From Microscillaceae bacterium (lineage in GTDB: Bacteria; Bacteroidota; Bacteroidia; Cytophagales; Microscillaceae), in contig JAABSX010000002.1 of NCBI GenBank assembly GCA_011390205.1, positions 62,001 through 126,000 on the forward strand: a DNA stretch of 64,000 bases. Reading direction: 5' to 3'. Every line of letters starts with the position of its first letter. The first letter of the stretch is position 1. Position numbers and translations under genes: made by a program. The notes under the pieces were generated by a model. That model was not told the origin of the DNA. It saw only the letters and a program-made list of their open reading frames with translations, and searched no databases. Positions 1 through 64,000 of this stretch are shown here, piece after piece.

Positions 1-2
1 AA

Positions 3-770
3 GACCTTGAATTTAAGAAAATGCTCAGTGGCGAAGAAGACCAACTCAATGCCATCATAGAAATTAACCCTGGTGCAGGCGGCACAGAAAGCAATGACTG
101 GGCAGAAATGCTCATGAGAATGTATATCCTCTGGGGCGAAAAAAACAAATACAAAGTAAAGGAGGTAGATTACCAACCAGGAGAAGTCGCAGGCTGCAAA
201 TCAGCTACTTTGGAGTTTGAAGGAGATTTTGCTTACGGACACCTCAAATCCGAAATAGGCGTGCATCGCTTGGTCAGAATATCTCCCTTTGACTCTGGAG
301 GCAGGCGACACACTTCCTTCGCCTCAGTCTTTGCTTATCCTGTCATAGATGATACCATCGAGATAGACATCAACCCCGCTGACATCAGCTGGGATACCTT
401 CCGCTCAGGTGGTGCTGGAGGGCAGAATGTAAACAAAGTAGAGACTGCCGTAAGGCTCAAACATGCCCCTAGTGGGCTCATCATTGAGTGTCAGCAAGAA
501 CGCTCACAGATTCAAAACAAAGAAAAAGCCCTCAAAATGCTCAAATCCAAACTTTACCAAATAGAAGTGGATAAGCGAAATGTAGAGCGTGATAAAATAG
601 AGGGTACTAAAATGAGGGTCGACTTTGGCTCACAAATCCGAAGCTATGTGCTGCACCCTTACAAAATGATTAAAGACCTCCGCACCAATTACGAACGCTC
701 AGATGTGCAAAATGTACTGGATGGAGATTTGAATGATTATATCAAAGCATTCCTCATGAGTGAGGATTAA
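3..770 (+). CDS. prfB: peptide chain release factor 2 (3' part)
   Basis: Class I release factor that recognises UGA/UAA in the ribosomal A site and triggers peptidyl-tRNA hydrolysis. The reading frame is open from the left edge (codons from position 3), so the N-terminal part is outside the window, including any programmed frameshift site. The catalytic GGQ tripeptide is visible in the motif GAGGQNVNK near nt 410-440. The stop-codon-reading SPF tripeptide typical of RF2 (rather than PxT of RF1) is in ISPFDSGG near nt 280-300. The C-terminal segment with SYVLHPY is also typical. The gene ends in TAA at 770 and is followed by purM on the same strand after 65 bases. Confidence 0.97.
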
Positions 771-835
771 GCTTTTTCAGAGACAGGCACTAAAAATAGC
801 CTGTATTCGTAATTTTAACTTTATTTGATATTACA

Positions 836-2014
836 ATGCGTTACGACCAAAGAGGGGTTTCCGCCTCCAAAAGTGAAGTCCATCAAGCCATCCAAAAGCT
901 AGACAAAGGGCTGTTTCCCAAGGCTTTCTGCAAGGTCATCCCTGATATGCTCGGCAATGACCCTGCCTACTGCAATATCATGCATGCCGATGGAGCAGGC
1001 ACAAAATCTTCACTCGCCTATGCCTATTGGCGTGAGACGGGTGATTTGTCTGTCTGGAAAGGCATCGCCCAAGATGCCCTCGTGATGAACCTAGATGACT
1101 TGCTCTGCATCGGAGTCTATGACCAAATGCTTCTCTCCTCTACCATTGGGCGTAACAAGCACCTCATTCCTGGAGAAGTCATCAAGGCCATCATAGAAGG
1201 CACACAAGAACTGCTCGATATGCTTGCCGAGCAAGGCGTACACATCCACCACACAGGCGGTGAGACGGCAGACGTGGGAGATTTGGTGCGTACCATCATC
1301 GTGGATAGCTCCGTAACGGCACGAGCCCGCAGGGCAGATATCATCACCAATGAAAAAATTACCTCAGGCGATGTCATCATCGGCTTGGCATCTTATGGAC
1401 AAGCATCTTATGAGCAAACCTACAACGGAGGAATGGGCAGCAACGGGCTTACCTCTGCAAGGCACGATGTTTTCAGCAAAGAAATTGCTCAAAAATACCC
1501 CGAAAGCTTTGACCCTGCTGTGCCTGAGAACTTGGTGTATGTAGGCAAATACGGACTTACCCAAGAAATCAATCCCCAAGAGTATCCTGCACTGCCTCAG
1601 AGCATCACGGCAGGTAAATTGGTCTTGTCGCCCACACGCACCTACGCACCCGTGATGAAAGCCCTGCTAGAAAACTTCCGTGGCCAGATTCACGGCTTGA
1701 TTCACTGTACGGGCGGTGCACAGACCAAAGTCCTCAATTTTGTGGAAGGCCTGCACATCATCAAAGATACGCTTTTTGATACGCCTCCGCTTTTTGAGAT
1801 TATCCAAGAGCAAAGCCAGACCCCTTGGGCGGAGATGTATAAGGTCTTCAATATGGGGCATCGCTTAGAAATCTATGTGGCCGAAGCAATGGCGCAAGAA
1901 ATCATAGATCAAGTAAAATCCTTCAAGATAGATGCACAAATCATCGGGAGGGTAGAAGCAGCAGCAGAGAAAAAACTCACCATTCAATCCAAATATGGCA
2001 AGTTTGAGTATTGA
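836..2014 (+). CDS. purM: phosphoribosylformylglycinamidine cyclo-ligase (AIR synthetase)
   Basis: Fifth step of purine synthesis: ATP-dependent ring closure of FGAM to AIR in the cytoplasm. The 392-residue product has the PurM signatures: a DGAGTKSS nucleotide-binding segment near residue 54, an NLDDLLCIG segment near residue 85, and a GGETADVGD motif near residue 142 matching the GGETAE motif of the family. It is longer than the roughly 345 residues of the enterobacterial enzyme, which fits the divergent Bacteroidota form. The start is the ATG at 836. It follows prfB closely and may be cotranscribed. purE, another purine gene, lies separately at 18.7 kb. Confidence 0.93.
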   Translation: MRYDQRGVSASKSEVHQAIQKLDKGLFPKAFCKVIPDMLGNDPAYCNIMHADGAGTKSSLAYAYWRETGDLSVWKGIAQDALVMNLDDLLCIGVYDQMLLSSTIGRNKHLIPGEVIKAIIEGTQELLDMLAEQGVHIHHTGGETADVGDLVRTIIVDSSVTARARRADIITNEKITSGDVIIGLASYGQASYEQTYNGGMGSNGLTSARHDVFSKEIAQKYPESFDPAVPENLVYVGKYGLTQEINPQEYPALPQSITAGKLVLSPTRTYAPVMKALLENFRGQIHGLIHCTGGAQTKVLNFVEGLHIIKDTLFDTPPLFEIIQEQSQTPWAEMYKVFNMGHRLEIYVAEAMAQEIIDQVKSFKIDAQIIGRVEAAAEKKLTIQSKYGKFEY

Positions 2015-2138
2015 GTTGAAACCCGCTCTGCTCTGAGAAATGCACACAACTCATACAAAACTACCATAAGTCTAAGCAAAGCAGAGGCTCATAGTAGTGG
2101 TGCGGAGGTTTTACAGAACGGAAATGATAAGATGCTAT

Positions 2139-2669
2139 TTAGTAATCAAAAGTGAGTTCCACTTCATGCTCTGAGATTTTATTTATTTCTATCTCTTCCT
2201 TAAAATAAATAGCAAGCCCATTGACAAGACTGATGTATAAATCAATGAGTTTTCGGTTTGATTGATACTCTACTTTTAGTACTTTCTGATTTTTGTCCGT
2301 CCAATGATATAAAAACCGTGGAGGCTTTGCATTGTTAAAGTGCTTGCCCACTAGGCCATGGATTTCATCTAATTTGATGATGAATGCCTTGGCATCTTTC
2401 ATCCCTACATACCAAAATGAATAATGCTTGGGGGCATAAGTACAGCACCAATATACTCCAAACTGGTCAAACAGTTTTTTTAATGGAATATCCAATACTT
2501 TGGCTGATTCTACAATCAGGTTAATAGAATTTTCTTCTTCAATATCTTCTGTAAGAGCAAAGTTTCGCTCTGGCTCAAACCCAGATGATTGAAGGCATTT
2601 TTTCCACGCATCTTCTCCGTATTCTTCTTTGACTAATGCTGCTAGACATTTATGAATTGTTCCTTTCAT
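2139..2669 (-). CDS. H-NOX (haem NO/O2-binding) domain protein, standalone
   Basis: A 176-residue single-domain protein that matches the bacterial H-NOX fold over its whole length. It opens with MKGTIHKCL, typical of the family. The proximal haem ligand is His104 in the LDEIHG helix. A PP pair follows at 116-117, and the haem-propionate-binding YxSxR motif is Y135-S137-R139. H-NOX proteins bind haem and sense NO, and in bacteria usually act on a neighbouring histidine kinase or cyclic-di-GMP enzyme. No such partner is adjacent here: upstream on the same strand is an AsmA-like gene, and downstream purM converges. The start is the ATG at 2669. Ligand preference cannot be read with certainty. 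The distal pocket has no tyrosine that I can assign confidently, so NO sensing is a guess. Confidence 0.9.
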   Translation of the reverse strand: MKGTIHKCLAALVKEEYGEDAWKKCLQSSGFEPERNFALTEDIEEENSINLIVESAKVLDIPLKKLFDQFGVYWCCTYAPKHYSFWYVGMKDAKAFIIKLDEIHGLVGKHFNNAKPPRFLYHWTDKNQKVLKVEYQSNRKLIDLYISLVNGLAIYFKEEIEINKISEHEVELTFDY

Positions 2670-2926
2670 GTAATATAGAAATTTAGTTTAAATACTGTCC
2701 AATTTTCCTCATTGTTTTGTTAAATCTCTTGTTGAGTGTCTAAGAGATAATAAATTGCTTGTTTATTTTATGTCTAACTTAGCCATTTTGACACCAGCAA
2801 TGTGGGTTAAGAGATTTTCACTTAACAGACTTAAGCGAGTGCTGTGCCCAATAGCAAGCCGAAGTCTAAGACCAACAGCAAAGCGAATTTTGTAGAAGGT
2901 CAAAAGGCATTCATCCAGCAATGGAA

Positions 2927-5900
2927 TTATTCCATTTCAATTTTTCCGTTTTTGCGTCTGTTTTTATTGCCTCGCCCGAGCCTGATTTCATACTCTGAAG
3001 GCGTGCCAGTAATGTTTATTTTTACAAAATTCTCTTTGCCGTCCTCTTTGGCTTGCATGATTTCCTCTTCAATTTCTTGCTCTTCGGCAGTTTTCTTTTT
3101 CTTCTTTTTGAAGAGCATATTCCAAGTAGCTTGTTTGATGACTTTAAAAGGGACTTCTATGACGAAATCCATTTTAAGGTCTAAGGTTTTTTTGCCTGAG
3201 ATAAACATATATCCGAGTGTAGTGGCTATCTCCATACGAGGGATGGTCATCACACCATTTTTAAGGTCAAAAGTATTGCTCAGCTCGGCAAAGCGTACAT
3301 TGCTGATGTCTTTATCTCCTACAAAGCTTGCCATCATCTTGAAAGGGGCAAAATCCACCAGTGTGCCATCTCTGACGGTCGCCTCTATGTGGGCTTCGGT
3401 TTCTTTGAGGTTGGCGGTGAGGTCGGTGTGTAGCAGCACTTTAGATTTTATGTTGGCACTAAGCCTGCCGTGGATATTGTCTTGAATCATGTAATCCTGC
3501 CCGAAGTTATCAAACTTATAGAAAATCTGGTCTATGTCTAGGTTATCTAGCTTCAAGGTGCTAGAAAAATAAATATGCTTGGGGTCAGAGCCATTGAAGT
3601 AGCCCTCTATGTGCGTATGCCCTCCTGCTGCATCAAAGTCTAGTGCATCTATGTAGAGATAGTGGTTGGTTTTGGTTCGGAGCGTACCCTTGGTATTCTG
3701 GAGAAGTGTGCGGTGGTATCGGATAGTACCTATCTCTACTTGGAGATTCATCTCAGGGAAGGGCACTTCAAAGACATTAAAGCCTGCATCATGGTCTATT
3801 TTTTTTGTGGCATTTTGCTCAGAGGCTATGCCTGCATTGAGGTCATAGTTGGTCAGCTCATCTAGGTCAAGCATGGCAGATTTCAACACGAGGACTTCAC
3901 TTTTTTGCATGCCTGTGGAGTCAAAATAATTACTCAATGCACCATTGAGCATAAAATCAGACTTGCCCATTTTGCCTGTAAAGTTGCGGATATTGAGCTG
4001 CCCGTTTCTAGTTTCAAAATCTCCGTGCACATCTCTTAGTTTGAGAGGGTGCTGCCTCAGCTTGCAGTGCACATCGCTCAGGGTGAGGTCGGTGTGCTTG
4101 AGCCAGTTACCTTTGAGGATGTCTTGGCTGCTGGCTTTGATTTTTGCTTCTATCTCAAAATCTTCCAAAGTTTCGTGTTTGTATTCTTCGGGCAAATAAT
4201 TGACCTGATTGTAGGTAAACAAATCATCAAATTTGAGGTATTGAGAGGTAATATCTACGTATAGTTCAATGGCTTTGGGCTGATGCTTGGGCAGCAGGGC
4301 GTGGTAGTTTTTGAGGTAGCCTTTGAGGTTGAGGTCACTTTTGTCTATGATTCCTGAGAACTGCTTGATGTCTATGTTGTCTTTGCCTATCAGGATATCT
4401 GCGTGAAAATCGTGGAAGCGGTGTTTGTAATTTTTAAGATTGAAGAACAATTCATTGACAAAAAACTCACCCTCGGGGATGACGTCCGAGCTTTTCAAGA
4501 ATTTGCTATTGGTATCAAAATTAAAGTTAAAAGATAAATCTGTGATGATGTCATTGTAGTTTTTGGCGAGCTCTGGCTCAAAACTTAGCAACTCGGAGAG
4601 ATTGATTTTGGAAGATTTACCTGCTAGTTTTGCCACGATGTTGGCATCTTTGCCGTGCAAAAAGGTAGAGAGATTACTGAGGCCTCCTTTGAGTTCAAAA
4701 TCTGAGCTTTTGATTTTGGCTTTGAAATATTTAATGACAAGCTCACCTGCTATAAAATCTAGCTCCGCATTTATTTTCTCTATTTTGTGGGGATAATCGC
4801 TGGGCTGATAGCTGACATCTTTCAGAATCACTCGGCTGTCGCTACCATCTTTGAGCTTGCCCAGTGTGCCCTGCACATCGTTATAGTCTAGCAGCTCGTC
4901 TATAGTCATATCAATAATCATCTTGCCTTCTAGCCCTTTGAGTGCTTCTATCTCAAACAGGTCATACAAGGTGCTAAGGTCTAGTTTGGAGTGTAAATCA
5001 ATAGAAATATAGGGGTCTATAAAATTACGAACGTGAAAACTACCTTTGAATACGCTGTCTTCGGGTTTTCCGCTTAGGTTTTGTATATAAAGCTCTGAGG
5101 TCTTGAGGCTGCGCTCTTTGCCATTGGTAAAATGCCCCGCAAAATTGAGATCTTTGAGGGATTTATTGGCATTGGGGTTGATGAATCGGGCATTTTTACA
5201 GCCAAATTCAAAATCAATCTTGGGCGAGTCATTTATGGCAGCACCTACTATTTTGCCCGTAAAATAAATATCTCCTTCATTTTTGTAGCTCTGCAGCCGT
5301 TCATACACATAATCTGGTGCAAAGGAAGTGATGAGTTTAAAATCGGGCTTTCGTCCCTTTACTTCAATATCCAGATAGGCATCTTTTTCTAAGTCTATGC
5401 TTCCCTTCATCTCAAAAAGCCCTCCCTCAATCTCAAAAGTACTCGGGAAGATTTCCATAAAATTCTTTATTGTATTATAGTGCAAGTCTGAAGAGATGTG
5501 CAAATGCTTGTTTTTAAAGAAAGCCAGACCCGCAATGGAGAGGTCTTGCACCTCAAAATTTGCCTCTACGTGATTGTCTATAAAATCTCCGATATATTTA
5601 AAACCTGTGCTAGCATCTGTGAACTTGAGCAAGATATGCTGCTGGTTGAGTCGGTCTTCTTTTTCTATGATTACATCTTTGAGGGTAATTTGGCGGAGGT
5701 CTAGGTGCAGGGGTTCTTCGCTGTTTTTTTCGTCTTCTATTTGTTCTTTGAAGCTTTTGGCAAGGAGCAAGTTGATGTGCCCGTCTTCGTATTTGATGAT
5801 ATGAATTTTACCTTTGTTGAGAGACACCTTTTTGATGTCATACTTCCCTTTGAAAATATCCCATATATCAAAGCCCACATAGACATCTTCAAAAGCGTAA

Positions 5901-6175
5901 ATAGGGGGGGAGGATTCATCTTCTGAGCCATAAAATTTTAAATCAGCAAGGTCAATAGAGATGTAAGGGAAGTTTTTGAAGGGGGCAATGTGCACACCTC
6001 CGATGGTGGTATGCCCTACTTGGGCTTCATTGAGCCTGTGCAAAACCATCTCTTTGATGAGTTTTTGGTTTTTGTAAAGTAAATAGGGAGTGGCTGCCAA
6101 AAGCCCAAGGATAAGTACAAAAAATACCAACAAGGCTCGGAGTATGTACTTTCTTCTAAATATTTTTTTCCACAT
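2927..6175 (-). CDS. AsmA-like envelope biogenesis protein
   Basis: A very large protein (about 1082 residues from the ATG at 6175; a TTG three codons earlier is possible). One hydrophobic segment at about residues 12-34 follows a basic start (KKIFRRK), giving an inner-membrane anchor with the remainder in the periplasm. The body consists of repeated beta-rich stretches with recurrent phrases such as FxLKGxLSN, LxIRNFTG and DIDLxS, typical of AsmA-like bridging proteins that carry lipids between membranes. The C-terminal part (VPFKVIK, DLKMDF) resembles the AsmA C-terminal region and is followed by a lysine- and glutamate-rich tail. It is upstream of the H-NOX gene on the same strand with a 257-base gap. 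The substrate is unknown. Confidence 0.8.
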   Translation of the reverse strand: MWKKIFRRKYILRALLVFFVLILGLLAATPYLLYKNQKLIKEMVLHRLNEAQVGHTTIGGVHIAPFKNFPYISIDLADLKFYGSEDESSPPIYAFEDVYVGFDIWDIFKGKYDIKKVSLNKGKIHIIKYEDGHINLLLAKSFKEQIEDEKNSEEPLHLDLRQITLKDVIIEKEDRLNQQHILLKFTDASTGFKYIGDFIDNHVEANFEVQDLSIAGLAFFKNKHLHISSDLHYNTIKNFMEIFPSTFEIEGGLFEMKGSIDLEKDAYLDIEVKGRKPDFKLITSFAPDYVYERLQSYKNEGDIYFTGKIVGAAINDSPKIDFEFGCKNARFINPNANKSLKDLNFAGHFTNGKERSLKTSELYIQNLSGKPEDSVFKGSFHVRNFIDPYISIDLHSKLDLSTLYDLFEIEALKGLEGKMIIDMTIDELLDYNDVQGTLGKLKDGSDSRVILKDVSYQPSDYPHKIEKINAELDFIAGELVIKYFKAKIKSSDFELKGGLSNLSTFLHGKDANIVAKLAGKSSKINLSELLSFEPELAKNYNDIITDLSFNFNFDTNSKFLKSSDVIPEGEFFVNELFFNLKNYKHRFHDFHADILIGKDNIDIKQFSGIIDKSDLNLKGYLKNYHALLPKHQPKAIELYVDITSQYLKFDDLFTYNQVNYLPEEYKHETLEDFEIEAKIKASSQDILKGNWLKHTDLTLSDVHCKLRQHPLKLRDVHGDFETRNGQLNIRNFTGKMGKSDFMLNGALSNYFDSTGMQKSEVLVLKSAMLDLDELTNYDLNAGIASEQNATKKIDHDAGFNVFEVPFPEMNLQVEIGTIRYHRTLLQNTKGTLRTKTNHYLYIDALDFDAAGGHTHIEGYFNGSDPKHIYFSSTLKLDNLDIDQIFYKFDNFGQDYMIQDNIHGRLSANIKSKVLLHTDLTANLKETEAHIEATVRDGTLVDFAPFKMMASFVGDKDISNVRFAELSNTFDLKNGVMTIPRMEIATTLGYMFISGKKTLDLKMDFVIEVPFKVIKQATWNMLFKKKKKKTAEEQEIEEEIMQAKEDGKENFVKINITGTPSEYEIRLGRGNKNRRKNGKIEME

Positions 6176-6315
6176 GTTTTCCAACTGATTTATGAGGGTT
6201 CTTTTCTCAAAAACGAATTTATGAATTTAAAGAAATAAAACAAAATAAAGTTTCATTTTTACGCAAGCAGTCTTACATTTTCATTCAAGTACAAACCCAT
6301 TCACCCGAAAATACT

Positions 6316-6323
6316 TATATTTG
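6316..6323 (+). promoter_or_regulatory. -7 box of a Bacteroidota-type promoter
   Basis: TATATTTG matches the TAnnTTTG consensus exactly, 31 bases before the ATG of the TPR gene at 6355. No TTG-type -33 element is seen at the expected distance. Confidence 0.55.
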
Positions 6324-6354
6324 CTTTTAGTTATTATCTTGACATCAAGTAATT

Positions 6355-7821
6355 ATGAATAGACCCCTCCTCCTCTGGATAGCCTCAATGTTGCTAAGTG
6401 GCCTCACAATGGCACAAAGCCCATTGGATAGCCTCGAAAATGCAGCCAAAAAAGCCAGCAATGTATCGGATAAAATTAATTATCTCAATGAACTTGCTCG
6501 GCTCACCGTAGATGAAGCCCCTGATAAGGCAGAGAAGTATGCACAAGAAGTACTTGCATTGACCCAAAAAACAAGCTACCCAGGAGGCAAAGCCAATGCT
6601 CTACAACACTTAGGAGATATCTATACCCAAAAAAGTGAGTATAAACAAGCCGAAAATTTCTTTACACAGGCACTTGAAATCTACCAAAATCTCAATGATG
6701 CCCTTAGGCAAGGCTTTGTGCTGAGTGGTTTGGGGCTTGCCAACTATTACCAGAGTGAGTTTAAACAGGCGATAACTTACCTCAATGAAGCCAAATCTAT
6801 CTTTGAGCTACAAAAAAATAAAGAAGGACTCACAGAGGTCTTGGCAAGAATTGGGGTCTGCCACTATGCCCTTGCAGAGTATGCCCCTGCTTTAGAAGCA
6901 CAGCTAAAAGTGTTGAAAATCACAGAAGAACTGGAAAACGTAGAAACTAGGTTTTATAACCAGCTTCAGGCAAGCCTTAATATAGGAGCGATTTATAAAC
7001 AGCTAGATGATGGTGAAAAGGCAATTCTTTATTTTGAGAAAGCCAAGCAGCTTGCCCAACAAGAGCAAGATGATTGGAGTTTGGCAGGAGCTTTGACCAA
7101 TATAGGGACGGTTTATGATGACCAAAATAACTTACCAAAAGCCAAAGAAAATTATGAGGAAGCCCTGCGTATCTTCACAGTATTGGAAGATGCCTCTGCC
7201 CAAGCCGTAGTTTGTAACAACCTAGGCGATATCTACCGCAAAATGAAAGAGTATAAAAAATCTCTTCAAAAACACCTCAAATCACTCAAAATCAAAGAAG
7301 AAATAGGCGACCAAAGAGGCGTAGCCAATTCTTTTAATAGCATCGCACTGCTTTACAAAGACCAGCAAGAATACACCCAAGCCCATGTATATCTCAAAAA
7401 AGCCATTCAGATTGCTACTAAAATCAAGGCTGATGACATCAAAAGAGATATACTCAAACTGACCGCAGAGGTCTATGCCGAGCAAGAAAACTATGCCTCT
7501 GCCTATACCTATTATGTAGAATACAGCACCCTCAAAGATTCTATTATGTTAAGCACAAGCAGTATGGCAGAGCTACTAGGGCAGTATGGTGCTAGTCAGA
7601 AAGAACTTAAACTAAAAATCACACAGACAACACACAAACTAGAAGAATCTCAACAAGAAAATGAACGCTTGTATTTGTATCTGCTCGCAGCAATTATCCT
7701 AGGGCTGATAGCGGGGCTGAGTCTGGGCATTGATGTATTGCGAAAATCTAACCGACTCAAACGCCTGAAAGCCCGCCTTGGTGAAGAAGGTTCTTCACAG
7801 GTTTCTGAGCATAGTTCTTAG
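6355..7821 (+). CDS. secreted/membrane TPR-repeat protein
   Basis: The 488-residue product starts with a signal peptide (LLLWIASMLLSGLTMAQ, cleavage expected after MA). About eight tetratricopeptide repeats follow (residues about 40-400), with typical motifs such as ALQHLGDIYTQ, NNLGDIYRK and NSIALLYK. A short coiled stretch then leads to a transmembrane helix near residues 440-462 and a basic cytoplasmic tail. This is the sensor half of the Bacteroidota TPR histidine kinase and TPR-SpoIIE proteins, but no kinase, HTH or phosphatase domain follows. It converges with a TPR-SpoIIE phosphatase, overlapping by four bases at the stop codons. It may be a truncated paralogue or a partner; this is inference. 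Confidence 0.85.
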   Translation: MNRPLLLWIASMLLSGLTMAQSPLDSLENAAKKASNVSDKINYLNELARLTVDEAPDKAEKYAQEVLALTQKTSYPGGKANALQHLGDIYTQKSEYKQAENFFTQALEIYQNLNDALRQGFVLSGLGLANYYQSEFKQAITYLNEAKSIFELQKNKEGLTEVLARIGVCHYALAEYAPALEAQLKVLKITEELENVETRFYNQLQASLNIGAIYKQLDDGEKAILYFEKAKQLAQQEQDDWSLAGALTNIGTVYDDQNNLPKAKENYEEALRIFTVLEDASAQAVVCNNLGDIYRKMKEYKKSLQKHLKSLKIKEEIGDQRGVANSFNSIALLYKDQQEYTQAHVYLKKAIQIATKIKADDIKRDILKLTAEVYAEQENYASAYTYYVEYSTLKDSIMLSTSSMAELLGQYGASQKELKLKITQTTHKLEESQQENERLYLYLLAAIILGLIAGLSLGIDVLRKSNRLKRLKARLGEEGSSQVSEHSS

Positions 7822-9509
7822 AGTTTTAGTCCTATCACCATGACGTCATCTATCTGTGTATTGTCTTTGCGCCACTGTTCAAAATTTTCTTTGAGCATTC
7901 GGTATTGCTCAGACACGGGCAGGAAGTGAATATTGCTGAGTAAGTCATAAAACCTAGCCCTGCTAAACTTACGCCCACGTTCTCCTCCAAACTGGTCTTG
8001 GTAGCCGTCCGAAAACATATAGAGCATCGTAGGAGATTGGTAAGAGATTACTTGAGTCGTAAAAGGCACATCTTCATCTCCAAAATTATACGCCCCTCCG
8101 ATAGACTGCCGCTCTCCCATAAGCACTTGATATTTTCCGTGCTCAAACATCAGCATAGGTGTAACAGCACCTGCAAATTTGATTTTTTGCTGCGCTGGGT
8201 CAATGGCACAAAGCACCATTTCCATTCCGTCTCTCATTCTTGAGTGGTCATGGTGAAGGGCTAGTTTTACGTTGTCATGCAGTTTGTTCAGGATTTCGCC
8301 TGGCTCGGTGATGCGCTGTATTTTTAAGATTTGGTTCAAAAAAGCATGCCCTATCATGCTCATGAAAGCCCCTGGCACGCCATGCCCTGTGCAGTCTATG
8401 GCAGCCACATAATGTATGCCCTCTTGCTGCGCATACCAGTAAAAATCACCACTGACCATATCTTTAGGTTCATAAAAAATCACCCAGTCAGAGAAGAAAG
8501 AGGTCATCTGGGCGGTCTGTGGCAGCAGTGCCTCTTGGATGCGTTGTGCATAACTGATGCTGGCACGCATATCTTTGTTTACATCCGCAATTTGCTGGTT
8601 TTGCTGTGCTAGTTTATCACGAGAGCTGGCAAGTTCTTCACTTTTTTCTTGTAGTTTTTTATTTTTATCTTCAATGATTTTCTTTTGTGTTTCTAGGGCA
8701 TTGTTAGATTTTATTTTTTGTTGATAAGCCCAAAAAGCAAATCCAAGAAGCCCTGCTGTGATGGCAAAGATGAACACAATGCCATAGGTGAATAATCGCT
8801 TCAGGGCATTGTCTTTGGCAATCAAAGCGATTTCGTTTTGTTTTTGAGCAGCATCATACGCTTCCTGTAAGCGAGCTATTTTCTTGGCTTTTTCTTCATC
8901 GGATACCTGCTGCTTTTGGGTCAGGTAAAGATTCAAAAATTCATAGGCTTTTGCATACGCTTCTTGGAGGGCATAGATTTGGGAGAGATGAAAGGCTGCA
9001 TTTTTTATATCATCTTTGGAATCTATTTGTTTGGCTATCCGAAAACCTTGCAAGGCAGTCGTAAGGGCTTTTTCTAGCTGCTTGTTCATTTTGTAGGTAT
9101 TTGCCATGTCAATGAGGCACACAGTGATTTTAGCCTCATCATTGATTTTTTCGTAGATTTTTAACGCTTGGAGGTAGTGGTCGAGGGCTTGGAGATAGTT
9201 TTTTTGAAGGTGATGAAATCTTCCGATGATGTGCTGGCTATCAGCTGTGCCTTGGGGGTAGTTTTGTGTTTGGGCTAATCCGAGTGCTTTTTTGACATAT
9301 TGGGAGGCTTGTGCTGGCTCATGAGCCATGAGTCTAAGTGAAAGTTTATTGAGTAAATCTACTTTTTGATTTCCTTGGGTTTGGCTGAGTTGTTTTTTAA
9401 GGCTGTCTATCTCTGAGGTTTGTGCACATATGTGGCTGCCTAGCAGTAGCCACATATGCAAGCATATACATAAAGAGTGCTTTATATATCTTCTATTTTT
9501 TAAACCCAT
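7818..9509 (-). CDS. TPR-repeat membrane protein with SpoIIE-type PP2C phosphatase domain
   Basis: The 563-residue product has a signal sequence, TPR repeats (about residues 35-225), a transmembrane helix (about 228-252, TYGIVFIFAITAGLLGF), a coiled coil (about 265-320) and a C-terminal SpoIIE serine phosphatase domain. The domain shows DFYWY, the metal-binding AIDCTGHGVPGAF stretch and a late FSDGYQDQFGG motif. Such proteins usually dephosphorylate STAS-domain anti-sigma antagonists. The periplasmic TPR part would act as sensor. A possible STAS-like protein is encoded far away at 37.9 kb. The start is the ATG at 9509. The 3' end overlaps the convergent TPR gene by four bases. Confidence 0.9.
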   Translation of the reverse strand: MGLKNRRYIKHSLCICLHMWLLLGSHICAQTSEIDSLKKQLSQTQGNQKVDLLNKLSLRLMAHEPAQASQYVKKALGLAQTQNYPQGTADSQHIIGRFHHLQKNYLQALDHYLQALKIYEKINDEAKITVCLIDMANTYKMNKQLEKALTTALQGFRIAKQIDSKDDIKNAAFHLSQIYALQEAYAKAYEFLNLYLTQKQQVSDEEKAKKIARLQEAYDAAQKQNEIALIAKDNALKRLFTYGIVFIFAITAGLLGFAFWAYQQKIKSNNALETQKKIIEDKNKKLQEKSEELASSRDKLAQQNQQIADVNKDMRASISYAQRIQEALLPQTAQMTSFFSDWVIFYEPKDMVSGDFYWYAQQEGIHYVAAIDCTGHGVPGAFMSMIGHAFLNQILKIQRITEPGEILNKLHDNVKLALHHDHSRMRDGMEMVLCAIDPAQQKIKFAGAVTPMLMFEHGKYQVLMGERQSIGGAYNFGDEDVPFTTQVISYQSPTMLYMFSDGYQDQFGGERGRKFSRARFYDLLSNIHFLPVSEQYRMLKENFEQWRKDNTQIDDVMVIGLKL

Positions 9510-9690
9510 AGTTATTACTTGGCAGTACAGATGCTTTTATTTTAAATAGTACTTGTATGTAAAAGTACAAACTTTGTGAAATAACTCTGCCAAAGTCTGT
9601 CTTTTTATGGGCATAAAAAACCATTGTGTACCAGCATTGCTAAGTAACTTTTGTGCTGTTAGAGCAAGTGATTTTTTTACTCGATGGTTT

Positions 9691-10155
9691 TTAGCTGTCA
9701 TAAAATCCGCCTGCCCCTGACTCATCATCCCATGCACCACTGGCACCAGCTCCCCCAAATTCTCCACCTCCGAAGTCGCCACTGTCGTTAAAGGCACTTC
9801 CATCAAAATCATTGAAAGGCCGATAGTTATTTTGGGTATAAAAATCTTCACGCATATAATAGTACCATAAGGCATAATCATAGCCGTCATCATCTCGCCA
9901 AGTATCTATTTTATTAGGGGCTTGGGGTTTGGGTCTGTTAAGCCTTTTCATTTCTTGGGCGTAGGCATCACGGCTGACGGTGCGTCCTTCATACTGTACG
10001 GCACAGTCTTCACAGATGTATTGGCGGCTTAGGGCACATTTGGCGATGGCTGGTTTGTCACATTTTCTTAATACAAAGAAACCTTTTTGGCAAGTCCCCC
10101 GCCTATTTTGGGGTATTTGACCATCTTCAGGGGTTTGTTCTTGATTTTCTTCCAC
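9691..10155 (-). CDS. cysteine-rich small protein with Gly/Asp-rich tail
   Basis: A 154-residue protein of unknown function. Cysteines 22, 32, 40, 48 and 51 (pattern CDKPAIAKC then CEDC) suggest a small zinc-binding domain of B-box or treble-clef type. The middle is hydrophilic and tyrosine-rich (YALWYYYMRED). The last 35 residues are rich in Gly, Asp, Phe and Ser and are probably disordered. The only good start is a GTG at 10155, because the next methionine lies past the cysteine cluster. It lies between the SpoIIE gene and a lysine-rich gene on the same strand. I do not recognise a named family. Confidence 0.6.
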   Translation of the reverse strand: MEENQEQTPEDGQIPQNRRGTCQKGFFVLRKCDKPAIAKCALSRQYICEDCAVQYEGRTVSRDAYAQEMKRLNRPKPQAPNKIDTWRDDDGYDYALWYYYMREDFYTQNNYRPFNDFDGSAFNDSGDFGGGEFGGAGASGAWDDESGAGGFYDS

Positions 10156-10281
10156 GCAAAAAAGAATTTAGAAGTATTTTGGGCAAAGCATGTTGCCCCT
10201 TTATTTTAAAAAAGTAAGGTACGAAAATACAAGTATATCACCAAGAAATAATTTTATTTTTTGTATTTTCTGTATTTTGTA

Positions 10282-10315
10282 TCTTCACGAAACGCTTACG
10301 CTCGGTTCGTGAAGA
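10282..10315. repeat. inverted repeat downstream of the Lys-rich gene
   Basis: TCTTCACGAA at 10282-10291 is the exact reverse complement of TTCGTGAAGA at 10306-10315, with a 14-base loop. It follows the stop of the minus-strand gene ending at 10342 by about 27 bases. It may end that transcript, but no T-run follows. A small extragenic palindrome is the alternative. Confidence 0.6.
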
Positions 10316-10341
10316 CAGTCCTTTGGCGGGGCTTTTCAATG

Positions 10342-10782
10342 CTATTTCTTGGATTTTTTCTTTTTCTTTTTGTCAGTTGTTTTCTCTGTTTTTCCTACTT
10401 TCTCTGTTTTTTCCTTTTTCTTGTCTTTCTTGTCTTTTTTAGCCTTGGGAGCTTCTTCGGGAGTAATATTTTGGATAAGCTGGTCTATTTTTTTTTCAAT
10501 TTTTTTGACGTTTTTTTCAGCCTTTAGCGCATTGATCTGTGCTTGTAGCTCCTCGATGGTGTTGTTCTGAGCTTCTATTTGTTGTTGATATGCTATGATT
10601 TCTTCTGCTTGCTTTTGCACAGCGCTTTTACGTCCTCTGGTAGCATTTGAAGGCTTGGCAGTACTTGTACTTTTGCTGGCATCTTGTGGCTTTCGGCGTG
10701 TGTAAGCTCTTTTTGGTTTTGGGCTTGCCTTTGGATTGCTTTTAGGGCTTGTTTCTTTTGTGTCTGAATTATTATCTTCCAT
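10342..10782 (-). CDS. lysine-rich histone H1-like protein
   Basis: A 146-residue, highly basic, low-complexity protein. The first third is rich in Lys, Ser, Pro and Ala with AT-hook-like basic patches (KRAYTRRKP, TRGRKS). The middle (about residues 57-110) is a predicted coiled coil (QQQIEAQNNTIEELQAQ). The tail is almost only Lys with Asp, Glu and Thr. The composition resembles bacterial histone H1-like or AlgP-type nucleoid proteins. The function is inferred from composition only. The start is the ATG at 10782. It may be cotranscribed with the Cys-rich gene, 186 bases further along. Confidence 0.6.
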   Translation of the reverse strand: MEDNNSDTKETSPKSNPKASPKPKRAYTRRKPQDASKSTSTAKPSNATRGRKSAVQKQAEEIIAYQQQIEAQNNTIEELQAQINALKAEKNVKKIEKKIDQLIQNITPEEAPKAKKDKKDKKKEKTEKVGKTEKTTDKKKKKKSKK

Positions 10783-10917
10783 TTTTTAGCTATTTTTAAT
10801 AAAATTAATAAAATATGATTCTGCAAAAATAATATTAAGATAACATTAAACAAACAAATTGGTAATAATAAAAAGAGGTATGTTTTATGTTTTCAGGTCA
10901 AATACATTTTTGAAAAT

Positions 10918-10925
10918 TAACTTTG
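10918..10925 (+). promoter_or_regulatory. -7 box of a Bacteroidota-type promoter
   Basis: TAACTTTG matches TAnnTTTG exactly, 42 bases before the ATG at 10968. The -33 element is not recognisable. Confidence 0.5.
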
Positions 10926-10967
10926 TGTCTTTAAATTGCTTGCACGTACCATTTTAAATAAAATAGA

Positions 10968-11789
10968 ATGATTTATAATTCAAACGAAGTAGAAAGCTTA
11001 CACGATCAAACCTTTGCTTATATCAAAGTAGAAGAAAAAGAACATATACTCTACATTACATTGGCTCGCCCACAGGCAAAGAATGCTATGAGCCCTACCA
11101 TGTCTCGTGAATACGCCTACGCCATGAGTTATGCACATCATCAGGCACACATCTGGGCAGTTGTATTTAGTGCAGAAGGCAATGTATGGTGTGCAGGAGC
11201 AGACCTTAAAGCCATGCGAGGGAAAGAGGAAGCAAACAATTCTACCATCCCTATGCCTGTGCAGGAGATAGTCATCGGGGAGTTGTTTGCACAGATTCAC
11301 AAGCCTGTGATTGCACGTGTGCATGCACCTGTCTATGCAGGAGGACATTTGTTAATTGCGGGCTGTCATTTTGTGATAGCAAGTCCTGAGGTTACGTTTA
11401 GCCTCCCTGAGGTGAAGAGGGGGCTTTTCCCATTCCAGGTCATGGATATGCTGCTCAAAATACTCCCTTCACGCATCGTACTGGACTGGTGCATGCGTGG
11501 CGGAGCTATTGGCGTTCAGCAGGCATTAGATTGGGGGCTAGTAACGGAGCTAGTGCCAGAAAATGAGCTAGACCAAGCCATAGATAGACTCACCAAGCAG
11601 CTTTTTGAAAACTCTCCCTCTGCTATTCGGATAGGATTAAATGCATACGAAGAGATGCGCTCCATTCCAGATGCTGAGAAGCAAGCTTTTCTTAAGAAAA
11701 TGCTAGAGCGAACTATCCAGACCCAAGATGCACAAGAAGGACTCAAAGCCTTTGCTGAAAAAAGAACACCCCACTGGACAGGAAAATAG
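10968..11789 (+). CDS. enoyl-CoA hydratase/isomerase family protein
   Basis: A crotonase-fold acyl-CoA enzyme of 273 residues. It shows the oxyanion-hole segments WCAGADLKAM (about residues 83-92) and YAGGHLLIAG (about 122-131), and the FSLPEVKRGLFP segment (about 144-155) whose Glu corresponds to a catalytic acid of enoyl-CoA hydratases. The usual other glutamate position is not obvious, so hydratase, isomerase or another crotonase reaction cannot be distinguished. A leader of about 20 residues precedes the typical start of the fold. It stands alone, with no other beta-oxidation gene next to it. The thiolase-like gene at 17 kb is on the other strand. Confidence 0.88.
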   Translation: MIYNSNEVESLHDQTFAYIKVEEKEHILYITLARPQAKNAMSPTMSREYAYAMSYAHHQAHIWAVVFSAEGNVWCAGADLKAMRGKEEANNSTIPMPVQEIVIGELFAQIHKPVIARVHAPVYAGGHLLIAGCHFVIASPEVTFSLPEVKRGLFPFQVMDMLLKILPSRIVLDWCMRGGAIGVQQALDWGLVTELVPENELDQAIDRLTKQLFENSPSAIRIGLNAYEEMRSIPDAEKQAFLKKMLERTIQTQDAQEGLKAFAEKRTPHWTGK

Positions 11790-11952
11790 GCCATAATGCT
11801 TGGTTCTACTACATTTAAAAAATCACGTTTTTTTTACAAAAGTTACATCACACATTTTTTTTTCACTTTTCTCATAAAAAGTTACGCTTTTTTATAAAAA
11901 ACCACTAGGTTTACAGATATTTAACGGAATATTAATTAACAAAATCAATCTT

Positions 11953-14900
11953 ATGAAACAAAAACTACTCTGGAGTTTACTCCTAAGTTTATCCTTCTGT
12001 CTGAGTGCTTACGCTCAAAATATGACAATAAAAGGACGTGTGGCTGACTCCGAAACGGGAGAAGGTGTACCAGGCATAAGTGTAATTATCAAAGGTACTA
12101 CCATTGGCACAACTACAGACTTGAACGGTGATTATGAGTTAGGTCAAGTGCCTAAAAATAGTACACTTGTCTTTAGTTCTGTCGGAATGATTACTACAGA
12201 AAGAGTCGTAACGAACCAATCTGTAATTAATGTATCTATGGATAAAGATACCAAATTACTCAACGAAGTAGTTGTGGTCGGATATGGTACTCAAGAAAGA
12301 AGAGAATTGACTGGTTCTGTTGTTGGGATGAAATCAGAAGAAATTGAAAATATCCCTGTAAACAACGTAATTCAATCAATGCAAGGTAGGTTGGCAGGCG
12401 TTCAGATACAATCTGCCAATGGCCGTCCTGGCTCATCAAGTGTAGTTAGGATACGGGGTCAAGCATCTATTAGTGCGGGTAACAACCCGCTTTATGTGGT
12501 TGACGGAGTACCAATAACCAATGCAGATGATACACAATCTGGTGCAGGGCAAGGAATTTCACCACTCTCTTATCTCAATCAAGAAGACATAGAGTCAATT
12601 CAGGTATTAAAAGATGCCTCTGCTTCTGCAATATATGGGTCAAGAGGTTCAAACGGGGTAATCCTTATTACCACTAAAAAAGGAAAGAAAAACCAAAAGA
12701 CACAAGTATCTCTATCTGCTTACACTGGCTTTCAGGAGCTAACTCAGAAGCCATCTTTACTTAATGCAGGTCAATACAGAGAGATATTAAGGGAAGCAAG
12801 ATCAAATGCAGGACTGGCACCCAGAGTAGATTTCGCGGAAGACGCTACTATACCAACTACTAATTGGGTAGATGAAGTGCTAAATGATAATTCTAAAATC
12901 ACAAACTACCAGATATCGGCAAGTGGTGGTTCAGATAAAACTACTTTCTATGCCTCAGTAGGTTACCTAAGTCAAGATGCAATATTAAGTGTAGGTAACT
13001 TTGAGAGAATTAGTGGACGTTTAAATTTAGGTCATCAAGCTACCAAAAAGTTAAACTTTGGTGTAACTTTAGGTTTCAGTAACACCAAAACAAGACAAAC
13101 AACTGTTGACAACAGTATTTTCTCAGCTTGGCCTCTTTCTTTAACCTCAAGACCAGATGAAAGCGTGTACTTGTCAGATGGAAGAACTTTTAGGATTAAT
13201 ACCTTTAATAATCCTGTTCATACATTGACACCTTCTTACGAAAGTAATATCAGTCAATTATTGATAAACGCCTTCGCTGAATATGAAATCATAGACGGGT
13301 TAAAATTTAAAACATCTTTTGGTACTGATATTTTATACACCAAAGACAATGACTATGAACAATTAACCTCATTACAGGCACAAGGTGTTCAAGGTCGTGG
13401 CTTTTCAGGAACGTCCTTCAATACTAATATTTTAGCTGAAAACACACTTACTTATGCCAAATCATTTTTAGATAATAAGCTGAGAGTAAATGTATTATTA
13501 GGCTACACTTACCAGGAGTTTGTGAGAGAGCGTAATAGCGTTACTGGGGTAGGCTTTCCTTCGGATAATACACCTTATATAACTTCGGCTGCTTCTATTA
13601 CATCAGGATCATCTGACTGGACAAGCAATGCAATCGAATCTTATCTAGGAAGGTTAAACTTAGATTATGATGACAAATATCTTTTGTCTTTTGCAATTCG
13701 TAGGGATGGTTCTTCAAAACTCGTCAATAACAAATATGATGTTTTCCCTTCTATCTCTGGTGGTTGGAGAATCTCTGGTGAATCATTCATGGAATCTCTC
13801 ACTTTCATAGATGATCTTAAACTAAGAGCAGGATATGGACTGACAGGTAATCAAGAAGGTATTGGTAATTTTGCTTCAAGACCACTCTTTGGAACAGGTG
13901 CAAATTATGATGATCAACCTGGATTATCTATTGGACAAATTGGGAATGAGGACTTGAGATGGGAATATACTGAACAATTGAATGTAGGTCTAGATATAGC
14001 TCTTCTTAAGTCAAGAATTATCTTAAATGTAGACTACTATGTTAAAAACACAAGAGATTTACTTTTAGCTCAGCCTATTCCTATTACATCTGGTTTTACT
14101 AGCTTTACTAATAACATTGGTGAAGTAAAAAATACTGGCATCGAGTTTAATATACAGAGTATCAACATTGATAAAGAGTTCAAATGGACTACATCATTCA
14201 ATATTGCTACCAACAAAAATGAAGTAACAAAACTGTACAATAATCCAAGTACGAATGCACCAACACCTATTAATGCTGGTTTTGTTAGCCAGACAACAGT
14301 AGGACAACCAATAGGAGCTTTCTTTGTAATCAAAGCACTTGGCGTTGATCCTGCAACAGGTGATATGATTTATGAAGATTTTGATGGAGACGGAATCATC
14401 GGAGGAGGAGATAGACAATTCCTTGGTAACCCTTTCCCAGATTTCTTTGGTGGATTGACTAATAATTTCTCGTATAAGGGTTTTGACCTAAGTATATTCT
14501 TTCAATATTCTGTAGGCAATGAAGTTTACAAACTTTATGAAGAAGGAAACGGAGGAGTCCTTAATTTAGGTGTTGATGTAGGAACTGCTACTGGTAGTGC
14601 CCGTAATATGACAACTGATGTATTGAATAGATGGCAGCAGCCAGGTGACCAAACTGACATGCCAAGAGCTATCACAGGTGCAAGGGGTGTATTTAATACA
14701 CAGAGGTCTTCTAGATTTATAGATGATGCAAGTTATTTACGATTGAAGAATGTTTCATTAGGCTACACTATTCGTCAAGAGTGGCTAAATAAAGTAGGAT
14801 TAACTAGTGCAAGGGTTTATGTAAGTGGTCAAAATTTACTTACCTTTACTAATTACAATGGCTTAGATCCTGAATCATCTAGTTCTACTGCTTCTACTCA

Positions 14901-14970
14901 ATTTGGTGTTGATCAAGCTTCTATACCTCAGTTGCGCACCTATACTTTTGGAATTAATTTAGGATTTTAA
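11953..14970 (+). CDS. SusC/RagA family TonB-linked outer-membrane transporter
   Basis: A 1005-residue TonB-dependent receptor of SusC type. It has a signal peptide (residues 1-21, ending AYAQ), a carboxypeptidase-D regulatory-like domain (about 25-95, IKGTTIGTTTDLNGDY), a plug with the family hallmark NNPLYVVDGVPI (about residues 178-190) and KDASASAIYGSRG, and a large beta-barrel ending in aromatic YTFGINLGF. It imports an oligosaccharide or peptide captured by its SusD partner, which starts 11 bases downstream. No glycoside hydrolase or ECF sigma/anti-sigma pair is adjacent, so the substrate cannot be predicted. Confidence 0.96.
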   Translation: MKQKLLWSLLLSLSFCLSAYAQNMTIKGRVADSETGEGVPGISVIIKGTTIGTTTDLNGDYELGQVPKNSTLVFSSVGMITTERVVTNQSVINVSMDKDTKLLNEVVVVGYGTQERRELTGSVVGMKSEEIENIPVNNVIQSMQGRLAGVQIQSANGRPGSSSVVRIRGQASISAGNNPLYVVDGVPITNADDTQSGAGQGISPLSYLNQEDIESIQVLKDASASAIYGSRGSNGVILITTKKGKKNQKTQVSLSAYTGFQELTQKPSLLNAGQYREILREARSNAGLAPRVDFAEDATIPTTNWVDEVLNDNSKITNYQISASGGSDKTTFYASVGYLSQDAILSVGNFERISGRLNLGHQATKKLNFGVTLGFSNTKTRQTTVDNSIFSAWPLSLTSRPDESVYLSDGRTFRINTFNNPVHTLTPSYESNISQLLINAFAEYEIIDGLKFKTSFGTDILYTKDNDYEQLTSLQAQGVQGRGFSGTSFNTNILAENTLTYAKSFLDNKLRVNVLLGYTYQEFVRERNSVTGVGFPSDNTPYITSAASITSGSSDWTSNAIESYLGRLNLDYDDKYLLSFAIRRDGSSKLVNNKYDVFPSISGGWRISGESFMESLTFIDDLKLRAGYGLTGNQEGIGNFASRPLFGTGANYDDQPGLSIGQIGNEDLRWEYTEQLNVGLDIALLKSRIILNVDYYVKNTRDLLLAQPIPITSGFTSFTNNIGEVKNTGIEFNIQSINIDKEFKWTTSFNIATNKNEVTKLYNNPSTNAPTPINAGFVSQTTVGQPIGAFFVIKALGVDPATGDMIYEDFDGDGIIGGGDRQFLGNPFPDFFGGLTNNFSYKGFDLSIFFQYSVGNEVYKLYEEGNGGVLNLGVDVGTATGSARNMTTDVLNRWQQPGDQTDMPRAITGARGVFNTQRSSRFIDDASYLRLKNVSLGYTIRQEWLNKVGLTSARVYVSGQNLLTFTNYNGLDPESSSSTASTQFGVDQASIPQLRTYTFGINLGF

Positions 14971-14981
14971 ATAACTGAAAA

Positions 14982-16325
14982 ATGAAAAAAATATTTATAT
15001 TAGCTTTTATATTAGCGGTTTTTGGATGTCAAGAAAAATTAGACATTAATCCAAGAGCTTCACTTTCACCAGCCTCTGTAACAGGGGCTGACGCTGAAAA
15101 ACTTCTTCTAGGTGTTTATGACGGGTTACAAGCTGGCAACACTAGTTTTTATTATCTTAGCTACCTTACTGAAGATTTATCAGCAGATAATCTAGATTAC
15201 AGAGCAACATTTTTTCAACACGGAGAAGTAAATGCGAATTCTATTTTAGTCAACAATGTATTGGTCGCAAGATACTACAATGGCCCTTATGCGGCTATTA
15301 GACGCGCCAACGATTTGATTAATACAGTTGAGCCTCTGCCTGCTGATCAGTTTACACCAAGTGAGCGAAAAAATGAAATACTAGGTTCAGCAAGATACCT
15401 AAGGGCTTATGCTTATTACAGACTAGTAACTCTTTTTGGAGGTGTTTCTATCACACTTAGTGCAACTACTGATAACATTCCTCGCAATACAGAAAGTGAA
15501 GTATATGATCAGATTATTGAAGACTTAATCTTTGCTAAAGACAATGCACCAGCATCTACTGCAAGATCACGTGTATCTTCAAATGCTGCAAAAGCATTAC
15601 TCGCAAGGGTTTATCTAATAAGAGAAAATTGGACAGAAGCGGCCATTCTTGCAGAAGAAGTTATTTCTTCTGGGGTATATTCTTTATCCTCAAATTACGC
15701 TGGAATATGGACGAGTGGCAATTCACCTGAAGTTGTTTTCCAGATAAACAACACACTTAATGAAGGGGCAGCCTTTCATGGCTTTTTCTTGACAGCTCCT
15801 TCATTTGCTACTGGGGGAAGGTTTGAATTACCAGTTGATCCTGACTTAGTTGCAGCTTACGAAGCAGATGATAAAAGAAAAGATGGGTCAATTGCTCCTG
15901 CTGGCGGAACCTTTGCTGGTCAATTCCAAGCAATCAAATTCCCAGGCGGAGGAAATGGAAATGATCCCTACTACATTAGCCGCCTATCTGAAATGTACTT
16001 GATTAGTGCAGAAGCTGCTGCTGAGAGAGACAATAATCCAGCATCTGGGCTTGCTAGGTTGAATGAGATTAGAGCAATTCGTGGTTTGACTACTACTTCT
16101 TTGCCTCCAAGAGCCACTGCAAGCATGGTCGAATTCAGAGACTTTATTCAGTCAGAACGACGTGTAGAATTGGCGTTTGAAGGTGTTAGATGGACTGACT
16201 TGAAAAGGACTGGGAGAGCAATAAGCACTTTACCAAATGTTACAAGTACAAATCAATTACTCTATCCAATTCCCCAACCTGCAATAGATATTAATCCTCT
16301 TTTGACACAAAACCCAGGATACTAA
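14982..16325 (+). CDS. RagB/SusD family nutrient-binding lipoprotein
   Basis: A 447-residue surface lipoprotein. The N-terminus is a type II signal peptide with the lipobox Cys at residue 16 (AVFGC). It shows SusD signatures: the helical TPR-like segment ILGSARYLRAYAYYRLV near residues 134-150, SRLSEMYLISAEA near 330-342, and RRVELAFEGVRWTDLKRTG near 388-406, which is diagnostic. It forms the lid of the SusC transporter, is translated from the same transcript 11 bases after SusC, and is followed by a strong terminator, so the operon is just these two genes. It is somewhat short for the family (often 480-600). Confidence 0.95.
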   Translation: MKKIFILAFILAVFGCQEKLDINPRASLSPASVTGADAEKLLLGVYDGLQAGNTSFYYLSYLTEDLSADNLDYRATFFQHGEVNANSILVNNVLVARYYNGPYAAIRRANDLINTVEPLPADQFTPSERKNEILGSARYLRAYAYYRLVTLFGGVSITLSATTDNIPRNTESEVYDQIIEDLIFAKDNAPASTARSRVSSNAAKALLARVYLIRENWTEAAILAEEVISSGVYSLSSNYAGIWTSGNSPEVVFQINNTLNEGAAFHGFFLTAPSFATGGRFELPVDPDLVAAYEADDKRKDGSIAPAGGTFAGQFQAIKFPGGGNGNDPYYISRLSEMYLISAEAAAERDNNPASGLARLNEIRAIRGLTTTSLPPRATASMVEFRDFIQSERRVELAFEGVRWTDLKRTGRAISTLPNVTSTNQLLYPIPQPAIDINPLLTQNPGY

Positions 16326-16351
16326 TGTTGGTTGCTTTTTTATTATAATTC

Positions 16352-16392
16352 AAACCCCACTACTTTTATAAGGTAGTGGGGTTTTCTTTTTT
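16352..16392 (+). terminator. rho-independent terminator after susCD
   Basis: AAACCCCACTAC (16352-16363) pairs with GTAGTGGGGTTT (16373-16384), giving 12 perfect pairs, followed by a T-rich run. It lies 26 bases after the SusD stop. Confidence 0.93.
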
Positions 16393-16458
16393 ACTTTGCT
16401 GAACTGAACTTTAGCCCTTTGAAATCTATTTTAGGATAGTAATTAAATAGAACTTATC

Positions 16459-16716
16459 TTGAAAATCATTAACAAAATAGTAGGCGGATTTTTTATTGCC
16501 CTTGTGCGGCTGTACCAGCTTGTACTTTCGCCCATCTTGCCCAATGCTTGCAGGTATCAGCCTACTTGCTCACACTATATGATAGAAGCCATCAAAGTGC
16601 ACGGCGTATTTTATGGTACTTGGCTAGGGCTAAAAAGAATCTCACGCTGCCACCCCCTCGGTGGGCACGGAGAAGACCCCGTCCCCCAAAAAAAGGACAA
16701 GGTCTCTAAACTCTAA
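16459..16716 (+). CDS. yidD: membrane protein insertion efficiency factor YidD
   Basis: An 85-residue protein with the full YidD pattern: amphipathic N-terminus, [20 protein letters not shown] with conserved cysteines, then [17 protein letters not shown]. It associates with the inner membrane and aids YidC-dependent insertion. The start appears to be TTG at 16459, since no ATG or GTG precedes the conserved region in frame. It is not next to rnpA/yidC here, as it is in many bacteria. Its end converges on the thiolase-like gene with 44 bases between them. Confidence 0.94.
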
Positions 16717-16760
16717 AAGCAGTGCTTGTCTGACACAAGGTCCTGACAGTGAGCAAATCA

Positions 16761-18275
16761 TCAAAGCACTATTTTCAGCCAGTTTCTTTTTTTATCAGGT
16801 TTGTAACGCACCATTCCTATTTTACCTACCAGTTCCGTCTCTGTGTATGTTTTGAGGGTGTCTGTATCTGCTTCTAGGTAAGCTACAGTCCGCTGCCCAT
16901 TTTCTAGCATTCCGATAGCTACCCCTTTTTCGGGTTCTCCATTTCGTCCGTGTGTAATCATATACGCTTCTACAGTCATTTTGCCTGAGGCTTCTTTGAG
17001 TGCAGGGGGCAGCGTAGTCGCATCTATTTGAGCCTGTGCTACAGTAAAATCTTGGTGTTGAGCCCATTTTTGAGCAGAAGGAGATTTTCCATAGACTCCT
17101 ACGGCGTGTTTGGTAGCATACCAGCCAAGGGCAGTAACGAGTAATTTTTGAGAAGGTTTTTGTCTGATTTGCTCCACTGCCGAGATGATGGCGTGGCACA
17201 CATAATTGTTGCCTGGCCCTCCGAAGTAAGACAATCCGCCTGTGAGTGTCAGCGGGCGAGGGTCATCTTCTGAGATACCCAGGGCATCACGCCCCATCTG
17301 CACCGCAGAGGGGAAACAGCTGTACAAATCAAAGCCATCTATTTCGGAGAGAGACAGTTCTGCCTGTGCCAATGCCATTTTTCCAGCTTCACGAATGGCT
17401 GCCGACTCGTAGAGACGAGGGCGGCGGCTTACTTCCCAGACTTCATTGAGGTGTGCACCTCCCATCGGGAATACCCATTTTTCTTTCGGCACACCTAGTT
17501 TTTCGGCTTCTCCTACGGTAGTGAGCAAAATCGCCGTGGCTTGGTCCACATTGATATTGGCATTCATCCGCTTGGTATAAGGATAGACAATATAGCGGTT
17601 TTCGTCTGTAATCTGATAAATATCCTCTGCGGTATAAGCCTCTTTTGACCAAGCCTGTGGGTGTTTGGAGGCAACCGTAGCGAATTGCTCGTATAATTTG
17701 CCGAGATACGCTTGGTGTGCTTCGGGGCTTCTGCCAGCTTTGGCACGCAGGGCAGTTTCAAACAAAGGATAGGTATTGATAGGCAGATAAAGCTCATAGG
17801 CACTTTCTACTTCATTGAGTGGCACCCTCACTTCACCTGTGATTTGCTGAGGCTGTGTGCGTTTGGGCCAGTCTAGTGTGAGTCCTTTTTTTTGTGCTTG
17901 CTTAAATCCATAAATGACTTCTGCCCCTGTGATAAGCACCGCCTTGTGTTGCCCTTGTTCTAGGGCAAGGCAGGCTTGATTTACGAGGTATTGAGGGGTG
18001 TTGCCCCCCTCGGTGGTGTAGATGCTTGTGTTGGGTGAAATCCCCAGTCTTTGAGAAAGCTCACCAGGGGCATCAGCATAGCCATAAGAAAAAATACTGA
18101 CCACATAGACTGCATCAATACTTGGCAAAATGGATGACTTTGTGTCTTTTACAGCTCCTTCGGCAGCCTTGTGCATGAGTGAAAGCGGGTCTTGGGGCAG
18201 TGTATCTGTATGCCAATGCTGGGTAAGCTGCTGCACACCTACAATGACAGGCGTATTTTTGTCGATAGATTCCAT
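16761..18275 (-). CDS. thiolase-like protein (TLP1 type), probably lacking the thiolase nucleophile
   Basis: A 504-residue thiolase-superfamily protein with an extra C-terminal domain (about residues 420-504), as in type-1 thiolase-like proteins. The N-terminal half has PVIVGVQQ and LITGAEVI. Where thiolases carry the nucleophilic Cys, this one reads TTEGGNTPQ (residues 87-95) with no cysteine. The GHP-type loop is replaced by YFGGPGNNYVCHA. The fold is clear, but acyl transfer by the normal mechanism is doubtful. In related proteins CoA or nucleotide binding has been proposed. It has no adjacent fatty-acid genes on its strand. The start is the ATG at 18275. Confidence 0.8.
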   Translation of the reverse strand: MESIDKNTPVIVGVQQLTQHWHTDTLPQDPLSLMHKAAEGAVKDTKSSILPSIDAVYVVSIFSYGYADAPGELSQRLGISPNTSIYTTEGGNTPQYLVNQACLALEQGQHKAVLITGAEVIYGFKQAQKKGLTLDWPKRTQPQQITGEVRVPLNEVESAYELYLPINTYPLFETALRAKAGRSPEAHQAYLGKLYEQFATVASKHPQAWSKEAYTAEDIYQITDENRYIVYPYTKRMNANINVDQATAILLTTVGEAEKLGVPKEKWVFPMGGAHLNEVWEVSRRPRLYESAAIREAGKMALAQAELSLSEIDGFDLYSCFPSAVQMGRDALGISEDDPRPLTLTGGLSYFGGPGNNYVCHAIISAVEQIRQKPSQKLLVTALGWYATKHAVGVYGKSPSAQKWAQHQDFTVAQAQIDATTLPPALKEASGKMTVEAYMITHGRNGEPEKGVAIGMLENGQRTVAYLEADTDTLKTYTETELVGKIGMVRYKPDKKRNWLKIVL

Positions 18276-18658
18276 CTATTTAGTGTTTTAAAATGATAAA
18301 TTAAGTAAAATAAAAAATGAAAATGGATAATCCTTCAATATACTGATTTTCAACTGCTTAAGTACTTATAGTCATTTATTTTATTGGCACATTACTTAGC
18401 AAATTAATGAATCATCAAATTAATAAATCATCACATTTATTTAGAGGTGCTCAGTGCATTCTTAACAAACAAATCTACAGAAGCCTCTTGTATTTTACAA
18501 TTTTTTGGGCAGCAAAGCTTGAGGCAATTTAGTGGTAGTTTGATAAAAATATATTTTCTCACATAAAAAAATGTGTTTAAAACTGCACATTCCACAAAAG
18601 AAGATAGTTTTGTATCTCTAAAAAAACAAAGCGTTTACATTAAAAAACTTCATTATCA
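18276..18658. other. intergenic region between divergent thiolase-like gene and purE
   Basis: 383 AT-rich bases with no credible ORF. The only feature I can support is the -7 box before purE at 18605. The region must hold promoters for both divergent genes. Confidence 0.6.
18605..18612 (+). promoter_or_regulatory. -7 box of purE promoter
   Basis: TAGTTTTG matches TAnnTTTG exactly and lies 46 bases before the purE ATG. The -33 element is not clear. No purine riboswitch fold is seen in the short leader. Confidence 0.5.
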
Positions 18659-19144
18659 ATGGACAAAACACAGATAGGAATCATTATGGGGAGCAAGTCA
18701 GATTTGCCAGTGATGCAAGCAGCTGCAGATATTCTCAAAGACTTGGGTTTGGCTTATGAGTTAGACATCGTGTCGGCCCACCGCACACCTCAAAAAATGT
18801 TTGAATATGCACAAAATGCACGCAGCCGTGGGCTAAAAGTCATCATAGCAGGGGCAGGTGGCGCAGCACATTTGCCCGGCATGGTTGCCTCACTCACCAC
18901 ACTGCCCGTGATAGGTGTCCCCGTAAAATCTAGCAACTCCTTAGATGGCTGGGATTCTATTTTATCAATCTTGCAGATGCCCAACGGCGTGCCTGTAGCC
19001 ACTGTAGCCCTCAATGCTGCCAAAAACGCAGGAATCCTTGCAGCACAGATTGTCGGAGCTTTTGATGAAAAAATAGCCCAAAACCTCGCCAACTACAAGG
19101 CAGAAATGCAAGACAAGGTATTCAAAGATGCTCAATCACTTTGA
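18659..19144 (+). CDS. purE: N5-carboxyaminoimidazole ribonucleotide mutase
   Basis: A class I PurE of 161 residues that converts N5-CAIR to CAIR in purine synthesis. It shows the substrate loop IIMGSKSDLPVM (residues 8-19), VSAHRTPQKM (about 39-48) with the catalytic His, and GAGGAAHLPGM (about 66-76). Length and motifs are typical. The start is the ATG at 18659. It is usually paired with purK, which is not in the window. Confidence 0.97.
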   Translation: MDKTQIGIIMGSKSDLPVMQAAADILKDLGLAYELDIVSAHRTPQKMFEYAQNARSRGLKVIIAGAGGAAHLPGMVASLTTLPVIGVPVKSSNSLDGWDSILSILQMPNGVPVATVALNAAKNAGILAAQIVGAFDEKIAQNLANYKAEMQDKVFKDAQSL

Positions 19145-19384
19145 GCAGGATGCCCTTCCTGAGGTTTTGATAAAAAGGCAAACATAGAATGAAACGAAAA
19201 ACACAAATCATTTTATAAATTCATTTTTTTATGTTAATTTTCAGCATTGAAGCAGGCAGTTACGACAGCTACAAATATTTAGGTACTAAAATCAAAACTG
19301 TCATTATGCTGTTTAGAAAGAATATCTCTGCCCCAGACAATACAACACAATAAAACATTGAGTGAATAAACATAAACTAAAAAG

Positions 19385-19996
19385 ATGAGCGATTTTAACC
19401 TTTGCGAAAACGGACACTACTACCCCCAAAACCTAAAAGAGTGCCCTTACTGCCCCAAATCTTCTGCTGATGAGCCTAGCCAGCAAGGCTTACCTTTTGG
19501 AGGAGGGAAGGGTAGCCTAGACAGAACCAAGATTAGCCAAGACGATGATGACTTCAATACCCCTAGCTTTTTTGGTGGTGGAGGCTCTACTGGGCAAAGT
19601 GATTTGGGGCGAACCCAAATTTACGGAAGCCAAGACAGCTATGGAGGCGGAAGCTTTTCCTCTGATTTTCAGCCAAGTGCTCCAAGCATAGGGCGCAAAA
19701 TGGTGGGCTGGCTCGTCTCATTCACCATAGATTCTAATGGGGCTGACTTTAGACTCTATGAAGGGCGAAACCTCATCGGCTCTGATACCTCTTGCGATAT
19801 TATCGTCAGAAATGATGCTGCTGTCTCGGGGCATCACCTCACGATACTACACCGAATGGGGCAGTTTAAATTTAAAGATGAACTCTCTACCAATGGCACT
19901 TTTATCAATGATGTATTTGAAGAAGAAGGCAATCTCAAAGATGGGGATGTCGTCAAAATGGGAGACACCATTTTTAAATTTAGAAGCATTGCCTAG
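19385..19996 (+). CDS. zinc-ribbon/FHA domain protein
   Basis: A 203-residue soluble protein. Residues 7-23 form a likely zinc knuckle (Cys7, His11, Cys20, Cys23). A Gly/Ser/Asp-rich linker contains two TKIS/TQIY-like threonine sites (DRTKIS, GRTQIY) that could be kinase targets. The C-terminal FHA domain (about residues 115-203) has GSDTSCDIIV, VSGHHL and STNGTFIN, i.e. the phosphothreonine-binding Ser-x-x-His and Asn-Gly elements with a modified GR (GS). It is the first gene of a five-gene co-directional signalling cluster with vWA/FHA, PP2C, pseudokinase and kinase, and probably reads phosphothreonine made by that kinase (inference). Confidence 0.85.
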   Translation: MSDFNLCENGHYYPQNLKECPYCPKSSADEPSQQGLPFGGGKGSLDRTKISQDDDDFNTPSFFGGGGSTGQSDLGRTQIYGSQDSYGGGSFSSDFQPSAPSIGRKMVGWLVSFTIDSNGADFRLYEGRNLIGSDTSCDIIVRNDAAVSGHHLTILHRMGQFKFKDELSTNGTFINDVFEEEGNLKDGDVVKMGDTIFKFRSIA

Positions 19997-20118
19997 CACT
20001 TATCAGTAAATGGATAATTCAAGAGGATTGAATATCCTGATTATCAAAAGCTTACAGTCAATCAACAGTGTAAGTCAATCTTGAGTAGTTCTGTATTTAA
20101 AATTTTTTGATTAAAAAA

Positions 20119-21741
20119 ATGATGAAAAATCTGCTTCAAATTCTATTTTCTTGTGTACTCTTTTTAGGGCTACAGCACACCGCTTGGGCCCAGACCGAAG
20201 AGCATTCTATCGTGGTAGTGGGGCATCCTGATACTTCTAGTTTTCCTACACTGAAGGTAACCATTCAGATGTCAAACAATGACCAGCCTCTAGAGGCTGA
20301 TTTTAAGCTTTTTGATGATGACCGCACAGTCATCGAGACCTTCAGGCTAGAAGCCAAAGCAGGAGAAGAAGCCCCGACCTCAGGAAACCTCATCTTTTTC
20401 TTGATTGATGCATCGAGCTACCCTGAAAATATCCCCCTCGAAAATTTCAAAAGAGCCGTCATAGAATCTATTGATGATTTTGTAACGGAGGCAGACCTCA
20501 TCAATGTAGGTTTTTTTAATAAACCCAAGGGAGATACAAGGGTCTTACAACTCTTGGATGCAGACTTTAGCCGTAATTTTTCACAGCTTACAGACCAAAT
20601 CCGTACCCGAATCACCAGTGCCTTAGAAGACAGTGTGAAGACAAACTATGCCTTCAAAGCCATCAAAGAAGCCATTCAGACCATTAGTAATAATTTTGAT
20701 GAGGGAAGAAGGCTGCTCATCGTTCTCTCAGGTGCGCCTGATAACCAAGACAAAAGCTTTACCTCAGATGATTTAATTAAGCTGGCAGATGACCAAAATA
20801 TCAGTATTCACACCATTAATTTTAAAATAGACGAGCGTTTTAATCCAGATTTGTTTGAAAGACTGAGCATAGGCACCAATGGGAAAAGCGAAATTACCCG
20901 AAATTTTTCTGACATCAAACAAACCATCGGTGGGATTCTGGAAAGCCGTGCACAGAGCCAAAGCGATGCCATACAGCAGTATGAACTTATATTCTCTGTC
21001 AATGTGCCACAAGACGGACAGAGCCACGAATACACCATCAACTACAAAGAAGAGCCACCCCTGACCCTGACCTATACTGCACCAGGTGAAGCAGGAAGCG
21101 TATCAAGTGGAGGCTTTCTGAATGATTATTTTTGGTGGATTATGATTTTGTTTCTGGGGGCTATCCTTGGGGCGGGTTACTGGTATGCCAATGAAATAAA
21201 AATCCGAAGACAAGAAGAAGAAGAGGCGAATGCAGAGTTTTTGGAGCAGCAAGAAGAAGAAAAGAAACGACTACAGCAAGAAAAAAACCGTGCTGTAGAA
21301 GAACTCAAAGAAAAAAACATTCGGCTCGAAGAGCAGCTCAGAGCCAAAGAACAGGAGCTTCTCAGAAAACAAGAAGAGGCACTTAACCAGCCTCCGCCTA
21401 TCCCTGCAGCACCCGAAAAAAGGGATTTAAAAAATACCATTATATCGGGAGGGGGAGCTGCTCCTGTCTTTAAAGTAGCCTCAGCAGGGATGAGCAAAAA
21501 TTTTAGCCTCAACAAACCCCTTATGACCATAGGCAGGGCCGCCAACAATGACATCGTCATCCCTGAGCAAACCGTATCTAGCAAGCATGCCACCATCAGC
21601 ATTCAAAAGGGAAGTTTTTTCTTGAATGACCTTGGCAGCACCAACGGCACTTTCATAAATGGCACAAGAATAGAATCTAAAATGCTCAAATCAGGTGATT
21701 TAATCAAACTGGGAGCAGCCCAGTGTAAATTTGAGATATAA
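20119..21741 (+). CDS. signal peptide-vWA-TM-coiled coil-FHA protein
   Basis: About 540 residues from the ATG at 20119 (an in-frame TTG at 20107 is less likely). Order: signal peptide (1-25, ending AWAQ), a vWA-like domain (about 85-300) starting with FFLIDASSYPE where the MIDAS DxSxS reads D-A-S-S-Y and so is incomplete, a beta-rich segment, a transmembrane helix (about 338-358, WWIMILFLGAILGAGYW), a charged coiled coil (about 365-430), a proline linker and an FHA domain (about 455-540) with GRAANNDI, VSSKHA and STNGTFING. The topology puts vWA in the periplasm and FHA in the cytoplasm. The next gene (PP2C) starts 29 bases downstream, so they are likely cotranscribed. The role is probably to link an envelope signal to phosphothreonine recognition. 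Confidence 0.82.
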   Translation: MMKNLLQILFSCVLFLGLQHTAWAQTEEHSIVVVGHPDTSSFPTLKVTIQMSNNDQPLEADFKLFDDDRTVIETFRLEAKAGEEAPTSGNLIFFLIDASSYPENIPLENFKRAVIESIDDFVTEADLINVGFFNKPKGDTRVLQLLDADFSRNFSQLTDQIRTRITSALEDSVKTNYAFKAIKEAIQTISNNFDEGRRLLIVLSGAPDNQDKSFTSDDLIKLADDQNISIHTINFKIDERFNPDLFERLSIGTNGKSEITRNFSDIKQTIGGILESRAQSQSDAIQQYELIFSVNVPQDGQSHEYTINYKEEPPLTLTYTAPGEAGSVSSGGFLNDYFWWIMILFLGAILGAGYWYANEIKIRRQEEEEANAEFLEQQEEEKKRLQQEKNRAVEELKEKNIRLEEQLRAKEQELLRKQEEALNQPPPIPAAPEKRDLKNTIISGGGAAPVFKVASAGMSKNFSLNKPLMTIGRAANNDIVIPEQTVSSKHATISIQKGSFFLNDLGSTNGTFINGTRIESKMLKSGDLIKLGAAQCKFEI

Positions 21742-21770
21742 ACCTCCATATAAAAATAACAAAGAAATAC

Positions 21771-23264
21771 ATGAGCCAATCTAAAAACTTTCGCTTTGGT
21801 AACCACACAGATGTAGGCAAAGTCCGCCATCAAAATGAGGATTACATGGGCTTCTTCGAGAATTATAATGGCGCTTTCTTTGTAGTCTGTGATGGTATGG
21901 GAGGACACGTAGGGGGAGCTACTGCTTCACAGACTGCCGTCAGTAGCATTCGCCAGTTTTTTGAAGAGCAATTTCACCCACAGCCCCAAGAAGCCATTCA
22001 TCAGGCAATCCAATATGCCAACACCCAAATCCACCAGAAAGCCCTCTCTAACCCTGAGCTAAGAGGCATGGGCACGACCTGTGTGCTTATGATGGTCAGA
22101 GACAATCTTATTTACTACGGGCATGTGGGCGATAGCCGCATTTACTTACACCGTGTCAGGGTCTTGAGCCAGCTCACCAAAGACCATTCTTTTGTGCAAG
22201 CACTCATAGAGCAAGGGCTGATTACTGAGGCAGAAGCCGAGAGTCACCCAAGAAGAAATGAGATTCTGAGGGCATTGGGTACCAGCCCCTTTGTGGATGT
22301 AGAAGTAGCCGAAGAGCCATTGCACCCGCTAGAAGGAGACATCTTGATGCTCTGCACCGATGGGCTAAACGGAATGCTCAGTAGCAAAGGGCTAGAAGAA
22401 ATCTTGAACAGCAATATGAGCCTACAGCACAAAGCACTCAAACTGGTAGATACTGCCAATCAGTACGGAGGCACTGATAACATCACTGTGCAGCTCGTGG
22501 AGTTTTTAGCTACCCTGCCTGCTAAAAGAGGATTCAGTAATAAACTGCATGAGTCAAACCCACATAGCAATGCAGATTTAGGAAGTACAAGACCAGGTAG
22601 CAACCTAGACCCACCGCCTTATGTGCCTCCTCAGAGCAAAGAACCCGAAGATGTAGAGCCTATCTCTGAACAATCATACGCTAAAAATCAACAGAAAAGA
22701 AAAAAATATGATGAAGAGGAGGAATATGATGAGAAAGAATACCAAAGCAACAAAAGAGGGCTCAGTATCAATACACTTGATGAGGTGGATTATCGCCCCT
22801 TCCTTACACGGGGCTTCTTAATCGTTTTTGCCCTTGTCTTTGGCTATGTCATCTTTAAAAATATAAGCACACACAAGCCCACAGCTTCTGAGCAGAGTGC
22901 TATCCAAAGAGATAGCCTCGATGCGGTTTCTCTCCAAAATCAATTCTATGAATATACAGGCATCCAAAAAGTCAAGGATACCTATAAAAAGACCAAAGAA
23001 ACTGTCATTAAAGCCAAAGAAACACTCGAGGAGCTTAATGAACTTCAAAAAAGAAAAAGAAGGGCATTGGATAGCTTGTTTCAGAATAAAAAGGTGAGGC
23101 TCATCGTCAATACACTTTCTAGTGGTGAGCAAACTGCACAAGACCTTGCAAAAAAATACAGGTCAAAAGTAGAATGGATTCTAAAAGCCAACGGTGTAAA
23201 GACAGAAGAAGAACTGGCAGAGCTAGATAGTCTAAGCATCCCCTTAGAAGCACCTCGCCCATAA
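21771..23264 (+). CDS. membrane-anchored PP2C serine/threonine phosphatase with LysM-like periplasmic end
   Basis: A 497-residue protein. The catalytic domain (about residues 1-245) has all PP2C metal motifs: RHQNED, VCDGMGGHVGG, GDSRIYL, CTDGLNGML and GGTDNITV. A hydrophilic linker (to about 340) leads to one transmembrane helix (about 343-364, FLIVFALVFGYVIF). The outer part has a coiled region and a C-terminal stretch (about 441-495: SGEQTAQDLAKKYRSKVEWI) that resembles a LysM motif. It probably removes phosphate placed by the kinase encoded at 24.9 kb. The gene lies 29 bases after vWA/FHA and 209 bases before the pseudokinase. Confidence 0.9.
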   Translation: MSQSKNFRFGNHTDVGKVRHQNEDYMGFFENYNGAFFVVCDGMGGHVGGATASQTAVSSIRQFFEEQFHPQPQEAIHQAIQYANTQIHQKALSNPELRGMGTTCVLMMVRDNLIYYGHVGDSRIYLHRVRVLSQLTKDHSFVQALIEQGLITEAEAESHPRRNEILRALGTSPFVDVEVAEEPLHPLEGDILMLCTDGLNGMLSSKGLEEILNSNMSLQHKALKLVDTANQYGGTDNITVQLVEFLATLPAKRGFSNKLHESNPHSNADLGSTRPGSNLDPPPYVPPQSKEPEDVEPISEQSYAKNQQKRKKYDEEEEYDEKEYQSNKRGLSINTLDEVDYRPFLTRGFLIVFALVFGYVIFKNISTHKPTASEQSAIQRDSLDAVSLQNQFYEYTGIQKVKDTYKKTKETVIKAKETLEELNELQKRKRRALDSLFQNKKVRLIVNTLSSGEQTAQDLAKKYRSKVEWILKANGVKTEEELAELDSLSIPLEAPRP

Positions 23265-23300
23265 ATTTAAAAGGAATGAAGTTTTGATTCATAAATTTTG

Positions 23301-23308
23301 TAGTTTTG
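23301..23308 (+). promoter_or_regulatory. possible internal promoter -7 box before the kinase pair
   Basis: TAGTTTTG matches TAnnTTTG exactly, 165 bases before the pseudokinase ATG, in the longest gap of the 20.1-26.5 kb cluster. A TTG at 23284-23286 is only 14 bases away, shorter than the usual -33/-7 spacing of about 20. Confidence 0.35.
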
Positions 23309-23473
23309 CCACCAAATAAATAGTGTAGAGGTTTTGGGTGATTTCAAAGCATTTTTTTAAGCAAAAAAGAGTAAAAAATCTCATAGGCAAATTACATCCT
23401 AAACCTAAAAAGCTTCTACACATTGAACAAGGTTTTGGTGAGACAGTAAGATTAACAATGGCATAACTCTAAT

Positions 23474-24919
23474 ATGACTGGGGAAAAAATACTAAACTAC
23501 AGAATTGAAAACTTTACGGAAGAAAATCAACTTTTTCGCTCGTTTCTGGCTACCCATACTCAGTTTGCAAAAAAGGTCATCGTCAAAACGCTCAAACCAC
23601 TTGCAAGCCAACTAGAAAAAGCGGACTTCTTAGAAGACTTAAAAAGGCTTGCTTCTATACAACACCCCAATGTGCTGACACTCTATGACCACTTAGAGAC
23701 AGCTCAAGACTTTTATCTCGTGTTTGAGTATGTAAAAGGTAGAACTATCGCAGACCATATCCGCTACGAAAGTGGCCCCATCCCTGAGCCAAAAACAAGG
23801 GATATCTTTGTCCAAATTTTACAAGCATTTGAGTTTGCAGCCCAAAAAGGAGCTACCAATGGAGCCATCAATGCACACAATATCTTGATGAGTGAGCAAG
23901 GAGATATAAAAATACTGGATGTGGCTTTGAGTAAGTTTTTTAAGCAAAAAATGCTCAAAGCCCAAGACAAAGATACACTCCAGGCGGCAAGCCCCGAAGA
24001 GATAGAGCAAAAAGAGCCAAGTATCCAGACAGATATTTATGCACTTGGGCTGTTGCTTTTTGAGATGCTCACAGGCAAAAATCCCTATGAAACATTCTCT
24101 GAAGATGAACTCAAACATAAAATAACACATTCAGCACTGCCACGAATCACCAAATACTACCCTATGGTGAGCTCTCAGATGCAGCATATTGTAGATAAAG
24201 CGACTGCCAAAGACCCCGCAGAAAGGTTCAAATCACTCAAGGAATTCTCGGAGGCATTGCAAAAAACAGAAACCAAACAAGAAGCGCCCCTCGTAGAGGA
24301 AGCACAAAGTGAACAAGTAAAAGAAATAGAAGAAGACCTCAGCCAAGCAAATACGCTGAATTTTCCCTTGCTCATGCTCATTCTTCTCTTTGGAGTCATC
24401 TTGACATTGTGGGCAGTGTATAGCCTCAGGCCAGAGCCAGGGGAGTCTGATATTTTGTATAATATCAAGGATATGGACAGAATCAACCAAATGCAAGACT
24501 CCATCGCAAAGGCACAAGGAGAGCAGGCAATGGCAGATAGTATTCGTATTTTTGGAGGAATTAACAAGAAAGACAGCTCAGAGATATACATCCATAAAGT
24601 AGAAAGGGGTGAGAATCTTCAGAAAATTGCCAAAATGTATTATCAACCACTAGACAGCCTCAAATCACTTAACAATATGACAGGGCGTGAGAGGCTCAAA
24701 CCTCGTGAGGGGGTAAAAGTAAGAATAAAGACACTCTATAAAATACAAAAAGGGGAAGACCTCTTGCAGGTAGCTCGCAAATTTAAAATCAGTGCCAACG
24801 TACTCAAAGAAGTCAATAAACTCTACCCCCAACCCGTAGAACCTGGTGAAATACCGCTTCCTATGGTCTATGAAGGTAAAAATATTGTAATCCCTTTGAT
24901 GGCAAATACTCCAAAATGA
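23474..24919 (+). CDS. transmembrane pseudokinase with two LysM domains
   Basis: A 481-residue protein that aligns over its first 270 residues with the active kinase encoded next to it (shared start GEKILNYRIE versus GERILNYKIE) but has lost the catalytic residues. The glycine loop is TEENQL (15-20). The HRD triad is Asn129-Gly130-Ala131. The catalytic-loop Lys is Asn133. DFG is Asp149-Val150-Ala151. Lys38 and Asn136 are kept. A transmembrane helix lies at about 296-318. The periplasmic part has two LysM motifs (about 373-418, HKVERGENLQKIAKMY; about 420-476, YKIQKGEDLLQVARKF) expected to bind peptidoglycan. The kinase gene starts 10 bases after its stop, so they are translated together. It is probably an allosteric partner or sensor of that kinase (inference). 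Confidence 0.88.
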   Translation: MTGEKILNYRIENFTEENQLFRSFLATHTQFAKKVIVKTLKPLASQLEKADFLEDLKRLASIQHPNVLTLYDHLETAQDFYLVFEYVKGRTIADHIRYESGPIPEPKTRDIFVQILQAFEFAAQKGATNGAINAHNILMSEQGDIKILDVALSKFFKQKMLKAQDKDTLQAASPEEIEQKEPSIQTDIYALGLLLFEMLTGKNPYETFSEDELKHKITHSALPRITKYYPMVSSQMQHIVDKATAKDPAERFKSLKEFSEALQKTETKQEAPLVEEAQSEQVKEIEEDLSQANTLNFPLLMLILLFGVILTLWAVYSLRPEPGESDILYNIKDMDRINQMQDSIAKAQGEQAMADSIRIFGGINKKDSSEIYIHKVERGENLQKIAKMYYQPLDSLKSLNNMTGRERLKPREGVKVRIKTLYKIQKGEDLLQVARKFKISANVLKEVNKLYPQPVEPGEIPLPMVYEGKNIVIPLMANTPK

Positions 24920-24929
24920 TGAACAAAGC

Positions 24930-26549
24930 ATGATAGGTGAGAGAATTTTAAACTATAAGATAGAATCCAGACTTGGTGAAGGTGGTGTAGGAACGGTGTA
25001 CTTGGCTGCCCATACACAGCTAGGAAGAAAAGTAGCCATCAAGGTGCTAAACCCTGCATTGGTAGATAATCAGCAAATCCGTGAACGCTTCCGAAATGAA
25101 GCAACTACACTTTCTGAACTCCAACACGTCAATATCATCACACTCTATGATTATTTAGAAAAAGAAAAAGAACTCTTTCTCATCATGGAGTATGCACCAG
25201 GGCAATCTTTGGATGAATACATCCACCAAATTACAGGACCCATTGCTGAGCAAAAAACTTGTTATTTCTTTGAACAAATCTTAGATGGCTTCGCTTATGC
25301 ACATCAGAAAGGTGTAGTGCACCGTGATATTAAGCCTTCTAACATCATCGTTACGCCTGACTCCGATATCAAAATACTTGACTTCGGAATCGCCAAAATC
25401 TTGAAAGAAGGAAAAAGAAACCTAACCAAAACAGGCACACAGCTTGGTACAGTGCTTTATATGAGCCCTGAGCAGGTCAAAGGGCAGTTTGTAGACCAAC
25501 GCACAGATATTTATTCGCTCGGGCTGACTCTCTTCGAGATGATTACCGGCAAATGCCCCTACGATGGCTCTATACTTACAGAATATGAGGTCTATGAAAA
25601 AATCCTCAAAGAGCCACTCCCCAACCCTGCCAGTTTTTACCCAAATGTATCAGATAAGATACAGCAGGTCATAGCCAAGGCTACTGCCAAAAACCCCCAA
25701 GACCGATACCAAACCTGTGAAGAGTTTAAGCAGGCACTCATTGCACAAACTAGCACAACAAATATTTCTACAAATACAAGCTACAGCACAAAAACAGCAC
25801 TAGCCAGCCCTAATCCTACGAGGGTTACAAAAAAGATGGCCTCAAAATCTTCAGGAATAGACAAACTCAAAAGGAAAAATAATTTGATTTTGTACAGTGT
25901 CATCATAGTATTGTCAAGTCTGACACTTTGGCTAGGAGTAAGCATCTTTTCTGAAAATGACCAATCTACACAAGATGATGGTGCAGAAGTCGTCAGTGAA
26001 AACACAAAATCGAAAGAAAGGGATGATAACCCTGTAGAAGTAGAAAGTGATTTTAGTGAAGATGATACTAAAAGCGCCGAAGAAATACTGCTAGACAGTC
26101 TTAATCAGAAAAAAATACGCACAGAGGGTTTTCTCAAAATACTCAAAACCGAAAGAGAAAAAGAATTACTCAAAGGACTGCTAATAGACGGCCAGGTAGA
26201 GGAGGGGAGCTCAGGGCAATTCTTAGGTGAATTTGTGGTGCAGGTAACCGTAGCCAATCGCCGAGACGATGCTCGGTTTGAGGATTTACTCATCGGGATT
26301 ACCTATTTTAATGAAAATGACAAGCAAATCAAGGCAAGAGAGCAAGCACTAGAACCCTTAGATGCTGATAAATCCATTACTTTTAGGGTGCGAGAAGATG
26401 TAGAAGCAGTCAAATTTGCGACAAGTCTAAAGAAGGTCAAAGTCATAGACCTAGAGCCTACAGAAGTCTTAGACTCTCTCAACAACGAACTCAAAGAACT
26501 GAATGAAAGAATCAGCAAGGTAAAACAAAATATGAGCGAAGATTTTTAA
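24930..26549 (+). CDS. transmembrane serine/threonine protein kinase
   Basis: A 539-residue Hanks-type kinase with an intact catalytic domain (about residues 9-270): glycine loop GEGGVG 16-21, Lys38, His131-Arg132-Asp133, Asn138, Asp151-Phe152-Gly153, a TGTQLGT activation segment and SPEQ. A Ser/Thr-rich juxtamembrane linker (about 271-315) is followed by a transmembrane helix (about 316-338, ILYSVIIVLSSLTLWLGV), an acidic stretch and a periplasmic domain (about 395-505) I do not recognise, then a short coiled end. It has no PASTA repeats. It is the last gene of the signalling cluster and ends before a strong terminator. Likely substrates are the FHA proteins upstream (inference). Confidence 0.93.
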   Translation: MIGERILNYKIESRLGEGGVGTVYLAAHTQLGRKVAIKVLNPALVDNQQIRERFRNEATTLSELQHVNIITLYDYLEKEKELFLIMEYAPGQSLDEYIHQITGPIAEQKTCYFFEQILDGFAYAHQKGVVHRDIKPSNIIVTPDSDIKILDFGIAKILKEGKRNLTKTGTQLGTVLYMSPEQVKGQFVDQRTDIYSLGLTLFEMITGKCPYDGSILTEYEVYEKILKEPLPNPASFYPNVSDKIQQVIAKATAKNPQDRYQTCEEFKQALIAQTSTTNISTNTSYSTKTALASPNPTRVTKKMASKSSGIDKLKRKNNLILYSVIIVLSSLTLWLGVSIFSENDQSTQDDGAEVVSENTKSKERDDNPVEVESDFSEDDTKSAEEILLDSLNQKKIRTEGFLKILKTEREKELLKGLLIDGQVEEGSSGQFLGEFVVQVTVANRRDDARFEDLLIGITYFNENDKQIKAREQALEPLDADKSITFRVREDVEAVKFATSLKKVKVIDLEPTEVLDSLNNELKELNERISKVKQNMSEDF

Positions 26550-26560
26550 AACCACACCTG

Positions 26561-26604
26561 CACACTTCAAATGCACAGAGTAGGCATTTGAAGTGTGATT
26601 TTTT
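26561..26604 (+). terminator. rho-independent terminator of the kinase cluster
   Basis: CACACTTCAAATGC (26561-26574) and GCATTTGAAGTGTG (26584-26597) form 14 perfect pairs with a nine-base loop, followed by ATTTTTT. It lies between the convergent kinase and patatin genes and may serve both. Confidence 0.92.
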
Positions 26605-26634
26605 ACTTGGCATAAATCATTCAAAACACTTGTT

Positions 26635-27429
26635 TTATCGCTGATTTACGAATATCTCCACCAAAGCCTCTCTATGCTCCATAGCACTTTTATACCCTAT
26701 CTGAAATATCTCCCCTGCCTTGTCTATCCGATGTGCTGCGATTTTTTGTAACATACTTGGCTCTATCACAAAATCACAAAGCTCAAAATTAGCCCTTGCA
26801 TTGGCATGGATAGAAAGTGAAAGACAACGCTCAAGCACCAGCCTTGCTGAGTTTACAGGCTGATGCTTATCAAAAGGATTGGTGTGTACGCCAAGTATTT
26901 TTTTGCAATCTTTTAGGGGCTTTACTTCCATACTAGAGATAATCCCTCCATCTACCAAGGTCTTACTCTTAAAAATCACAGGGCTAAACACCAAAGGAAT
27001 ACAAGCCGAGGCAATGATGGGCTTGATAAGTTCACCAGACGAAAAATAGACAGTTTCTCCCTCATTGACATCTGTGGCTGAGATGGTGAGCGGGATTTTG
27101 AGATATTCAAACGAATTATGAGGCATATACTCCAGAAGCATCTCCTCAATGGTCTGCAAACTTAAAAAACCAGGCTGCCGCAATGCCGAAAAGCTCAAGA
27201 AAGAAAAGAATTTGACCTTTCTGACCATTCTTAAGATCTCTTTGGGTGAGTAGCCATGTGCATACAGTGCCCCTACAATTGCCCCTGCACTTACCCCCGT
27301 AATCTTGTCAGGGCGTATGCCTATTTCTTCGAGGGCGTGTAGCACGCCCAAATGTGCGATTCCTCTCGCACCCCCTCCCGATAAACTGATGCCTAGGGGG
27401 TATTTTTTGCTCTGAGTGGTATTAGACAT
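26635..27429 (-). CDS. patatin-like phospholipase
   Basis: A 264-residue hydrolase of the bacterial patatin family (RssA/YlbK-like length). It has the oxyanion-hole motif SGGGARGIAHLG (about residues 17-28), the nucleophile elbow GVSAG (Ser at about 47) and the catalytic-dyad Asp in VDGG (about 156). No signal peptide is seen, so it is probably a cytoplasmic or membrane-peripheral lipid acyl hydrolase. The start is the ATG at 27429. It is monocistronic. Upstream lies a 764-base region with a possible structured RNA. Confidence 0.92.
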   Translation of the reverse strand: MSNTTQSKKYPLGISLSGGGARGIAHLGVLHALEEIGIRPDKITGVSAGAIVGALYAHGYSPKEILRMVRKVKFFSFLSFSALRQPGFLSLQTIEEMLLEYMPHNSFEYLKIPLTISATDVNEGETVYFSSGELIKPIIASACIPLVFSPVIFKSKTLVDGGIISSMEVKPLKDCKKILGVHTNPFDKHQPVNSARLVLERCLSLSIHANARANFELCDFVIEPSMLQKIAAHRIDKAGEIFQIGYKSAMEHREALVEIFVNQR

Positions 27430-27452
27430 AGCGTTTTATAGTTATAAATTTT

Positions 27453-27694
27453 GAATGATGCGTTTGCCTCAGTTTCTCTAGGTCAATGTCCTGTGCTGAC
27501 AGCCAGTACCTGTGTTTGGTGTTTTGTGAAGGCCACGCCAAGACACTGAGTTTCATTCATTAAACTAGATAAAGCTTACTTAGGTTATAAGAACTTGGGC
27601 AGTATTTCATATTTACAAACTAAAAAATCATTCCTAAAAGCCATTCTAAATACCCAGCCACAAAAAAACCACTCAGAATCTAAGTGGTTTTTTT
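27453..27694 (+). ncRNA. candidate small RNA ending in a terminator-like hairpin
   Basis: A folded block: GAATGA (27453-27458) can pair with TCATTC (27553-27558), and CTCAGT (27468-27473) with ACTGAG (27545-27550). They enclose smaller hairpins, including TTGGTGT with ACGCCAA. Downstream, 12 bases at 27662-27673 pair with 27683-27694, with A- and T-runs on both sides like an intrinsic terminator. A near-consensus -7 box (TAAATTTTG, one base too long) overlaps the left end. No annotated gene would need this terminator. No match to tmRNA, SRP RNA or RNase P RNA core motifs was seen. The block could instead be the leader of the patatin gene on the other strand. Confidence 0.25.
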
Positions 27695-28002
27695 CGCTAT
27701 TACCTGCTATTTGAAGAAAATTTTAACTATCTCCGCAAATATAAGCATTAAAATCTTTTTTAATAGCAAGACTATTAAATTTTTTTTTAGTGTTCATTTT
27801 ACACAAATGAGGGCTACCATCTTTGTAGAAATACTCAAATATGAACTTTGTAGGAGTAAAATATCCATGCAATTTGTTTCGCTCCCATTGAGTTTGTAGG
27901 TGTTTTGTATTTATTTTTACGAGGACTTCACTCTTGAGGAGTTTTATGAGGTATTTACTAGATTTCCATAAATTTAATAAGAAACCTGTGTTTAGAAGTA
28001 TT

Positions 28003-28010
28003 TATCTTTG
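28003..28010 (+). promoter_or_regulatory. -7 box upstream of the Ig-repeat protein gene
   Basis: TATCTTTG matches TAnnTTTG exactly. It lies 183 bases before the ATG at 28194, implying a long leader if used. Confidence 0.4.
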
Positions 28011-28193
28011 TATCAGAAAAACCATGTATCTTTCTTTACGTGAATATTTTCAAAAGCCTAAGCGTAAGATAAGCGATATAAGTATTTTCTACGTTCAATA
28101 GGAGATATCTTATCCAAAAATAAGAATACCACAAAACCTATAATAACTCCTGACCGAGTTGATTTACCGACGATATTAACCGAGTGCTGCGAC

Positions 28194-31100
28194 ATGAATT
28201 TTACTTTACTTCACCAAAATAGCCAAAGAAGTCTTCTTTTCAGTATTTTACTTGTTTGCTTATCTTTACAAGTGCAAGCAAAAGATTCGCTGACGAAGTT
28301 TTACAATGGATTTATCCCCACTGACCCCATCATTACAGTTGCCTTGCCACCTGCTGCCCCTATTACTATCCCGATGAATGACACTTATACACTCCGTGTT
28401 TGTCAGAGTACGGTAGTGAAGCTAGAGGCTGTTTCTACAGGGGTAGGAAACCTGAGCTACCAATGGAGAGATATTTCAAATGATTTTGTAATATCTAGTA
28501 CTGCAGTGTTTGAGGGTGTACTTCCTGAGGGGCAATATGCTGTATTTGTAACAGATGATGGAGGGACAGTTCGTTCTTCTGCCACTATTCAGGTATGCCT
28601 TGTCAATGAACCACCCATCAATGTAAGCCTTAGCACCAGCGGCTCTACGACACTCTGTAGCACCAACTCCACTGCCACACTCACACTGTCTGCCGAAGCA
28701 AATAACTCCAGCACCAGCATTTACTGCCCCGACCCTGTGTTTGAGTACCAATGGCTCAAAGACGGAAACCTACTGAGTGGAGAAAACCAAGCCAGCCTTA
28801 CCATTAACAGCCTTGAGGGCAATGAAGGGCAGTATTCTGTCATTGTGAGCAATGGCTGTGGTTCGGCAAACCCTGTATCAATAGAAGTAGATTTGGTAGA
28901 TGAAAGGCCAGAAGATGTTACGATTAGCAGCAATACGGGCAGCCAATTTATCTGCACAGGAGAAAGCATCACACTAGAAGCTGATGCAGACAATGATGTA
29001 AATGCTTATAAATGGTTTAGAAACGGAAATCTAATAGGCACAACACAAAACATCAGCGTCAATACAGCAGGAAGCTACAGCGTAGAAGCCATCAATGGCT
29101 GCGGAAATACGATGTCAGCCCCTTTTGTAGTAGAAAGCCTGAGCATACCCACCGAGCCTGTGCTTATCTCTGCTCCTAGCAGCGGGGTAGGCTGTAGCAA
29201 CACGGGGGTCATCATTGCCATTGCCAATTTAAGCAGCAATAATAGCCTGAGCATCATCCGCTGGAGCAAAGACGGAACTCCAGTCGCTGAATATGTATTT
29301 CCCTTCGTAGAAGGCACTAATTTTCAAGCATTTGAGAGCGGCAGCTATACTGTTACCCTAGAAAATCAATGTGGTGAAAATACCTCTACCATCCCCAAAA
29401 TCGTGCAAATTATACAAGAACCTAGTTTTGCTCAGATTGTCGCTACACCTTTTACAGCACTCGCACCCAATTGTGATCCTCCCCTGACAAGCATTGATTT
29501 AAGCCTAGAAACAGACGGCACAGACCTAAACTATGAGTGGTTTTATGCTGCTGATGGCATTACTTATGCCAGTATCAGCACCGATGAATCTGTAAGCATC
29601 ACACAGACAGGGTTTTATCAGGTAAATATCAGCAACACATGCACCCCTTCTTTTGTGTCTGAGCCAATAGAGATTACCCAAATTACAGATGCACCCATCA
29701 CAGACATTACACTGAGCACTTCTGCCCCTAATCCAAGTTGTACGGGCACTATCTTAATACAGACTAACAATGTAGGCGGAGGAGCTATTTATACTTGGCA
29801 GAGAAATGGAGAAACGCTGGCCACTACCACACAATCAAGCTACAGTGCCACAGTATCAGGGCAATACCAAGTACAGATTAGCAATGCTTGTGGAGTGTCT
29901 AACCTTTCCAATGCCCTAGATTTAGACATTAATCTAAGCCCTTCCGATGTGCAGATAAGCCCCTCTGGAGATATACTCATTTGCCTAGACAGTAGCCCTC
30001 AGCCTGTTGTATTGCAAGCAAGTGCATCGGGTTCTGATCTTATTTACACTTGGTTTAGAGATGGAAATGAAGTAGGAAGTGGAAGCACACTGACAGTCAA
30101 TGCCTCAGGAGAATACCAAGTAAGTGCAAGCAATGCCTGCGGAGAAGCCACATCCGAACCTCAAGAGATTGATTTTCAGGTGGGCCCACAATCAGATAAT
30201 TTAAGTTTGGTAGCGAATGTATGTCAAAATCCTATAGAACTGCTTGTTTTTACCGCTGCTACTGATGCCTCTTTTAGATGGTACAAAAGGAGCAGCTCAA
30301 GCCAAATACTACTTGCTACGACCACTGTGCCCCGCTATGAGGTGAGCCAAAGCGGGACTTACTTTGTGAAAGTTTCTAATGAATGTCTGCCCGCTGGAGT
30401 GCAATCAGAAGATGTAGAGGTCATCAGCGGCAATACACTGCCCTTGCCTCGCATTGTATCTGCCCCTAGCACAGGGCTTGACCGTATCTGTCAAGGAGAA
30501 GCACTTACCTTACAAGCTCAGATAAGTAACCCCAATGGGCTGACTTACAGATGGTTTAGAGACAATACACTCATCTCTGGGGAGCAAAATTCAAGCATAG
30601 AAGTAAACCAAGCAGGAGTTTATAGGGTAGAAGTCTTTTTGGCAAGCAATGCCACTTGCTCTAGGTTATCCTTGCCTTACTCCGTATTTGTGCGTCCGAA
30701 CCCTACCTTGCTGATTTCTCACCAAGGTAATCTTGCGTTTTGTGAAGGGGACAGCACTATATTGCGTGCCAATGCCACAAGTACACCCGTAAACTATAGC
30801 TGGTATAAAGACAACGTTTTTGTGCAAAATGGGCTGACACTGACGGCCAAAGAAGCAGGAGAATACCGCCTGGAGGCATCTTACAATGCTTCGGTCAGTG
30901 CTTACCCCTGTGATAATGTCATTTCACAGAGCATCACCGTACAAACTGGTCCAAGACCTAGCCCTAGTATTTTGCGTGAAGGAGGGCTACTGAGTGCCTT
31001 GGAGCAGGGCTTTGTTTATCAATGGAATCTAAATGGTGTACCGATTATCAACGCCAATTCACCCACTTATCTTCCACTTGATTCAGGGCGATATTCCATC

Positions 31101-31424
31101 ACCATTCGAAATGATATAGGCTGTATAGGTACCTCTGAGGAGGTTTTTCATGCAGGGATTTATCTAGGCACTACAGAATCCATACAGATTTCACCCAATC
31201 CTAGCCAAGGTAATTTTCAAATAATCATCACAAGTAATGGCATTGGTGCATTCAGAATTTATGATAAAATGGGGCATGTCGTATTTGAAGAAGTGGAAGT
31301 AAATAAGCTCAATAGCATCACAGGTTATGCTACAGTGCGGGTAGGAGGGCTTAGCCCAGGAATGTATTACCTGAAAGGAATGATAGACGGAAAAGAAGTT
31401 ACTAAAAAAATAGTGATACAATAA
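28194..31424 (+). CDS. secreted Ig-like repeat protein with T9SS C-terminal sorting domain
   Basis: A 1076-residue surface or secreted protein. It has a signal peptide (about 1-29, ending VQAK), then roughly ten Ig-like beta-sandwich repeats of 80-95 residues. Each has a tryptophan motif (WFRNG, WFRDG, WYKDN, YQWLKDG) and a later G-x-Y-x-V strand (GSYSVEA, GEYQVSA), many with paired cysteines (SNACG, SNGCG). The last 85 residues (SPNPSQGNFQI, YDKMGHVVFE, LSPGMYYLKG, KKIVIQ) are a type A sorting domain that directs export by the type IX system. The role is probably adhesion, or it may be a structural part of a larger surface complex. The start is the ATG at 28194. It is monocistronic. Confidence 0.9.
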   Translation: MNFTLLHQNSQRSLLFSILLVCLSLQVQAKDSLTKFYNGFIPTDPIITVALPPAAPITIPMNDTYTLRVCQSTVVKLEAVSTGVGNLSYQWRDISNDFVISSTAVFEGVLPEGQYAVFVTDDGGTVRSSATIQVCLVNEPPINVSLSTSGSTTLCSTNSTATLTLSAEANNSSTSIYCPDPVFEYQWLKDGNLLSGENQASLTINSLEGNEGQYSVIVSNGCGSANPVSIEVDLVDERPEDVTISSNTGSQFICTGESITLEADADNDVNAYKWFRNGNLIGTTQNISVNTAGSYSVEAINGCGNTMSAPFVVESLSIPTEPVLISAPSSGVGCSNTGVIIAIANLSSNNSLSIIRWSKDGTPVAEYVFPFVEGTNFQAFESGSYTVTLENQCGENTSTIPKIVQIIQEPSFAQIVATPFTALAPNCDPPLTSIDLSLETDGTDLNYEWFYAADGITYASISTDESVSITQTGFYQVNISNTCTPSFVSEPIEITQITDAPITDITLSTSAPNPSCTGTILIQTNNVGGGAIYTWQRNGETLATTTQSSYSATVSGQYQVQISNACGVSNLSNALDLDINLSPSDVQISPSGDILICLDSSPQPVVLQASASGSDLIYTWFRDGNEVGSGSTLTVNASGEYQVSASNACGEATSEPQEIDFQVGPQSDNLSLVANVCQNPIELLVFTAATDASFRWYKRSSSSQILLATTTVPRYEVSQSGTYFVKVSNECLPAGVQSEDVEVISGNTLPLPRIVSAPSTGLDRICQGEALTLQAQISNPNGLTYRWFRDNTLISGEQNSSIEVNQAGVYRVEVFLASNATCSRLSLPYSVFVRPNPTLLISHQGNLAFCEGDSTILRANATSTPVNYSWYKDNVFVQNGLTLTAKEAGEYRLEASYNASVSAYPCDNVISQSITVQTGPRPSPSILREGGLLSALEQGFVYQWNLNGVPIINANSPTYLPLDSGRYSITIRNDIGCIGTSEEVFHAGIYLGTTESIQISPNPSQGNFQIIITSNGIGAFRIYDKMGHVVFEEVEVNKLNSITGYATVRVGGLSPGMYYLKGMIDGKEVTKKIVIQ

Positions 31425-32022
31425 CAATTCATGGTGGCTATGTCTTTTGGACTCGAGTGCCTAGTCTGCCCAAGGGCAAGCCGAAGCATAATGAGATAGT
31501 ATCTAAAACCAAGCACAATGGGGATATTTGAACACAGTACTGAATTGAGATACTCTGCTGTGTCAAGACATAAGGATAGCGATGCTTGTACCACCAATCT
31601 CTGAAAGCATCCGCTTTCCACCGTATGCGAAGAGCCTTGAACTACTAAATTACCGAAAAAAACATGAATATACTCAATCTATGGCTTTATACACACTCCA
31701 GTATACAAACTCCGATACCTCTGGTGAGAAGCGGACGCTTCTATGAATTTATAGCACAAGAGCACTTTGCTTCCCTTTCGCTAGGTGGTTTGAATCCCAA
31801 AATAATCTTAGACGAACCAGCTTTTAGAAGACTCCTCATAGCCAAAAATCACTCCCGTCCCCCTGCAAGTTATCCAAAACCAAAAACAAGATGTGTTCTT
31901 GTATGTTTTAGATGGGTGAAAAGCAAGAAAATGAGAGGTGGATGGGATGTCCATCCTAAAATTAATGTAAATTACACCCACAAAGCACAGAATCAAATAA
32001 CCCATAACTACTCCGTAAATTT
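31425..32022. other. intergenic region
   Basis: 598 bases between the T9SS-exported protein and the small FtsE-linked gene. A 125-codon frame (31664-32041) exists, but it overlaps the next gene, has no recognisable features and ends in improbable composition, so I do not call it. Short hairpins occur (AGAAGC with GCTTCT near 31730). I see no RNA gene. Confidence 0.5.
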
Positions 32023-32226
32023 ATGTATATCATTAAAGTAAAAGGCAAGGCAAAAATTCCAGATTATATCCAGCTAAGAGATGATAACTTTGTGTTGGTG
32101 GCTTACTTTAGAGCCGACCGCCCACTCAAAAAACTTGAAAAATACGGATTAGAAGGCAAAGAAGAGGAACTAAGGGTCTTGATAGAGTCATTGGCATTTG
32201 GAAAATTACAAAAATTAGAAATCTAA
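32023..32226 (+). CDS. small conserved-looking protein upstream of ftsE-like gene
   Basis: A 67-residue protein beginning MYIIKVKGKAKIPDYIQ with a basic, beta-rich N-terminal half and a helical C-terminal half (EEELRVLIESLAFGKLQ). No signal peptide or membrane segment is present. The stop is eight bases before the ATG of the FtsE-like ATPase, so the two are almost certainly translated from one message. I do not recognise a named family. The position suggests a role linked to the ATPase. Confidence 0.65.
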   Translation: MYIIKVKGKAKIPDYIQLRDDNFVLVAYFRADRPLKKLEKYGLEGKEEELRVLIESLAFGKLQKLEI

Positions 32227-32233
32227 CATCAAA

Positions 32234-32932
32234 ATGCTTCTTAACCCAGAATATATCATCCGTGTTCAAAAAGCCAATATTTACCAACAGCAAAAACCTG
32301 TCTTGAGAGATGTCAGTTTTGATGTCAAAAAAGGAGAGTTTGTATATCTGGTTGGGCGGACAGGCAGCGGCAAATCATCTCTTTTGAAGACACTCTACGC
32401 TGACCTTGCCCTGCATGAAGGGCAGGTAGAAGTAGCAGGCTATGCCCTGCACCGAATCAATAAACAGGAGATTCCTTTTTTGAGGCGAAAAATAGGGATT
32501 ATTTTCCAAGATTTTCAGCTTTTTTATGATAGGAATGTAGCAGAGAATTTATTTTTTGTGATGAAGGCTACTGGCTGGACTGACCGGCAAAAGATGAAAA
32601 GCAGAGTCTCAGAAGTGCTTTCTAAAGTAGGGCTAGACGGCATAGGCATCAAAATGCCGCATCAACTCTCTGGAGGAGAGCAGCAGCGTGTAGTCATTGC
32701 GAGGGCTTTGATTAATGACCCTTGGGTGTTATTTGCAGACGAACCCACAGGAAATCTTGACCCTGAAGTATCTGAGGAAATCTTAGCACTTTTTCTGAAA
32801 CTGAATAGATTCGGTACAGCCGTATTTATGGCTACCCACGACAAGCACCTTCTAGAAAAATACCCTGCTCGTACACTTGTATGCCAGCACGAGCAGGTAA
32901 TTTCAAAAGACTTCTCTGATGAGCAAATCTAG
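32234..32932 (+). CDS. ftsE: FtsE-like ABC transporter ATPase
   Basis: A 232-residue ABC ATPase with Walker A GRTGSGKSS (about residues 36-44), Q-loop FQDFQLF, signature LSGGEQQRV, Walker B VLFADEPTGNLD and switch His in ATHDKH. The TGNLDPEVS phrase and length match FtsE, the cytoplasmic partner of FtsX that controls peptidoglycan hydrolases at division. No ftsX is adjacent: the next gene is a convergent mscS 17 bases away. An MacB/LolD-type ATPase is the alternative. Confidence 0.85.
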   Translation: MLLNPEYIIRVQKANIYQQQKPVLRDVSFDVKKGEFVYLVGRTGSGKSSLLKTLYADLALHEGQVEVAGYALHRINKQEIPFLRRKIGIIFQDFQLFYDRNVAENLFFVMKATGWTDRQKMKSRVSEVLSKVGLDGIGIKMPHQLSGGEQQRVVIARALINDPWVLFADEPTGNLDPEVSEEILALFLKLNRFGTAVFMATHDKHLLEKYPARTLVCQHEQVISKDFSDEQI

Positions 32933-32949
32933 CCCCCAAAATCTTTCAC

Positions 32950-33765
32950 TTATTCTTTAATCATATGTATATCTCTCTGAGGAAACGGAATAGATATGTT
33001 ATGTGCATCTAAAGCAACTTTTACGCCTTCGGTAATGCCAAAATAAACATCCCAATAATCGGCTACATCGGCGTGAGGCCGTACTGCCAGATTGATGGCG
33101 CTGTCTGCCAGTTCTAGTACATTCACGCTAGGAGCGGGTTCTTTCAGTACTTTAGGGTGCTCAGTCATGACCTTCATAATGACATCTCGAGCCTTCTGGA
33201 TATTCTCTTTGTAGGCAATCCCGATGACTAAATCTACCCTCAAAAATCCTTCACGAGAAATGTTGGTAATATTGCCATTGCTTACGGCAGCATTGGGGAT
33301 AATCACTGTTTTGTTATCAGGGGTTACTATCACTGTGTTAAAAATCAAAATCTGTCTAACATGCCCTAGATTGCCCTGTATATCCACCAAATCGCCTACT
33401 TTGAAGGGTTTGAAGAATAAAATCAATGCTCCACCTGCAAAGTTAGAAAGACTGCCCTGTAATGCCAAGCCTACTGCCAAACCTGCTGCCCCCAGCACTG
33501 CTATGAAAGAGGTAGTTGCTATCCCGACCATAGAGGCTACACTAATGATGAGCAACACATTGAGCCCTACAGACAACAAACTCTTCAAAAAAGGACGCAA
33601 AGATTCATCAAGGTTAGCCCTCCGCATAGAGGCATCTACCACATGGATAAAGCGAGATATCACCCAGCGCCCTACCAGATAAGTAATCAATGCTAAAATT
33701 AAACTAGGCCCTCGAGTGATGGCGAGGTCTATGATTTTGTCAAAATAGTAACTTAGTTCTTTCAT
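32950..33765 (-). CDS. MscS-type mechanosensitive channel
   Basis: A 271-residue small-conductance mechanosensitive channel with three N-terminal membrane helices. The pore helix shows the alternating Gly/Ala pattern (VLGAAGLAVGLALQGSLSNFAGG, split by the usual kink) at about residues 93-115. The beta domain follows with FKVGDLVDIQG and PNAAVSNGNITN, which is diagnostic. Length is close to that of E. coli MscS (286). It gates on membrane tension to release solutes under hypo-osmotic shock. The start is the ATG at 33765. It converges on ftsE. Confidence 0.95.
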   Translation of the reverse strand: MKELSYYFDKIIDLAITRGPSLILALITYLVGRWVISRFIHVVDASMRRANLDESLRPFLKSLLSVGLNVLLIISVASMVGIATTSFIAVLGAAGLAVGLALQGSLSNFAGGALILFFKPFKVGDLVDIQGNLGHVRQILIFNTVIVTPDNKTVIIPNAAVSNGNITNISREGFLRVDLVIGIAYKENIQKARDVIMKVMTEHPKVLKEPAPSVNVLELADSAINLAVRPHADVADYWDVYFGITEGVKVALDAHNISIPFPQRDIHMIKE

Positions 33766-34003
33766 AATTGCTATTAAAATTTAGTTGTGAAAAAAATAGT
33801 AAAAAAATTTTATGTAACGTTACTTTGTAATTATTTTACAGAAGACTCAAATCTTCAGATTAGACACAAATATTATTAAAATATTAAAATATTTTGATAA
33901 TATTTCTATTCTAAATAAATCTTTTTAAGATTGTCTTGTGTTACGTATTTTTTTAAAAATTAAAAAATCATACTTTGAAAAGTCAAAAACCACCCATTAA
34001 ATC

Positions 34004-34810
34004 ATGAAAAACAAGGTAGTTATCATCACTGGTGCCTCTTCGGGGATTGGCAAAGCACTTGCATTTGAGTTTGGGGCGGCAGGAGCCAGAATCGTCATTA
34101 CGGGACGAAACCCGCAAAAGCTGCAAGAAGTGGCACAAGCACTAAAAGCCCAAAATATAGAAACCTTTGCCATACAAGCAGATGTGAGCCAAGAAGCTGA
34201 CAATGGAAGAATGGTAAAAGAAACCATCGCAAAGTATGGCAGAATAGATATTCTTATCAACAATGCAGGCATCTCTATGCGTGCCTTATTTCAAGATTTA
34301 GACCTTGGGGTGATTCGGCAGGTCATGGAGATTAACTTTTTTGGGACAGTCTATGCCACTAAGTATGCGCTTCCTTATGTCATAGAATCTCAGGGGTCTA
34401 TCGTAGGGATTTCTTCCATTGCAGGCTACAGAGGACTTCCTGCACGCACAGGCTACTCTGCCTCTAAATTTGCGATGCACGGCTTTATGGAAGCTCTTCG
34501 CACAGAATTACTCAAAAAAAATGTACATGTCTTGCTCGCCTGCCCTGGCTTCACTGCATCCAATATACGCAGTGCGGCTCTCACCAATGATGGCTCTCAA
34601 CAGGGCGAAACCCCAAGAGATGAAGAAAAAATGATGAGCTCCGAGGAGGTTGCACAGCACATCCACAAGGCAGTTAGAAAACGAAAAAGAGATTTAGTAC
34701 TTACTAGACAAGGCAAACTCACAGTTTTTTTTAATAAGTGGTTTCCTGGATGGATGGATAAAAAAGTGTATCAGGTCATGGCAAAAGAACCCAATTCACC
34801 CTTTAAGTAA
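34004..34810 (+). CDS. short-chain dehydrogenase/reductase
   Basis: A 268-residue SDR with the nucleotide motif TGASSGIGK (residues 9-17), NNAGIS (about 86-91), catalytic Ser in GISSIAG and YSASK (Tyr about 152, Lys about 156). The Arg in TGRNP after beta-2 suggests NADP(H). The substrate is unknown; the C-terminal extension with KKWFPG-like basic and aromatic residues resembles membrane-associated DhrB/YqjQ-type SDRs. The stop is three bases from the end of the convergent TPR/SH3 gene. Confidence 0.92.
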   Translation: MKNKVVIITGASSGIGKALAFEFGAAGARIVITGRNPQKLQEVAQALKAQNIETFAIQADVSQEADNGRMVKETIAKYGRIDILINNAGISMRALFQDLDLGVIRQVMEINFFGTVYATKYALPYVIESQGSIVGISSIAGYRGLPARTGYSASKFAMHGFMEALRTELLKKNVHVLLACPGFTASNIRSAALTNDGSQQGETPRDEEKMMSSEEVAQHIHKAVRKRKRDLVLTRQGKLTVFFNKWFPGWMDKKVYQVMAKEPNSPFK

Positions 34811-34813
34811 GTG

Positions 34814-35542
34814 CTAAAAAATAAATTTGAGGTTATTTTGATGTACATAAACTGTCCGCTCGCCCCAAGCGAGTTTATACCATACATCTTGTTGACCCAA
34901 AATCTTAACTTTATGACCTTTATTGATAATCTGGCTTACCTTAGAGGCAGCAGAAGGGGCATCCATGAGGTAAGTCTGATTTTTGGAAATAACGCCCTTC
35001 GGGGGCTGTTTTGTAAAAACAATCACACTGAAAGCAAGAATCAAAAAAATCAGTAAAATAATAAAGTAATACTGAGCAACTTGCCAACGCCTCACAACAG
35101 TATATGACAAAACCAAAAAACAACACAGCCCGATGCCGAGTAGCCCCAAAGAAATCTCTTCAAAGTAACGGTGGTAAAAGGCCCTAAAAAAATCAAATTC
35201 AGAATATTCATACCCACTCAAAGATGCCCTCTGAGCCAACGCCTCCATGTGTGCCAAGCCTTCAAAAGAAGGCCGCTGCCTGTAATATAGACTCAAGTAA
35301 TACAGTGCCTCCGCATATTGCTCAAGCCCCTCGTGAATAAATGCCATTTTTAGCAACATTTGTGTAGATGCCTGCTGCCGTTGTTCAAAAAAATCACTGT
35401 ATATTGCCAAAGCTTCGGTATAATTTCCTTTCTGGAAAAGGGTATCAGCTACAAGTAAATCTTTCTCACTTGCCTCCAAACAAAATGCCGAGCAAAGAGT
35501 TAATGAAAAAATAAGAAAAAAAAGAAAGGGTTTGTTTGGCAT
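34814..35542 (-). CDS. BatE-like TPR/SH3 membrane protein
   Basis: About 242 residues from the ATG at 35542, which is preceded by AGGA and gives a clean signal peptide (KPFLFFLIFSLTLCSAFC). A GTG nine codons earlier is possible. It has two TPR-like units (about residues 30-110), two transmembrane helices (about 130-150 and 160-180) and a C-terminal bacterial SH3-like domain (about 190-242, KVKILGQQDVWYKLAW). The layout matches BatE of the Bacteroides aerotolerance cluster, but batA-D are absent nearby. Its promoter region overlaps that of the divergent tRNA-Lys pair. Confidence 0.75.
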   Translation of the reverse strand: MPNKPFLFFLIFSLTLCSAFCLEASEKDLLVADTLFQKGNYTEALAIYSDFFEQRQQASTQMLLKMAFIHEGLEQYAEALYYLSLYYRQRPSFEGLAHMEALAQRASLSGYEYSEFDFFRAFYHRYFEEISLGLLGIGLCCFLVLSYTVVRRWQVAQYYFIILLIFLILAFSVIVFTKQPPKGVISKNQTYLMDAPSAASKVSQIINKGHKVKILGQQDVWYKLAWGERTVYVHQNNLKFIF

Positions 35543-35566
35543 TGTCCTGTTTATTAAATAATTTTG
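35535..35566 (+). promoter_or_regulatory. promoter of the tRNA-Lys pair
   Basis: TTTG (35535-35538), a 20-base spacer and TAATTTTG (35559-35566) match the Bacteroidota TTTG-N20-TAnnTTTG promoter exactly. The first tRNA starts 47 bases beyond it. The -33 part overlaps the start codon of the divergent gene. Confidence 0.7.
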
Positions 35567-35612
35567 CACTCCAATTAAGGGAAAATTCTTTTAATAACCA
35601 AAAAAAAATAAT

Positions 35613-35685
35613 GATTTCGTAGCTCAGCTGGTAGAGCAATACACTTTTAATGTATGGGTCCTGGGTTCGAACCCCAGCGAAATCA
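35613..35685 (+). tRNA. tRNA-Lys (anticodon TTT), copy 1
   Basis: A complete 73-base cloverleaf: acceptor GATTTCG/CGAAATC, D arm GCTC/GAGC, anticodon stem ATACA/TGTAT with loop CTTTTAA (anticodon TTT at 35646-35648), and T arm CTGGG/CCCAG with TTCGAAC. The 3' CCA is not encoded. It is identical to copy 2. Confidence 0.97.
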
Positions 35686-35720
35686 CTTCACTTTAATAAA
35701 TAAATCATTGAAAATCAAAT

Positions 35721-35793
35721 GATTTCGTAGCTCAGCTGGTAGAGCAATACACTTTTAATGTATGGGTCCTGGGTTCGAACCCCAGCGAAATCA
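35721..35793 (+). tRNA. tRNA-Lys (anticodon TTT), copy 2
   Basis: Identical over all 73 bases to copy 1, beginning 108 bases after it. It is followed within seven bases by an intrinsic terminator, so both copies probably come from one transcript. Confidence 0.97.
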
Positions 35794-35799
35794 CAAATT

Positions 35800-35832
35800 A
35801 AGCCATTGAAGACAAATTCAATGGCTTTTTTA
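35800..35832 (+). terminator. terminator of the tRNA-Lys transcript
   Basis: AAGCCATTGAA (35800-35810) pairs perfectly with TTCAATGGCTT (35817-35827), with a six-base loop and a T-run. Confidence 0.92.
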
Positions 35833-35927
35833 TTTGCTTTTGAATTTAAAATAAACCAATTATACCTAAATCTTCGTTTATCAGGCGTGCCTCTTAAATT
35901 TTTTTCATTCATTCGTAAATAAAAGCA

Positions 35928-36638
35928 ATGTATAAAAATATCTGTACAAGCCTCCTCATTCTTTTTTGTCTAAATCCGCTCACTACCTTCTCACAGATAG
36001 ATGAGATAGAAGTGCAGGGCATCTCCCTTGCTACAGTGCGGAGTATGGTTTCAGATGCAGAGGGGGTTTATTATTATCCCAACCTTGTCAAAGAATTTCA
36101 AAAAAAACCAGAAAATCTTAAAAATATTGATTTTCTAATGCTTTACTATGGCTATGTCTTCACCGAAGAGTATAACCCCTACGCTCACTTTGCCCTAGAA
36201 GATAGCCTTAGCAGCCTCAATGAGCAACAAATGCACAACCAAGCCCTCATGCTTGCAGATTCTTTGCTTTTTATCAATCCTGTATCTGTCTTTGCCAATA
36301 TCCAAAAAGCCATCGCACTAGATGGGCTAGGAAAGCAAGAACAATCAAAAGATTACCTAGATAGATACCGTATTTTGGTGGAGACACTTCAAGCCTCAGG
36401 GGTAGGAAGCACCTACGAAAGCCCCATAGTGCTGATTACTCCTAAAGATGCACAAGCCATCTTGCTCAGGTATAAACTTACCGAACTCTCAAAAACGCTC
36501 AACGGAAAGGGCAGCCGATATTTTGATGTGTATCTGGTCCGAAATGCCGAAGAAAAACAGTACCCCATTTATTTTGATGTAACCCTCCCTCGCTTGATAG
36601 GGATGGAAAAACTGAAGCAAGACCTCAGTGAAAACTAA
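35928..36638 (+). CDS. DUF4919-type secreted protein
   Basis: A 236-residue protein with a signal peptide (about 1-22, ending FSQ). The mature part resembles the Bacteroidota DUF4919 family: FLMLYYGYVFTEEYNPY near residues 66-82, a helical TPR-like middle (ANIQKAIALDGLGKQEQ), and a C-terminal segment GSRYFDVYLVRN with a YFDVTLPRL end. The function is unknown; a periplasmic location is likely. The start is the ATG at 35928. It appears monocistronic. Confidence 0.75.
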   Translation: MYKNICTSLLILFCLNPLTTFSQIDEIEVQGISLATVRSMVSDAEGVYYYPNLVKEFQKKPENLKNIDFLMLYYGYVFTEEYNPYAHFALEDSLSSLNEQQMHNQALMLADSLLFINPVSVFANIQKAIALDGLGKQEQSKDYLDRYRILVETLQASGVGSTYESPIVLITPKDAQAILLRYKLTELSKTLNGKGSRYFDVYLVRNAEEKQYPIYFDVTLPRLIGMEKLKQDLSEN

Positions 36639-36828
36639 AATAATTGAGATGCCATGCTGCTTTGTCTTAAAAACATGCTTTAATTTTGTGAAAGCTAAAA
36701 AGCCGAAGCAAGACCACTTAATGTGATGTCTGGTCTGACAAAGGTCTGTAGTTATTTGTTAGCAAAAATTTATAATTACGTAGCGTTTTTATATTTAATC
36801 ATATTTATATCCCAAAATTAATACTTCT

Positions 36829-37761
36829 ATGCAAACCGAACCAAGAAGAGGAGTGAATCCTGCCGCTTTAATTATCGTAATTTTGCTCATGGCTCTTACG
36901 GCATTAGTTACTTATTACTTCGTCAAAAGTAATGAAACAGCCAAACAAGAAGATATTGTAGCCTCTAAAAATGAGGAAATCAGCAGAATTACCGAAAAAA
37001 TGGAAGCACTCTCAAAAGATTTAGATGCTAAAATCAAGGAGTCTAAAAAATTAGGTGCTGACTACAAGGCATTGCTCGAATACAAAAACAGAATAGAGCA
37101 AGACTTATCTAACTTACAAGGCCAAGCAAGTATGTCGCAAGCACAGGCAAATCAATACCTCACAAAAATTCAGGGCTATGAGCAAGTAATCACTGCCAAA
37201 GACAAAGAGTTAGAAGAACTCAGAGCCCAAAACAAAGCCCTCCAAGAGGAAAGAGACATGCTCAGCTCTACCAAAGACAGCCTAAAAAGCCAAACAGAGA
37301 CCCTCTCAAGTACTGTAGATGAGGTCAAAGAGAATAACCAAAGGCTGAGCAATGTAGCTGCTACACTCAAAGCCGAAAGCATCTCTATACTTGCTTTCAA
37401 TAGCCGTGACAAGGCCGAATCTCGGAATGTGTTCAGAGCAAAAAGAATAGAAAAACTTTCCGTAGATTTTATCATCGCCGAAAACCAAATCGCTGATGCT
37501 GGAAACAAAAACATTTTTTTTAGACTCATAGAGCCCGCAGGCACAGTAGTCTATAGCAGCAGCCAAGGCGGCAAAACAGAAGCGAACGGACAAAGCATCA
37601 CTTACTCCACAAAAAAGCAAGTAACCTACACCAACACCCGACTGCCCGTAAATATTATTTTTGAAAAACAAGATGATTACGAGTTTAACAAAGGGAAATA
37701 CAAAATAGAACTATACGCAGAAGGCAAAATAATAGGCTTTCAATCTTTTGTGGTAGATTAA
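36829..37761 (+). CDS. membrane-anchored coiled-coil protein
   Basis: A 310-residue protein of no family I recognise. A short basic N-terminus leads into one transmembrane helix (about residues 11-31, AALIIVILLMALTALVTYYF). A long coiled coil follows (about 38-185, heptads rich in Glu, Lys, Leu and Gln), then a C-terminal beta-rich domain (about 190-310, FFRLIEPAGTVVYS, YKIELYAEGKIIG). The bulk is expected in the periplasm. The layout suggests a structural or envelope-spanning role. A clear terminator follows. Confidence 0.7.
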   Translation: MQTEPRRGVNPAALIIVILLMALTALVTYYFVKSNETAKQEDIVASKNEEISRITEKMEALSKDLDAKIKESKKLGADYKALLEYKNRIEQDLSNLQGQASMSQAQANQYLTKIQGYEQVITAKDKELEELRAQNKALQEERDMLSSTKDSLKSQTETLSSTVDEVKENNQRLSNVAATLKAESISILAFNSRDKAESRNVFRAKRIEKLSVDFIIAENQIADAGNKNIFFRLIEPAGTVVYSSSQGGKTEANGQSITYSTKKQVTYTNTRLPVNIIFEKQDDYEFNKGKYKIELYAEGKIIGFQSFVVD

Positions 37762-37786
37762 AGCAGTGCCACACAACACTCAAAAG

Positions 37787-37833
37787 ACATCTAAGCCAGC
37801 ATTGCAAGTTAGCTGCTGCTTAGATGTTTTTTG
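37787..37833 (+). terminator. terminator after the coiled-coil gene
   Basis: ACATCTAAGCCAGC (37787-37800) pairs with GCTGCTTAGATGT (37815-37827), with one bulged C, followed by TTTTT. It lies between convergent genes. Confidence 0.85.
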
Positions 37834-37850
37834 GTTTTAAAACAAAAAAA

Positions 37851-38270
37851 TTAATCTAGTCTTAACCAAATTCTTGCCTCTTCAATATCGCCAAAAAAGC
37901 GCTGCAAAATGTTAGGTGTTATCGCAATGCTGTCATCTACGGTAAGCTCAAGACTCAACTGTGTATAAAACGCTGGACTGACAATGAAGGCTATCTGCTG
38001 CACACCTACCCTATCACCCACTGGATACACATTTTCATTTACCCACGCCTGCGTATCTACCCCGATGGTATAATGAGAGTCTGAGGCATCTATGATGATT
38101 TTCTGGGGCTGCACTTCTTCTAAAAAGCCAATGTATCTGAGCAGCACTTTGCGGTACTCTGCTTCTTCCATGTATTCTTCTGTAAACCAGAATGTCTCAA
38201 GCAAAGATAAAGAGGGTGTATAAAATGCTTCTATGTATCTACCTTTGTGTAACAATTTTCTCATAATCAT
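37851..38270 (-). CDS. small protein, possibly STAS/SpoIIAA-like fold
   Basis: A 139-residue soluble protein. Alternating predicted strands and helices with KIIIDASDSHYTIG (about residues 57-70) and IAFIVSPAFYTQLSLE (about 95-110) resemble SpoIIAA/STAS-like proteins common in Bacteroidota. I could not place a phosphorylatable Ser with confidence. The start is the ATG at 38270, or an equally good ATG at 38264. It is divergent from argS. A link to the SpoIIE phosphatase at 7.8 kb is possible but unproven. Confidence 0.55.
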   Translation of the reverse strand: MIMRKLLHKGRYIEAFYTPSLSLLETFWFTEEYMEEAEYRKVLLRYIGFLEEVQPQKIIIDASDSHYTIGVDTQAWVNENVYPVGDRVGVQQIAFIVSPAFYTQLSLELTVDDSIAITPNILQRFFGDIEEARIWLRLD

Positions 38271-38426
38271 TGGGGGGGAGTGAGCAAAAATAATGTGTAG
38301 ATGTTCTTGGATTAGACTCTATAATTTGCCTTCTAACAACTTGAGGATGAACCTTGTTTCTGGTCTTTAAAAATTATTTTGGCTAGATAGCTTCCATATA
38401 ATTCAAAAATATTAAGGCATTTTCTT

Positions 38427-38434
38427 TAATTTTG
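38427..38434 (+). promoter_or_regulatory. -7 box of argS promoter
   Basis: TAATTTTG matches TAnnTTTG exactly, 47 bases before the argS ATG at 38482. The -33 element is not clear. Confidence 0.5.
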
Positions 38435-38481
38435 CACCTCTGAATATAGAAAACACTATTTGTATCCGAAAAAAACATACA

Positions 38482-40392
38482 ATGAACATTGAGCACAGCC
38501 TTAGCCAAGAAATACAACAAGCCTTTCAATCTATTTTTGAAGTAACTATAGAATTGCCTTCTCTCCAAGCGACCAACAAAGAGTTTGAAGGAGATTATAC
38601 TTTGGTGGTTTTTCCCTTTACCAAAACCCTCCGCCAAAAACCCGAAGACATTGCAAGCAAATTGGGAGAATATTTGGCAGAAAATAGCCCACAAATAGCC
38701 AGTTTTAATGTGGTAAAAGGTTTTTTGAATTTAGTGCTCAAAGAAAATACTTGGAAAAAAGCCCTAGAATATATCCAACAACAGCCTTCTTATGGCAATG
38801 CACCCGCCAAAAATCAGAAAGTAATGGTGGAGTTTTCTTCCCCTAATACCAACAAACCCCTGCATTTAGGGCACTTGCGTAATAATTTTTTGGGTGATTC
38901 TATTTCACGCATCTTAGAAGCCAATGGCTATGAAGTCATCAAAGCCAACCTTATCAATGACCGAGGAATCCATATCTGCAAATCTATGGTAGCTTATGAG
39001 CGAGAAGGCAATGGAGAAAGCCCTCAAAGCTCGGGCATCAAAGGGGATCACTTGGTAGGCAAATACTATGTGGAGTTTGACAAAGCACTCCGCCAAGAAA
39101 CCAAGGTATTACACGAAGCCATTTTTCGCTCCGTAGAACAGCCTGATACGCCTTACAAGGTAGCTTTCCCTGAAGCAGCACAGAAAAAAATAGATGCTAT
39201 CTTGGCAAAAATAAAAACTCAAAAAGACAGTAAAAAAATCAGTGAATTAGAGGGGGATTTAAAGCAAATTGTCCAAAACCAAACCTTCTTGATGCGTGAA
39301 GCCAAAGACTTGCTTCAAAAATGGGAAGCAGGCGAAACAGAAACTTATGCCCTCTGGCAAAAAATGAACGGCTGGGTCTATGAAGGATTTGAAGAAACTT
39401 ACCAAAAAATCGGAATTTCTTTTGACAAAGTATATCACGAGTCTGAGACTTACCTGCTAGGCAAAGACATCATCCAAGATGGCTTAGAAAAAGATGTATT
39501 TTATCAAGAAGAAGATGGCTCTGTCTGGATAGATTTGACTGCTAACAAACTAGACAAAAAACTATTGCTCCGCTCAGACGGCACTTCGGTCTATATGACC
39601 CAAGACCTCGGCACGGCAGACCTCAAATATAAAGATTTCCAGATAGATAAATCAGTTTATGTAGTAGGCAATGAGCAAGATTATCATTTTAACGTGCTTT
39701 TTAAAATCTTAGAAAAACTAGACCGCCCTTACTCCAAAGGGCTTTATCACCTTTCTTACGGAATGGTAGATTTGCCTACAGGCAAGATGAAATCACGAGA
39801 GGGCACTGTAGTAGATGCCGATGACCTTGTAAATCAAATGCTTGAGATAGCCAAGCAAAAAACAGACGAACTAGGCAAGGCAGACGATTTTGAGCCAGAA
39901 GCACTCCAAAAATTGTATCATCAGATAGCCATTGGTGCTTTAAAATATTATCTTTTGAAGGTAGATCCACAAAAGCGAATGATGTTCAACCCCGAAGAAT
40001 CCGTAGATTTTGAGGGAGATGCAGGCCCTTTTATTCAGTATAATTTTGCTCGAATCTCTTCTCTTTTACGAAAAGCCGAAAGCTTAGGAATTAAAAAAGA
40101 CGGTTTTGATGGTTACTCAGACTTAAAGCCAAGCGAAATAGCTTTGATACAAATCATCTATAACCTACCCAAAAAAATAGAAGAGGCAGCACAAAATTAT
40201 TCACCTTCTATAGTGGCACAGTATGCCTACGAAGTAGCCAAAACCTACAGTAAATTTTACAATGACTGCCCCGTATTGGTCGCAGAAGGTGAAGCAGCGA
40301 AAAGTTTTAGATTGATGCTTTCTGCACAGACTGCACAGGTTTTAGAAAAAACAATGAATTTATTGGGAATAGAAATGCCTGAGAAGATGTAG
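38482..40392 (+). CDS. argS: arginyl-tRNA synthetase
   Basis: A 636-residue class I aminoacyl-tRNA synthetase that charges tRNA-Arg. It shows the ArgRS N-terminal additional domain (FEGDYTLVVFPF), the HIGH motif as HLGHL (about residue 131) inside FSSPNTNKPLHLGHLRN, YMTQDLGTA, YVVGNEQDYHF, the KMSKS-like MKSREG (about 435), and a C-terminal DALR anticodon-binding domain. It is longer than the usual 550-590 residues because of an insertion of about 60 residues (about 225-290) that is helical and charged, typical of Bacteroidota ArgRS. The start is the ATG at 38482. Confidence 0.97.
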   Translation: MNIEHSLSQEIQQAFQSIFEVTIELPSLQATNKEFEGDYTLVVFPFTKTLRQKPEDIASKLGEYLAENSPQIASFNVVKGFLNLVLKENTWKKALEYIQQQPSYGNAPAKNQKVMVEFSSPNTNKPLHLGHLRNNFLGDSISRILEANGYEVIKANLINDRGIHICKSMVAYEREGNGESPQSSGIKGDHLVGKYYVEFDKALRQETKVLHEAIFRSVEQPDTPYKVAFPEAAQKKIDAILAKIKTQKDSKKISELEGDLKQIVQNQTFLMREAKDLLQKWEAGETETYALWQKMNGWVYEGFEETYQKIGISFDKVYHESETYLLGKDIIQDGLEKDVFYQEEDGSVWIDLTANKLDKKLLLRSDGTSVYMTQDLGTADLKYKDFQIDKSVYVVGNEQDYHFNVLFKILEKLDRPYSKGLYHLSYGMVDLPTGKMKSREGTVVDADDLVNQMLEIAKQKTDELGKADDFEPEALQKLYHQIAIGALKYYLLKVDPQKRMMFNPEESVDFEGDAGPFIQYNFARISSLLRKAESLGIKKDGFDGYSDLKPSEIALIQIIYNLPKKIEEAAQNYSPSIVAQYAYEVAKTYSKFYNDCPVLVAEGEAAKSFRLMLSAQTAQVLEKTMNLLGIEMPEKM

Positions 40393-40429
40393 TTCTTTGA
40401 ATTGAAAATGGAGAACTTATTCAATGGAA

Positions 40430-40472
40430 AATTGAGAATGGAAAATGGAAAATTAATCTTCCATTCTCAATT
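40430..40472. repeat. inverted repeat bordering the four-helix-bundle gene
   Basis: AATTGAGAATGGAA (40430-40443) is the exact reverse complement of TTCCATTCTCAATT (40459-40472). The second arm contains the frame's TGA stop and is part of a 16-base direct repeat found again at 40835-40850. Confidence 0.85.
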
Positions 40473-40816
40473 ATTTTTACTGGTCTTTACGATACTTACC
40501 AATATTTTGATTAACTCAGAACTGTCATTATGGATAGATTGAAAACTATCTTCTGAGATATAGTCGCTATCTTTTAATAACATCAACCAATATTCTGTTT
40601 CATTTGCTTCCTTCAAAGCAATACTCATTTTATGTATAAATCTGCTTTTGATTGGGCATTTTCTGATTCCTTTATCAATGCTCCTATAGCCGTTCCACTT
40701 CGTAAAACTTGCTTTGACAATACATATTCCTTTTGTTCATTTACCAAATGCTTATACAACTTGATAATCCTCAAAGCAAAGGCATAGGACTTTCTATGTA
40801 TTACATTGTCTTTCAT
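40467..40816 (-). pseudogene. four-helix-bundle (S23/TIGR02436-like) protein, frameshifted
   Basis: Two overlapping minus-strand frames together make one typical protein of this family. The first (40816 to 40625) starts MKDNVIHRKSYAFALRIIKL and ends after SKADLYIK. The second (40628 to 40467) continues MSIALKEANETEYWLMLLKD, the conserved core of the second half. Removing one base near 40634 would join them as SKADFIHKMSIAL, giving about 115 residues, the usual length. The family was first seen in 23S rRNA intervening sequences, and relatives are the Avd proteins of retroelements. The function outside those contexts is unknown. The frame break could be real or a sequencing error. It is flanked by direct and inverted repeats. 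Confidence 0.85.
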
Positions 40817-40850
40817 AATTTTCCATTTTCACCTTTCCATTCTCAATTAT
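40817..40850. repeat. right flanking repeat of the four-helix-bundle unit
   Basis: TTCCATTCTCAATTAT at 40835-40850 repeats 40459-40474 exactly. AATTTTCCATTTTC at 40817-40830 is the exact reverse complement of 40441-40454. The gene is thus enclosed by both direct and inverted copies. Confidence 0.85.
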
Positions 40851-40851
40851 A

Positions 40852-41529
40852 TTAGCCTTCTTCTTTGACCCCAAAAGCCAAATCACCAGCATCTCCTAAC
40901 CCTGGTACGATGTATGATTTTTGGTTAAGCTCCTCATCAATGGCAGCAGTCCAAATATGAGCTTCAGGGAGTCTTTTTTGCAAGTAATTCACACCTTGTC
41001 TGCTGGCAATGATAGAAACCAAATGCACAGACTTTGGCTTGCCATGAAATAGCAAAGAATCATATACCGAAACCACTGACTTGCCCGTGGCAAGCATTGG
41101 GTCTATCATAATAAGTACCTTGCCGGTCAAGTCAGGCGTAGCCGTATAGCCTTGCACTATATCAAAAGAATTATCAGACTCTAATGGGCTTCGGTAAGCA
41201 CCCACAAAAGCACTCTCTGCCTTGTCAAAAACATTCAAAAAGCCCTGATACATCGGCAATCCAGCCCTCAAAATAACCGCTAAAACCAGTGCATCAGCCA
41301 CAAATGATGTAGAGGCTTCACCCAGAGGAGTCTTGACCAAAGCAGATTGATAATTCAAGGTCTTAGAAAGCTCATAAGCCAATAACTCACCTATTCGTTC
41401 TAAATTTTTGCGAAAACGGAGGCTATCTTTTTGAATACCGACATCACGCAAATCTGCAATGTAATGATTGGCCACCGAAGGGCTGCTGCTAAGTTCAAAC
41501 AGTTGAGGGGTTTGTGAAGAATTGGGCAT
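40852..41529 (-). CDS. upp: uracil phosphoribosyltransferase
   Basis: A 225-residue pyrimidine salvage enzyme making UMP from uracil and PRPP. It has the PRPP-binding DPMLATGKS (about residues 142-150; most relatives have GGS), VILRAGLPM (about 85-93) and the uracil-binding YIVPGLGDAGD near the C-terminus (about 205-215). The start is the ATG at 41529. The stop lies two bases from the right-hand repeat of the four-helix-bundle unit. Confidence 0.95.
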   Translation of the reverse strand: MPNSSQTPQLFELSSSPSVANHYIADLRDVGIQKDSLRFRKNLERIGELLAYELSKTLNYQSALVKTPLGEASTSFVADALVLAVILRAGLPMYQGFLNVFDKAESAFVGAYRSPLESDNSFDIVQGYTATPDLTGKVLIMIDPMLATGKSVVSVYDSLLFHGKPKSVHLVSIIASRQGVNYLQKRLPEAHIWTAAIDEELNQKSYIVPGLGDAGDLAFGVKEEG

Positions 41530-41689
41530 AAGAGATATTGATTAAGTTCTTAAATTTAAACCTTAAAAATACAAACTTCAAGTCTAAGACCTAGATTTCT
41601 CGATTTTTTCTTACTTTTCTTTGAAATAAGAATTTTATTCGTCAAATTACGGGTAGATTACTTTACAATAAGCCTAAATTAAAAAGATT

Positions 41690-42910
41690 ATGAGCAATCT
41701 ATCAAACGCTCAAGTAAGCATAGATGAACGTATTGCTATCCTAAAAAAAGTAAGCATCTTTGAGCAGACAGACTCTGAAATACTTATAGAAATAGCAGAG
41801 GCAATGAAAGAACGTACTGTAAAACCTGAGCAAACTATCTTCAAAAAAGGAGAGGTCGGCAAAGACATGTACGTAATCATAGAAGGTGCAGTAAGGGTGC
41901 ATGACGGTAGCTATGTCTTCGCGGTACTCAGGCAAGGGCAGGTCTTTGGAGAGTACTCTCTCATAGAGTCTGATGCCAAGTCAAGGTCTGCATCGGTTTC
42001 TGCCATCGTCAAGACACATTTGCTAGAGCTCAGCCAAGATGCATTCTATGAACTCATGACAAGCCGTATAGAGATTGTAAAGGGTATTTTGAATGTGCTC
42101 ATCAAACGCTCCCGAAGACAAAACTACTATGAGGAGAAAATGAATGAGCAAAGCCGAGAGCTAGAAAAACAACGAGACCTCATCACCAAAGAAAAAGAAA
42201 CCTCTGAAAAACTGCTACTCAATATCCTTCCAGCAGAAGTAGCAGATGAGCTCAAAGCAAAAGGGCGTGCCGAAGTAAGACAATACGAAATGGTTTCTGT
42301 ACTTTTTGCAGACATCAAAGGCTTCACAGAATCCTCTCAGGTCATGTCACCTGCCGAAGTGGTCAAAGCACTTGAGTTTTATTTTACTTCCTTTGACGAA
42401 GTCATTCAGAAATATGGAGTAGAAAAAATCAAAACCATCGGAGATGCCTATATGTGTGCCGCAGGCATCCCTGCAGCTACTAAAACCAATGCCATAGACC
42501 TTACCTTGGCTGCCTTTGAGATGCAACACGTCATGAAAGAATTTAAAAAAGAAGCCTACGCACACAAAAACTTACCCAACTGGGAGCTGAGAATAGGCAT
42601 TAATACAGGGCCTATCATAGCAGGAGTCATAGGGCAGACTAAATTTGTGTATGACATCTGGGGGGATGCCGTAAACACAGCCTCCCGAATGGAAACCTCA
42701 GGCGTAGTCAATGAAATCAATGTCTCTAGAGATACACAAACATATATCAAGGATTTTTTCGTCTGTGAATCAAGGGGGAAAATCAATGCCAAAGGGAAAG
42801 GTGAAGTTGAAATGTTTTTTGTGAAAGGTATCCACCCCGAACTTTCTGAAGGCGGACAAGGGCTAAGCCCTAACAATGCTTTTAACGAAAAATTAAGGCA
42901 ATTAGAATAA
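41690..42910 (+). CDS. class III adenylate cyclase with N-terminal cyclic-nucleotide-binding domain
   Basis: A 406-residue soluble protein in three parts. An N-terminal CRP-type cNMP-binding domain (about 10-135) has the phosphate cassette FGEYSL with Glu88 and Arg99. A helix resembling a cyclase-transducing element (about 145-190, ending LLLNILPAEVADEL) follows. The cyclase domain (about 195-385) has both metal Asp residues (D208 in FADIKGFT, D252 in GDAY), base-selecting Lys248 and Asp322 (adenine type), and Asn329 and Arg333. So it should make cAMP and could sense cAMP through its own regulatory domain. The next gene also has cNMP-like domains. The start is the ATG at 41690. Confidence 0.93.
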   Translation: MSNLSNAQVSIDERIAILKKVSIFEQTDSEILIEIAEAMKERTVKPEQTIFKKGEVGKDMYVIIEGAVRVHDGSYVFAVLRQGQVFGEYSLIESDAKSRSASVSAIVKTHLLELSQDAFYELMTSRIEIVKGILNVLIKRSRRQNYYEEKMNEQSRELEKQRDLITKEKETSEKLLLNILPAEVADELKAKGRAEVRQYEMVSVLFADIKGFTESSQVMSPAEVVKALEFYFTSFDEVIQKYGVEKIKTIGDAYMCAAGIPAATKTNAIDLTLAAFEMQHVMKEFKKEAYAHKNLPNWELRIGINTGPIIAGVIGQTKFVYDIWGDAVNTASRMETSGVVNEINVSRDTQTYIKDFFVCESRGKINAKGKGEVEMFFVKGIHPELSEGGQGLSPNNAFNEKLRQLE

Positions 42911-43093
42911 AAAACTTTCTGAAACAAGAATTTACATGAAAATATGACAAAATCTTCCTGTATTTTTAACATATAAATATTTTGGCATAGTTTTCACCTA
43001 TTTTTAGAAATAAATTCTGAAACACAAAACCATAACATCATACTATCTTTTAAATTCTAAATACATCTTCAATAACAAATTGCACAAATAACT

Positions 43094-45298
43094 GTGGTAC
43101 AAAGTAAGATTGATATTATAAAAGTAAGCAGCGGCATTTTTTGGGTGAATATACACCCCTTAAACTTACGTATATTATGTGGATGCCCAGCAGATACCGT
43201 AAAACATCTCAAAAAAAGAGGTCTGATAGATTTGGTGCAGCAAAATGGCATTTCATTTGAAACAGGCCCCAATGCTATCTTACTTGCCGACATTGCCCTC
43301 CAAAATGGCTCACTCTCCAACCTTGCAGAGTTCCCGCTCTTACAGATGCTCTACTCACAAGGAATGCTCATCCCGAATCACCCTAACAACAATGGGCAAA
43401 AACCACTGCTCATCGGAAAAGAATCCCAGATTAAAGCACAAATGGATTACTTCTACAGAGGTAATTACGGACTCACCAGTAAAGAAGAAATCATGGAGGC
43501 AGGAGCAAGTGAAGCCCTAGCAGATGAAATCATGCACGTAAAACTTAAATTTGCCTTTGGAAAGCTGAAGCCCTCTCACGAACTGGTGGACCAACTCATC
43601 ATTGCTGACGAACCCATAGAAATCGAAAACGGGGCTGTCATTCGCCGAAAAGATATAAACATCTTTGAGATTAGTTACGAGGGAGAATCCGTAACCATAG
43701 ACCTCAACCTTAAACCAAAAGAACTGTATGAGCCACCTTATTACTTAGGGTATCATAAACTCAATAGAGAATATTTCTCCATCGTGCACACTGGAGAGGG
43801 AGACGCTTGGGACGTAAACAGACCCTGTATGTCGAGCCTCATCACTTTTCAGGGAAAAATATACCTTATAGATGCAGGCCCAGATTTACTCACTAGTCTT
43901 AATGCCATGGGCGTAAGTATCAATGAAGTAGCAGGCATTTTTAATACACACGCCCATGATGACCACTTTGCAGGTTTGATTGCTTTTGTACGCTCAGACC
44001 ACCGCATCAAGTATTTTGCAAGCGCTGTGGTGAGGGCATCTGTATCCAAAAAACTCTGTGCCTTGATGGGGCTGGGAGAAGAAAATTTTGAAAGGTTTTT
44101 TGAAGTACAAGACCTCAAACTAGACCACTGGAATAACATAAATGGGTTAGAAGTGAAGCCTCTTATCTCACCTCACCCCGTAGAAACCAATATATTTTAC
44201 TTCCGAACTTTTTGGGGAAACAGATACATCAGCTACGGACACCTTGCAGATATATCTTCTTTTAGAGTGTTAGAGCAGAATATTTTTAAAAATACAGATA
44301 CAGAAAAATATGACCACCTCTTACAAAAAGTAAAAAATGACTATCTTCTTCCTGCTGACCTCAAAAAAATAGACATAGGCGGAGGTCTCATCCATGGAGA
44401 TGCCAAAGATTTTGAACAAGATGAGTCTAGTAAAATCCTCTTAGCACATATCTCCAGAACACTCACAGATGGTGAAAGGCAAATTGGCTCATTCGCCCCT
44501 TTCGGAAGCACCGACTCACTCGCCGAAACTCACCACGACTTCCTCAGAGCATCTGCCTACGAATACCTCAAATTCTATTTCCCAAATGTGCCTGAGTATG
44601 AAATTCACTCCCTCCTCAACTGCCCCAAAGTTTCTATGACCGCAGGCGAAACCTTGTTTAGGAAAGATACCAAATACCAGCATGTCTATCTTATTTTGAC
44701 TGGCTCTGTTGAGTTGGTTTATCCTGAAACAGGCATAGAGAATAACCTCTCAGCAGGATCATTGGTGGGTTATTTTATAGATGATCATGACCTCATCGCC
44801 AAAGCTACCTGCCAAGCTACTACTTACATTACTGCACTGAAGATTCCTATGATGATGTATCTCAACTTTGTCAAAAGACACCATCTCGTAGAAGATTTTA
44901 ATAAACTAGAGCACATCGTATCTGTGCTCAGTACTACTTGGATATTTTCTGAAAATATCTCTTTGCCCATTTATATCAAGCTAGCACAGCTCACTAACAA
45001 GCAAAGCTACAGCAAAGGTGAGAGCCTTTGTATATCCAAAGGGATGGGTTTTAACTTGATTTTCTCTGGCAAAGCCGCCCTGCTCGCAAGCGATGGGGCA
45101 GTCATAGAAAATCTAAAAAGAGGAGACTTCTTCGGAGCTGAAAATATACTCCCCTCTAAAAATGAACACAACTTTGAGGTGTTCTTCTTAGAAGATACTG
45201 AGATTTATAACATCCCCATGGAAGTAGTCATGAATATCCCTATCGTGTACTGGAAAATCAGGCACACTGCCGAGCAAAGAAGTAGTAGGTTAGACTAG
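43094..45298 (+). CDS. metallo-beta-lactamase fold protein with two cyclic-nucleotide-binding-like domains
   Basis: A 734-residue soluble protein. The N-terminal region (about 1-240) opens with GIFWVNIHP and ILCGCPADTVKHL. A metallo-beta-lactamase core follows (about 250-440) with NTHAHDDHFAG (HxHxDH metal ligands), SPHP and GHLADI. Two CRP-like beta-roll domains come after (about 510-605 and 635-725). Their phosphate cassettes are degenerate (GSLVGYF and GDFFGAE without the Arg), so cNMP binding is uncertain. The only upstream start in frame that keeps the conserved N-terminus is a GTG at 43094, with a TAA 21 bases before it. It lies 183 bases after the adenylate cyclase and may be its effector (inference). 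Confidence 0.85.
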   Translation: MVQSKIDIIKVSSGIFWVNIHPLNLRILCGCPADTVKHLKKRGLIDLVQQNGISFETGPNAILLADIALQNGSLSNLAEFPLLQMLYSQGMLIPNHPNNNGQKPLLIGKESQIKAQMDYFYRGNYGLTSKEEIMEAGASEALADEIMHVKLKFAFGKLKPSHELVDQLIIADEPIEIENGAVIRRKDINIFEISYEGESVTIDLNLKPKELYEPPYYLGYHKLNREYFSIVHTGEGDAWDVNRPCMSSLITFQGKIYLIDAGPDLLTSLNAMGVSINEVAGIFNTHAHDDHFAGLIAFVRSDHRIKYFASAVVRASVSKKLCALMGLGEENFERFFEVQDLKLDHWNNINGLEVKPLISPHPVETNIFYFRTFWGNRYISYGHLADISSFRVLEQNIFKNTDTEKYDHLLQKVKNDYLLPADLKKIDIGGGLIHGDAKDFEQDESSKILLAHISRTLTDGERQIGSFAPFGSTDSLAETHHDFLRASAYEYLKFYFPNVPEYEIHSLLNCPKVSMTAGETLFRKDTKYQHVYLILTGSVELVYPETGIENNLSAGSLVGYFIDDHDLIAKATCQATTYITALKIPMMMYLNFVKRHHLVEDFNKLEHIVSVLSTTWIFSENISLPIYIKLAQLTNKQSYSKGESLCISKGMGFNLIFSGKAALLASDGAVIENLKRGDFFGAENILPSKNEHNFEVFFLEDTEIYNIPMEVVMNIPIVYWKIRHTAEQRSSRLD

Positions 45299-45421
45299 AT
45301 AACTGGCTGGTTTGCAGAATAAAAGCAGATATATCTATTCATAACTTGGAAATTTGTCTATGAGATTGGCTAAACCACTATCAGCCCATAGATAAATATA
45401 GACCTTAAACTTGCTCCCAAA

Positions 45422-46030
45422 ATGAAGACCTACTTTGCAGATATTATCCCTAAAATACAGCGATATAGCCAAAAATTAGACAATCTCACTTTACTCACCG
45501 ACCAACATTGGGTATTGATAGATGAGCTAGAGCAAGTAAGAACCATTTATATTTTTAGACCTTCAGGTGATTTATTGGTCTCTAAAAATGGAGCAGTAGA
45601 AAAAGCCAAATGGGAATATCTCGGCAATAAATCCTTATTGATAGATACCCAAGATGGATGCTTTCTCTTCAAACATAGCTTCTTTGACTCTAATATCATT
45701 GCATTAAAGATAGACAGCAAAGACGAATATGCACTCTTTGTGAATGAAAACCGATACAATGGGGAAATCAACTCTTTTGATAAACTCATTGATTTTTTGC
45801 AACAACAATACCTCTACTCCCCACAACAAAAGCAAATAGAAAACACCATGGGGGTAAAGATTGGAAGAGAAGATGATGCGATAGTAAAGGTTGTAGATTC
45901 TTACGCTGTGGAAAGAGAGAGAATAGAAGCTGAGTTTGAATCGGGAAAAAAAATCAATGAAATAGTTCTTTGGCTTGTAGCTATTCCGATAATTATAATG
46001 GCTATTTTATGGCTGATACTTGGCACATAA
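45422..46030 (+). CDS. uncharacterised protein with C-terminal membrane anchor
   Basis: A 202-residue protein with a mixed alpha/beta N-terminal part: IYIFRPSGDLLVSKNG and KWEYLGNKSLLIDTQDG suggest a small beta-sheet domain. It has one C-terminal transmembrane helix (about residues 178-200, IVLWLVAIPIIIMAILWLIL), so it is tail-anchored with the bulk in the cytoplasm. I do not recognise the family. It starts 123 bases after the MBL/cNMP gene on the same strand. Confidence 0.65.
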   Translation: MKTYFADIIPKIQRYSQKLDNLTLLTDQHWVLIDELEQVRTIYIFRPSGDLLVSKNGAVEKAKWEYLGNKSLLIDTQDGCFLFKHSFFDSNIIALKIDSKDEYALFVNENRYNGEINSFDKLIDFLQQQYLYSPQQKQIENTMGVKIGREDDAIVKVVDSYAVERERIEAEFESGKKINEIVLWLVAIPIIIMAILWLILGT

Positions 46031-46134
46031 AAAACCCTCCCTGTTCTTCAAAATTCACCTTTTATTGTTTAGATTTGAGTACTATTGACCCAATGCCTTT
46101 CACCCAAAGGGCTAACTAAAAGATACTCAACAAT

Positions 46135-49100
46135 ATGTACCTAATATTTGACACTGAAACCACAGGCTTCCCCAAAAATTTTGAAGCACCACATACTGAT
46201 TTAGACAACTGGCCTCGCCTTGTGCAGATTGCCTGGCAATGCCATGATGCACACGGAAAGTTACTGACTGCCGAGAATCATATCATCAAGCCCGATGGTT
46301 TTACTATCCCTTTTAATGCTGAGAAAGTACACGGAATCTCTACCCAAATAGCCCAAGAAGAAGGCAAGCCCCTTGCCGAAGTCTTAGAAAAATTTGCCAT
46401 AGATATTGCCAGATCTGAGATATTGATAGGGCATAATATTCAGTTTGACCTTAATGTCACAGGGGCAGAATTTCTAAGGGCAAAAGTAGAAACTACCCTC
46501 TGGGATAAAAAACCCTTCGATACCAAAAGTGAAGAAGCTGCCGCTTTTTGTCAGTTGCCAGGAGGCAGAGGAGGCAAATTCAAGTGGCCTACCCTCACTG
46601 AGCTACACAAAAAATTATTTGGTGAAGCCTTTGGTGATGCCCACGATGCTGCCTATGATGTAGCCGCTACGGCTCGCTGTTTCTTCGGATTGATTACCCA
46701 AAAAGTAGCCACTCCTTTCGGAGATGTGCCCATCTCTGACATTCACTATGAAGCTCCACAGCTAGATGAAGCCAATTTTTCAAAGAGAAATACACAAAAA
46801 GGAATTATCATTCCTGAGCAATTTAGAGGCAAGCTAGACCAGTCCCTGCCCTTTGCACACCTGCATACACACACACAGTTTTCTATTTTGCAGAGTACTT
46901 CCAACGTCAAAGACCTCATCAAAAAAGCCAAAGAAATGGGCATGGAAGCCCTTGCCATCACCGACCATGGCAATATGCATGTGGCTTTCAATGCTGTAGG
47001 GGAAGGGGCAAACCAAGACCTTAAAGTCATCATGGGCTGTGAATTGTATGTAGCCGAAGAACGCCTCAAACTGAAATTCACCAAAAACGAACCCGACCGA
47101 AGATTTACCCAAGTCTTGCTTGCCAAAGACCAAGGAGCGTATCACCGCTTGTCCAAATTATGCTCACTGGGTTATATTGAGGGCTATTACTCGGGCTTCC
47201 CACGTGTAGATAAGGCATTGATCAAAGAATATTCTGAGGGACTGATTGCCCTCACGGGCAGCCTCAGCGGAGAGATTCCGAGTCTTATCCTAAACAGAGG
47301 TGAACACGAAGCGGAAGAGGCTTTTAAGTGGTGGCTAGAAGTATTTGGAGAAGATTTTTATGTAGAACTCCAAAGGCACGGATTAGAAGAAGAGGAGCGT
47401 GTCAATGAGGTCTTACTCCGATTTGCCGCCAAATATGGTGTAAAACCCGTAGCCGCACACAGTTCTTATTACCTCCAAAAAACAGATGCCGATGCCCATG
47501 ATACCTTGCTTTGTGTAAAAGATGGCGAAAAGAAATCTACCCCCGTAGGACGTGGGCGTGGTACTCGATTCGGGATGCCCAATGAAGAATATTACTTTAA
47601 AACGCCCCAAGAAATGAATGAGCTTTTCTCGGATATTCCTGTGGCACTAGAAAATATCCAAGAAGTCATAGACAAATGCTCTCCTATTAAGCTCAGAAGG
47701 GATATTTTAATGCCCAATTATAAAATTCCCGAAGAATTTACTGACCAAGATGATTACCTCAAATACCTCACTTATGAAGGGGCAAAAATAAAATATGGAG
47801 AAATCACCGAAGAAGTCCAAGAACGCCTAGACCGTGAGCTAGAGATTATCAAAGGAATGGGCTTCCCAGGCTATTTCTTGATTGTGCAAGACTTCATCAA
47901 TGCCGCCAAAAATATGGGCGTGTTCGTGGGACCAGGTCGAGGCTCGGCTGCAGGTTCTGCAGTGGCTTACTGCATAGGCATCACCAACATAGACCCCATC
48001 AAATATGCCTTGCTTTTTGAGCGATTCCTGAATCCTGAGCGTGTGAGTATGCCCGATATTGATATTGATTTTGATGATGAAGGGCGGCAATCTGCCATCA
48101 ATTATGTGGTAGAAAAATATGGCAAAAACCAAGTAGCACAAATCATCACCTACGGCACGATGGCAGCCAAAATGTCTATCAAAGACGTAGCTCGAGTACA
48201 GGAATTGCCCATAGACCAATCTAACCAACTCGCCAAATATGTACCCGATAAGCCCGGCACGAAGCTCAAAGATGCCTTTGCCGAAGTAGCCGAATTGCGT
48301 GAAATCTTGAATGGAGATAGCCTACATTCGAGAGTACTCCGAGAAGCACATATCTTGGAAGGTTCTGTCCGAAACACAGGCATACACGCCGCAGGGGTGA
48401 TTATTGCCCCTGATGACATTACGCAGTACATTCCCGTCTGTACTTCCAAAGATGCCGACCTCCTCGTAACGCAGTTTGATGGCAAAGTAGTAGAAGATGC
48501 GGGTATGCTTAAAATGGACTTCCTAGGGCTAAAAACCCTCACCATCTTGAAAGATGCCCTCAGACTGATAGAAAAAAACCACCAAGTAAAAATAGACCTT
48601 GACAATATCCCTCTTGAAGATGAAAAAACCTTTGAACTCTATCAGCGAGGAGATACCATTGGCACATTCCAGTTTGAGTCAGAGGGTATGCAAATGTATC
48701 TACGCAAACTCAAGCCCAACAATGTAGAAGATTTGATTGCCATGAATGCCCTCTATCGCCCTGGCCCGATGGCATTTATTCCGCTTTACATTGACCGCAA
48801 ACACGGGCGAGAAGTGGTAGAATATCCACACCTGCTGATAGAACCCATTCTTAAAAATACCTTCGGGATTATGGTCTATCAAGAGCAAATCATGCAGACT
48901 GCCCAAATCTTGGCAGGCTATACCCTTGGTGGTGCAGACATCCTCCGCCGTGCAATGGGTAAGAAAAAAGCCTCTGAAATGGACAAGCAGCGTGAAATCT
49001 TCGTGGAAGGAGCAAAGGAAAAGAATGACATCCCTGCAGCTAAAGCCAATGAGATTTTTGATGTGATGGCGAAGTTTGCCGAATATGGCTTCAACCGCTC

Positions 49101-50313
49101 GCACTCAGCCGCCTACTCTGTAGTCGCTTATCAGACTGCTTACCTCAAAGCCAATTACCCAGCCGAATACATGGCTTCGGTCTTGACACACAACATGAAC
49201 AACATCGATAAAGTAACTTTCTTTATTGATGAATGTCAGCGGCAAGGCGTGAAGGTGCTTGGCCCAGATGTAAACGAATCCGAAGCCTCCTTCACAGTAA
49301 ATGCCCAAGGGCAAATCCGCTTCGGGATGGCAGCCATCAAAGGCACTGGCGAATCGGCCATCTCTGCCATCACGGAAGAACGAGAAAAAAAGGGACATTT
49401 TGAAGATGTTTTTGATTTTGCAAGGAGGATAGACCTCCGCACCGTCAATAAAAAGTCATTTGAAAGCCTTGCCTATGCAGGGGCATTTGATGGCTTCGGC
49501 ATAGACCGAGCCTTGTATTTTGCGATGAGTGATGACAATAACAACCTGATAGAAAAAATCATGAAGTATGGCAATGCCTACCAAAAAGAAAAAGAAACTG
49601 CTTCGGTTTCACTTTTTGGAGGCAATACAGCCCTTGAAATAGCAACTCCGCCCATCCCCGAAGGCAATCTCTGGTCAAGACTAGAAAAGCTCAACCACGA
49701 AAAAGCTGTAGTAGGATTTTATGTATCAGGGCATCCACTGGAGCAATACCGTGCCGCCATGCGTCAGCTCAAAACCTGTGCCTTAGATGGCTTGGCTACT
49801 TTTAATAGGCAAGAGGTCAAAGTGGCGGGCATCGTTACGGCGAAGACCATCAGACAAACCAAAGGAGGCAGTATGTTTTCTATCGTGGTGATAGAAGATT
49901 TTAAAAGCTCGCTAGAAATTCCACTCTTTAATAAAAAACACGAAGAATTTAGTGGAATGATGGAAGTGAATCAACTGGTACTCATCACAGGCAAAGTAAA
50001 ACAAGACTATCGTGACCCTGAAAAATACAGCATAGAAGTAGATGAGGTGGATGACCTCGAGGCGATGCAAGAAAAACACTGCCAAGGCATTGAGCTACAG
50101 TTAGACATTCAGAAATTGAGTGCTGCCCTTATCCAAGACATTGAGTCGCTTGTGCAATCTTCTGGCGGCGAACAAACCCTCAAAATCAAACTGATAGACT
50201 ATGAAGAAAAAATTGCGGCAGACCTTACTTCCCAAAAATTTAAAATTAACTTAGATGAGCGTCTTTTACAAAAACTAGATGCTATGGAGGTGAGGTATGA
50301 GATGGTGTATTAG
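46135..50313 (+). CDS. dnaE: DNA polymerase III alpha subunit with fused N-terminal 3'-5' exonuclease
   Basis: The replicative polymerase, 1392 residues against about 1160 in E. coli. The extra N-terminal 190 residues are a DnaQ-type DEDDh exonuclease: Asp6 and Glu8 in FDTETTG, IGHNIQFDLN (about 98-107) and HDAAYDVAAT (about 168-177), all intact, so proofreading should be covalently attached. The PHP domain then begins FAHLHTHTQFS (about 237), ITDHGN, and the polymerase palm has MPDIDIDF (about 639-646) with catalytic Asp residues. The tail carries helix-hairpin-helix and OB-fold regions (VAGIVTAKTIRQTKGG). The start is the ATG at 46135. It is monocistronic, with a palindrome just after the stop. 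Confidence 0.97.
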   Translation: MYLIFDTETTGFPKNFEAPHTDLDNWPRLVQIAWQCHDAHGKLLTAENHIIKPDGFTIPFNAEKVHGISTQIAQEEGKPLAEVLEKFAIDIARSEILIGHNIQFDLNVTGAEFLRAKVETTLWDKKPFDTKSEEAAAFCQLPGGRGGKFKWPTLTELHKKLFGEAFGDAHDAAYDVAATARCFFGLITQKVATPFGDVPISDIHYEAPQLDEANFSKRNTQKGIIIPEQFRGKLDQSLPFAHLHTHTQFSILQSTSNVKDLIKKAKEMGMEALAITDHGNMHVAFNAVGEGANQDLKVIMGCELYVAEERLKLKFTKNEPDRRFTQVLLAKDQGAYHRLSKLCSLGYIEGYYSGFPRVDKALIKEYSEGLIALTGSLSGEIPSLILNRGEHEAEEAFKWWLEVFGEDFYVELQRHGLEEEERVNEVLLRFAAKYGVKPVAAHSSYYLQKTDADAHDTLLCVKDGEKKSTPVGRGRGTRFGMPNEEYYFKTPQEMNELFSDIPVALENIQEVIDKCSPIKLRRDILMPNYKIPEEFTDQDDYLKYLTYEGAKIKYGEITEEVQERLDRELEIIKGMGFPGYFLIVQDFINAAKNMGVFVGPGRGSAAGSAVAYCIGITNIDPIKYALLFERFLNPERVSMPDIDIDFDDEGRQSAINYVVEKYGKNQVAQIITYGTMAAKMSIKDVARVQELPIDQSNQLAKYVPDKPGTKLKDAFAEVAELREILNGDSLHSRVLREAHILEGSVRNTGIHAAGVIIAPDDITQYIPVCTSKDADLLVTQFDGKVVEDAGMLKMDFLGLKTLTILKDALRLIEKNHQVKIDLDNIPLEDEKTFELYQRGDTIGTFQFESEGMQMYLRKLKPNNVEDLIAMNALYRPGPMAFIPLYIDRKHGREVVEYPHLLIEPILKNTFGIMVYQEQIMQTAQILAGYTLGGADILRRAMGKKKASEMDKQREIFVEGAKEKNDIPAAKANEIFDVMAKFAEYGFNRSHSAAYSVVAYQTAYLKANYPAEYMASVLTHNMNNIDKVTFFIDECQRQGVKVLGPDVNESEASFTVNAQGQIRFGMAAIKGTGESAISAITEEREKKGHFEDVFDFARRIDLRTVNKKSFESLAYAGAFDGFGIDRALYFAMSDDNNNLIEKIMKYGNAYQKEKETASVSLFGGNTALEIATPPIPEGNLWSRLEKLNHEKAVVGFYVSGHPLEQYRAAMRQLKTCALDGLATFNRQEVKVAGIVTAKTIRQTKGGSMFSIVVIEDFKSSLEIPLFNKKHEEFSGMMEVNQLVLITGKVKQDYRDPEKYSIEVDEVDDLEAMQEKHCQGIELQLDIQKLSAALIQDIESLVQSSGGEQTLKIKLIDYEEKIAADLTSQKFKINLDERLLQKLDAMEVRYEMVY

Positions 50314-50319
50314 GGTGGA

Positions 50320-50367
50320 GAGATTAAAAATCTCCTGCTCTGTAGTCCAGATTGCAAATCTGGACTA
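50320..50367. repeat. REP-like double hairpin after dnaE
   Basis: GAGATT/AATCTC (50320-50334) is followed by TAGTCCAGATT (50343-50353) and AATCTGGACTA (50357-50367), 11 perfect pairs with loop GCA. A GCGGGGGG run follows. No T-run is present, so it is not a classical terminator. The AATCTGG core recurs in the palindrome at 50885. Confidence 0.8.
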
Positions 50368-50460
50368 GCGGGGGGATTGGTTAATGGTGATGTCTCCAAT
50401 TACGAAAATAATTCTTATCTTTGTTACCTACTCATTGAAACAAGTAAGCCTTTTATCAGA

Positions 50461-50934
50461 ATGAAAAACCACATAGGTACAAGAGTCCTCAACTATGAAA
50501 TAGTATCTTTTTTGGGTGAAGGTGGTTTAGCAGAGGTATATTTAGCCAAGCACATACGCCTAGCCAATCAGCAAGTAGCTATCAAGATTTTAAAATCAGA
50601 ATATGCCAACAAACAGGTCATTAGAGAACGCTTTGTTCGTGAAGCAGAGATTATGGCTACACTATCCCACCCTAACATTGCGAAAGTCTCAGATTTTGTA
50701 GAAGATGAATCTATGCTAGCCATTATTTTAGAATACCTTGAGGGCGAGTCATTAGATGAATACATAAGGAGCAAAGGAGCTTTGCACACGCTCTCAGAGG
50801 TGAAGCGCATATTTAGTCAAATATTTCTAGGCTTTGAGTATGCACACGGATACGAAAACTCAGTAATACATCGAGATATAAAACCCCCCAATCTGGTGCA
50901 AGCCTCGAGGCTTGCACCAGATTGGGGGCAGTGA
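50461..50934 (+). pseudogene. serine/threonine kinase fragment, truncated in the catalytic loop
   Basis: The N-terminal lobe of a Hanks-type kinase closely similar to the one at 24.9 kb (GTRVLNYEIVSFLGEGGLAEVYLA; IKIL with the catalytic Lys; RERFVREAEIMATLSHPNI). The frame reaches HRDIKPPN, the catalytic loop, and then continues as a foreign LVQASRLAPDWGQ and stops. That foreign part is the translation of a perfect palindrome. No DFG, activation segment or C-lobe exists downstream in any frame. The original start is most likely the ATG at 50461 (an ATG at 50377 adds a leader that does not match the family). It is non-functional as a kinase. Confidence 0.88.
50885..50928. repeat. 44-nt perfect palindrome at the kinase break
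   Basis: Arms of 22 bases centred on TCGA (50905-50908): CCCCCAATCTGGTGCAAGCC on the left and its exact complement on the right, with no loop. It sits exactly where homology to kinases ends. It looks like an extragenic palindromic element rather than a terminator, because no T-run follows. Confidence 0.92.
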
Positions 50935-51100
50935 AGATTTACCAATAAGCGTTAAACTTTAAATCCATAAATTAGGCACAACATCAAAATTTTTGACGAC
51001 AAACAAGTGCATACATCTTAGGCGGTGAGTTGACTACAGATTGGAAAAACATTTATTTTTTGGCTAGTTCCTTAAGGAGAAGAGGTTTGAGATTAGGACT

Positions 51101-51140
51101 AAAAAAAGCCTTCAAGATACTGAAATCTTGAAGGCTTTTT
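51101..51140 (-). terminator. terminator of secDF
   Basis: AAAAAGCCTTCAAGAT (51103-51118) pairs perfectly with ATCTTGAAGGCTTTTT (51125-51140), with a six-base loop. On the minus strand it is followed by a T-run and lies 24 bases after the secDF stop. The opposite orientation also looks functional. Confidence 0.92.
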
Positions 51141-51163
51141 ATTTTTAAAAATCAGCTATGATT

Positions 51164-54100
51164 TTATGAACCTTTCACATCTAACTTTTCTCTCTTACGC
51201 AATAGCAAAGAAATATCCACAAAGATAGGTGAAGCAATGAATACAGATGAATATGTACCAATCAAAATACCTATCAATAATGAATAGGAGAATCCTCCCA
51301 GTACCTGCCCACCAAATAAGAAAAGACACAACACTACCAGCAAGGTAGTAGATGAGGTCATAATCGTACGGCTTAGTGTGGTATTGATTGCATTATTCAC
51401 ATTGTCTAAGAAATCTTTGCTGTTCATATCTCTTTTTGTAGTGCCTACCATTTCTTTGATACGGTCAAAAACCACCACAGTATCATTGATAGAGTAACCC
51501 ACCACGGTCAGCATTGCTGCAATGAATACCTGATCTACCTCATAGCTAATGCCTAGTAATTTTGCCAAGCCCATAAAAGCAATCACAATCAAAACATCAT
51601 GCACCAGTGCCACTAAAGCACCCACACTGTATTGCCAGTATTTTAGCCTACCAATACGTACAAAGATATACAAGAAAATAACCAAGAATGAAAACAACAC
51701 TGATTTGTAAGAAGTCTGGGCAATGTCATCTGCAATCGTAGCCCCCACTTTAGAAAAGCCTACTACTTTAGGGGATTTCTCTTTGAAAGCCTCTAAACCC
51801 TTCATCACTTCTGCTTTTACTTTCTCATCAGCAGCGGCAGATTCATCTTCTATCATGTAGCTTGTAGTGATTTTGAGCTTGTTGTTGCTGCCATAAGTCT
51901 TTACTTCTGTGCCTTCTTTAATTTCTTTTCCGATTTCTTCACGGGCATTTTTGACAGATACAGGAGTATCAAACTCTACAATGTATGAGCGTCCGCCTTT
52001 GAAATCTACCCCTAAGGTAAGTCCAGGGTAAATCATCAAACCAATACCAGCTACAATCAAAACTCCAGAGAATATATAAGCATTGCGGCGTAGCTTCACA
52101 AAATCAATATTGATATTATTGAAGGTATTCTTCATAATGAATCCATCAAAACGAATGGCTTTGCTGTCTGCCTTGCGGGTGAAATACTCAATCACTAAGC
52201 GAGTAATGAAAATAGCACTAAACAATGAACAAGCAATACCTATCATCAGAGTTACGGCAAAGCCTTTTACACCACCTGTACCATTCAGATATAGAATTAA
52301 ACCTGTCAGGAAGGTAGTCGCATTTGAATCTACAATGGCAGACATTGCCTTGGTGTAGCCTTCCGTAATGGCATTTTTATAAGACCGATTATTGGCAAGT
52401 TCTTCTCTCACCCGCTCAAAAATCAGTACATTGGCATCTACTGACATACCTATGGTCAGTACGATGCCCGCAATGCCTGGCAAAGTCAATACAGCTCCGA
52501 AAGAAGCCAAGACACCTACGATAAAAATAATGTTGAGGAAAAGTGCCAAGTTAGCGACCAGACCAGAGTTGCGGTAATACAAAAACATAAACACAAGCAC
52601 AATGCCCAAACCTAGCAACATAGAGTTAAGCCCCTGCGCGATGGATTCCTTGCCAAGTGATGGCCCTACAGTGGCTTCTTCTACAATTCGGATGGGTGCA
52701 GGCAGCTTGCCCGCTTTGAGTACGTTTGCTAAGTCTTTTGCTTCATTGACGGTGAAGCTTCCCTGAATGACAGAGCTACCATTGGGGATTTCTCCGTTTA
52801 CATTAGGGGCAGAATATACAGCATCATCTAAGACAATGGCGATTCTGTTTCCTACATTATTCGCAGTCAGTTTACGCCATACTTTAGCACCCGTACTGTT
52901 CATCTGCATACTTACAGAGGGGTTATTCTCATCAAAATCTTGGCGAGCATCTATCACTACTTCTCCTCCTAGAGGTGCTTTGCCGCCACGCCCTGTTTTG
53001 ATAGGATAGAGTGTAACCATTCCTGAGGCTTCATTTCCTTTTACATCCCACAAAAATTTAATATTATTGGGAAAAAGACGCTTAACCTCTGAGCGAGCTA
53101 AGATTTGATTGACACGGCTGGTGTCTTTAATCTTGACCATAAAGCCCTCTTGTGTAGGGGTGATGAGCTGCATTGCAAGGCTGCTGGCTGTTTCGGTAGA
53201 GTCTTTTTTGGCAGAATCTCCCTCAGCAGTTTTGGCTACTTGGTTGCTGTCTTTGGTGTCATCGGCTGAGTCAGCACCTACCAGCAGTGGATTTTCGGCT
53301 TGCTTGGTAGTATCTTTATTTGTTTCGGCGATGAGTGGGTCATTGCTTGTTTTGGCAGTGTCAGCCGCTTGGGTATCAGCTACTAAACCACTTTCAGTTT
53401 CTTTTTCTGTCTTGGGTTGTCCTGCTTTTTTGAGTTTCTCTTCTTGGTCTAGGTAGCTTACAAACTGTTGATAGTAAGGGAATACATCTTGCATATTCCA
53501 TACTTCCCAGAATTCTAGCTTTGCCACACCTGAAAGTAATTTACGGACACGCTCAGGGTTATCTACTCCGGGCAGTTCTACCAAGATACGGTTGGTGCCA
53601 GGTATTTTTTGGATATTGGGGTTAGTAACCCCAAATTTATCAATACGAGTACGGATAATGTTAAATGAGCGGTCAAAAGCATCTGCCACTTCATCACGGA
53701 TTACCTGCACGATTTCGTCATTGGTAGAAGTGATGGTAATTTTCCCTCTTGTGGTAGTGTTGGTGAAGATACTACTGAATTTCACATTTGGCTCTACTTC
53801 TTCATAAGCAGCTGCAAACAAATCTATGAAGCTCTGTTGGCTATTTTGCTGACGCTCTTGGGCAAGTCTGAGTGCTTTCTGAAAATTTGCATTGGGTTTG
53901 TTGTTTGCCAATGCTCTGATGATTTCAATGGGAGATACCTCGAGGGTAATTTCCATTCCTCCCTGAAGGTCAAGCCCTAGTGCGAGTTCTTTTTCTTTGA
54001 CCTCTTTGTAAGTGTATTCTATCCCAAAAAGATTATACACAGGTTTTGTGTAGATAGAATCAAGGTATGCTTGCTTTTTGTAAGGGTCTGTATTGCCTTT

Positions 54101-54226
54101 GGCATTGGTAGCATACTCAGTAGCATCTGCCTGCACGCTGCGTGCTTTGAAAGTAAAAGATAAGTAATATGCTGAGATACCTAATAGTAAGAAGGTCATC
54201 AGCAAAACGAGGTTTTTATTTTTCAT
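51164..54226 (-). CDS. secDF: protein translocase subunits SecD and SecF, fused
   Basis: About 1020 residues from the ATG at 54226 (a TTG ten codons upstream is less likely). The SecD half has the first membrane helix (about 5-25), the periplasmic P1 region with GLDLQGGMEITLEV (about 82-95), ELPGVDNPERVRKLL, and the helical bundle with GMSVDANVLIFERVRE. The SecF half has GVDFKGGRSYIVEF (about 752) and the NDTVVVFDRIKE motif. It drives the late steps of Sec export with the proton gradient. A Thr/Asp/Lys-rich insertion of about 85 residues in SecD (about 270-355) is unusual. Fused SecDF is normal in Bacteroidota. A terminator follows. Confidence 0.96.
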   Translation of the reverse strand: MKNKNLVLLMTFLLLGISAYYLSFTFKARSVQADATEYATNAKGNTDPYKKQAYLDSIYTKPVYNLFGIEYTYKEVKEKELALGLDLQGGMEITLEVSPIEIIRALANNKPNANFQKALRLAQERQQNSQQSFIDLFAAAYEEVEPNVKFSSIFTNTTTRGKITITSTNDEIVQVIRDEVADAFDRSFNIIRTRIDKFGVTNPNIQKIPGTNRILVELPGVDNPERVRKLLSGVAKLEFWEVWNMQDVFPYYQQFVSYLDQEEKLKKAGQPKTEKETESGLVADTQAADTAKTSNDPLIAETNKDTTKQAENPLLVGADSADDTKDSNQVAKTAEGDSAKKDSTETASSLAMQLITPTQEGFMVKIKDTSRVNQILARSEVKRLFPNNIKFLWDVKGNEASGMVTLYPIKTGRGGKAPLGGEVVIDARQDFDENNPSVSMQMNSTGAKVWRKLTANNVGNRIAIVLDDAVYSAPNVNGEIPNGSSVIQGSFTVNEAKDLANVLKAGKLPAPIRIVEEATVGPSLGKESIAQGLNSMLLGLGIVLVFMFLYYRNSGLVANLALFLNIIFIVGVLASFGAVLTLPGIAGIVLTIGMSVDANVLIFERVREELANNRSYKNAITEGYTKAMSAIVDSNATTFLTGLILYLNGTGGVKGFAVTLMIGIACSLFSAIFITRLVIEYFTRKADSKAIRFDGFIMKNTFNNINIDFVKLRRNAYIFSGVLIVAGIGLMIYPGLTLGVDFKGGRSYIVEFDTPVSVKNAREEIGKEIKEGTEVKTYGSNNKLKITTSYMIEDESAAADEKVKAEVMKGLEAFKEKSPKVVGFSKVGATIADDIAQTSYKSVLFSFLVIFLYIFVRIGRLKYWQYSVGALVALVHDVLIVIAFMGLAKLLGISYEVDQVFIAAMLTVVGYSINDTVVVFDRIKEMVGTTKRDMNSKDFLDNVNNAINTTLSRTIMTSSTTLLVVLCLFLFGGQVLGGFSYSLLIGILIGTYSSVFIASPIFVDISLLLRKREKLDVKGS

Positions 54227-54348
54227 TTTTGCGTAATTTTCTAAAAAAATAATCAATTTTTATACTGAAATATGTGGAGCACCTCCGCAGGCAAAAACCT
54301 ACAGAAGATGTTGTGCCTCATCAGGAGGCTATAAAAAAGATGTGAAAG

Positions 54349-54744
54349 CTAAGGACCATTGATGACGATGATATGCCCAAATGTATTCTGCCAATAAGGT
54401 AAAACTGCGGGTACAATCTCTGGCAAAAAGGCAAATTCTTCTATGACTGGAAAATCAAAACAAATCAAATCAAACAACTGAGAGTCTAGAGGCAAGACCG
54501 AAGCATTGACTACAGCCTCAAGTACAGAGGAGGCTTGAAGGGTGGCTGTACCATCCTCTTCTTCTTGGTCTGAGATAGGTGTGTTTTTTTCAGAATCAGA
54601 CTGATTCTTCAAGATATGGGCAGCTTGCTCAAAATCAGTAGGCACAGACAGCACATGGCTGTTGACCAAAAGGGCAAGCCCGAAGGCAAGATAAGTCAGT
54701 GCTACACCAGACCAATGGAAGATATTTTTTCTTTGCTTTGACAT
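54349..54744 (-). CDS. uncharacterised small membrane protein
   Basis: A 131-residue protein with a basic start (SKQRKNIFHW) and one transmembrane or signal helix (about residues 12-32). An acidic low-complexity part (about 48-66, rich in Glu, Asp and Ser) and a hydrophobic C-terminal half (LFDLICFDFPVIEEFAF) follow. I do not recognise a family. It is upstream of secDF on the same strand, with 122 bases between them, so the two could share a transcript. The start is the ATG at 54744. Confidence 0.55.
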   Translation of the reverse strand: MSKQRKNIFHWSGVALTYLAFGLALLVNSHVLSVPTDFEQAAHILKNQSDSEKNTPISDQEEEDGTATLQASSVLEAVVNASVLPLDSQLFDLICFDFPVIEEFAFLPEIVPAVLPYWQNTFGHIIVINGP

Positions 54745-54938
54745 AAATTGACCGCAAAGCTAGCTAAAATCTAAGAAAAAAGGAAAGAATAAAGTTTTAA
54801 TTTCTGATTCGTACAAATATCTCGGCAGATGCTTTACTTTTATTTTTTTGATAATTCTCAGAAAAACACCAGAATCACGTTTTTTTATGCTATTTTTAGC
54901 AGCAGAATAGTCTTTTTTAAAATTAAACTTCTTTTAAA

Positions 54939-55376
54939 ATGAGTCATACTTATGAATACCCTCGCCCTGCTCTGACAGTGGATTGTGTTATATTTGGAAA
55001 AGATGCACAAGGAGAAGTGCTGCATGTCTTGCTCATAGAGCGGGCACATGCACCTTTTGCAGGAAAATGGGCTTTCCCTGGAGGGTTTGTAGATGCGGGC
55101 GAAACTGTAGAAATGGCTGCACTCAGAGAACTCAAAGAAGAAACAGGCGTAGATACGGCATTGTCTGCCAAGCTTTTAGGGGTGTATAGCAAGCCAGGGC
55201 GAGACCCTCGTGGCTGGACTGTCTCTGTGGCTTTTAGGGCAGAAGTAGCCATGGCTGCCTGTGAAGTGCAAGCAGCCGACGATGCTACCCGTGCAGAATG
55301 GGTAAAAATAGAAGACATTGCAGAAATGGCATTTGATCATGCTGAGATTTTAAGAGATGCACTTAAAAAGGAGTGA
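54939..55376 (+). CDS. NUDIX hydrolase
   Basis: A 145-residue pyrophosphohydrolase with a complete Nudix box: GGFVDAGE, then RELKEETG (about residues 48-70). The N-terminus YEYPRPALTVDCVIFG and the KPGRDPRGWTVSVAF segment resemble ADP-ribose pyrophosphatase-like proteins of the NrtR/ADPRase group, here without a DNA-binding domain. The likely substrate is ADP-ribose or a related nucleotide, but this is not certain. The start is the ATG at 54939. It converges on the SulP gene, 19 bases apart. Confidence 0.93.
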   Translation: MSHTYEYPRPALTVDCVIFGKDAQGEVLHVLLIERAHAPFAGKWAFPGGFVDAGETVEMAALRELKEETGVDTALSAKLLGVYSKPGRDPRGWTVSVAFRAEVAMAACEVQAADDATRAEWVKIEDIAEMAFDHAEILRDALKKE

Positions 55377-55395
55377 AATCAAATCTAAATCTTCT

Positions 55396-57675
55396 CTAAA
55401 TATATTCAAGTACTTCTTCTGTTTCATTTAGCTCTTCTTGACAAATAAGTCTAAGAAAACTCTCTACAAACAAAATGGCATCTTCTATCTCTATACGGCT
55501 CATTAGGTTCATATCTTTCTGAATCAAAATACGGTTGTGCTTGCACTCCATCGAGAAATCTTGGTGTATCTCCAAGAAACTTAAAATCCTTGCATCAAAA
55601 AACTTGCGAATTTCCGCTTCCTCTCTGCCTTGCAATAAGTAATACTCTGAGAATTTAGGGAAATCATCAAAATTAATGTCTGAATAGCCTACAGTCTGTA
55701 ATACCTTCGCCAGAATACCCTCCTTGTTGAGCGTAAAATTAGGAATATCATATGGCAAATCTGTGATAAGAAGCACTGATACATGCCTACTCTGATCACT
55801 CATCCTGAGTCCTCTGGATAAAAACACATCTGAGAATTCTATCTTGGTTGTTTTGTCAGTAAGGTTGGATTGATACGTTTTATTAAATTTATTTTCTCTG
55901 TATTTGAGGTCATAACCCAATGAAAAACTAAAACCCTGCAGCCTGTGCCCATCATAAGTAAGATTAGGGCGGAGCTTGGCATTATTGATAGAAGCTACAG
56001 CCAGCACATCTAGTTGCCTTTCATTGAATCGTGTCAGGTTCTCATCCATATATTTACTTTTTCGGGTTTTGTCTTTTAGCACACGGCTAGACAGCGGGTG
56101 CTCTGAGATAGATTCGTGGTCTTCTATCCCTTGCAGCTCTATGCTTCCTTCGGTGGTGTTATAGTTGTAGGGGTGATGGTATATGAGCTCCATCAGGCTA
56201 TAATCTACTACATCACTCTTTGAGAAATCCATATAAATTTGGTTTCCTTTGGGTATTTTAGAAATTTGTCTTCTGATACTGAGATAGTTAGAAGCTACTG
56301 CGGGGCTTTTGATGGCTATCTTGCTATGACCGTTGCTAAAATTTACTACCTTGACAGTAGCGACAAACAAAGATTTGAGCGTAGCACCTAGGTAAAGAGA
56401 GACCAAAAGAGAGCAAACCCAACCTGCCAAAAGACCTATCAGAAGCCCACCAAACAATGTAAACAACATCGTGCAGGCATAAATCACAAGTTGGTCTTTG
56501 CCTATTTCTTTGATATTGCTTATCAAGCGTTTGGAAAGTAAATTATGGCACAAATACACCAACACTGCCGAGAATACCACCCAAGGAAGGTAGCCCAGCA
56601 TGGAAGTAAACAAGATGAAAAAGACTCCTAAATAAATCGCTACAAAAAAACCAGACCAACGAGTGCGTGCCCCACTATTGATGTTGGTGGCACTCTGCAC
56701 CATAGATGATGACATAGGCATTCCGCCCAATAAACCACAAAGTATATTGCCAAAACCCAAAGCAATGAGCTCTTGATTGATGATTGATTTACGCCTGTAA
56801 AAATCGAGTGCCTCTACTGATTTTACATTTAATAGACTTTCTAAACTGCTAAAAAGTGCCACCACCAATGCCACTTCTAAGGCTTCCCAAGAATATATCC
56901 GTGAAAACTCAGGCAAATGAAGGTTACTCGTTAGCAATGTGCCAGAATCTAACAATAAATAGTGTGAGCCATCTTTGTTGCCAATATCTAAATACCAGCC
57001 CATCACTGCTGCCACCAATAGCACAGCCAAAGAAACAGGAAAAATACTCTCATGACGCTTGCGAAAAGTAGTAGATATAAACAAAACCGTCAGGCAGACT
57101 ACACTGATAAATACAATATCAAGGTTAGAGTTATAAATAAGATTAGACGGAAACTCTAACAAAAGCTGAAATGCTCCCTCAGATTCGGGCACTACACCCA
57201 CTAAATAATGTAACTGCCGTGCAAAAATATCAAGGGCTATAGTAGAGAGTAAGCCATAAATCACCACATCAGGAATGAGTGCCAGCAAATCACCTACACG
57301 TGCAAGCCCAAACATCACTTGAAAAATACCTGCCAAGACCAACACAGCCAGCCAAAGCTCTAAACCTGCATCAGGATAACCCGCACCAAGATGGTGAATA
57401 CCCCATATAATAATGGGCACTAGGCCAATCGTAGGCATCTTGATAGACATAGATGCTCCACCTATAAAATTAATGACCAAACCGCCAACAATGGCAGTAA
57501 TCAGCCCTGAGACAATCGGCAACTCCGCACCAAATGCCACACTGAAGCAAAAAGGAAGTGCTATCACAAATACAAATACAGATGCCAGAAGATCAGACTT
57601 CCAGTGTCTTCTTAATCCTTTGAACCCCTCTTGAGGGATATGAAAATCATGGCTATTTAAGTTTTGCATACTCAT
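55396..57675 (-). CDS. SulP family anion transporter with long C-terminal extension
   Basis: A 759-residue protein. Residues about 25-430 hold the SulP membrane domain, with ALPFCFSVAFGAELPIVSGL near the start and FGNILCGLLGGMPMSSSMVQSATN in the middle, a hallmark of the family. A STAS-like stretch follows (about 480-515, QIYMDFSKSDVVDYSLMEL). After it come about 240 residues that I do not recognise, soluble and charged, with a clear alpha/beta pattern (HVSVLLITDLPYDIPNF). Sulfate or bicarbonate are the usual substrates, and which one applies cannot be told. No carbonic anhydrase domain was found. The start is the ATG at 57675. Confidence 0.88.
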   Translation of the reverse strand: MSMQNLNSHDFHIPQEGFKGLRRHWKSDLLASVFVFVIALPFCFSVAFGAELPIVSGLITAIVGGLVINFIGGASMSIKMPTIGLVPIIIWGIHHLGAGYPDAGLELWLAVLVLAGIFQVMFGLARVGDLLALIPDVVIYGLLSTIALDIFARQLHYLVGVVPESEGAFQLLLEFPSNLIYNSNLDIVFISVVCLTVLFISTTFRKRHESIFPVSLAVLLVAAVMGWYLDIGNKDGSHYLLLDSGTLLTSNLHLPEFSRIYSWEALEVALVVALFSSLESLLNVKSVEALDFYRRKSIINQELIALGFGNILCGLLGGMPMSSSMVQSATNINSGARTRWSGFFVAIYLGVFFILFTSMLGYLPWVVFSAVLVYLCHNLLSKRLISNIKEIGKDQLVIYACTMLFTLFGGLLIGLLAGWVCSLLVSLYLGATLKSLFVATVKVVNFSNGHSKIAIKSPAVASNYLSIRRQISKIPKGNQIYMDFSKSDVVDYSLMELIYHHPYNYNTTEGSIELQGIEDHESISEHPLSSRVLKDKTRKSKYMDENLTRFNERQLDVLAVASINNAKLRPNLTYDGHRLQGFSFSLGYDLKYRENKFNKTYQSNLTDKTTKIEFSDVFLSRGLRMSDQSRHVSVLLITDLPYDIPNFTLNKEGILAKVLQTVGYSDINFDDFPKFSEYYLLQGREEAEIRKFFDARILSFLEIHQDFSMECKHNRILIQKDMNLMSRIEIEDAILFVESFLRLICQEELNETEEVLEYI

Positions 57676-57966
57676 CTCTATCCAATTTCTGTGCAGTTTT
57701 TATGTATTGTTCAAAAACTGTGGCATTTTTTATTGCCAAGTAAGAAAAAGATAAAATAAACGAAATATTCAGCAAAACTATAGCAGAAAGAAGACAGGCC
57801 TCATCGTTTACCAATGCTCAACGCACACTACCACTTCATTAAATGATATGAGGGCTTGGTCTTATGCTTTCAATGGCTCTATCTCATTGCTGAGGATTCG
57901 TAGGAGGGGAGCTAAAACAAGAATTATCAATTCAATTTATAGTCATCACCGCATTGCCAGTCAGTA

Positions 57967-59565
57967 TTATAGCTGCTTATTTTTCAGGTTTTCATCCACT
58001 TCTTTGATTAATTCATAAAAAGAATACTCATTAAGTCTTTTGGCACTGATGATTATTTGGTAACTTTCTATTTTTTGCTGAGTAAGCCATTGAAAGAGTT
58101 CGTTTGATTGAGTGAGCTCACCTTCAATTTTTTCAATTTTATAGTTTTCTTCTTGATCATCGGCCATGAAAACAAGACAAGGCTTGTCAGCAGACATCAG
58201 TTGAATATCTTTTTTGAAATCATGAATACCTTGTATGTTTTGAGGTATTTTTTTGAGTGCCTTGCTGTTAGTGGGGAGTGATGTGTTTTCTTGGTAATGC
58301 TTATTTATCAAAAAAGATGCGTCGAAAGCCTTGTTCAGAGAGTTGCGCTGGAATAATTCATTAGAGATAAGATTGGACTGATGCAGCTCACCGATGGCAT
58401 AGCTAAAATAACCAATGCCTTTCTGGGCAAAAGCTGCAGGACAAACAATGGTAGATTTTGCCTCGGGCATGGTTCTTTTTACCCCATATGTGGTAAGTGT
58501 GCCATAGCCAAAGTATTCCACCAAATTCAAATCGCCATATTTCTCACTGGCATCAGACTGCACCGAGCGTAGCCTAAAGCCTGGGCGAGTTTCTAGGATT
58601 TTGAATAAATTATTTTGATGAATATACAGTGCGTTCTGGAGTGTAAACATTGTCCTTGGCCGCTCATAAACATCAATCCCCAAAATAGGATTGTATTTGG
58701 GGCGGAAAGCTTCTACCAATATGATGTGCTGTGATTTTATTTTCTTTTCTTCTAATACTTCCAAAAAACCAGAGGCAATGATACCCGTAGGAATGACCAC
58801 AATGGCAATATTCAGAAAGCCCAAAATACCTGCTACAAACCTCCCTATCGGGGTAGTAGGCATAAACCCTGACTCAATATAGCCCGCCAAATCACCCACA
58901 AACATAGAAAAACACCAAACCATAGAAGCCCAAATATCTGTAAACTGTGTCAGCTCTACTCCTCCTACACTTGCACCCTCCGCTTGTGCCAGAAGATTGG
59001 GATTGGCTTTATTAAACCCAAATTCAAATTTATTTTCTGCCTCATAGAGCAGCACAGACAGAAAAATAGTCGTTATCAAAATAATGATCGCTGTCTTGAA
59101 AAGAATGTCCTTCTTGATAAGAATAGCCCTGAGCACTAGCTCTACAGAATCATCATGCCTGAATACTTTAAACACGCGCAGTAGCCGTAGGGTAAGGAAG
59201 TAATCATGATGCTGTGAGCCAATTGCAAAGAGAATTGCGGGCAATATCGCCATAAAATCTATCAGAATGTAGAAGGAAAGCATAAATCGCTCCCAGTTAC
59301 TCTTACAGTGGGCATATAGCTCATTCACTACTGACAGGCGTAGCATCAACTCAATGATGAAGATACACATTGCAATGTCTTCAAATATAAGCAAGGCATT
59401 GAATAGTTTTGCATTCTCTTTGATGGGCGGAATAGTCTCTAATATTACGCCAAGGCTACTTAGTAAAATCAAGAGATAAATCCCTTTATCAATGCGTTTT
59501 TGCCAAAGAGGGCTGCCTTCTTTCAATTCAAAAATTGAGACAAGTTCGTGCCTAAATTTATTCAT
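57967..59565 (-). CDS. voltage-gated-like ion channel with atypical selectivity filter
   Basis: A 532-residue protein with six membrane helices in residues 28-272. S4 has the arginine/lysine ladder R127, R130, K133, R136. The pore loop that should read TVGYGD instead reads FSMFVGDLAGYIESG (219-233), followed by PTTPIGR and the normal S6 with PTGIIASGF. The C-terminal 260 residues form a large soluble domain (about 280-532) with no clear RCK nucleotide motif. Ion selectivity cannot be predicted, as the canonical K+ filter is absent. It is divergent from nothing nearby and follows lysA on the same strand after 120 bases. The start is the ATG at 59565. Confidence 0.82.
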   Translation of the reverse strand: MNKFRHELVSIFELKEGSPLWQKRIDKGIYLLILLSSLGVILETIPPIKENAKLFNALLIFEDIAMCIFIIELMLRLSVVNELYAHCKSNWERFMLSFYILIDFMAILPAILFAIGSQHHDYFLTLRLLRVFKVFRHDDSVELVLRAILIKKDILFKTAIIILITTIFLSVLLYEAENKFEFGFNKANPNLLAQAEGASVGGVELTQFTDIWASMVWCFSMFVGDLAGYIESGFMPTTPIGRFVAGILGFLNIAIVVIPTGIIASGFLEVLEEKKIKSQHIILVEAFRPKYNPILGIDVYERPRTMFTLQNALYIHQNNLFKILETRPGFRLRSVQSDASEKYGDLNLVEYFGYGTLTTYGVKRTMPEAKSTIVCPAAFAQKGIGYFSYAIGELHQSNLISNELFQRNSLNKAFDASFLINKHYQENTSLPTNSKALKKIPQNIQGIHDFKKDIQLMSADKPCLVFMADDQEENYKIEKIEGELTQSNELFQWLTQQKIESYQIIISAKRLNEYSFYELIKEVDENLKNKQL

Positions 59566-59685
59566 CTTCTACTTATACTGGGTTAGTTTATCTTGCTAGA
59601 ATCTGCGAAATTTACGAAAAACAAACCGATAATCCACAAATATTTTCCCATTATCTATCTTTTCATAGGCAATGGAAAAATATTT

Positions 59686-60954
59686 TTACGGTTTTCCTAC
59701 AGTTTCGGCTATGCTGACAGCTTTAAAATCAATTTCTACCTGATTTCTTAAAATATCCTCAAAGTCTTCTCTTTTACGGATAAGGTGCGCTTTGCCTTGA
59801 TACACAAGCACTTCTGCTGGGCGAAAGCGAGAATTATAATTAGAAGCCATGCTCATGCCATACGCCCCTGCATTTTTGAGGGCAAGCACATCACCTTCAC
59901 GCACCTCATTGAGCTTGCGGTCAGAGCCGAAGGTGTCTGTCTCACAGATATAACCTACTACATTATAGACCCTTTTTGCCCCTTCGGGGTTAGAGATATT
60001 CAGGATTTCGTGGTGTGCATCATACATCATCGGGCGGATAAGGTGGTTTAGCCCCGAGTCTACGCCTACGAAAGCAGTTGCTGGTGTTACTTTGATGACA
60101 TTGGACTTGACAAAGAAATGCCCTGATTCGCTGACTAAGTATTTACCTGGCTCAAACCAGATTTCTAATTCTTTGCCATATTCTTTACAAAAATCGCGAA
60201 ATGCCTCACTCAGTCGCTGCCCTAGTTCTTGGATGTTGGTGGTGATGTCTCCTTCACGGTAAGCTACTTTAAAACCACTGCCAAAATCAATAAACTCAAG
60301 CCCTTCAAAATCCCTGGCTGCTTCAAAAATAATATTTGCTCCACGCAAAAAAACTTCTGAATCTAAGAAATCAGAACCTGTATGCACATGCAATCCGACT
60401 ACTTTGATGTTGTTCGTCTGGATGACACGATGTACATGACGCATCTGCAGCACCGAGATTCCAAATTTAGAATCTATGTGCCCTACTTGGATTTTAGAAT
60501 TGCCGCCTGCCATAATGTGTGGGTTCAGGCGAATGCAGCAAGGGACTGTATCACCATATTCATGCCCAAACTGCTCTAAAATAGAGATGCTGTCTATGTT
60601 GATGAATACGCCCAATTCTACGGCTTCTTTGATTTCGTCAAAAGAAACGCAGTTGGGCGTAAATAAAATCTCTGAGGGTGCAAAACCTGCTTTGATGCCT
60701 AGCTTGGCCTCTTGGATAGAAACCACATCTAGCCCGATGCCTTGCTGATTAAAGAACTTCAATACAGAAAGATTGGTGAGGGCTTTGGCGGCATATTTTA
60801 TCTTAAGAGAAACACCCGAAAAAGCATTTTTAAGTGTATCTAGTTTCTCTAGCATTTTGTCAGTATCATAGACATAGACGGGTGTGCCAAACTGTGCACA
60901 TATATCTAAGACAGGGATGCCTTGTATTTGGTATTGATTATTGATTAGTTCCAT
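59686..60954 (-). CDS. lysA: diaminopimelate decarboxylase
   Basis: The last step of lysine synthesis, a PLP enzyme of fold type III with 422 residues. The PLP Lys is probably Lys57 in KYAAKAL. LHVHTGSDF (about 197-205), DFGSGFKV (about 235-242), EPGKYLV (about 280-286) and the substrate segment CETDTFGSDR (about 344-353) are visible; the last includes the Cys that reaches across the dimer. The start is the ATG at 60954. Meso-DAP supply also matters for peptidoglycan. Confidence 0.95.
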   Translation of the reverse strand: MELINNQYQIQGIPVLDICAQFGTPVYVYDTDKMLEKLDTLKNAFSGVSLKIKYAAKALTNLSVLKFFNQQGIGLDVVSIQEAKLGIKAGFAPSEILFTPNCVSFDEIKEAVELGVFINIDSISILEQFGHEYGDTVPCCIRLNPHIMAGGNSKIQVGHIDSKFGISVLQMRHVHRVIQTNNIKVVGLHVHTGSDFLDSEVFLRGANIIFEAARDFEGLEFIDFGSGFKVAYREGDITTNIQELGQRLSEAFRDFCKEYGKELEIWFEPGKYLVSESGHFFVKSNVIKVTPATAFVGVDSGLNHLIRPMMYDAHHEILNISNPEGAKRVYNVVGYICETDTFGSDRKLNEVREGDVLALKNAGAYGMSMASNYNSRFRPAEVLVYQGKAHLIRKREDFEDILRNQVEIDFKAVSIAETVGKP

Positions 60955-61074
60955 GTTTGTATTGAGGATGTGCTTTTTTATTTGATGAAAAGCTTACGCA
61001 ATTTATTTAAGCTTCAAAGATACAAAACTATCACTGAGTAAGTATAATCAGGTGTTTTTAAGACCTAAAAAACA

Positions 61075-61608
61075 TCAAAATTTAATGAATTTTTCTACTT
61101 GTTGTTCCAAAAGTTCTTGAAAAATAGGATGTGTGATTTTTCCTTCTTTAAAATGATTTTGGATTTGATAGAGTTTCACCCTCAGTCCCATCACATCTGT
61201 ACCAAGGTAAGAGAGGATGTCATTCCAGTGACTTAGTGCCAATGCACCTCCCTGAATCCCTGCCGAAAGCCCCACCAAAGCAGCCTTTTTACCCTGAAAA
61301 GAATCAGGGTAACGCAAGCCATCTACAAAAGTCTTGAGCACCCCTGGGAATGAGCCATTGTATTCGGGGATGATAAAGATAAACTTTTCCCCTTCATCTA
61401 CTATTTTTTGATAGGCATTGAAAGAGGTATTTTTACCTGAATTTTCATACAAGGCTGAGTACACAAAATCTTGGGGCAAGCCGCTCAAATCTAGTATTTG
61501 TGTAGGAATATTTTTAGCTTCTAGCAGTTTTTGGTAATACACTGAGATGGTTTTGGTCAGTGCCTTTGAGCGGTTTGTGCTAGAAATAATGGTAATTTTT
61601 GGGTTCAT
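61075..61608 (-). CDS. NADPH-dependent FMN reductase family protein
   Basis: A 177-residue flavodoxin-fold protein. It shows the phosphate loop STNRSKALTK (about residues 10-19) that binds FMN phosphate and PEYNGSFPGVLKTFVDGL (about 82-99), which is diagnostic of the family (ArsH/SsuE/azoreductase-like). The substrate could be FMN, quinone or chromate. It reads away from the DUF2452 pair behind it on the same strand. Confidence 0.92.
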   Translation of the reverse strand: MNPKITIISSTNRSKALTKTISVYYQKLLEAKNIPTQILDLSGLPQDFVYSALYENSGKNTSFNAYQKIVDEGEKFIFIIPEYNGSFPGVLKTFVDGLRYPDSFQGKKAALVGLSAGIQGGALALSHWNDILSYLGTDVMGLRVKLYQIQNHFKEGKITHPIFQELLEQQVEKFIKF

Positions 61609-61634
61609 TTGGAGGAGTTGTTAGAGATTAACCG

Positions 61635-61687
61635 CTCCCTAAGCCCCAGAGGAGGAGGTTATTATGCTCTCTTTGGGGCTTAGGAGG
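61635..61687. repeat. inverted repeat between FMN reductase and the DUF2452 operon
   Basis: CCTAAGCCCCA (61638-61648) pairs perfectly with TGGGGCTTAGG (61674-61684) over a purine-rich loop. It lies just after the end of the gene that stops at 61694 on the minus strand. It has no T-run, so it is more like an extragenic palindrome than a terminator. Confidence 0.75.
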
Positions 61688-61693
61688 CTTCTG

Positions 61694-62059
61694 TTATTGG
61701 GTATTTGCTACTTTTATTTTGATAGTTTGGAGTGTATAGCATTTGTCTTTTGGTTGCTGTATCAGTCCATAGCTTCTAAGAGAATGTCCCACTCCCACTT
61801 GCAGATATTGGTTTATTTGGGGCATCCGTTGCCCATTCTGGCTAATGGATAAATTCTCGATGTCCTCGCCTGAGGTACTTTCTTCCACACTTCTGGGCTG
61901 TATGGGCAAGCTTTGCTCGGCACACATCTTGGTCATCTCATTGCTGCTGCTATCCGCTTTCAGGACTGCTTCCACGAGCATTTTGGCTTGTTTTTCTAGG
62001 CTGTGTGCATTGTAGCGTGCATTTGACTGGTCATCTACAGTTTTTAGTCCTTTATTCAT
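61694..62059 (-). CDS. uncharacterised small protein coupled to DUF2452 gene
   Basis: About 121 residues from an ATG at 62059 that overlaps the end of the upstream gene (stop at 62052), as in translational coupling. It is hydrophilic with helical N-terminal half (SLEKQAKMLVEAVLKAD), a Ser/Glu-rich middle and a basic C-terminus. No signal peptide or membrane segment is present. I do not recognise a family. The tight coupling is the best evidence that it is real. Confidence 0.5.
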   Translation of the reverse strand: MNKGLKTVDDQSNARYNAHSLEKQAKMLVEAVLKADSSSNEMTKMCAEQSLPIQPRSVEESTSGEDIENLSISQNGQRMPQINQYLQVGVGHSLRSYGLIQQPKDKCYTLQTIKIKVANTQ

Positions 62060-62525
62060 ACTCAAAGCGGTCTAGGTTTTCATCTAGCACCTCCCAGGTA
62101 TGGTCGGCAAGGAGGCTTACTTTGGAGATATACTCAAAAGGAATGGATTTGCCCCACTCTTCACGGCTGACCATAGAGAGGACATACTGCCCGTTTTTGC
62201 GTAGATATAGATGATATGTATGCCCTATGACAGGCTCAAAATTCATATCTGCATCATATATTTGGCGTGATACCTCTGCTCTATTTTTTAGGGCTTCTGC
62301 CTGCTCACTGAGTACTTTCATTTGGTCATAGAGTTGTCTCAGCTGCCTGTCAGTTTGCTGCTGCATGGCTGCAATAGATTTTCCGTGAATTGCTCCTTTT
62401 TCAGTAGGTCTGATGACCGCTCCCCCCGCAGTATGTGCGTAAGGCAGTGTGCCAGGGTTTTCAGTGATTTTATCCTTATCAATCGGATTGATGAATTCTT
62501 TTTGCTTAGACTCTTCTTTGCTCAT
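62052..62525 (-). CDS. DUF2452 protein
   Basis: A 157-residue soluble protein. The N-terminal signature NPIDKDKITENPGTLPYAHT and the GGAVIRPTEKG that follows are characteristic of DUF2452. The middle is a helical stretch (about 50-90, QQQTDRQLRQLYDQMKVL). The C-terminal part is rich in aromatic strands (HTYHLYLRKNGQYVLSMVS). The function is unknown. The start is the ATG at 62525, and its end overlaps the next gene by eight bases. Confidence 0.85.
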   Translation of the reverse strand: MSKEESKQKEFINPIDKDKITENPGTLPYAHTAGGAVIRPTEKGAIHGKSIAAMQQQTDRQLRQLYDQMKVLSEQAEALKNRAEVSRQIYDADMNFEPVIGHTYHLYLRKNGQYVLSMVSREEWGKSIPFEYISKVSLLADHTWEVLDENLDRFEYE

Positions 62526-62699
62526 CTTATAAATTATTCTTTAACAGCTAACTTGACAAAGATATAATTGTTTGACCTGATTCTCAAATTAGGATAAGCA
62601 CATAATTTATTTTTAGCTAGTCTTTAAACCTTTAGCTTCTCACAGAGTCTTATGCCGATGTAACACTTATTGTCTTAAATTTATTGATTAAAATATCAC

Positions 62700-64000
62700 A
62701 TGAAACACATTTATTTATTTTTGGTCTTTTTTAGTGCTTTTACATTGCAAGCATTTGCCCAAAATCTCTCCCTAAAAGGCACTATCACAGATGCTACAGA
62801 CCAAAGCCCACTTGCTGGTGCGAATGTGATCCTGCTCAATCAAAGTGAGCAAGCCATCAAAGCTTCTTTTACAGATAAAGACGGAAAATTTAGCTTGACG
62901 GATATCCAAGAAGGAGCATACACACTTAAAATTAGCTTCATAGGCTATCAGACCTATCAAAAAAAACTTGATTTCCTCCAAAAACAGACGGAGCTTGGTG
63001 TCATTGCTCTTCTGGCAGATGACAAGACCCTTGATCAGATAAACATTATAGGCAAAACACCGCCCACCGTGCAAAAGGGCGATACCACAGAATATAACTC
63101 GCAGGCATTCAAGACCAACCCCGATGCCAATGCCGAAGACCTTATCCAGAAAATGCCAGGCATTACCTCACAGGGAGGTACTGTCAATGCACAAGGAGAG
63201 CAAGTCAGAAGGGTGCTCGTAGATGGAAAACCATTCTTTGGTGATGACCCCAACCTTGCCCTCAAAAATCTACCCGCCAATGTGATAGATAAAATACAAG
63301 TATTTGACCAAGCCAGTGACCAAGCACAGTTTACGGGCGTAGATGATGGTGAATCTGTCAAGACCATTAATATCATCACCAAAGTAGAAATGAGAAATGG
63401 CACATTCGGGCGAGTCTATGCAGGCTATGGCACAGACAATACCTATAAAGTAGGTGGAAACATTAACTTTTTTGAAGAAGACAAGCGTGTTTCTGTTTTG
63501 GGGCAATCTAACAACATCAATATCCAGAACTTCTCAGCCGAAGACCTTGTGGGCGTAGCGAGTGGCTCAGGAGGAGGTGGGCGTGGGAGAGGAAGACGTG
63601 GTGGCGGTGGCAATACAGGTGATTTTTTGGTGGGGCAGCAAAATGGCATCTCTACCTCACACGCACTAGGGCTTAACTACACAGACAAATGGGGTGAAAA
63701 AATGGAAATTTCGGCAAGTTATTTCCTTAACAAAACAGAGAATCTCTCCCTACAAGACCTGAACAGAGAATATTTCTTAGAAAATAACCAGAATCAGTTT
63801 TATGATGAGCAAAACATCAACAACGCAGATAATTTTAGTAATCGTCTAAATCTCAACCTTGAATACAACTTCAATAAACGCACCTCTCTCATTATGCGTC
63901 CTCGCCTGAGTTTTCAAGATAATCAATCATTTGCAAATTTCATAGGAAGCACCAACGAACAAACAACCCTGCTCAATCAGTCTGTCAGTAACAACAACAA
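62700..64000 (+). CDS. TonB-dependent outer-membrane receptor, 5' part
   Basis: The frame opens at the ATG at 62700 and stays open to the right edge (433 codons visible), so the gene is incomplete here. It has a signal peptide (1-21, ending AFAQ), a carboxypeptidase regulatory-like domain (about 24-100, LAGANVILLNQ, DKDGKFSL), then a plug with DTTEYNSQAFKTNPDANAEDLI and VRRVLVDGKPFFGDDP (about 170-185). This is typical of the large Bacteroidota outer-membrane beta-barrel family that is not SusC. A Gly/Arg-rich insert (GSGGGGRGRGRRGGGGN, about residues 287-303) precedes the barrel strands. Substrate unknown. Confidence 0.92.
   Translation, partial: MKHIYLFLVFFSAFTLQAFAQNLSLKGTITDATDQSPLAGANVILLNQSEQAIKASFTDKDGKFSLTDIQEGAYTLKISFIGYQTYQKKLDFLQKQTELGVIALLADDKTLDQINIIGKTPPTVQKGDTTEYNSQAFKTNPDANAEDLIQKMPGITSQGGTVNAQGEQVRRVLVDGKPFFGDDPNLALKNLPANVIDKIQVFDQASDQAQFTGVDDGESVKTINIITKVEMRNGTFGRVYAGYGTDNTYKVGGNINFFEEDKRVSVLGQSNNINIQNFSAEDLVGVASGSGGGGRGRGRRGGGGNTGDFLVGQQNGISTSHALGLNYTDKWGEKMEISASYFLNKTENLSLQDLNREYFLENNQNQFYDEQNINNADNFSNRLNLNLEYNFNKRTSLIMRPRLSFQDNQSFANFIGSTNEQTTLLNQSVSNNN

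Follow-up and report, generated by a model that had tools for sequence, protein, structure and literature searches.

Gene Content of the Locus

The window analyzed here is a stretch of 64,000 nt from a Cytophagales bacterium, and its positions 19385–26549 hold five ORFs, all on the plus strand, which encode, in this order, an FHA protein (FHA-1), a vWA–TM–FHA protein (vWA-FHA), a PP2C phosphatase with a TM segment and a LysM-like outer part, a pseudokinase with a TM segment and two LysM domains (psK), and a kinase with a TM segment and an outer domain without an assigned fold (KIN) (Table 1). The ORFs and their Pfam matches bear out the five-gene cluster of the original prediction. No further gene lies among the five ORFs, rodA and pbpA are not inside the cluster, and no gene of peptidoglycan synthesis occurs in it; the neighboring purE probably reflects synteny rather than function. 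A promoter scan was uninformative, with 20 sites versus 15.2 ± 3.9 expected.

Table 1. Genes of the cluster and its upstream neighbor (window coordinates).
Gene	Position	Strand	Product	Pfam matches and remarks
purE	18659..19144	+		Upstream neighbor of the cluster, kept in two families
FHA-1	19385..19996	+	203 aa	FHA 4e-12
vWA-FHA	20107..21741	+	544 aa, TTG start	VWA 1e-4 (just under cut-off), FHA 2e-22
PP2C	21771..23264	+	497 aa	PP2C_2 2e-17
psK	23474..24919	+	481 aa	Pkinase 2e-35; LysM, two stretches, 1e-9
KIN	24930..26549	+	539 aa	Pkinase 1e-61

Four of the products had been expected to span the membrane, and the predicted topology agrees, with the catalytic and FHA parts inside and the vWA, LysM, and other parts outside. 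K+R counts place the FHA domain of vWA-FHA and the kinase part of KIN on the cytoplasmic side, and do not discriminate the orientation of psK.

The FHA Proteins

FHA-1 consists of an N-terminal zinc-ribbon-like motif (CENGH...CPYC), a disordered linker, and a C-terminal FHA domain; without a TM segment, it is presumably cytoplasmic. Among solved structures, its family profile matches the FHA domain of FhaA/TB39.8 best, 3oun included. The canonical phosphate-contacting Arg is missing: the window copy reads IGS instead of IGR, and Ser, Ala, or Lys stands at this position in every Cytophagales copy seen. Two FHA proteins are thus present as predicted, but only one of the supposed readers has the phosphate-binding Arg, namely vWA-FHA, whose FHA domain keeps IGR/SxxH/STNG and has FhaB as its nearest NCBIfam model, below the cut-off.

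vWA-FHA is composed of a signal sequence, an extracytoplasmic vWA-like domain, a TM segment at about 335–357, a charged coiled coil, and the cytoplasmic FHA domain. The vWA assignment is supported by Pfam in 10 out of 16 aligned orthologues; the domain has no canonical DxSxS/T/D MIDAS and reads DASSY.

The Kinase and the Phosphatase

By its motifs, KIN is an active-looking PknB/PrkC-type Ser/Thr kinase with a TM segment at about residue 320, and its nearest PDB relatives are PrkC/Stk1-type, PknB, and StkP kinases. Its score for the NCBIfam PASTA-kinase model, 320 bits, is below the cut-off of 450 and comes from the kinase part only, and no PASTA repeats were found in the Pfam scans. The outer domain is conserved in 20 of the 24 genomes searched; it yielded no consistent Pfam match and no PDB profile match, and its single-sequence model was uninformative. 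KIN is dead or degraded in two genomes (G014, G005) and likewise in the sister family (G038, G067, G092, G053, G080), and hence the kinase–pseudokinase pairing is not catalytic everywhere.

The phosphatase, separated from KIN by one gene (psK), is of the Stp1/IreP type, above the NCBIfam cut-off, and its catalytic motifs RxxNED, DGMGGH, GDSR, CTDGL, and TDN are all intact, as expected of the eraser in the original prediction. Its TM segment is followed by an outer coiled coil and a LysM-like end. The LysM assignment of the outer parts, firm for psK, is weak for the window copy of PP2C, whose outer segment has no Pfam LysM match of its own (five out of seven aligned copies have one) and is all-helical in a single-sequence model of moderate confidence. 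Taken over the cluster, Pfam supports both LysM and vWA in the outer segments. In the sister family, the LysM-PP2C is dead in five genomes, and the partner kinase is dead in five.

The Pseudokinase

In psK, a kinase fold is followed by a TM segment at about residue 300 and two LysM domains outside. Comparison of the psK and KIN motifs (EENQLF vs. GEGGVG, VIVK vs. VAIK, TNGAINAHN vs. VHRDIKPSN, ILDVALS vs. ILDFGIA, respectively) agrees with the expected combination of one dead and one active-looking kinase: the Gly loop, the HRD Asp, and the DFG Gly of the window psK are gone, while the beta3 Lys and the DFG Asp are retained. In the two families, the HRD Asp is absent from, and the APE Glu present in, all 22 psK orthologues; the Gly loop is lost among them as well, and the beta3 Lys is retained in 14 of the 22. 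All 22 (15 in the window family and seven in the sister family) match both the kinase fold and LysM, the window copy scoring 38.6 bits for LysM against a Pfam cut-off of 20.9.

With the outer half of psK as the sole query, each of the 15 family genomes yields a relative of full length (E <= 7e-45), and therefore the conservation is not a matter of chance. psK is under purifying selection, with dN/dS about 0.1 where measurable: 0.10–0.16 in the kinase-like part and 0.02–0.09 in the LysM part, the outer part being lower in all five pairs with both parts measurable. These values, near 0.1 in all measurable pairs, and the presence in 15/15 genomes rule out a decaying pseudogene. Nor does the tree show psK to be a recent tandem copy of KIN, as all KIN and other-class kinases split from psK (support 92/87), on long branches. 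Since the most strictly conserved member of the five is a dead kinase fused to LysM, this suggests that it is kept as a wall-fixed scaffold.

Conservation of Gene Content and Order

The window's own family is represented by 15 genomes; the sister family was also searched, and several searches covered 24 genomes. In the window family, psK is present in 15/15 genomes, the KIN outer domain and FHA in 14/15 each, vWA-FHA in 13/15, and PP2C in 12/15. The gene order recurs beyond the source genome, and the complete five-gene order with purE upstream is found in only four of the 15; the remaining genomes keep the same genes, but scattered. Accordingly, the "complete signaling logic" proposed for the cluster stands as regards conserved gene content, but not as an operon intact throughout the family. 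Of the 22 genomes that have psK, 10 carry it next to KIN (G000, G001, G003, G005, G006, G007, G014, G053, G080, G105).

A second family has a version of the cluster without the pseudokinase. The FHA/vWA-FHA/PP2C/kinase set extends to another class; it is seen in G351, G418, and G600, and without the kinase in G414. Judging by these sequences, the better account would be that this set is an older Bacteroidota arrangement, and the LysM pseudokinase, a clade-specific feature, joined in one sister family by dead phosphatases and additional dead kinases. Horizontal transfer of the operon as a whole is unsupported; rather, vertical inheritance is favored, because purE synteny is conserved in two families.

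Comparison With Known Systems

In the mycobacterial operon fhaA-fhaB-pstP-rodA-pbpA-pknA-pknB, two FHA proteins, a PP2C phosphatase, and two kinases are encoded in one locus (PMC11898655). The content FHA, FHA, PP2C, kinase, kinase is the same here, the FHA domain of FHA-1 is nearest to that of FhaA, the kinase is of the PknB type, and the phosphatase, of the Stp1/PstP type. A pseudokinase takes part in wall control in mycobacteria as well, namely, the FhaA-bound MviN: its pseudokinase tail is phosphorylated by PknB, and FhaA binds the tail and restrains peptidoglycan synthesis (PMC12599244). On the other hand, MviN is a flippase fusion, whereas psK is the second "kinase" of its locus; the cluster has neither rodA/pbpA nor PASTA, with LysM as the putative wall-binding part, its vWA-FHA is a membrane protein, and its FHA-1 is altered. 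The PASTA pairs PrkC–PrpC, StkP–PhpP, and PknB–PstP share the kinase class, the PP2C class, and a single-pass kinase with the present system, but here PASTA is absent, and PP2C itself carries a TM segment and an outer domain.

An active membrane kinase combined with a LysM pseudokinase is known from plants, where NFR1 or NFRe act with NFR5, a pseudokinase that active NFRe transphosphorylates (PMC6025957). In our case, the two LysM domains belong to the dead partner, and its active counterpart has a different outer domain; the plant and bacterial pairs are presumably of independent origin.

A 2025 review distinguishes seven bacterial pseudokinase families (ActPs1-3, GLW, CP1, DYD, DLHK), and neither LysM nor Bacteroidetes/Bacteroidota appear in its text. 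psK resembles these families, often membrane-linked, in its degraded kinase fold, and its motif loss extends across the orthologues. Compared by published descriptions, GLW replaces the beta3 Lys, whereas 14/22 psK keep it, and DLHK has no TM segment and keeps the HRD Asp, whereas psK has the former and lost the latter. The version with a LysM pseudokinase was predicted to be novel, and no description of it was found in the open-access literature, to which the search was confined.

A Proposed Envelope Phospho-Signaling Module

The likeliest reading, at about even probability, is that the cluster encodes a peptidoglycan-anchored envelope Ser/Thr phospho-signaling module working like mycobacterial FhaA/PknB/PstP/MviN. 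In its favor are the family-wide gene content, the motif pattern of psK and the selection on it, the recurrent adjacency of psK and KIN, the relatedness of the parts to wall-control proteins, and the MviN precedent. Against it speak the rarity of the complete gene order, the lack of peptidoglycan-synthesis genes in the cluster, the lost phosphate contact of FHA-1, the dead or degraded KIN copies, and the ability of LysM domains to bind GlcNAc polymers other than peptidoglycan. KIN would span the inner membrane, sense a periplasmic cue with its outer domain, and phosphorylate Thr on cytoplasmic segments of its partners, including the juxtamembrane part of psK. psK would perform no phosphotransfer; its LysM pair would tether the complex to peptidoglycan, and its kinase fold would offer KIN a docking site or act on it allosterically, given that back-to-back dimers formed via the N-lobe are known for bacterial kinases of the KIN type. 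vWA-FHA, with its pThr-binding residues kept, would read the phosphorylated site and couple the signal to the periplasmic vWA domain, FHA-1 would be a soluble adaptor combining the zinc ribbon with the altered FHA domain, and PP2C would reset the system. What we infer here are the physical interactions, the direction of the signal, the binding of peptidoglycan, and the substrates; the domain content, topology trends, dead and active motifs, co-conservation, and purifying selection are read from sequence.

More tentatively, and on balance improbably, the LysM-dead kinase, in the sister family together with the LysM-dead PP2C, may represent an undescribed class of pseudoenzyme receptors that reads peptidoglycan and steers the active partner allosterically, an independent bacterial counterpart to the pairing of LysM receptor kinase and pseudokinase in plants. 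psK copies with the beta3 Lys and the DFG Asp could bind nucleotides or catalyze a reaction other than phosphotransfer.

Alternative Explanations

It is unlikely, though worth serious consideration, that psK and the other dead proteins related to it act structurally, as anchors bound to peptidoglycan, with kinase or phosphatase domains that are only inert cytoplasmic protein-binding platforms, and that across much of the clade the locus has ceased to be a sensing circuit. The LysM part is indeed the more constrained half of psK, psK is located apart from the other components in many family genomes, and genus g34 of family f22 combines a dead LysM-PP2C, psK, and KIN with an intact kinase and PP2C pair encoded separately elsewhere. 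However, the window-family PP2C and most KIN copies retain their catalytic motifs, the adjacency of psK and KIN recurs, and purifying selection is clear for the kinase-like part of psK, too.

A switch like ArnA/ArnB of Sulfolobus, in which the zinc-ribbon FHA and vWA proteins would form a core complex, tightened by phosphorylation and controlling expression of surface structures, is distinctly improbable. The zinc-ribbon FHA gene adjoins the vWA-protein gene, the pair has the same domain content as ArnA and ArnB, also under kinase/phosphatase control, and the PDB matches of the vWA-FHA profile include the ArnA chain 5a8i along with 8s05_C and 8s05_A, which we take from the entry names to be ArnA and ArnB chains, respectively. 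FhaA and GarA are matched more strongly than these chains, though, and FHA-1 has no phosphate-binding Arg. As the vWA domain is predicted to be periplasmic and FHA-1 cytoplasmic, a contact of the ArnA–ArnB type would be restricted to the cytoplasmic part of vWA-FHA. The archaeal system, moreover, is cytoplasmic, with a PP2A-type phosphatase and neither LysM nor a pseudokinase. There, the ArnA zinc finger alone binds ArnB, and the ArnA FHA domain binds ArnB after phosphorylation by ArnC (PMC12852372).

A local version of the type VI secretion threonine-phosphorylation pathway (PpkA, PppA, Fha) shares the kinase, PP2C, FHA, and vWA toolkit, but in different fusions: PpkA has a C-terminal vWA domain (PMC1262709), whereas here vWA is fused to FHA and not to the kinase. 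The lack of sheath-gene matches in 24 genomes, for both classical TssC (PF05943; an E. coli positive control matched) and PF17541 (searched without a positive control), largely refutes this very improbable reading. Equally remote is an anti-phage kinase (PD-T4-6-like) or another component of a defense island, since the many PADLOC PD-T4-6 models matched by KIN and psK are broad Ser/Thr kinase models, matched generically via the kinase domain, the gene set is conserved family-wide, and no other defense gene is among the five.

Implications

Bacterial pseudokinases have barely been studied, and psK, which all 15 genomes of the window family and seven genomes of the sister family encode, in each case joined to LysM, provides a defined testable system for the role of dead kinases in bacteria. 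The sister family, in which phosphatase and kinase are likewise without active sites but still under selection, offers a natural series from circuit to scaffold. The peptidoglycan-anchored module proposed here may be a possible route by which Gram-negative bacteria without PASTA kinases couple the state of the wall to protein phosphorylation.

Gene Cluster in the Window

The cluster consists of five plus-strand genes, for FHA-1, vWA-FHA, PP2C, a pseudokinase (psK), and a kinase (KIN), separated in this order by gaps of 110, 29, 209, and 10 bases, with purE upstream and, according to the Pfam annotation, a convergent patatin gene downstream. Domain and motif analysis bore out, with refinements, the domains originally predicted for all five genes. 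The outer domain of KIN has a consistent match in neither Pfam nor PDB, and for two outer segments single-sequence modelling gave weak structures.

The same window also contains a truncated or decayed kinase copy, with no downstream C-lobe in any frame, and, two genes upstream of a DNA polymerase III alpha gene, a gene weakly similar to Apyc1.

Coordinates and composition of the features discussed
Feature	Location	Length	Description
Five-gene cluster	window 19385-26549 (+)		
FHA-1		203 aa	zinc-ribbon-like N-terminal start (CENGH...CPYC), C-terminal FHA
vWA-FHA		544 aa	signal sequence, vWA-like region, TM, cytoplasmic FHA
PP2C		497 aa	complete catalytic motif set
psK		481 aa	kinase fold without catalytic motifs, TM, two LysM
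KIN		539 aa	kinase with intact motifs, TM, outer domain
LysM-anchored pseudophosphatases	L089 7392-8585; L090 7903-9075; L108 8191-9405; L109 9146-10315; L110 9502-10671		PP2C-like, catalytic motifs lost
Additional gene of G018	L061 10139-11374	412 aa	between vWA-FHA and PP2C; no Pfam match
FHA-FHA(-FHA)-ABC transporter fusions	L091 14900-17257; L097 1430-3931		Rv1747-like
Kinase fragment	window 50377-50934 (+)		N-terminal half of Ser/Thr kinase domain, ends right after IHRDIKPPN
Apyc1-similar gene	window 43094-45298 (+)		cyclic-nucleotide-binding domains, metallo-beta-lactamase fold; weakly similar to anti-Pycsar Apyc1

Conservation of Gene Content and Order

Gene content was searched in 24 genomes, including 15 members, several of them incomplete, of the window's family (f1), on which the family counts rest: psK is present in 15/15, the KIN outer domain and FHA-1 each in 14/15, vWA-FHA in 13/15, and PP2C in 12/15, with LysM-type matches only, or none, in genomes G010, G011, and G013. 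The order purE–FHA1–vWAFHA–PP2C–psK–KIN is intact in G000, G006, G007, and G014. Fragments are retained elsewhere, namely, PP2C–psK–KIN in G003 and in G105 of the sister family f22, psK–KIN in G001, G005, G053, and G080, FHA1–vWAFHA–PP2C in G001, and FHA1–vWAFHA in G003 and G005.

In family f5 (G018, G066), purE–FHA1–vWAFHA–PP2C–KIN occurs without psK, with one additional gene in G018. Outside the order, FHA1–vWAFHA–PP2C–kinase is found in G418, G600, and, with an additional FHA gene, G351, and FHA1–vWAFHA–PP2C in G414; FHA-1 itself was found in 11 of the 395 sampled phylum genomes (E ≤ 1e-15). Thus, the four-gene core is an older Bacteroidota arrangement, and the LysM pseudokinase is a clade-specific addition to it.

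In other Bacteroidota, Rv1747-like fusions adjoin FHA1/vWA-FHA/PP2C clusters, and loci of family f37 (L095, L096, L098, L099, L100) form a larger phospho-signalling cluster, in which multiple genes for Ser/Thr kinases are arrayed together with FHA-FHA-TM and PP2C genes, one array including an FGE-sulfatase-like gene.

The Pseudokinase

The psK outer half, comprising TM, linker, and LysM pair, was used to search 241 genomes of the order and yielded full-length relatives in all 15 f1 genomes (E 8.7e-98 to 6.6e-45) and seven f22 genomes (E 2.7e-38 to 3.7e-27), and no match in at least one f22 genome, G130 (81% complete). The next matches are at 8.6e-15 or weaker, chiefly over the LysM part, and in the phylum sample of 395 genomes the only match at E ≤ 1e-12 was in the window's own genome.

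Motifs and domains were counted in all 22 proteins (15 from f1, seven from f22), each of which has a Pfam kinase match and a LysM match. The HRD Asp is missing from all 22 (Ala in 15), the DFG Asp is retained in seven, the beta3 Lys in 14, and the APE Glu, a fold residue, in 22. Pairwise dN/dS is 0.10–0.16 for the kinase-like part and 0.02–0.09 for the outer part, the latter being more constrained in all five pairs measurable for both. Thus, given its presence throughout f1 and low dN/dS indicating purifying selection, psK is not a decaying gene.

Loss of Active Sites

Across the cluster relatives, the motifs suggest a trend toward dead enzymes. Most f1 genomes have an intact KIN; it is degraded in G005, and dead in G014 (VFGHFG replacing VHRDIK) and in f22 genomes G038, G067, G092, G053, and G080. 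The LysM-PP2C motifs are intact in the window's family and f22 G105; in f22 G053, G080, G092, G038, and G118 the DGMGGH, GDSR, CTDGL, and DN motifs are lost, TM and LysM are kept, and dN/dS of the dead copies (0.06–0.13) indicates purifying selection. The f22 genus g34 (L127–L129) has a separate intact kinase and PP2C pair beside dead LysM-PP2C, psK, and KIN orthologues, possibly a replacement of the catalytic pair.

The phosphate-binding Arg of the IGR motif is absent from FHA-1 in every Cytophagales copy seen, and is kept in outgroups G351, G418, G600, and G376 and in the FHA domain of vWA-FHA. The window's vWA lacks the MIDAS start present in G418 and G600 (DVSGSM/DISGSM).

Comparison With Known Systems

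A type VI secretion pathway is largely ruled out, as PF05943 matched none of the 24 genomes and the positive control matched. The cluster lacks PASTA, so it is not a PASTA system, and it lacks rodA/pbpA, so it is not the actinobacterial wall operon itself, which it resembles by content. None of the seven catalogued pseudokinase families fits psK, as judged by their published open-access descriptions. The kinase tree has long branches.

The kinase is of the PknB/PrkC type and the phosphatase of the Stp1/PstP type. The FHA-1 profile matched the FhaA FHA domain first in PDB, including 3oun, the structure of this domain in complex with the MviN pseudokinase. MviN is the closest mechanistic precedent: PknB phosphorylates its tail, which is bound by the FHA domain of FhaA, restraining peptidoglycan synthesis (PMC12599244). 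Because FHA-1 lacks the Arg, phosphothreonine reading would fall to vWA-FHA. Plant NFRe–NFR5, where an active kinase acts on a LysM pseudokinase (PMC6025957), is a second precedent. A joint function of the five proteins is indicated most strongly by their co-conservation after operon break-up.
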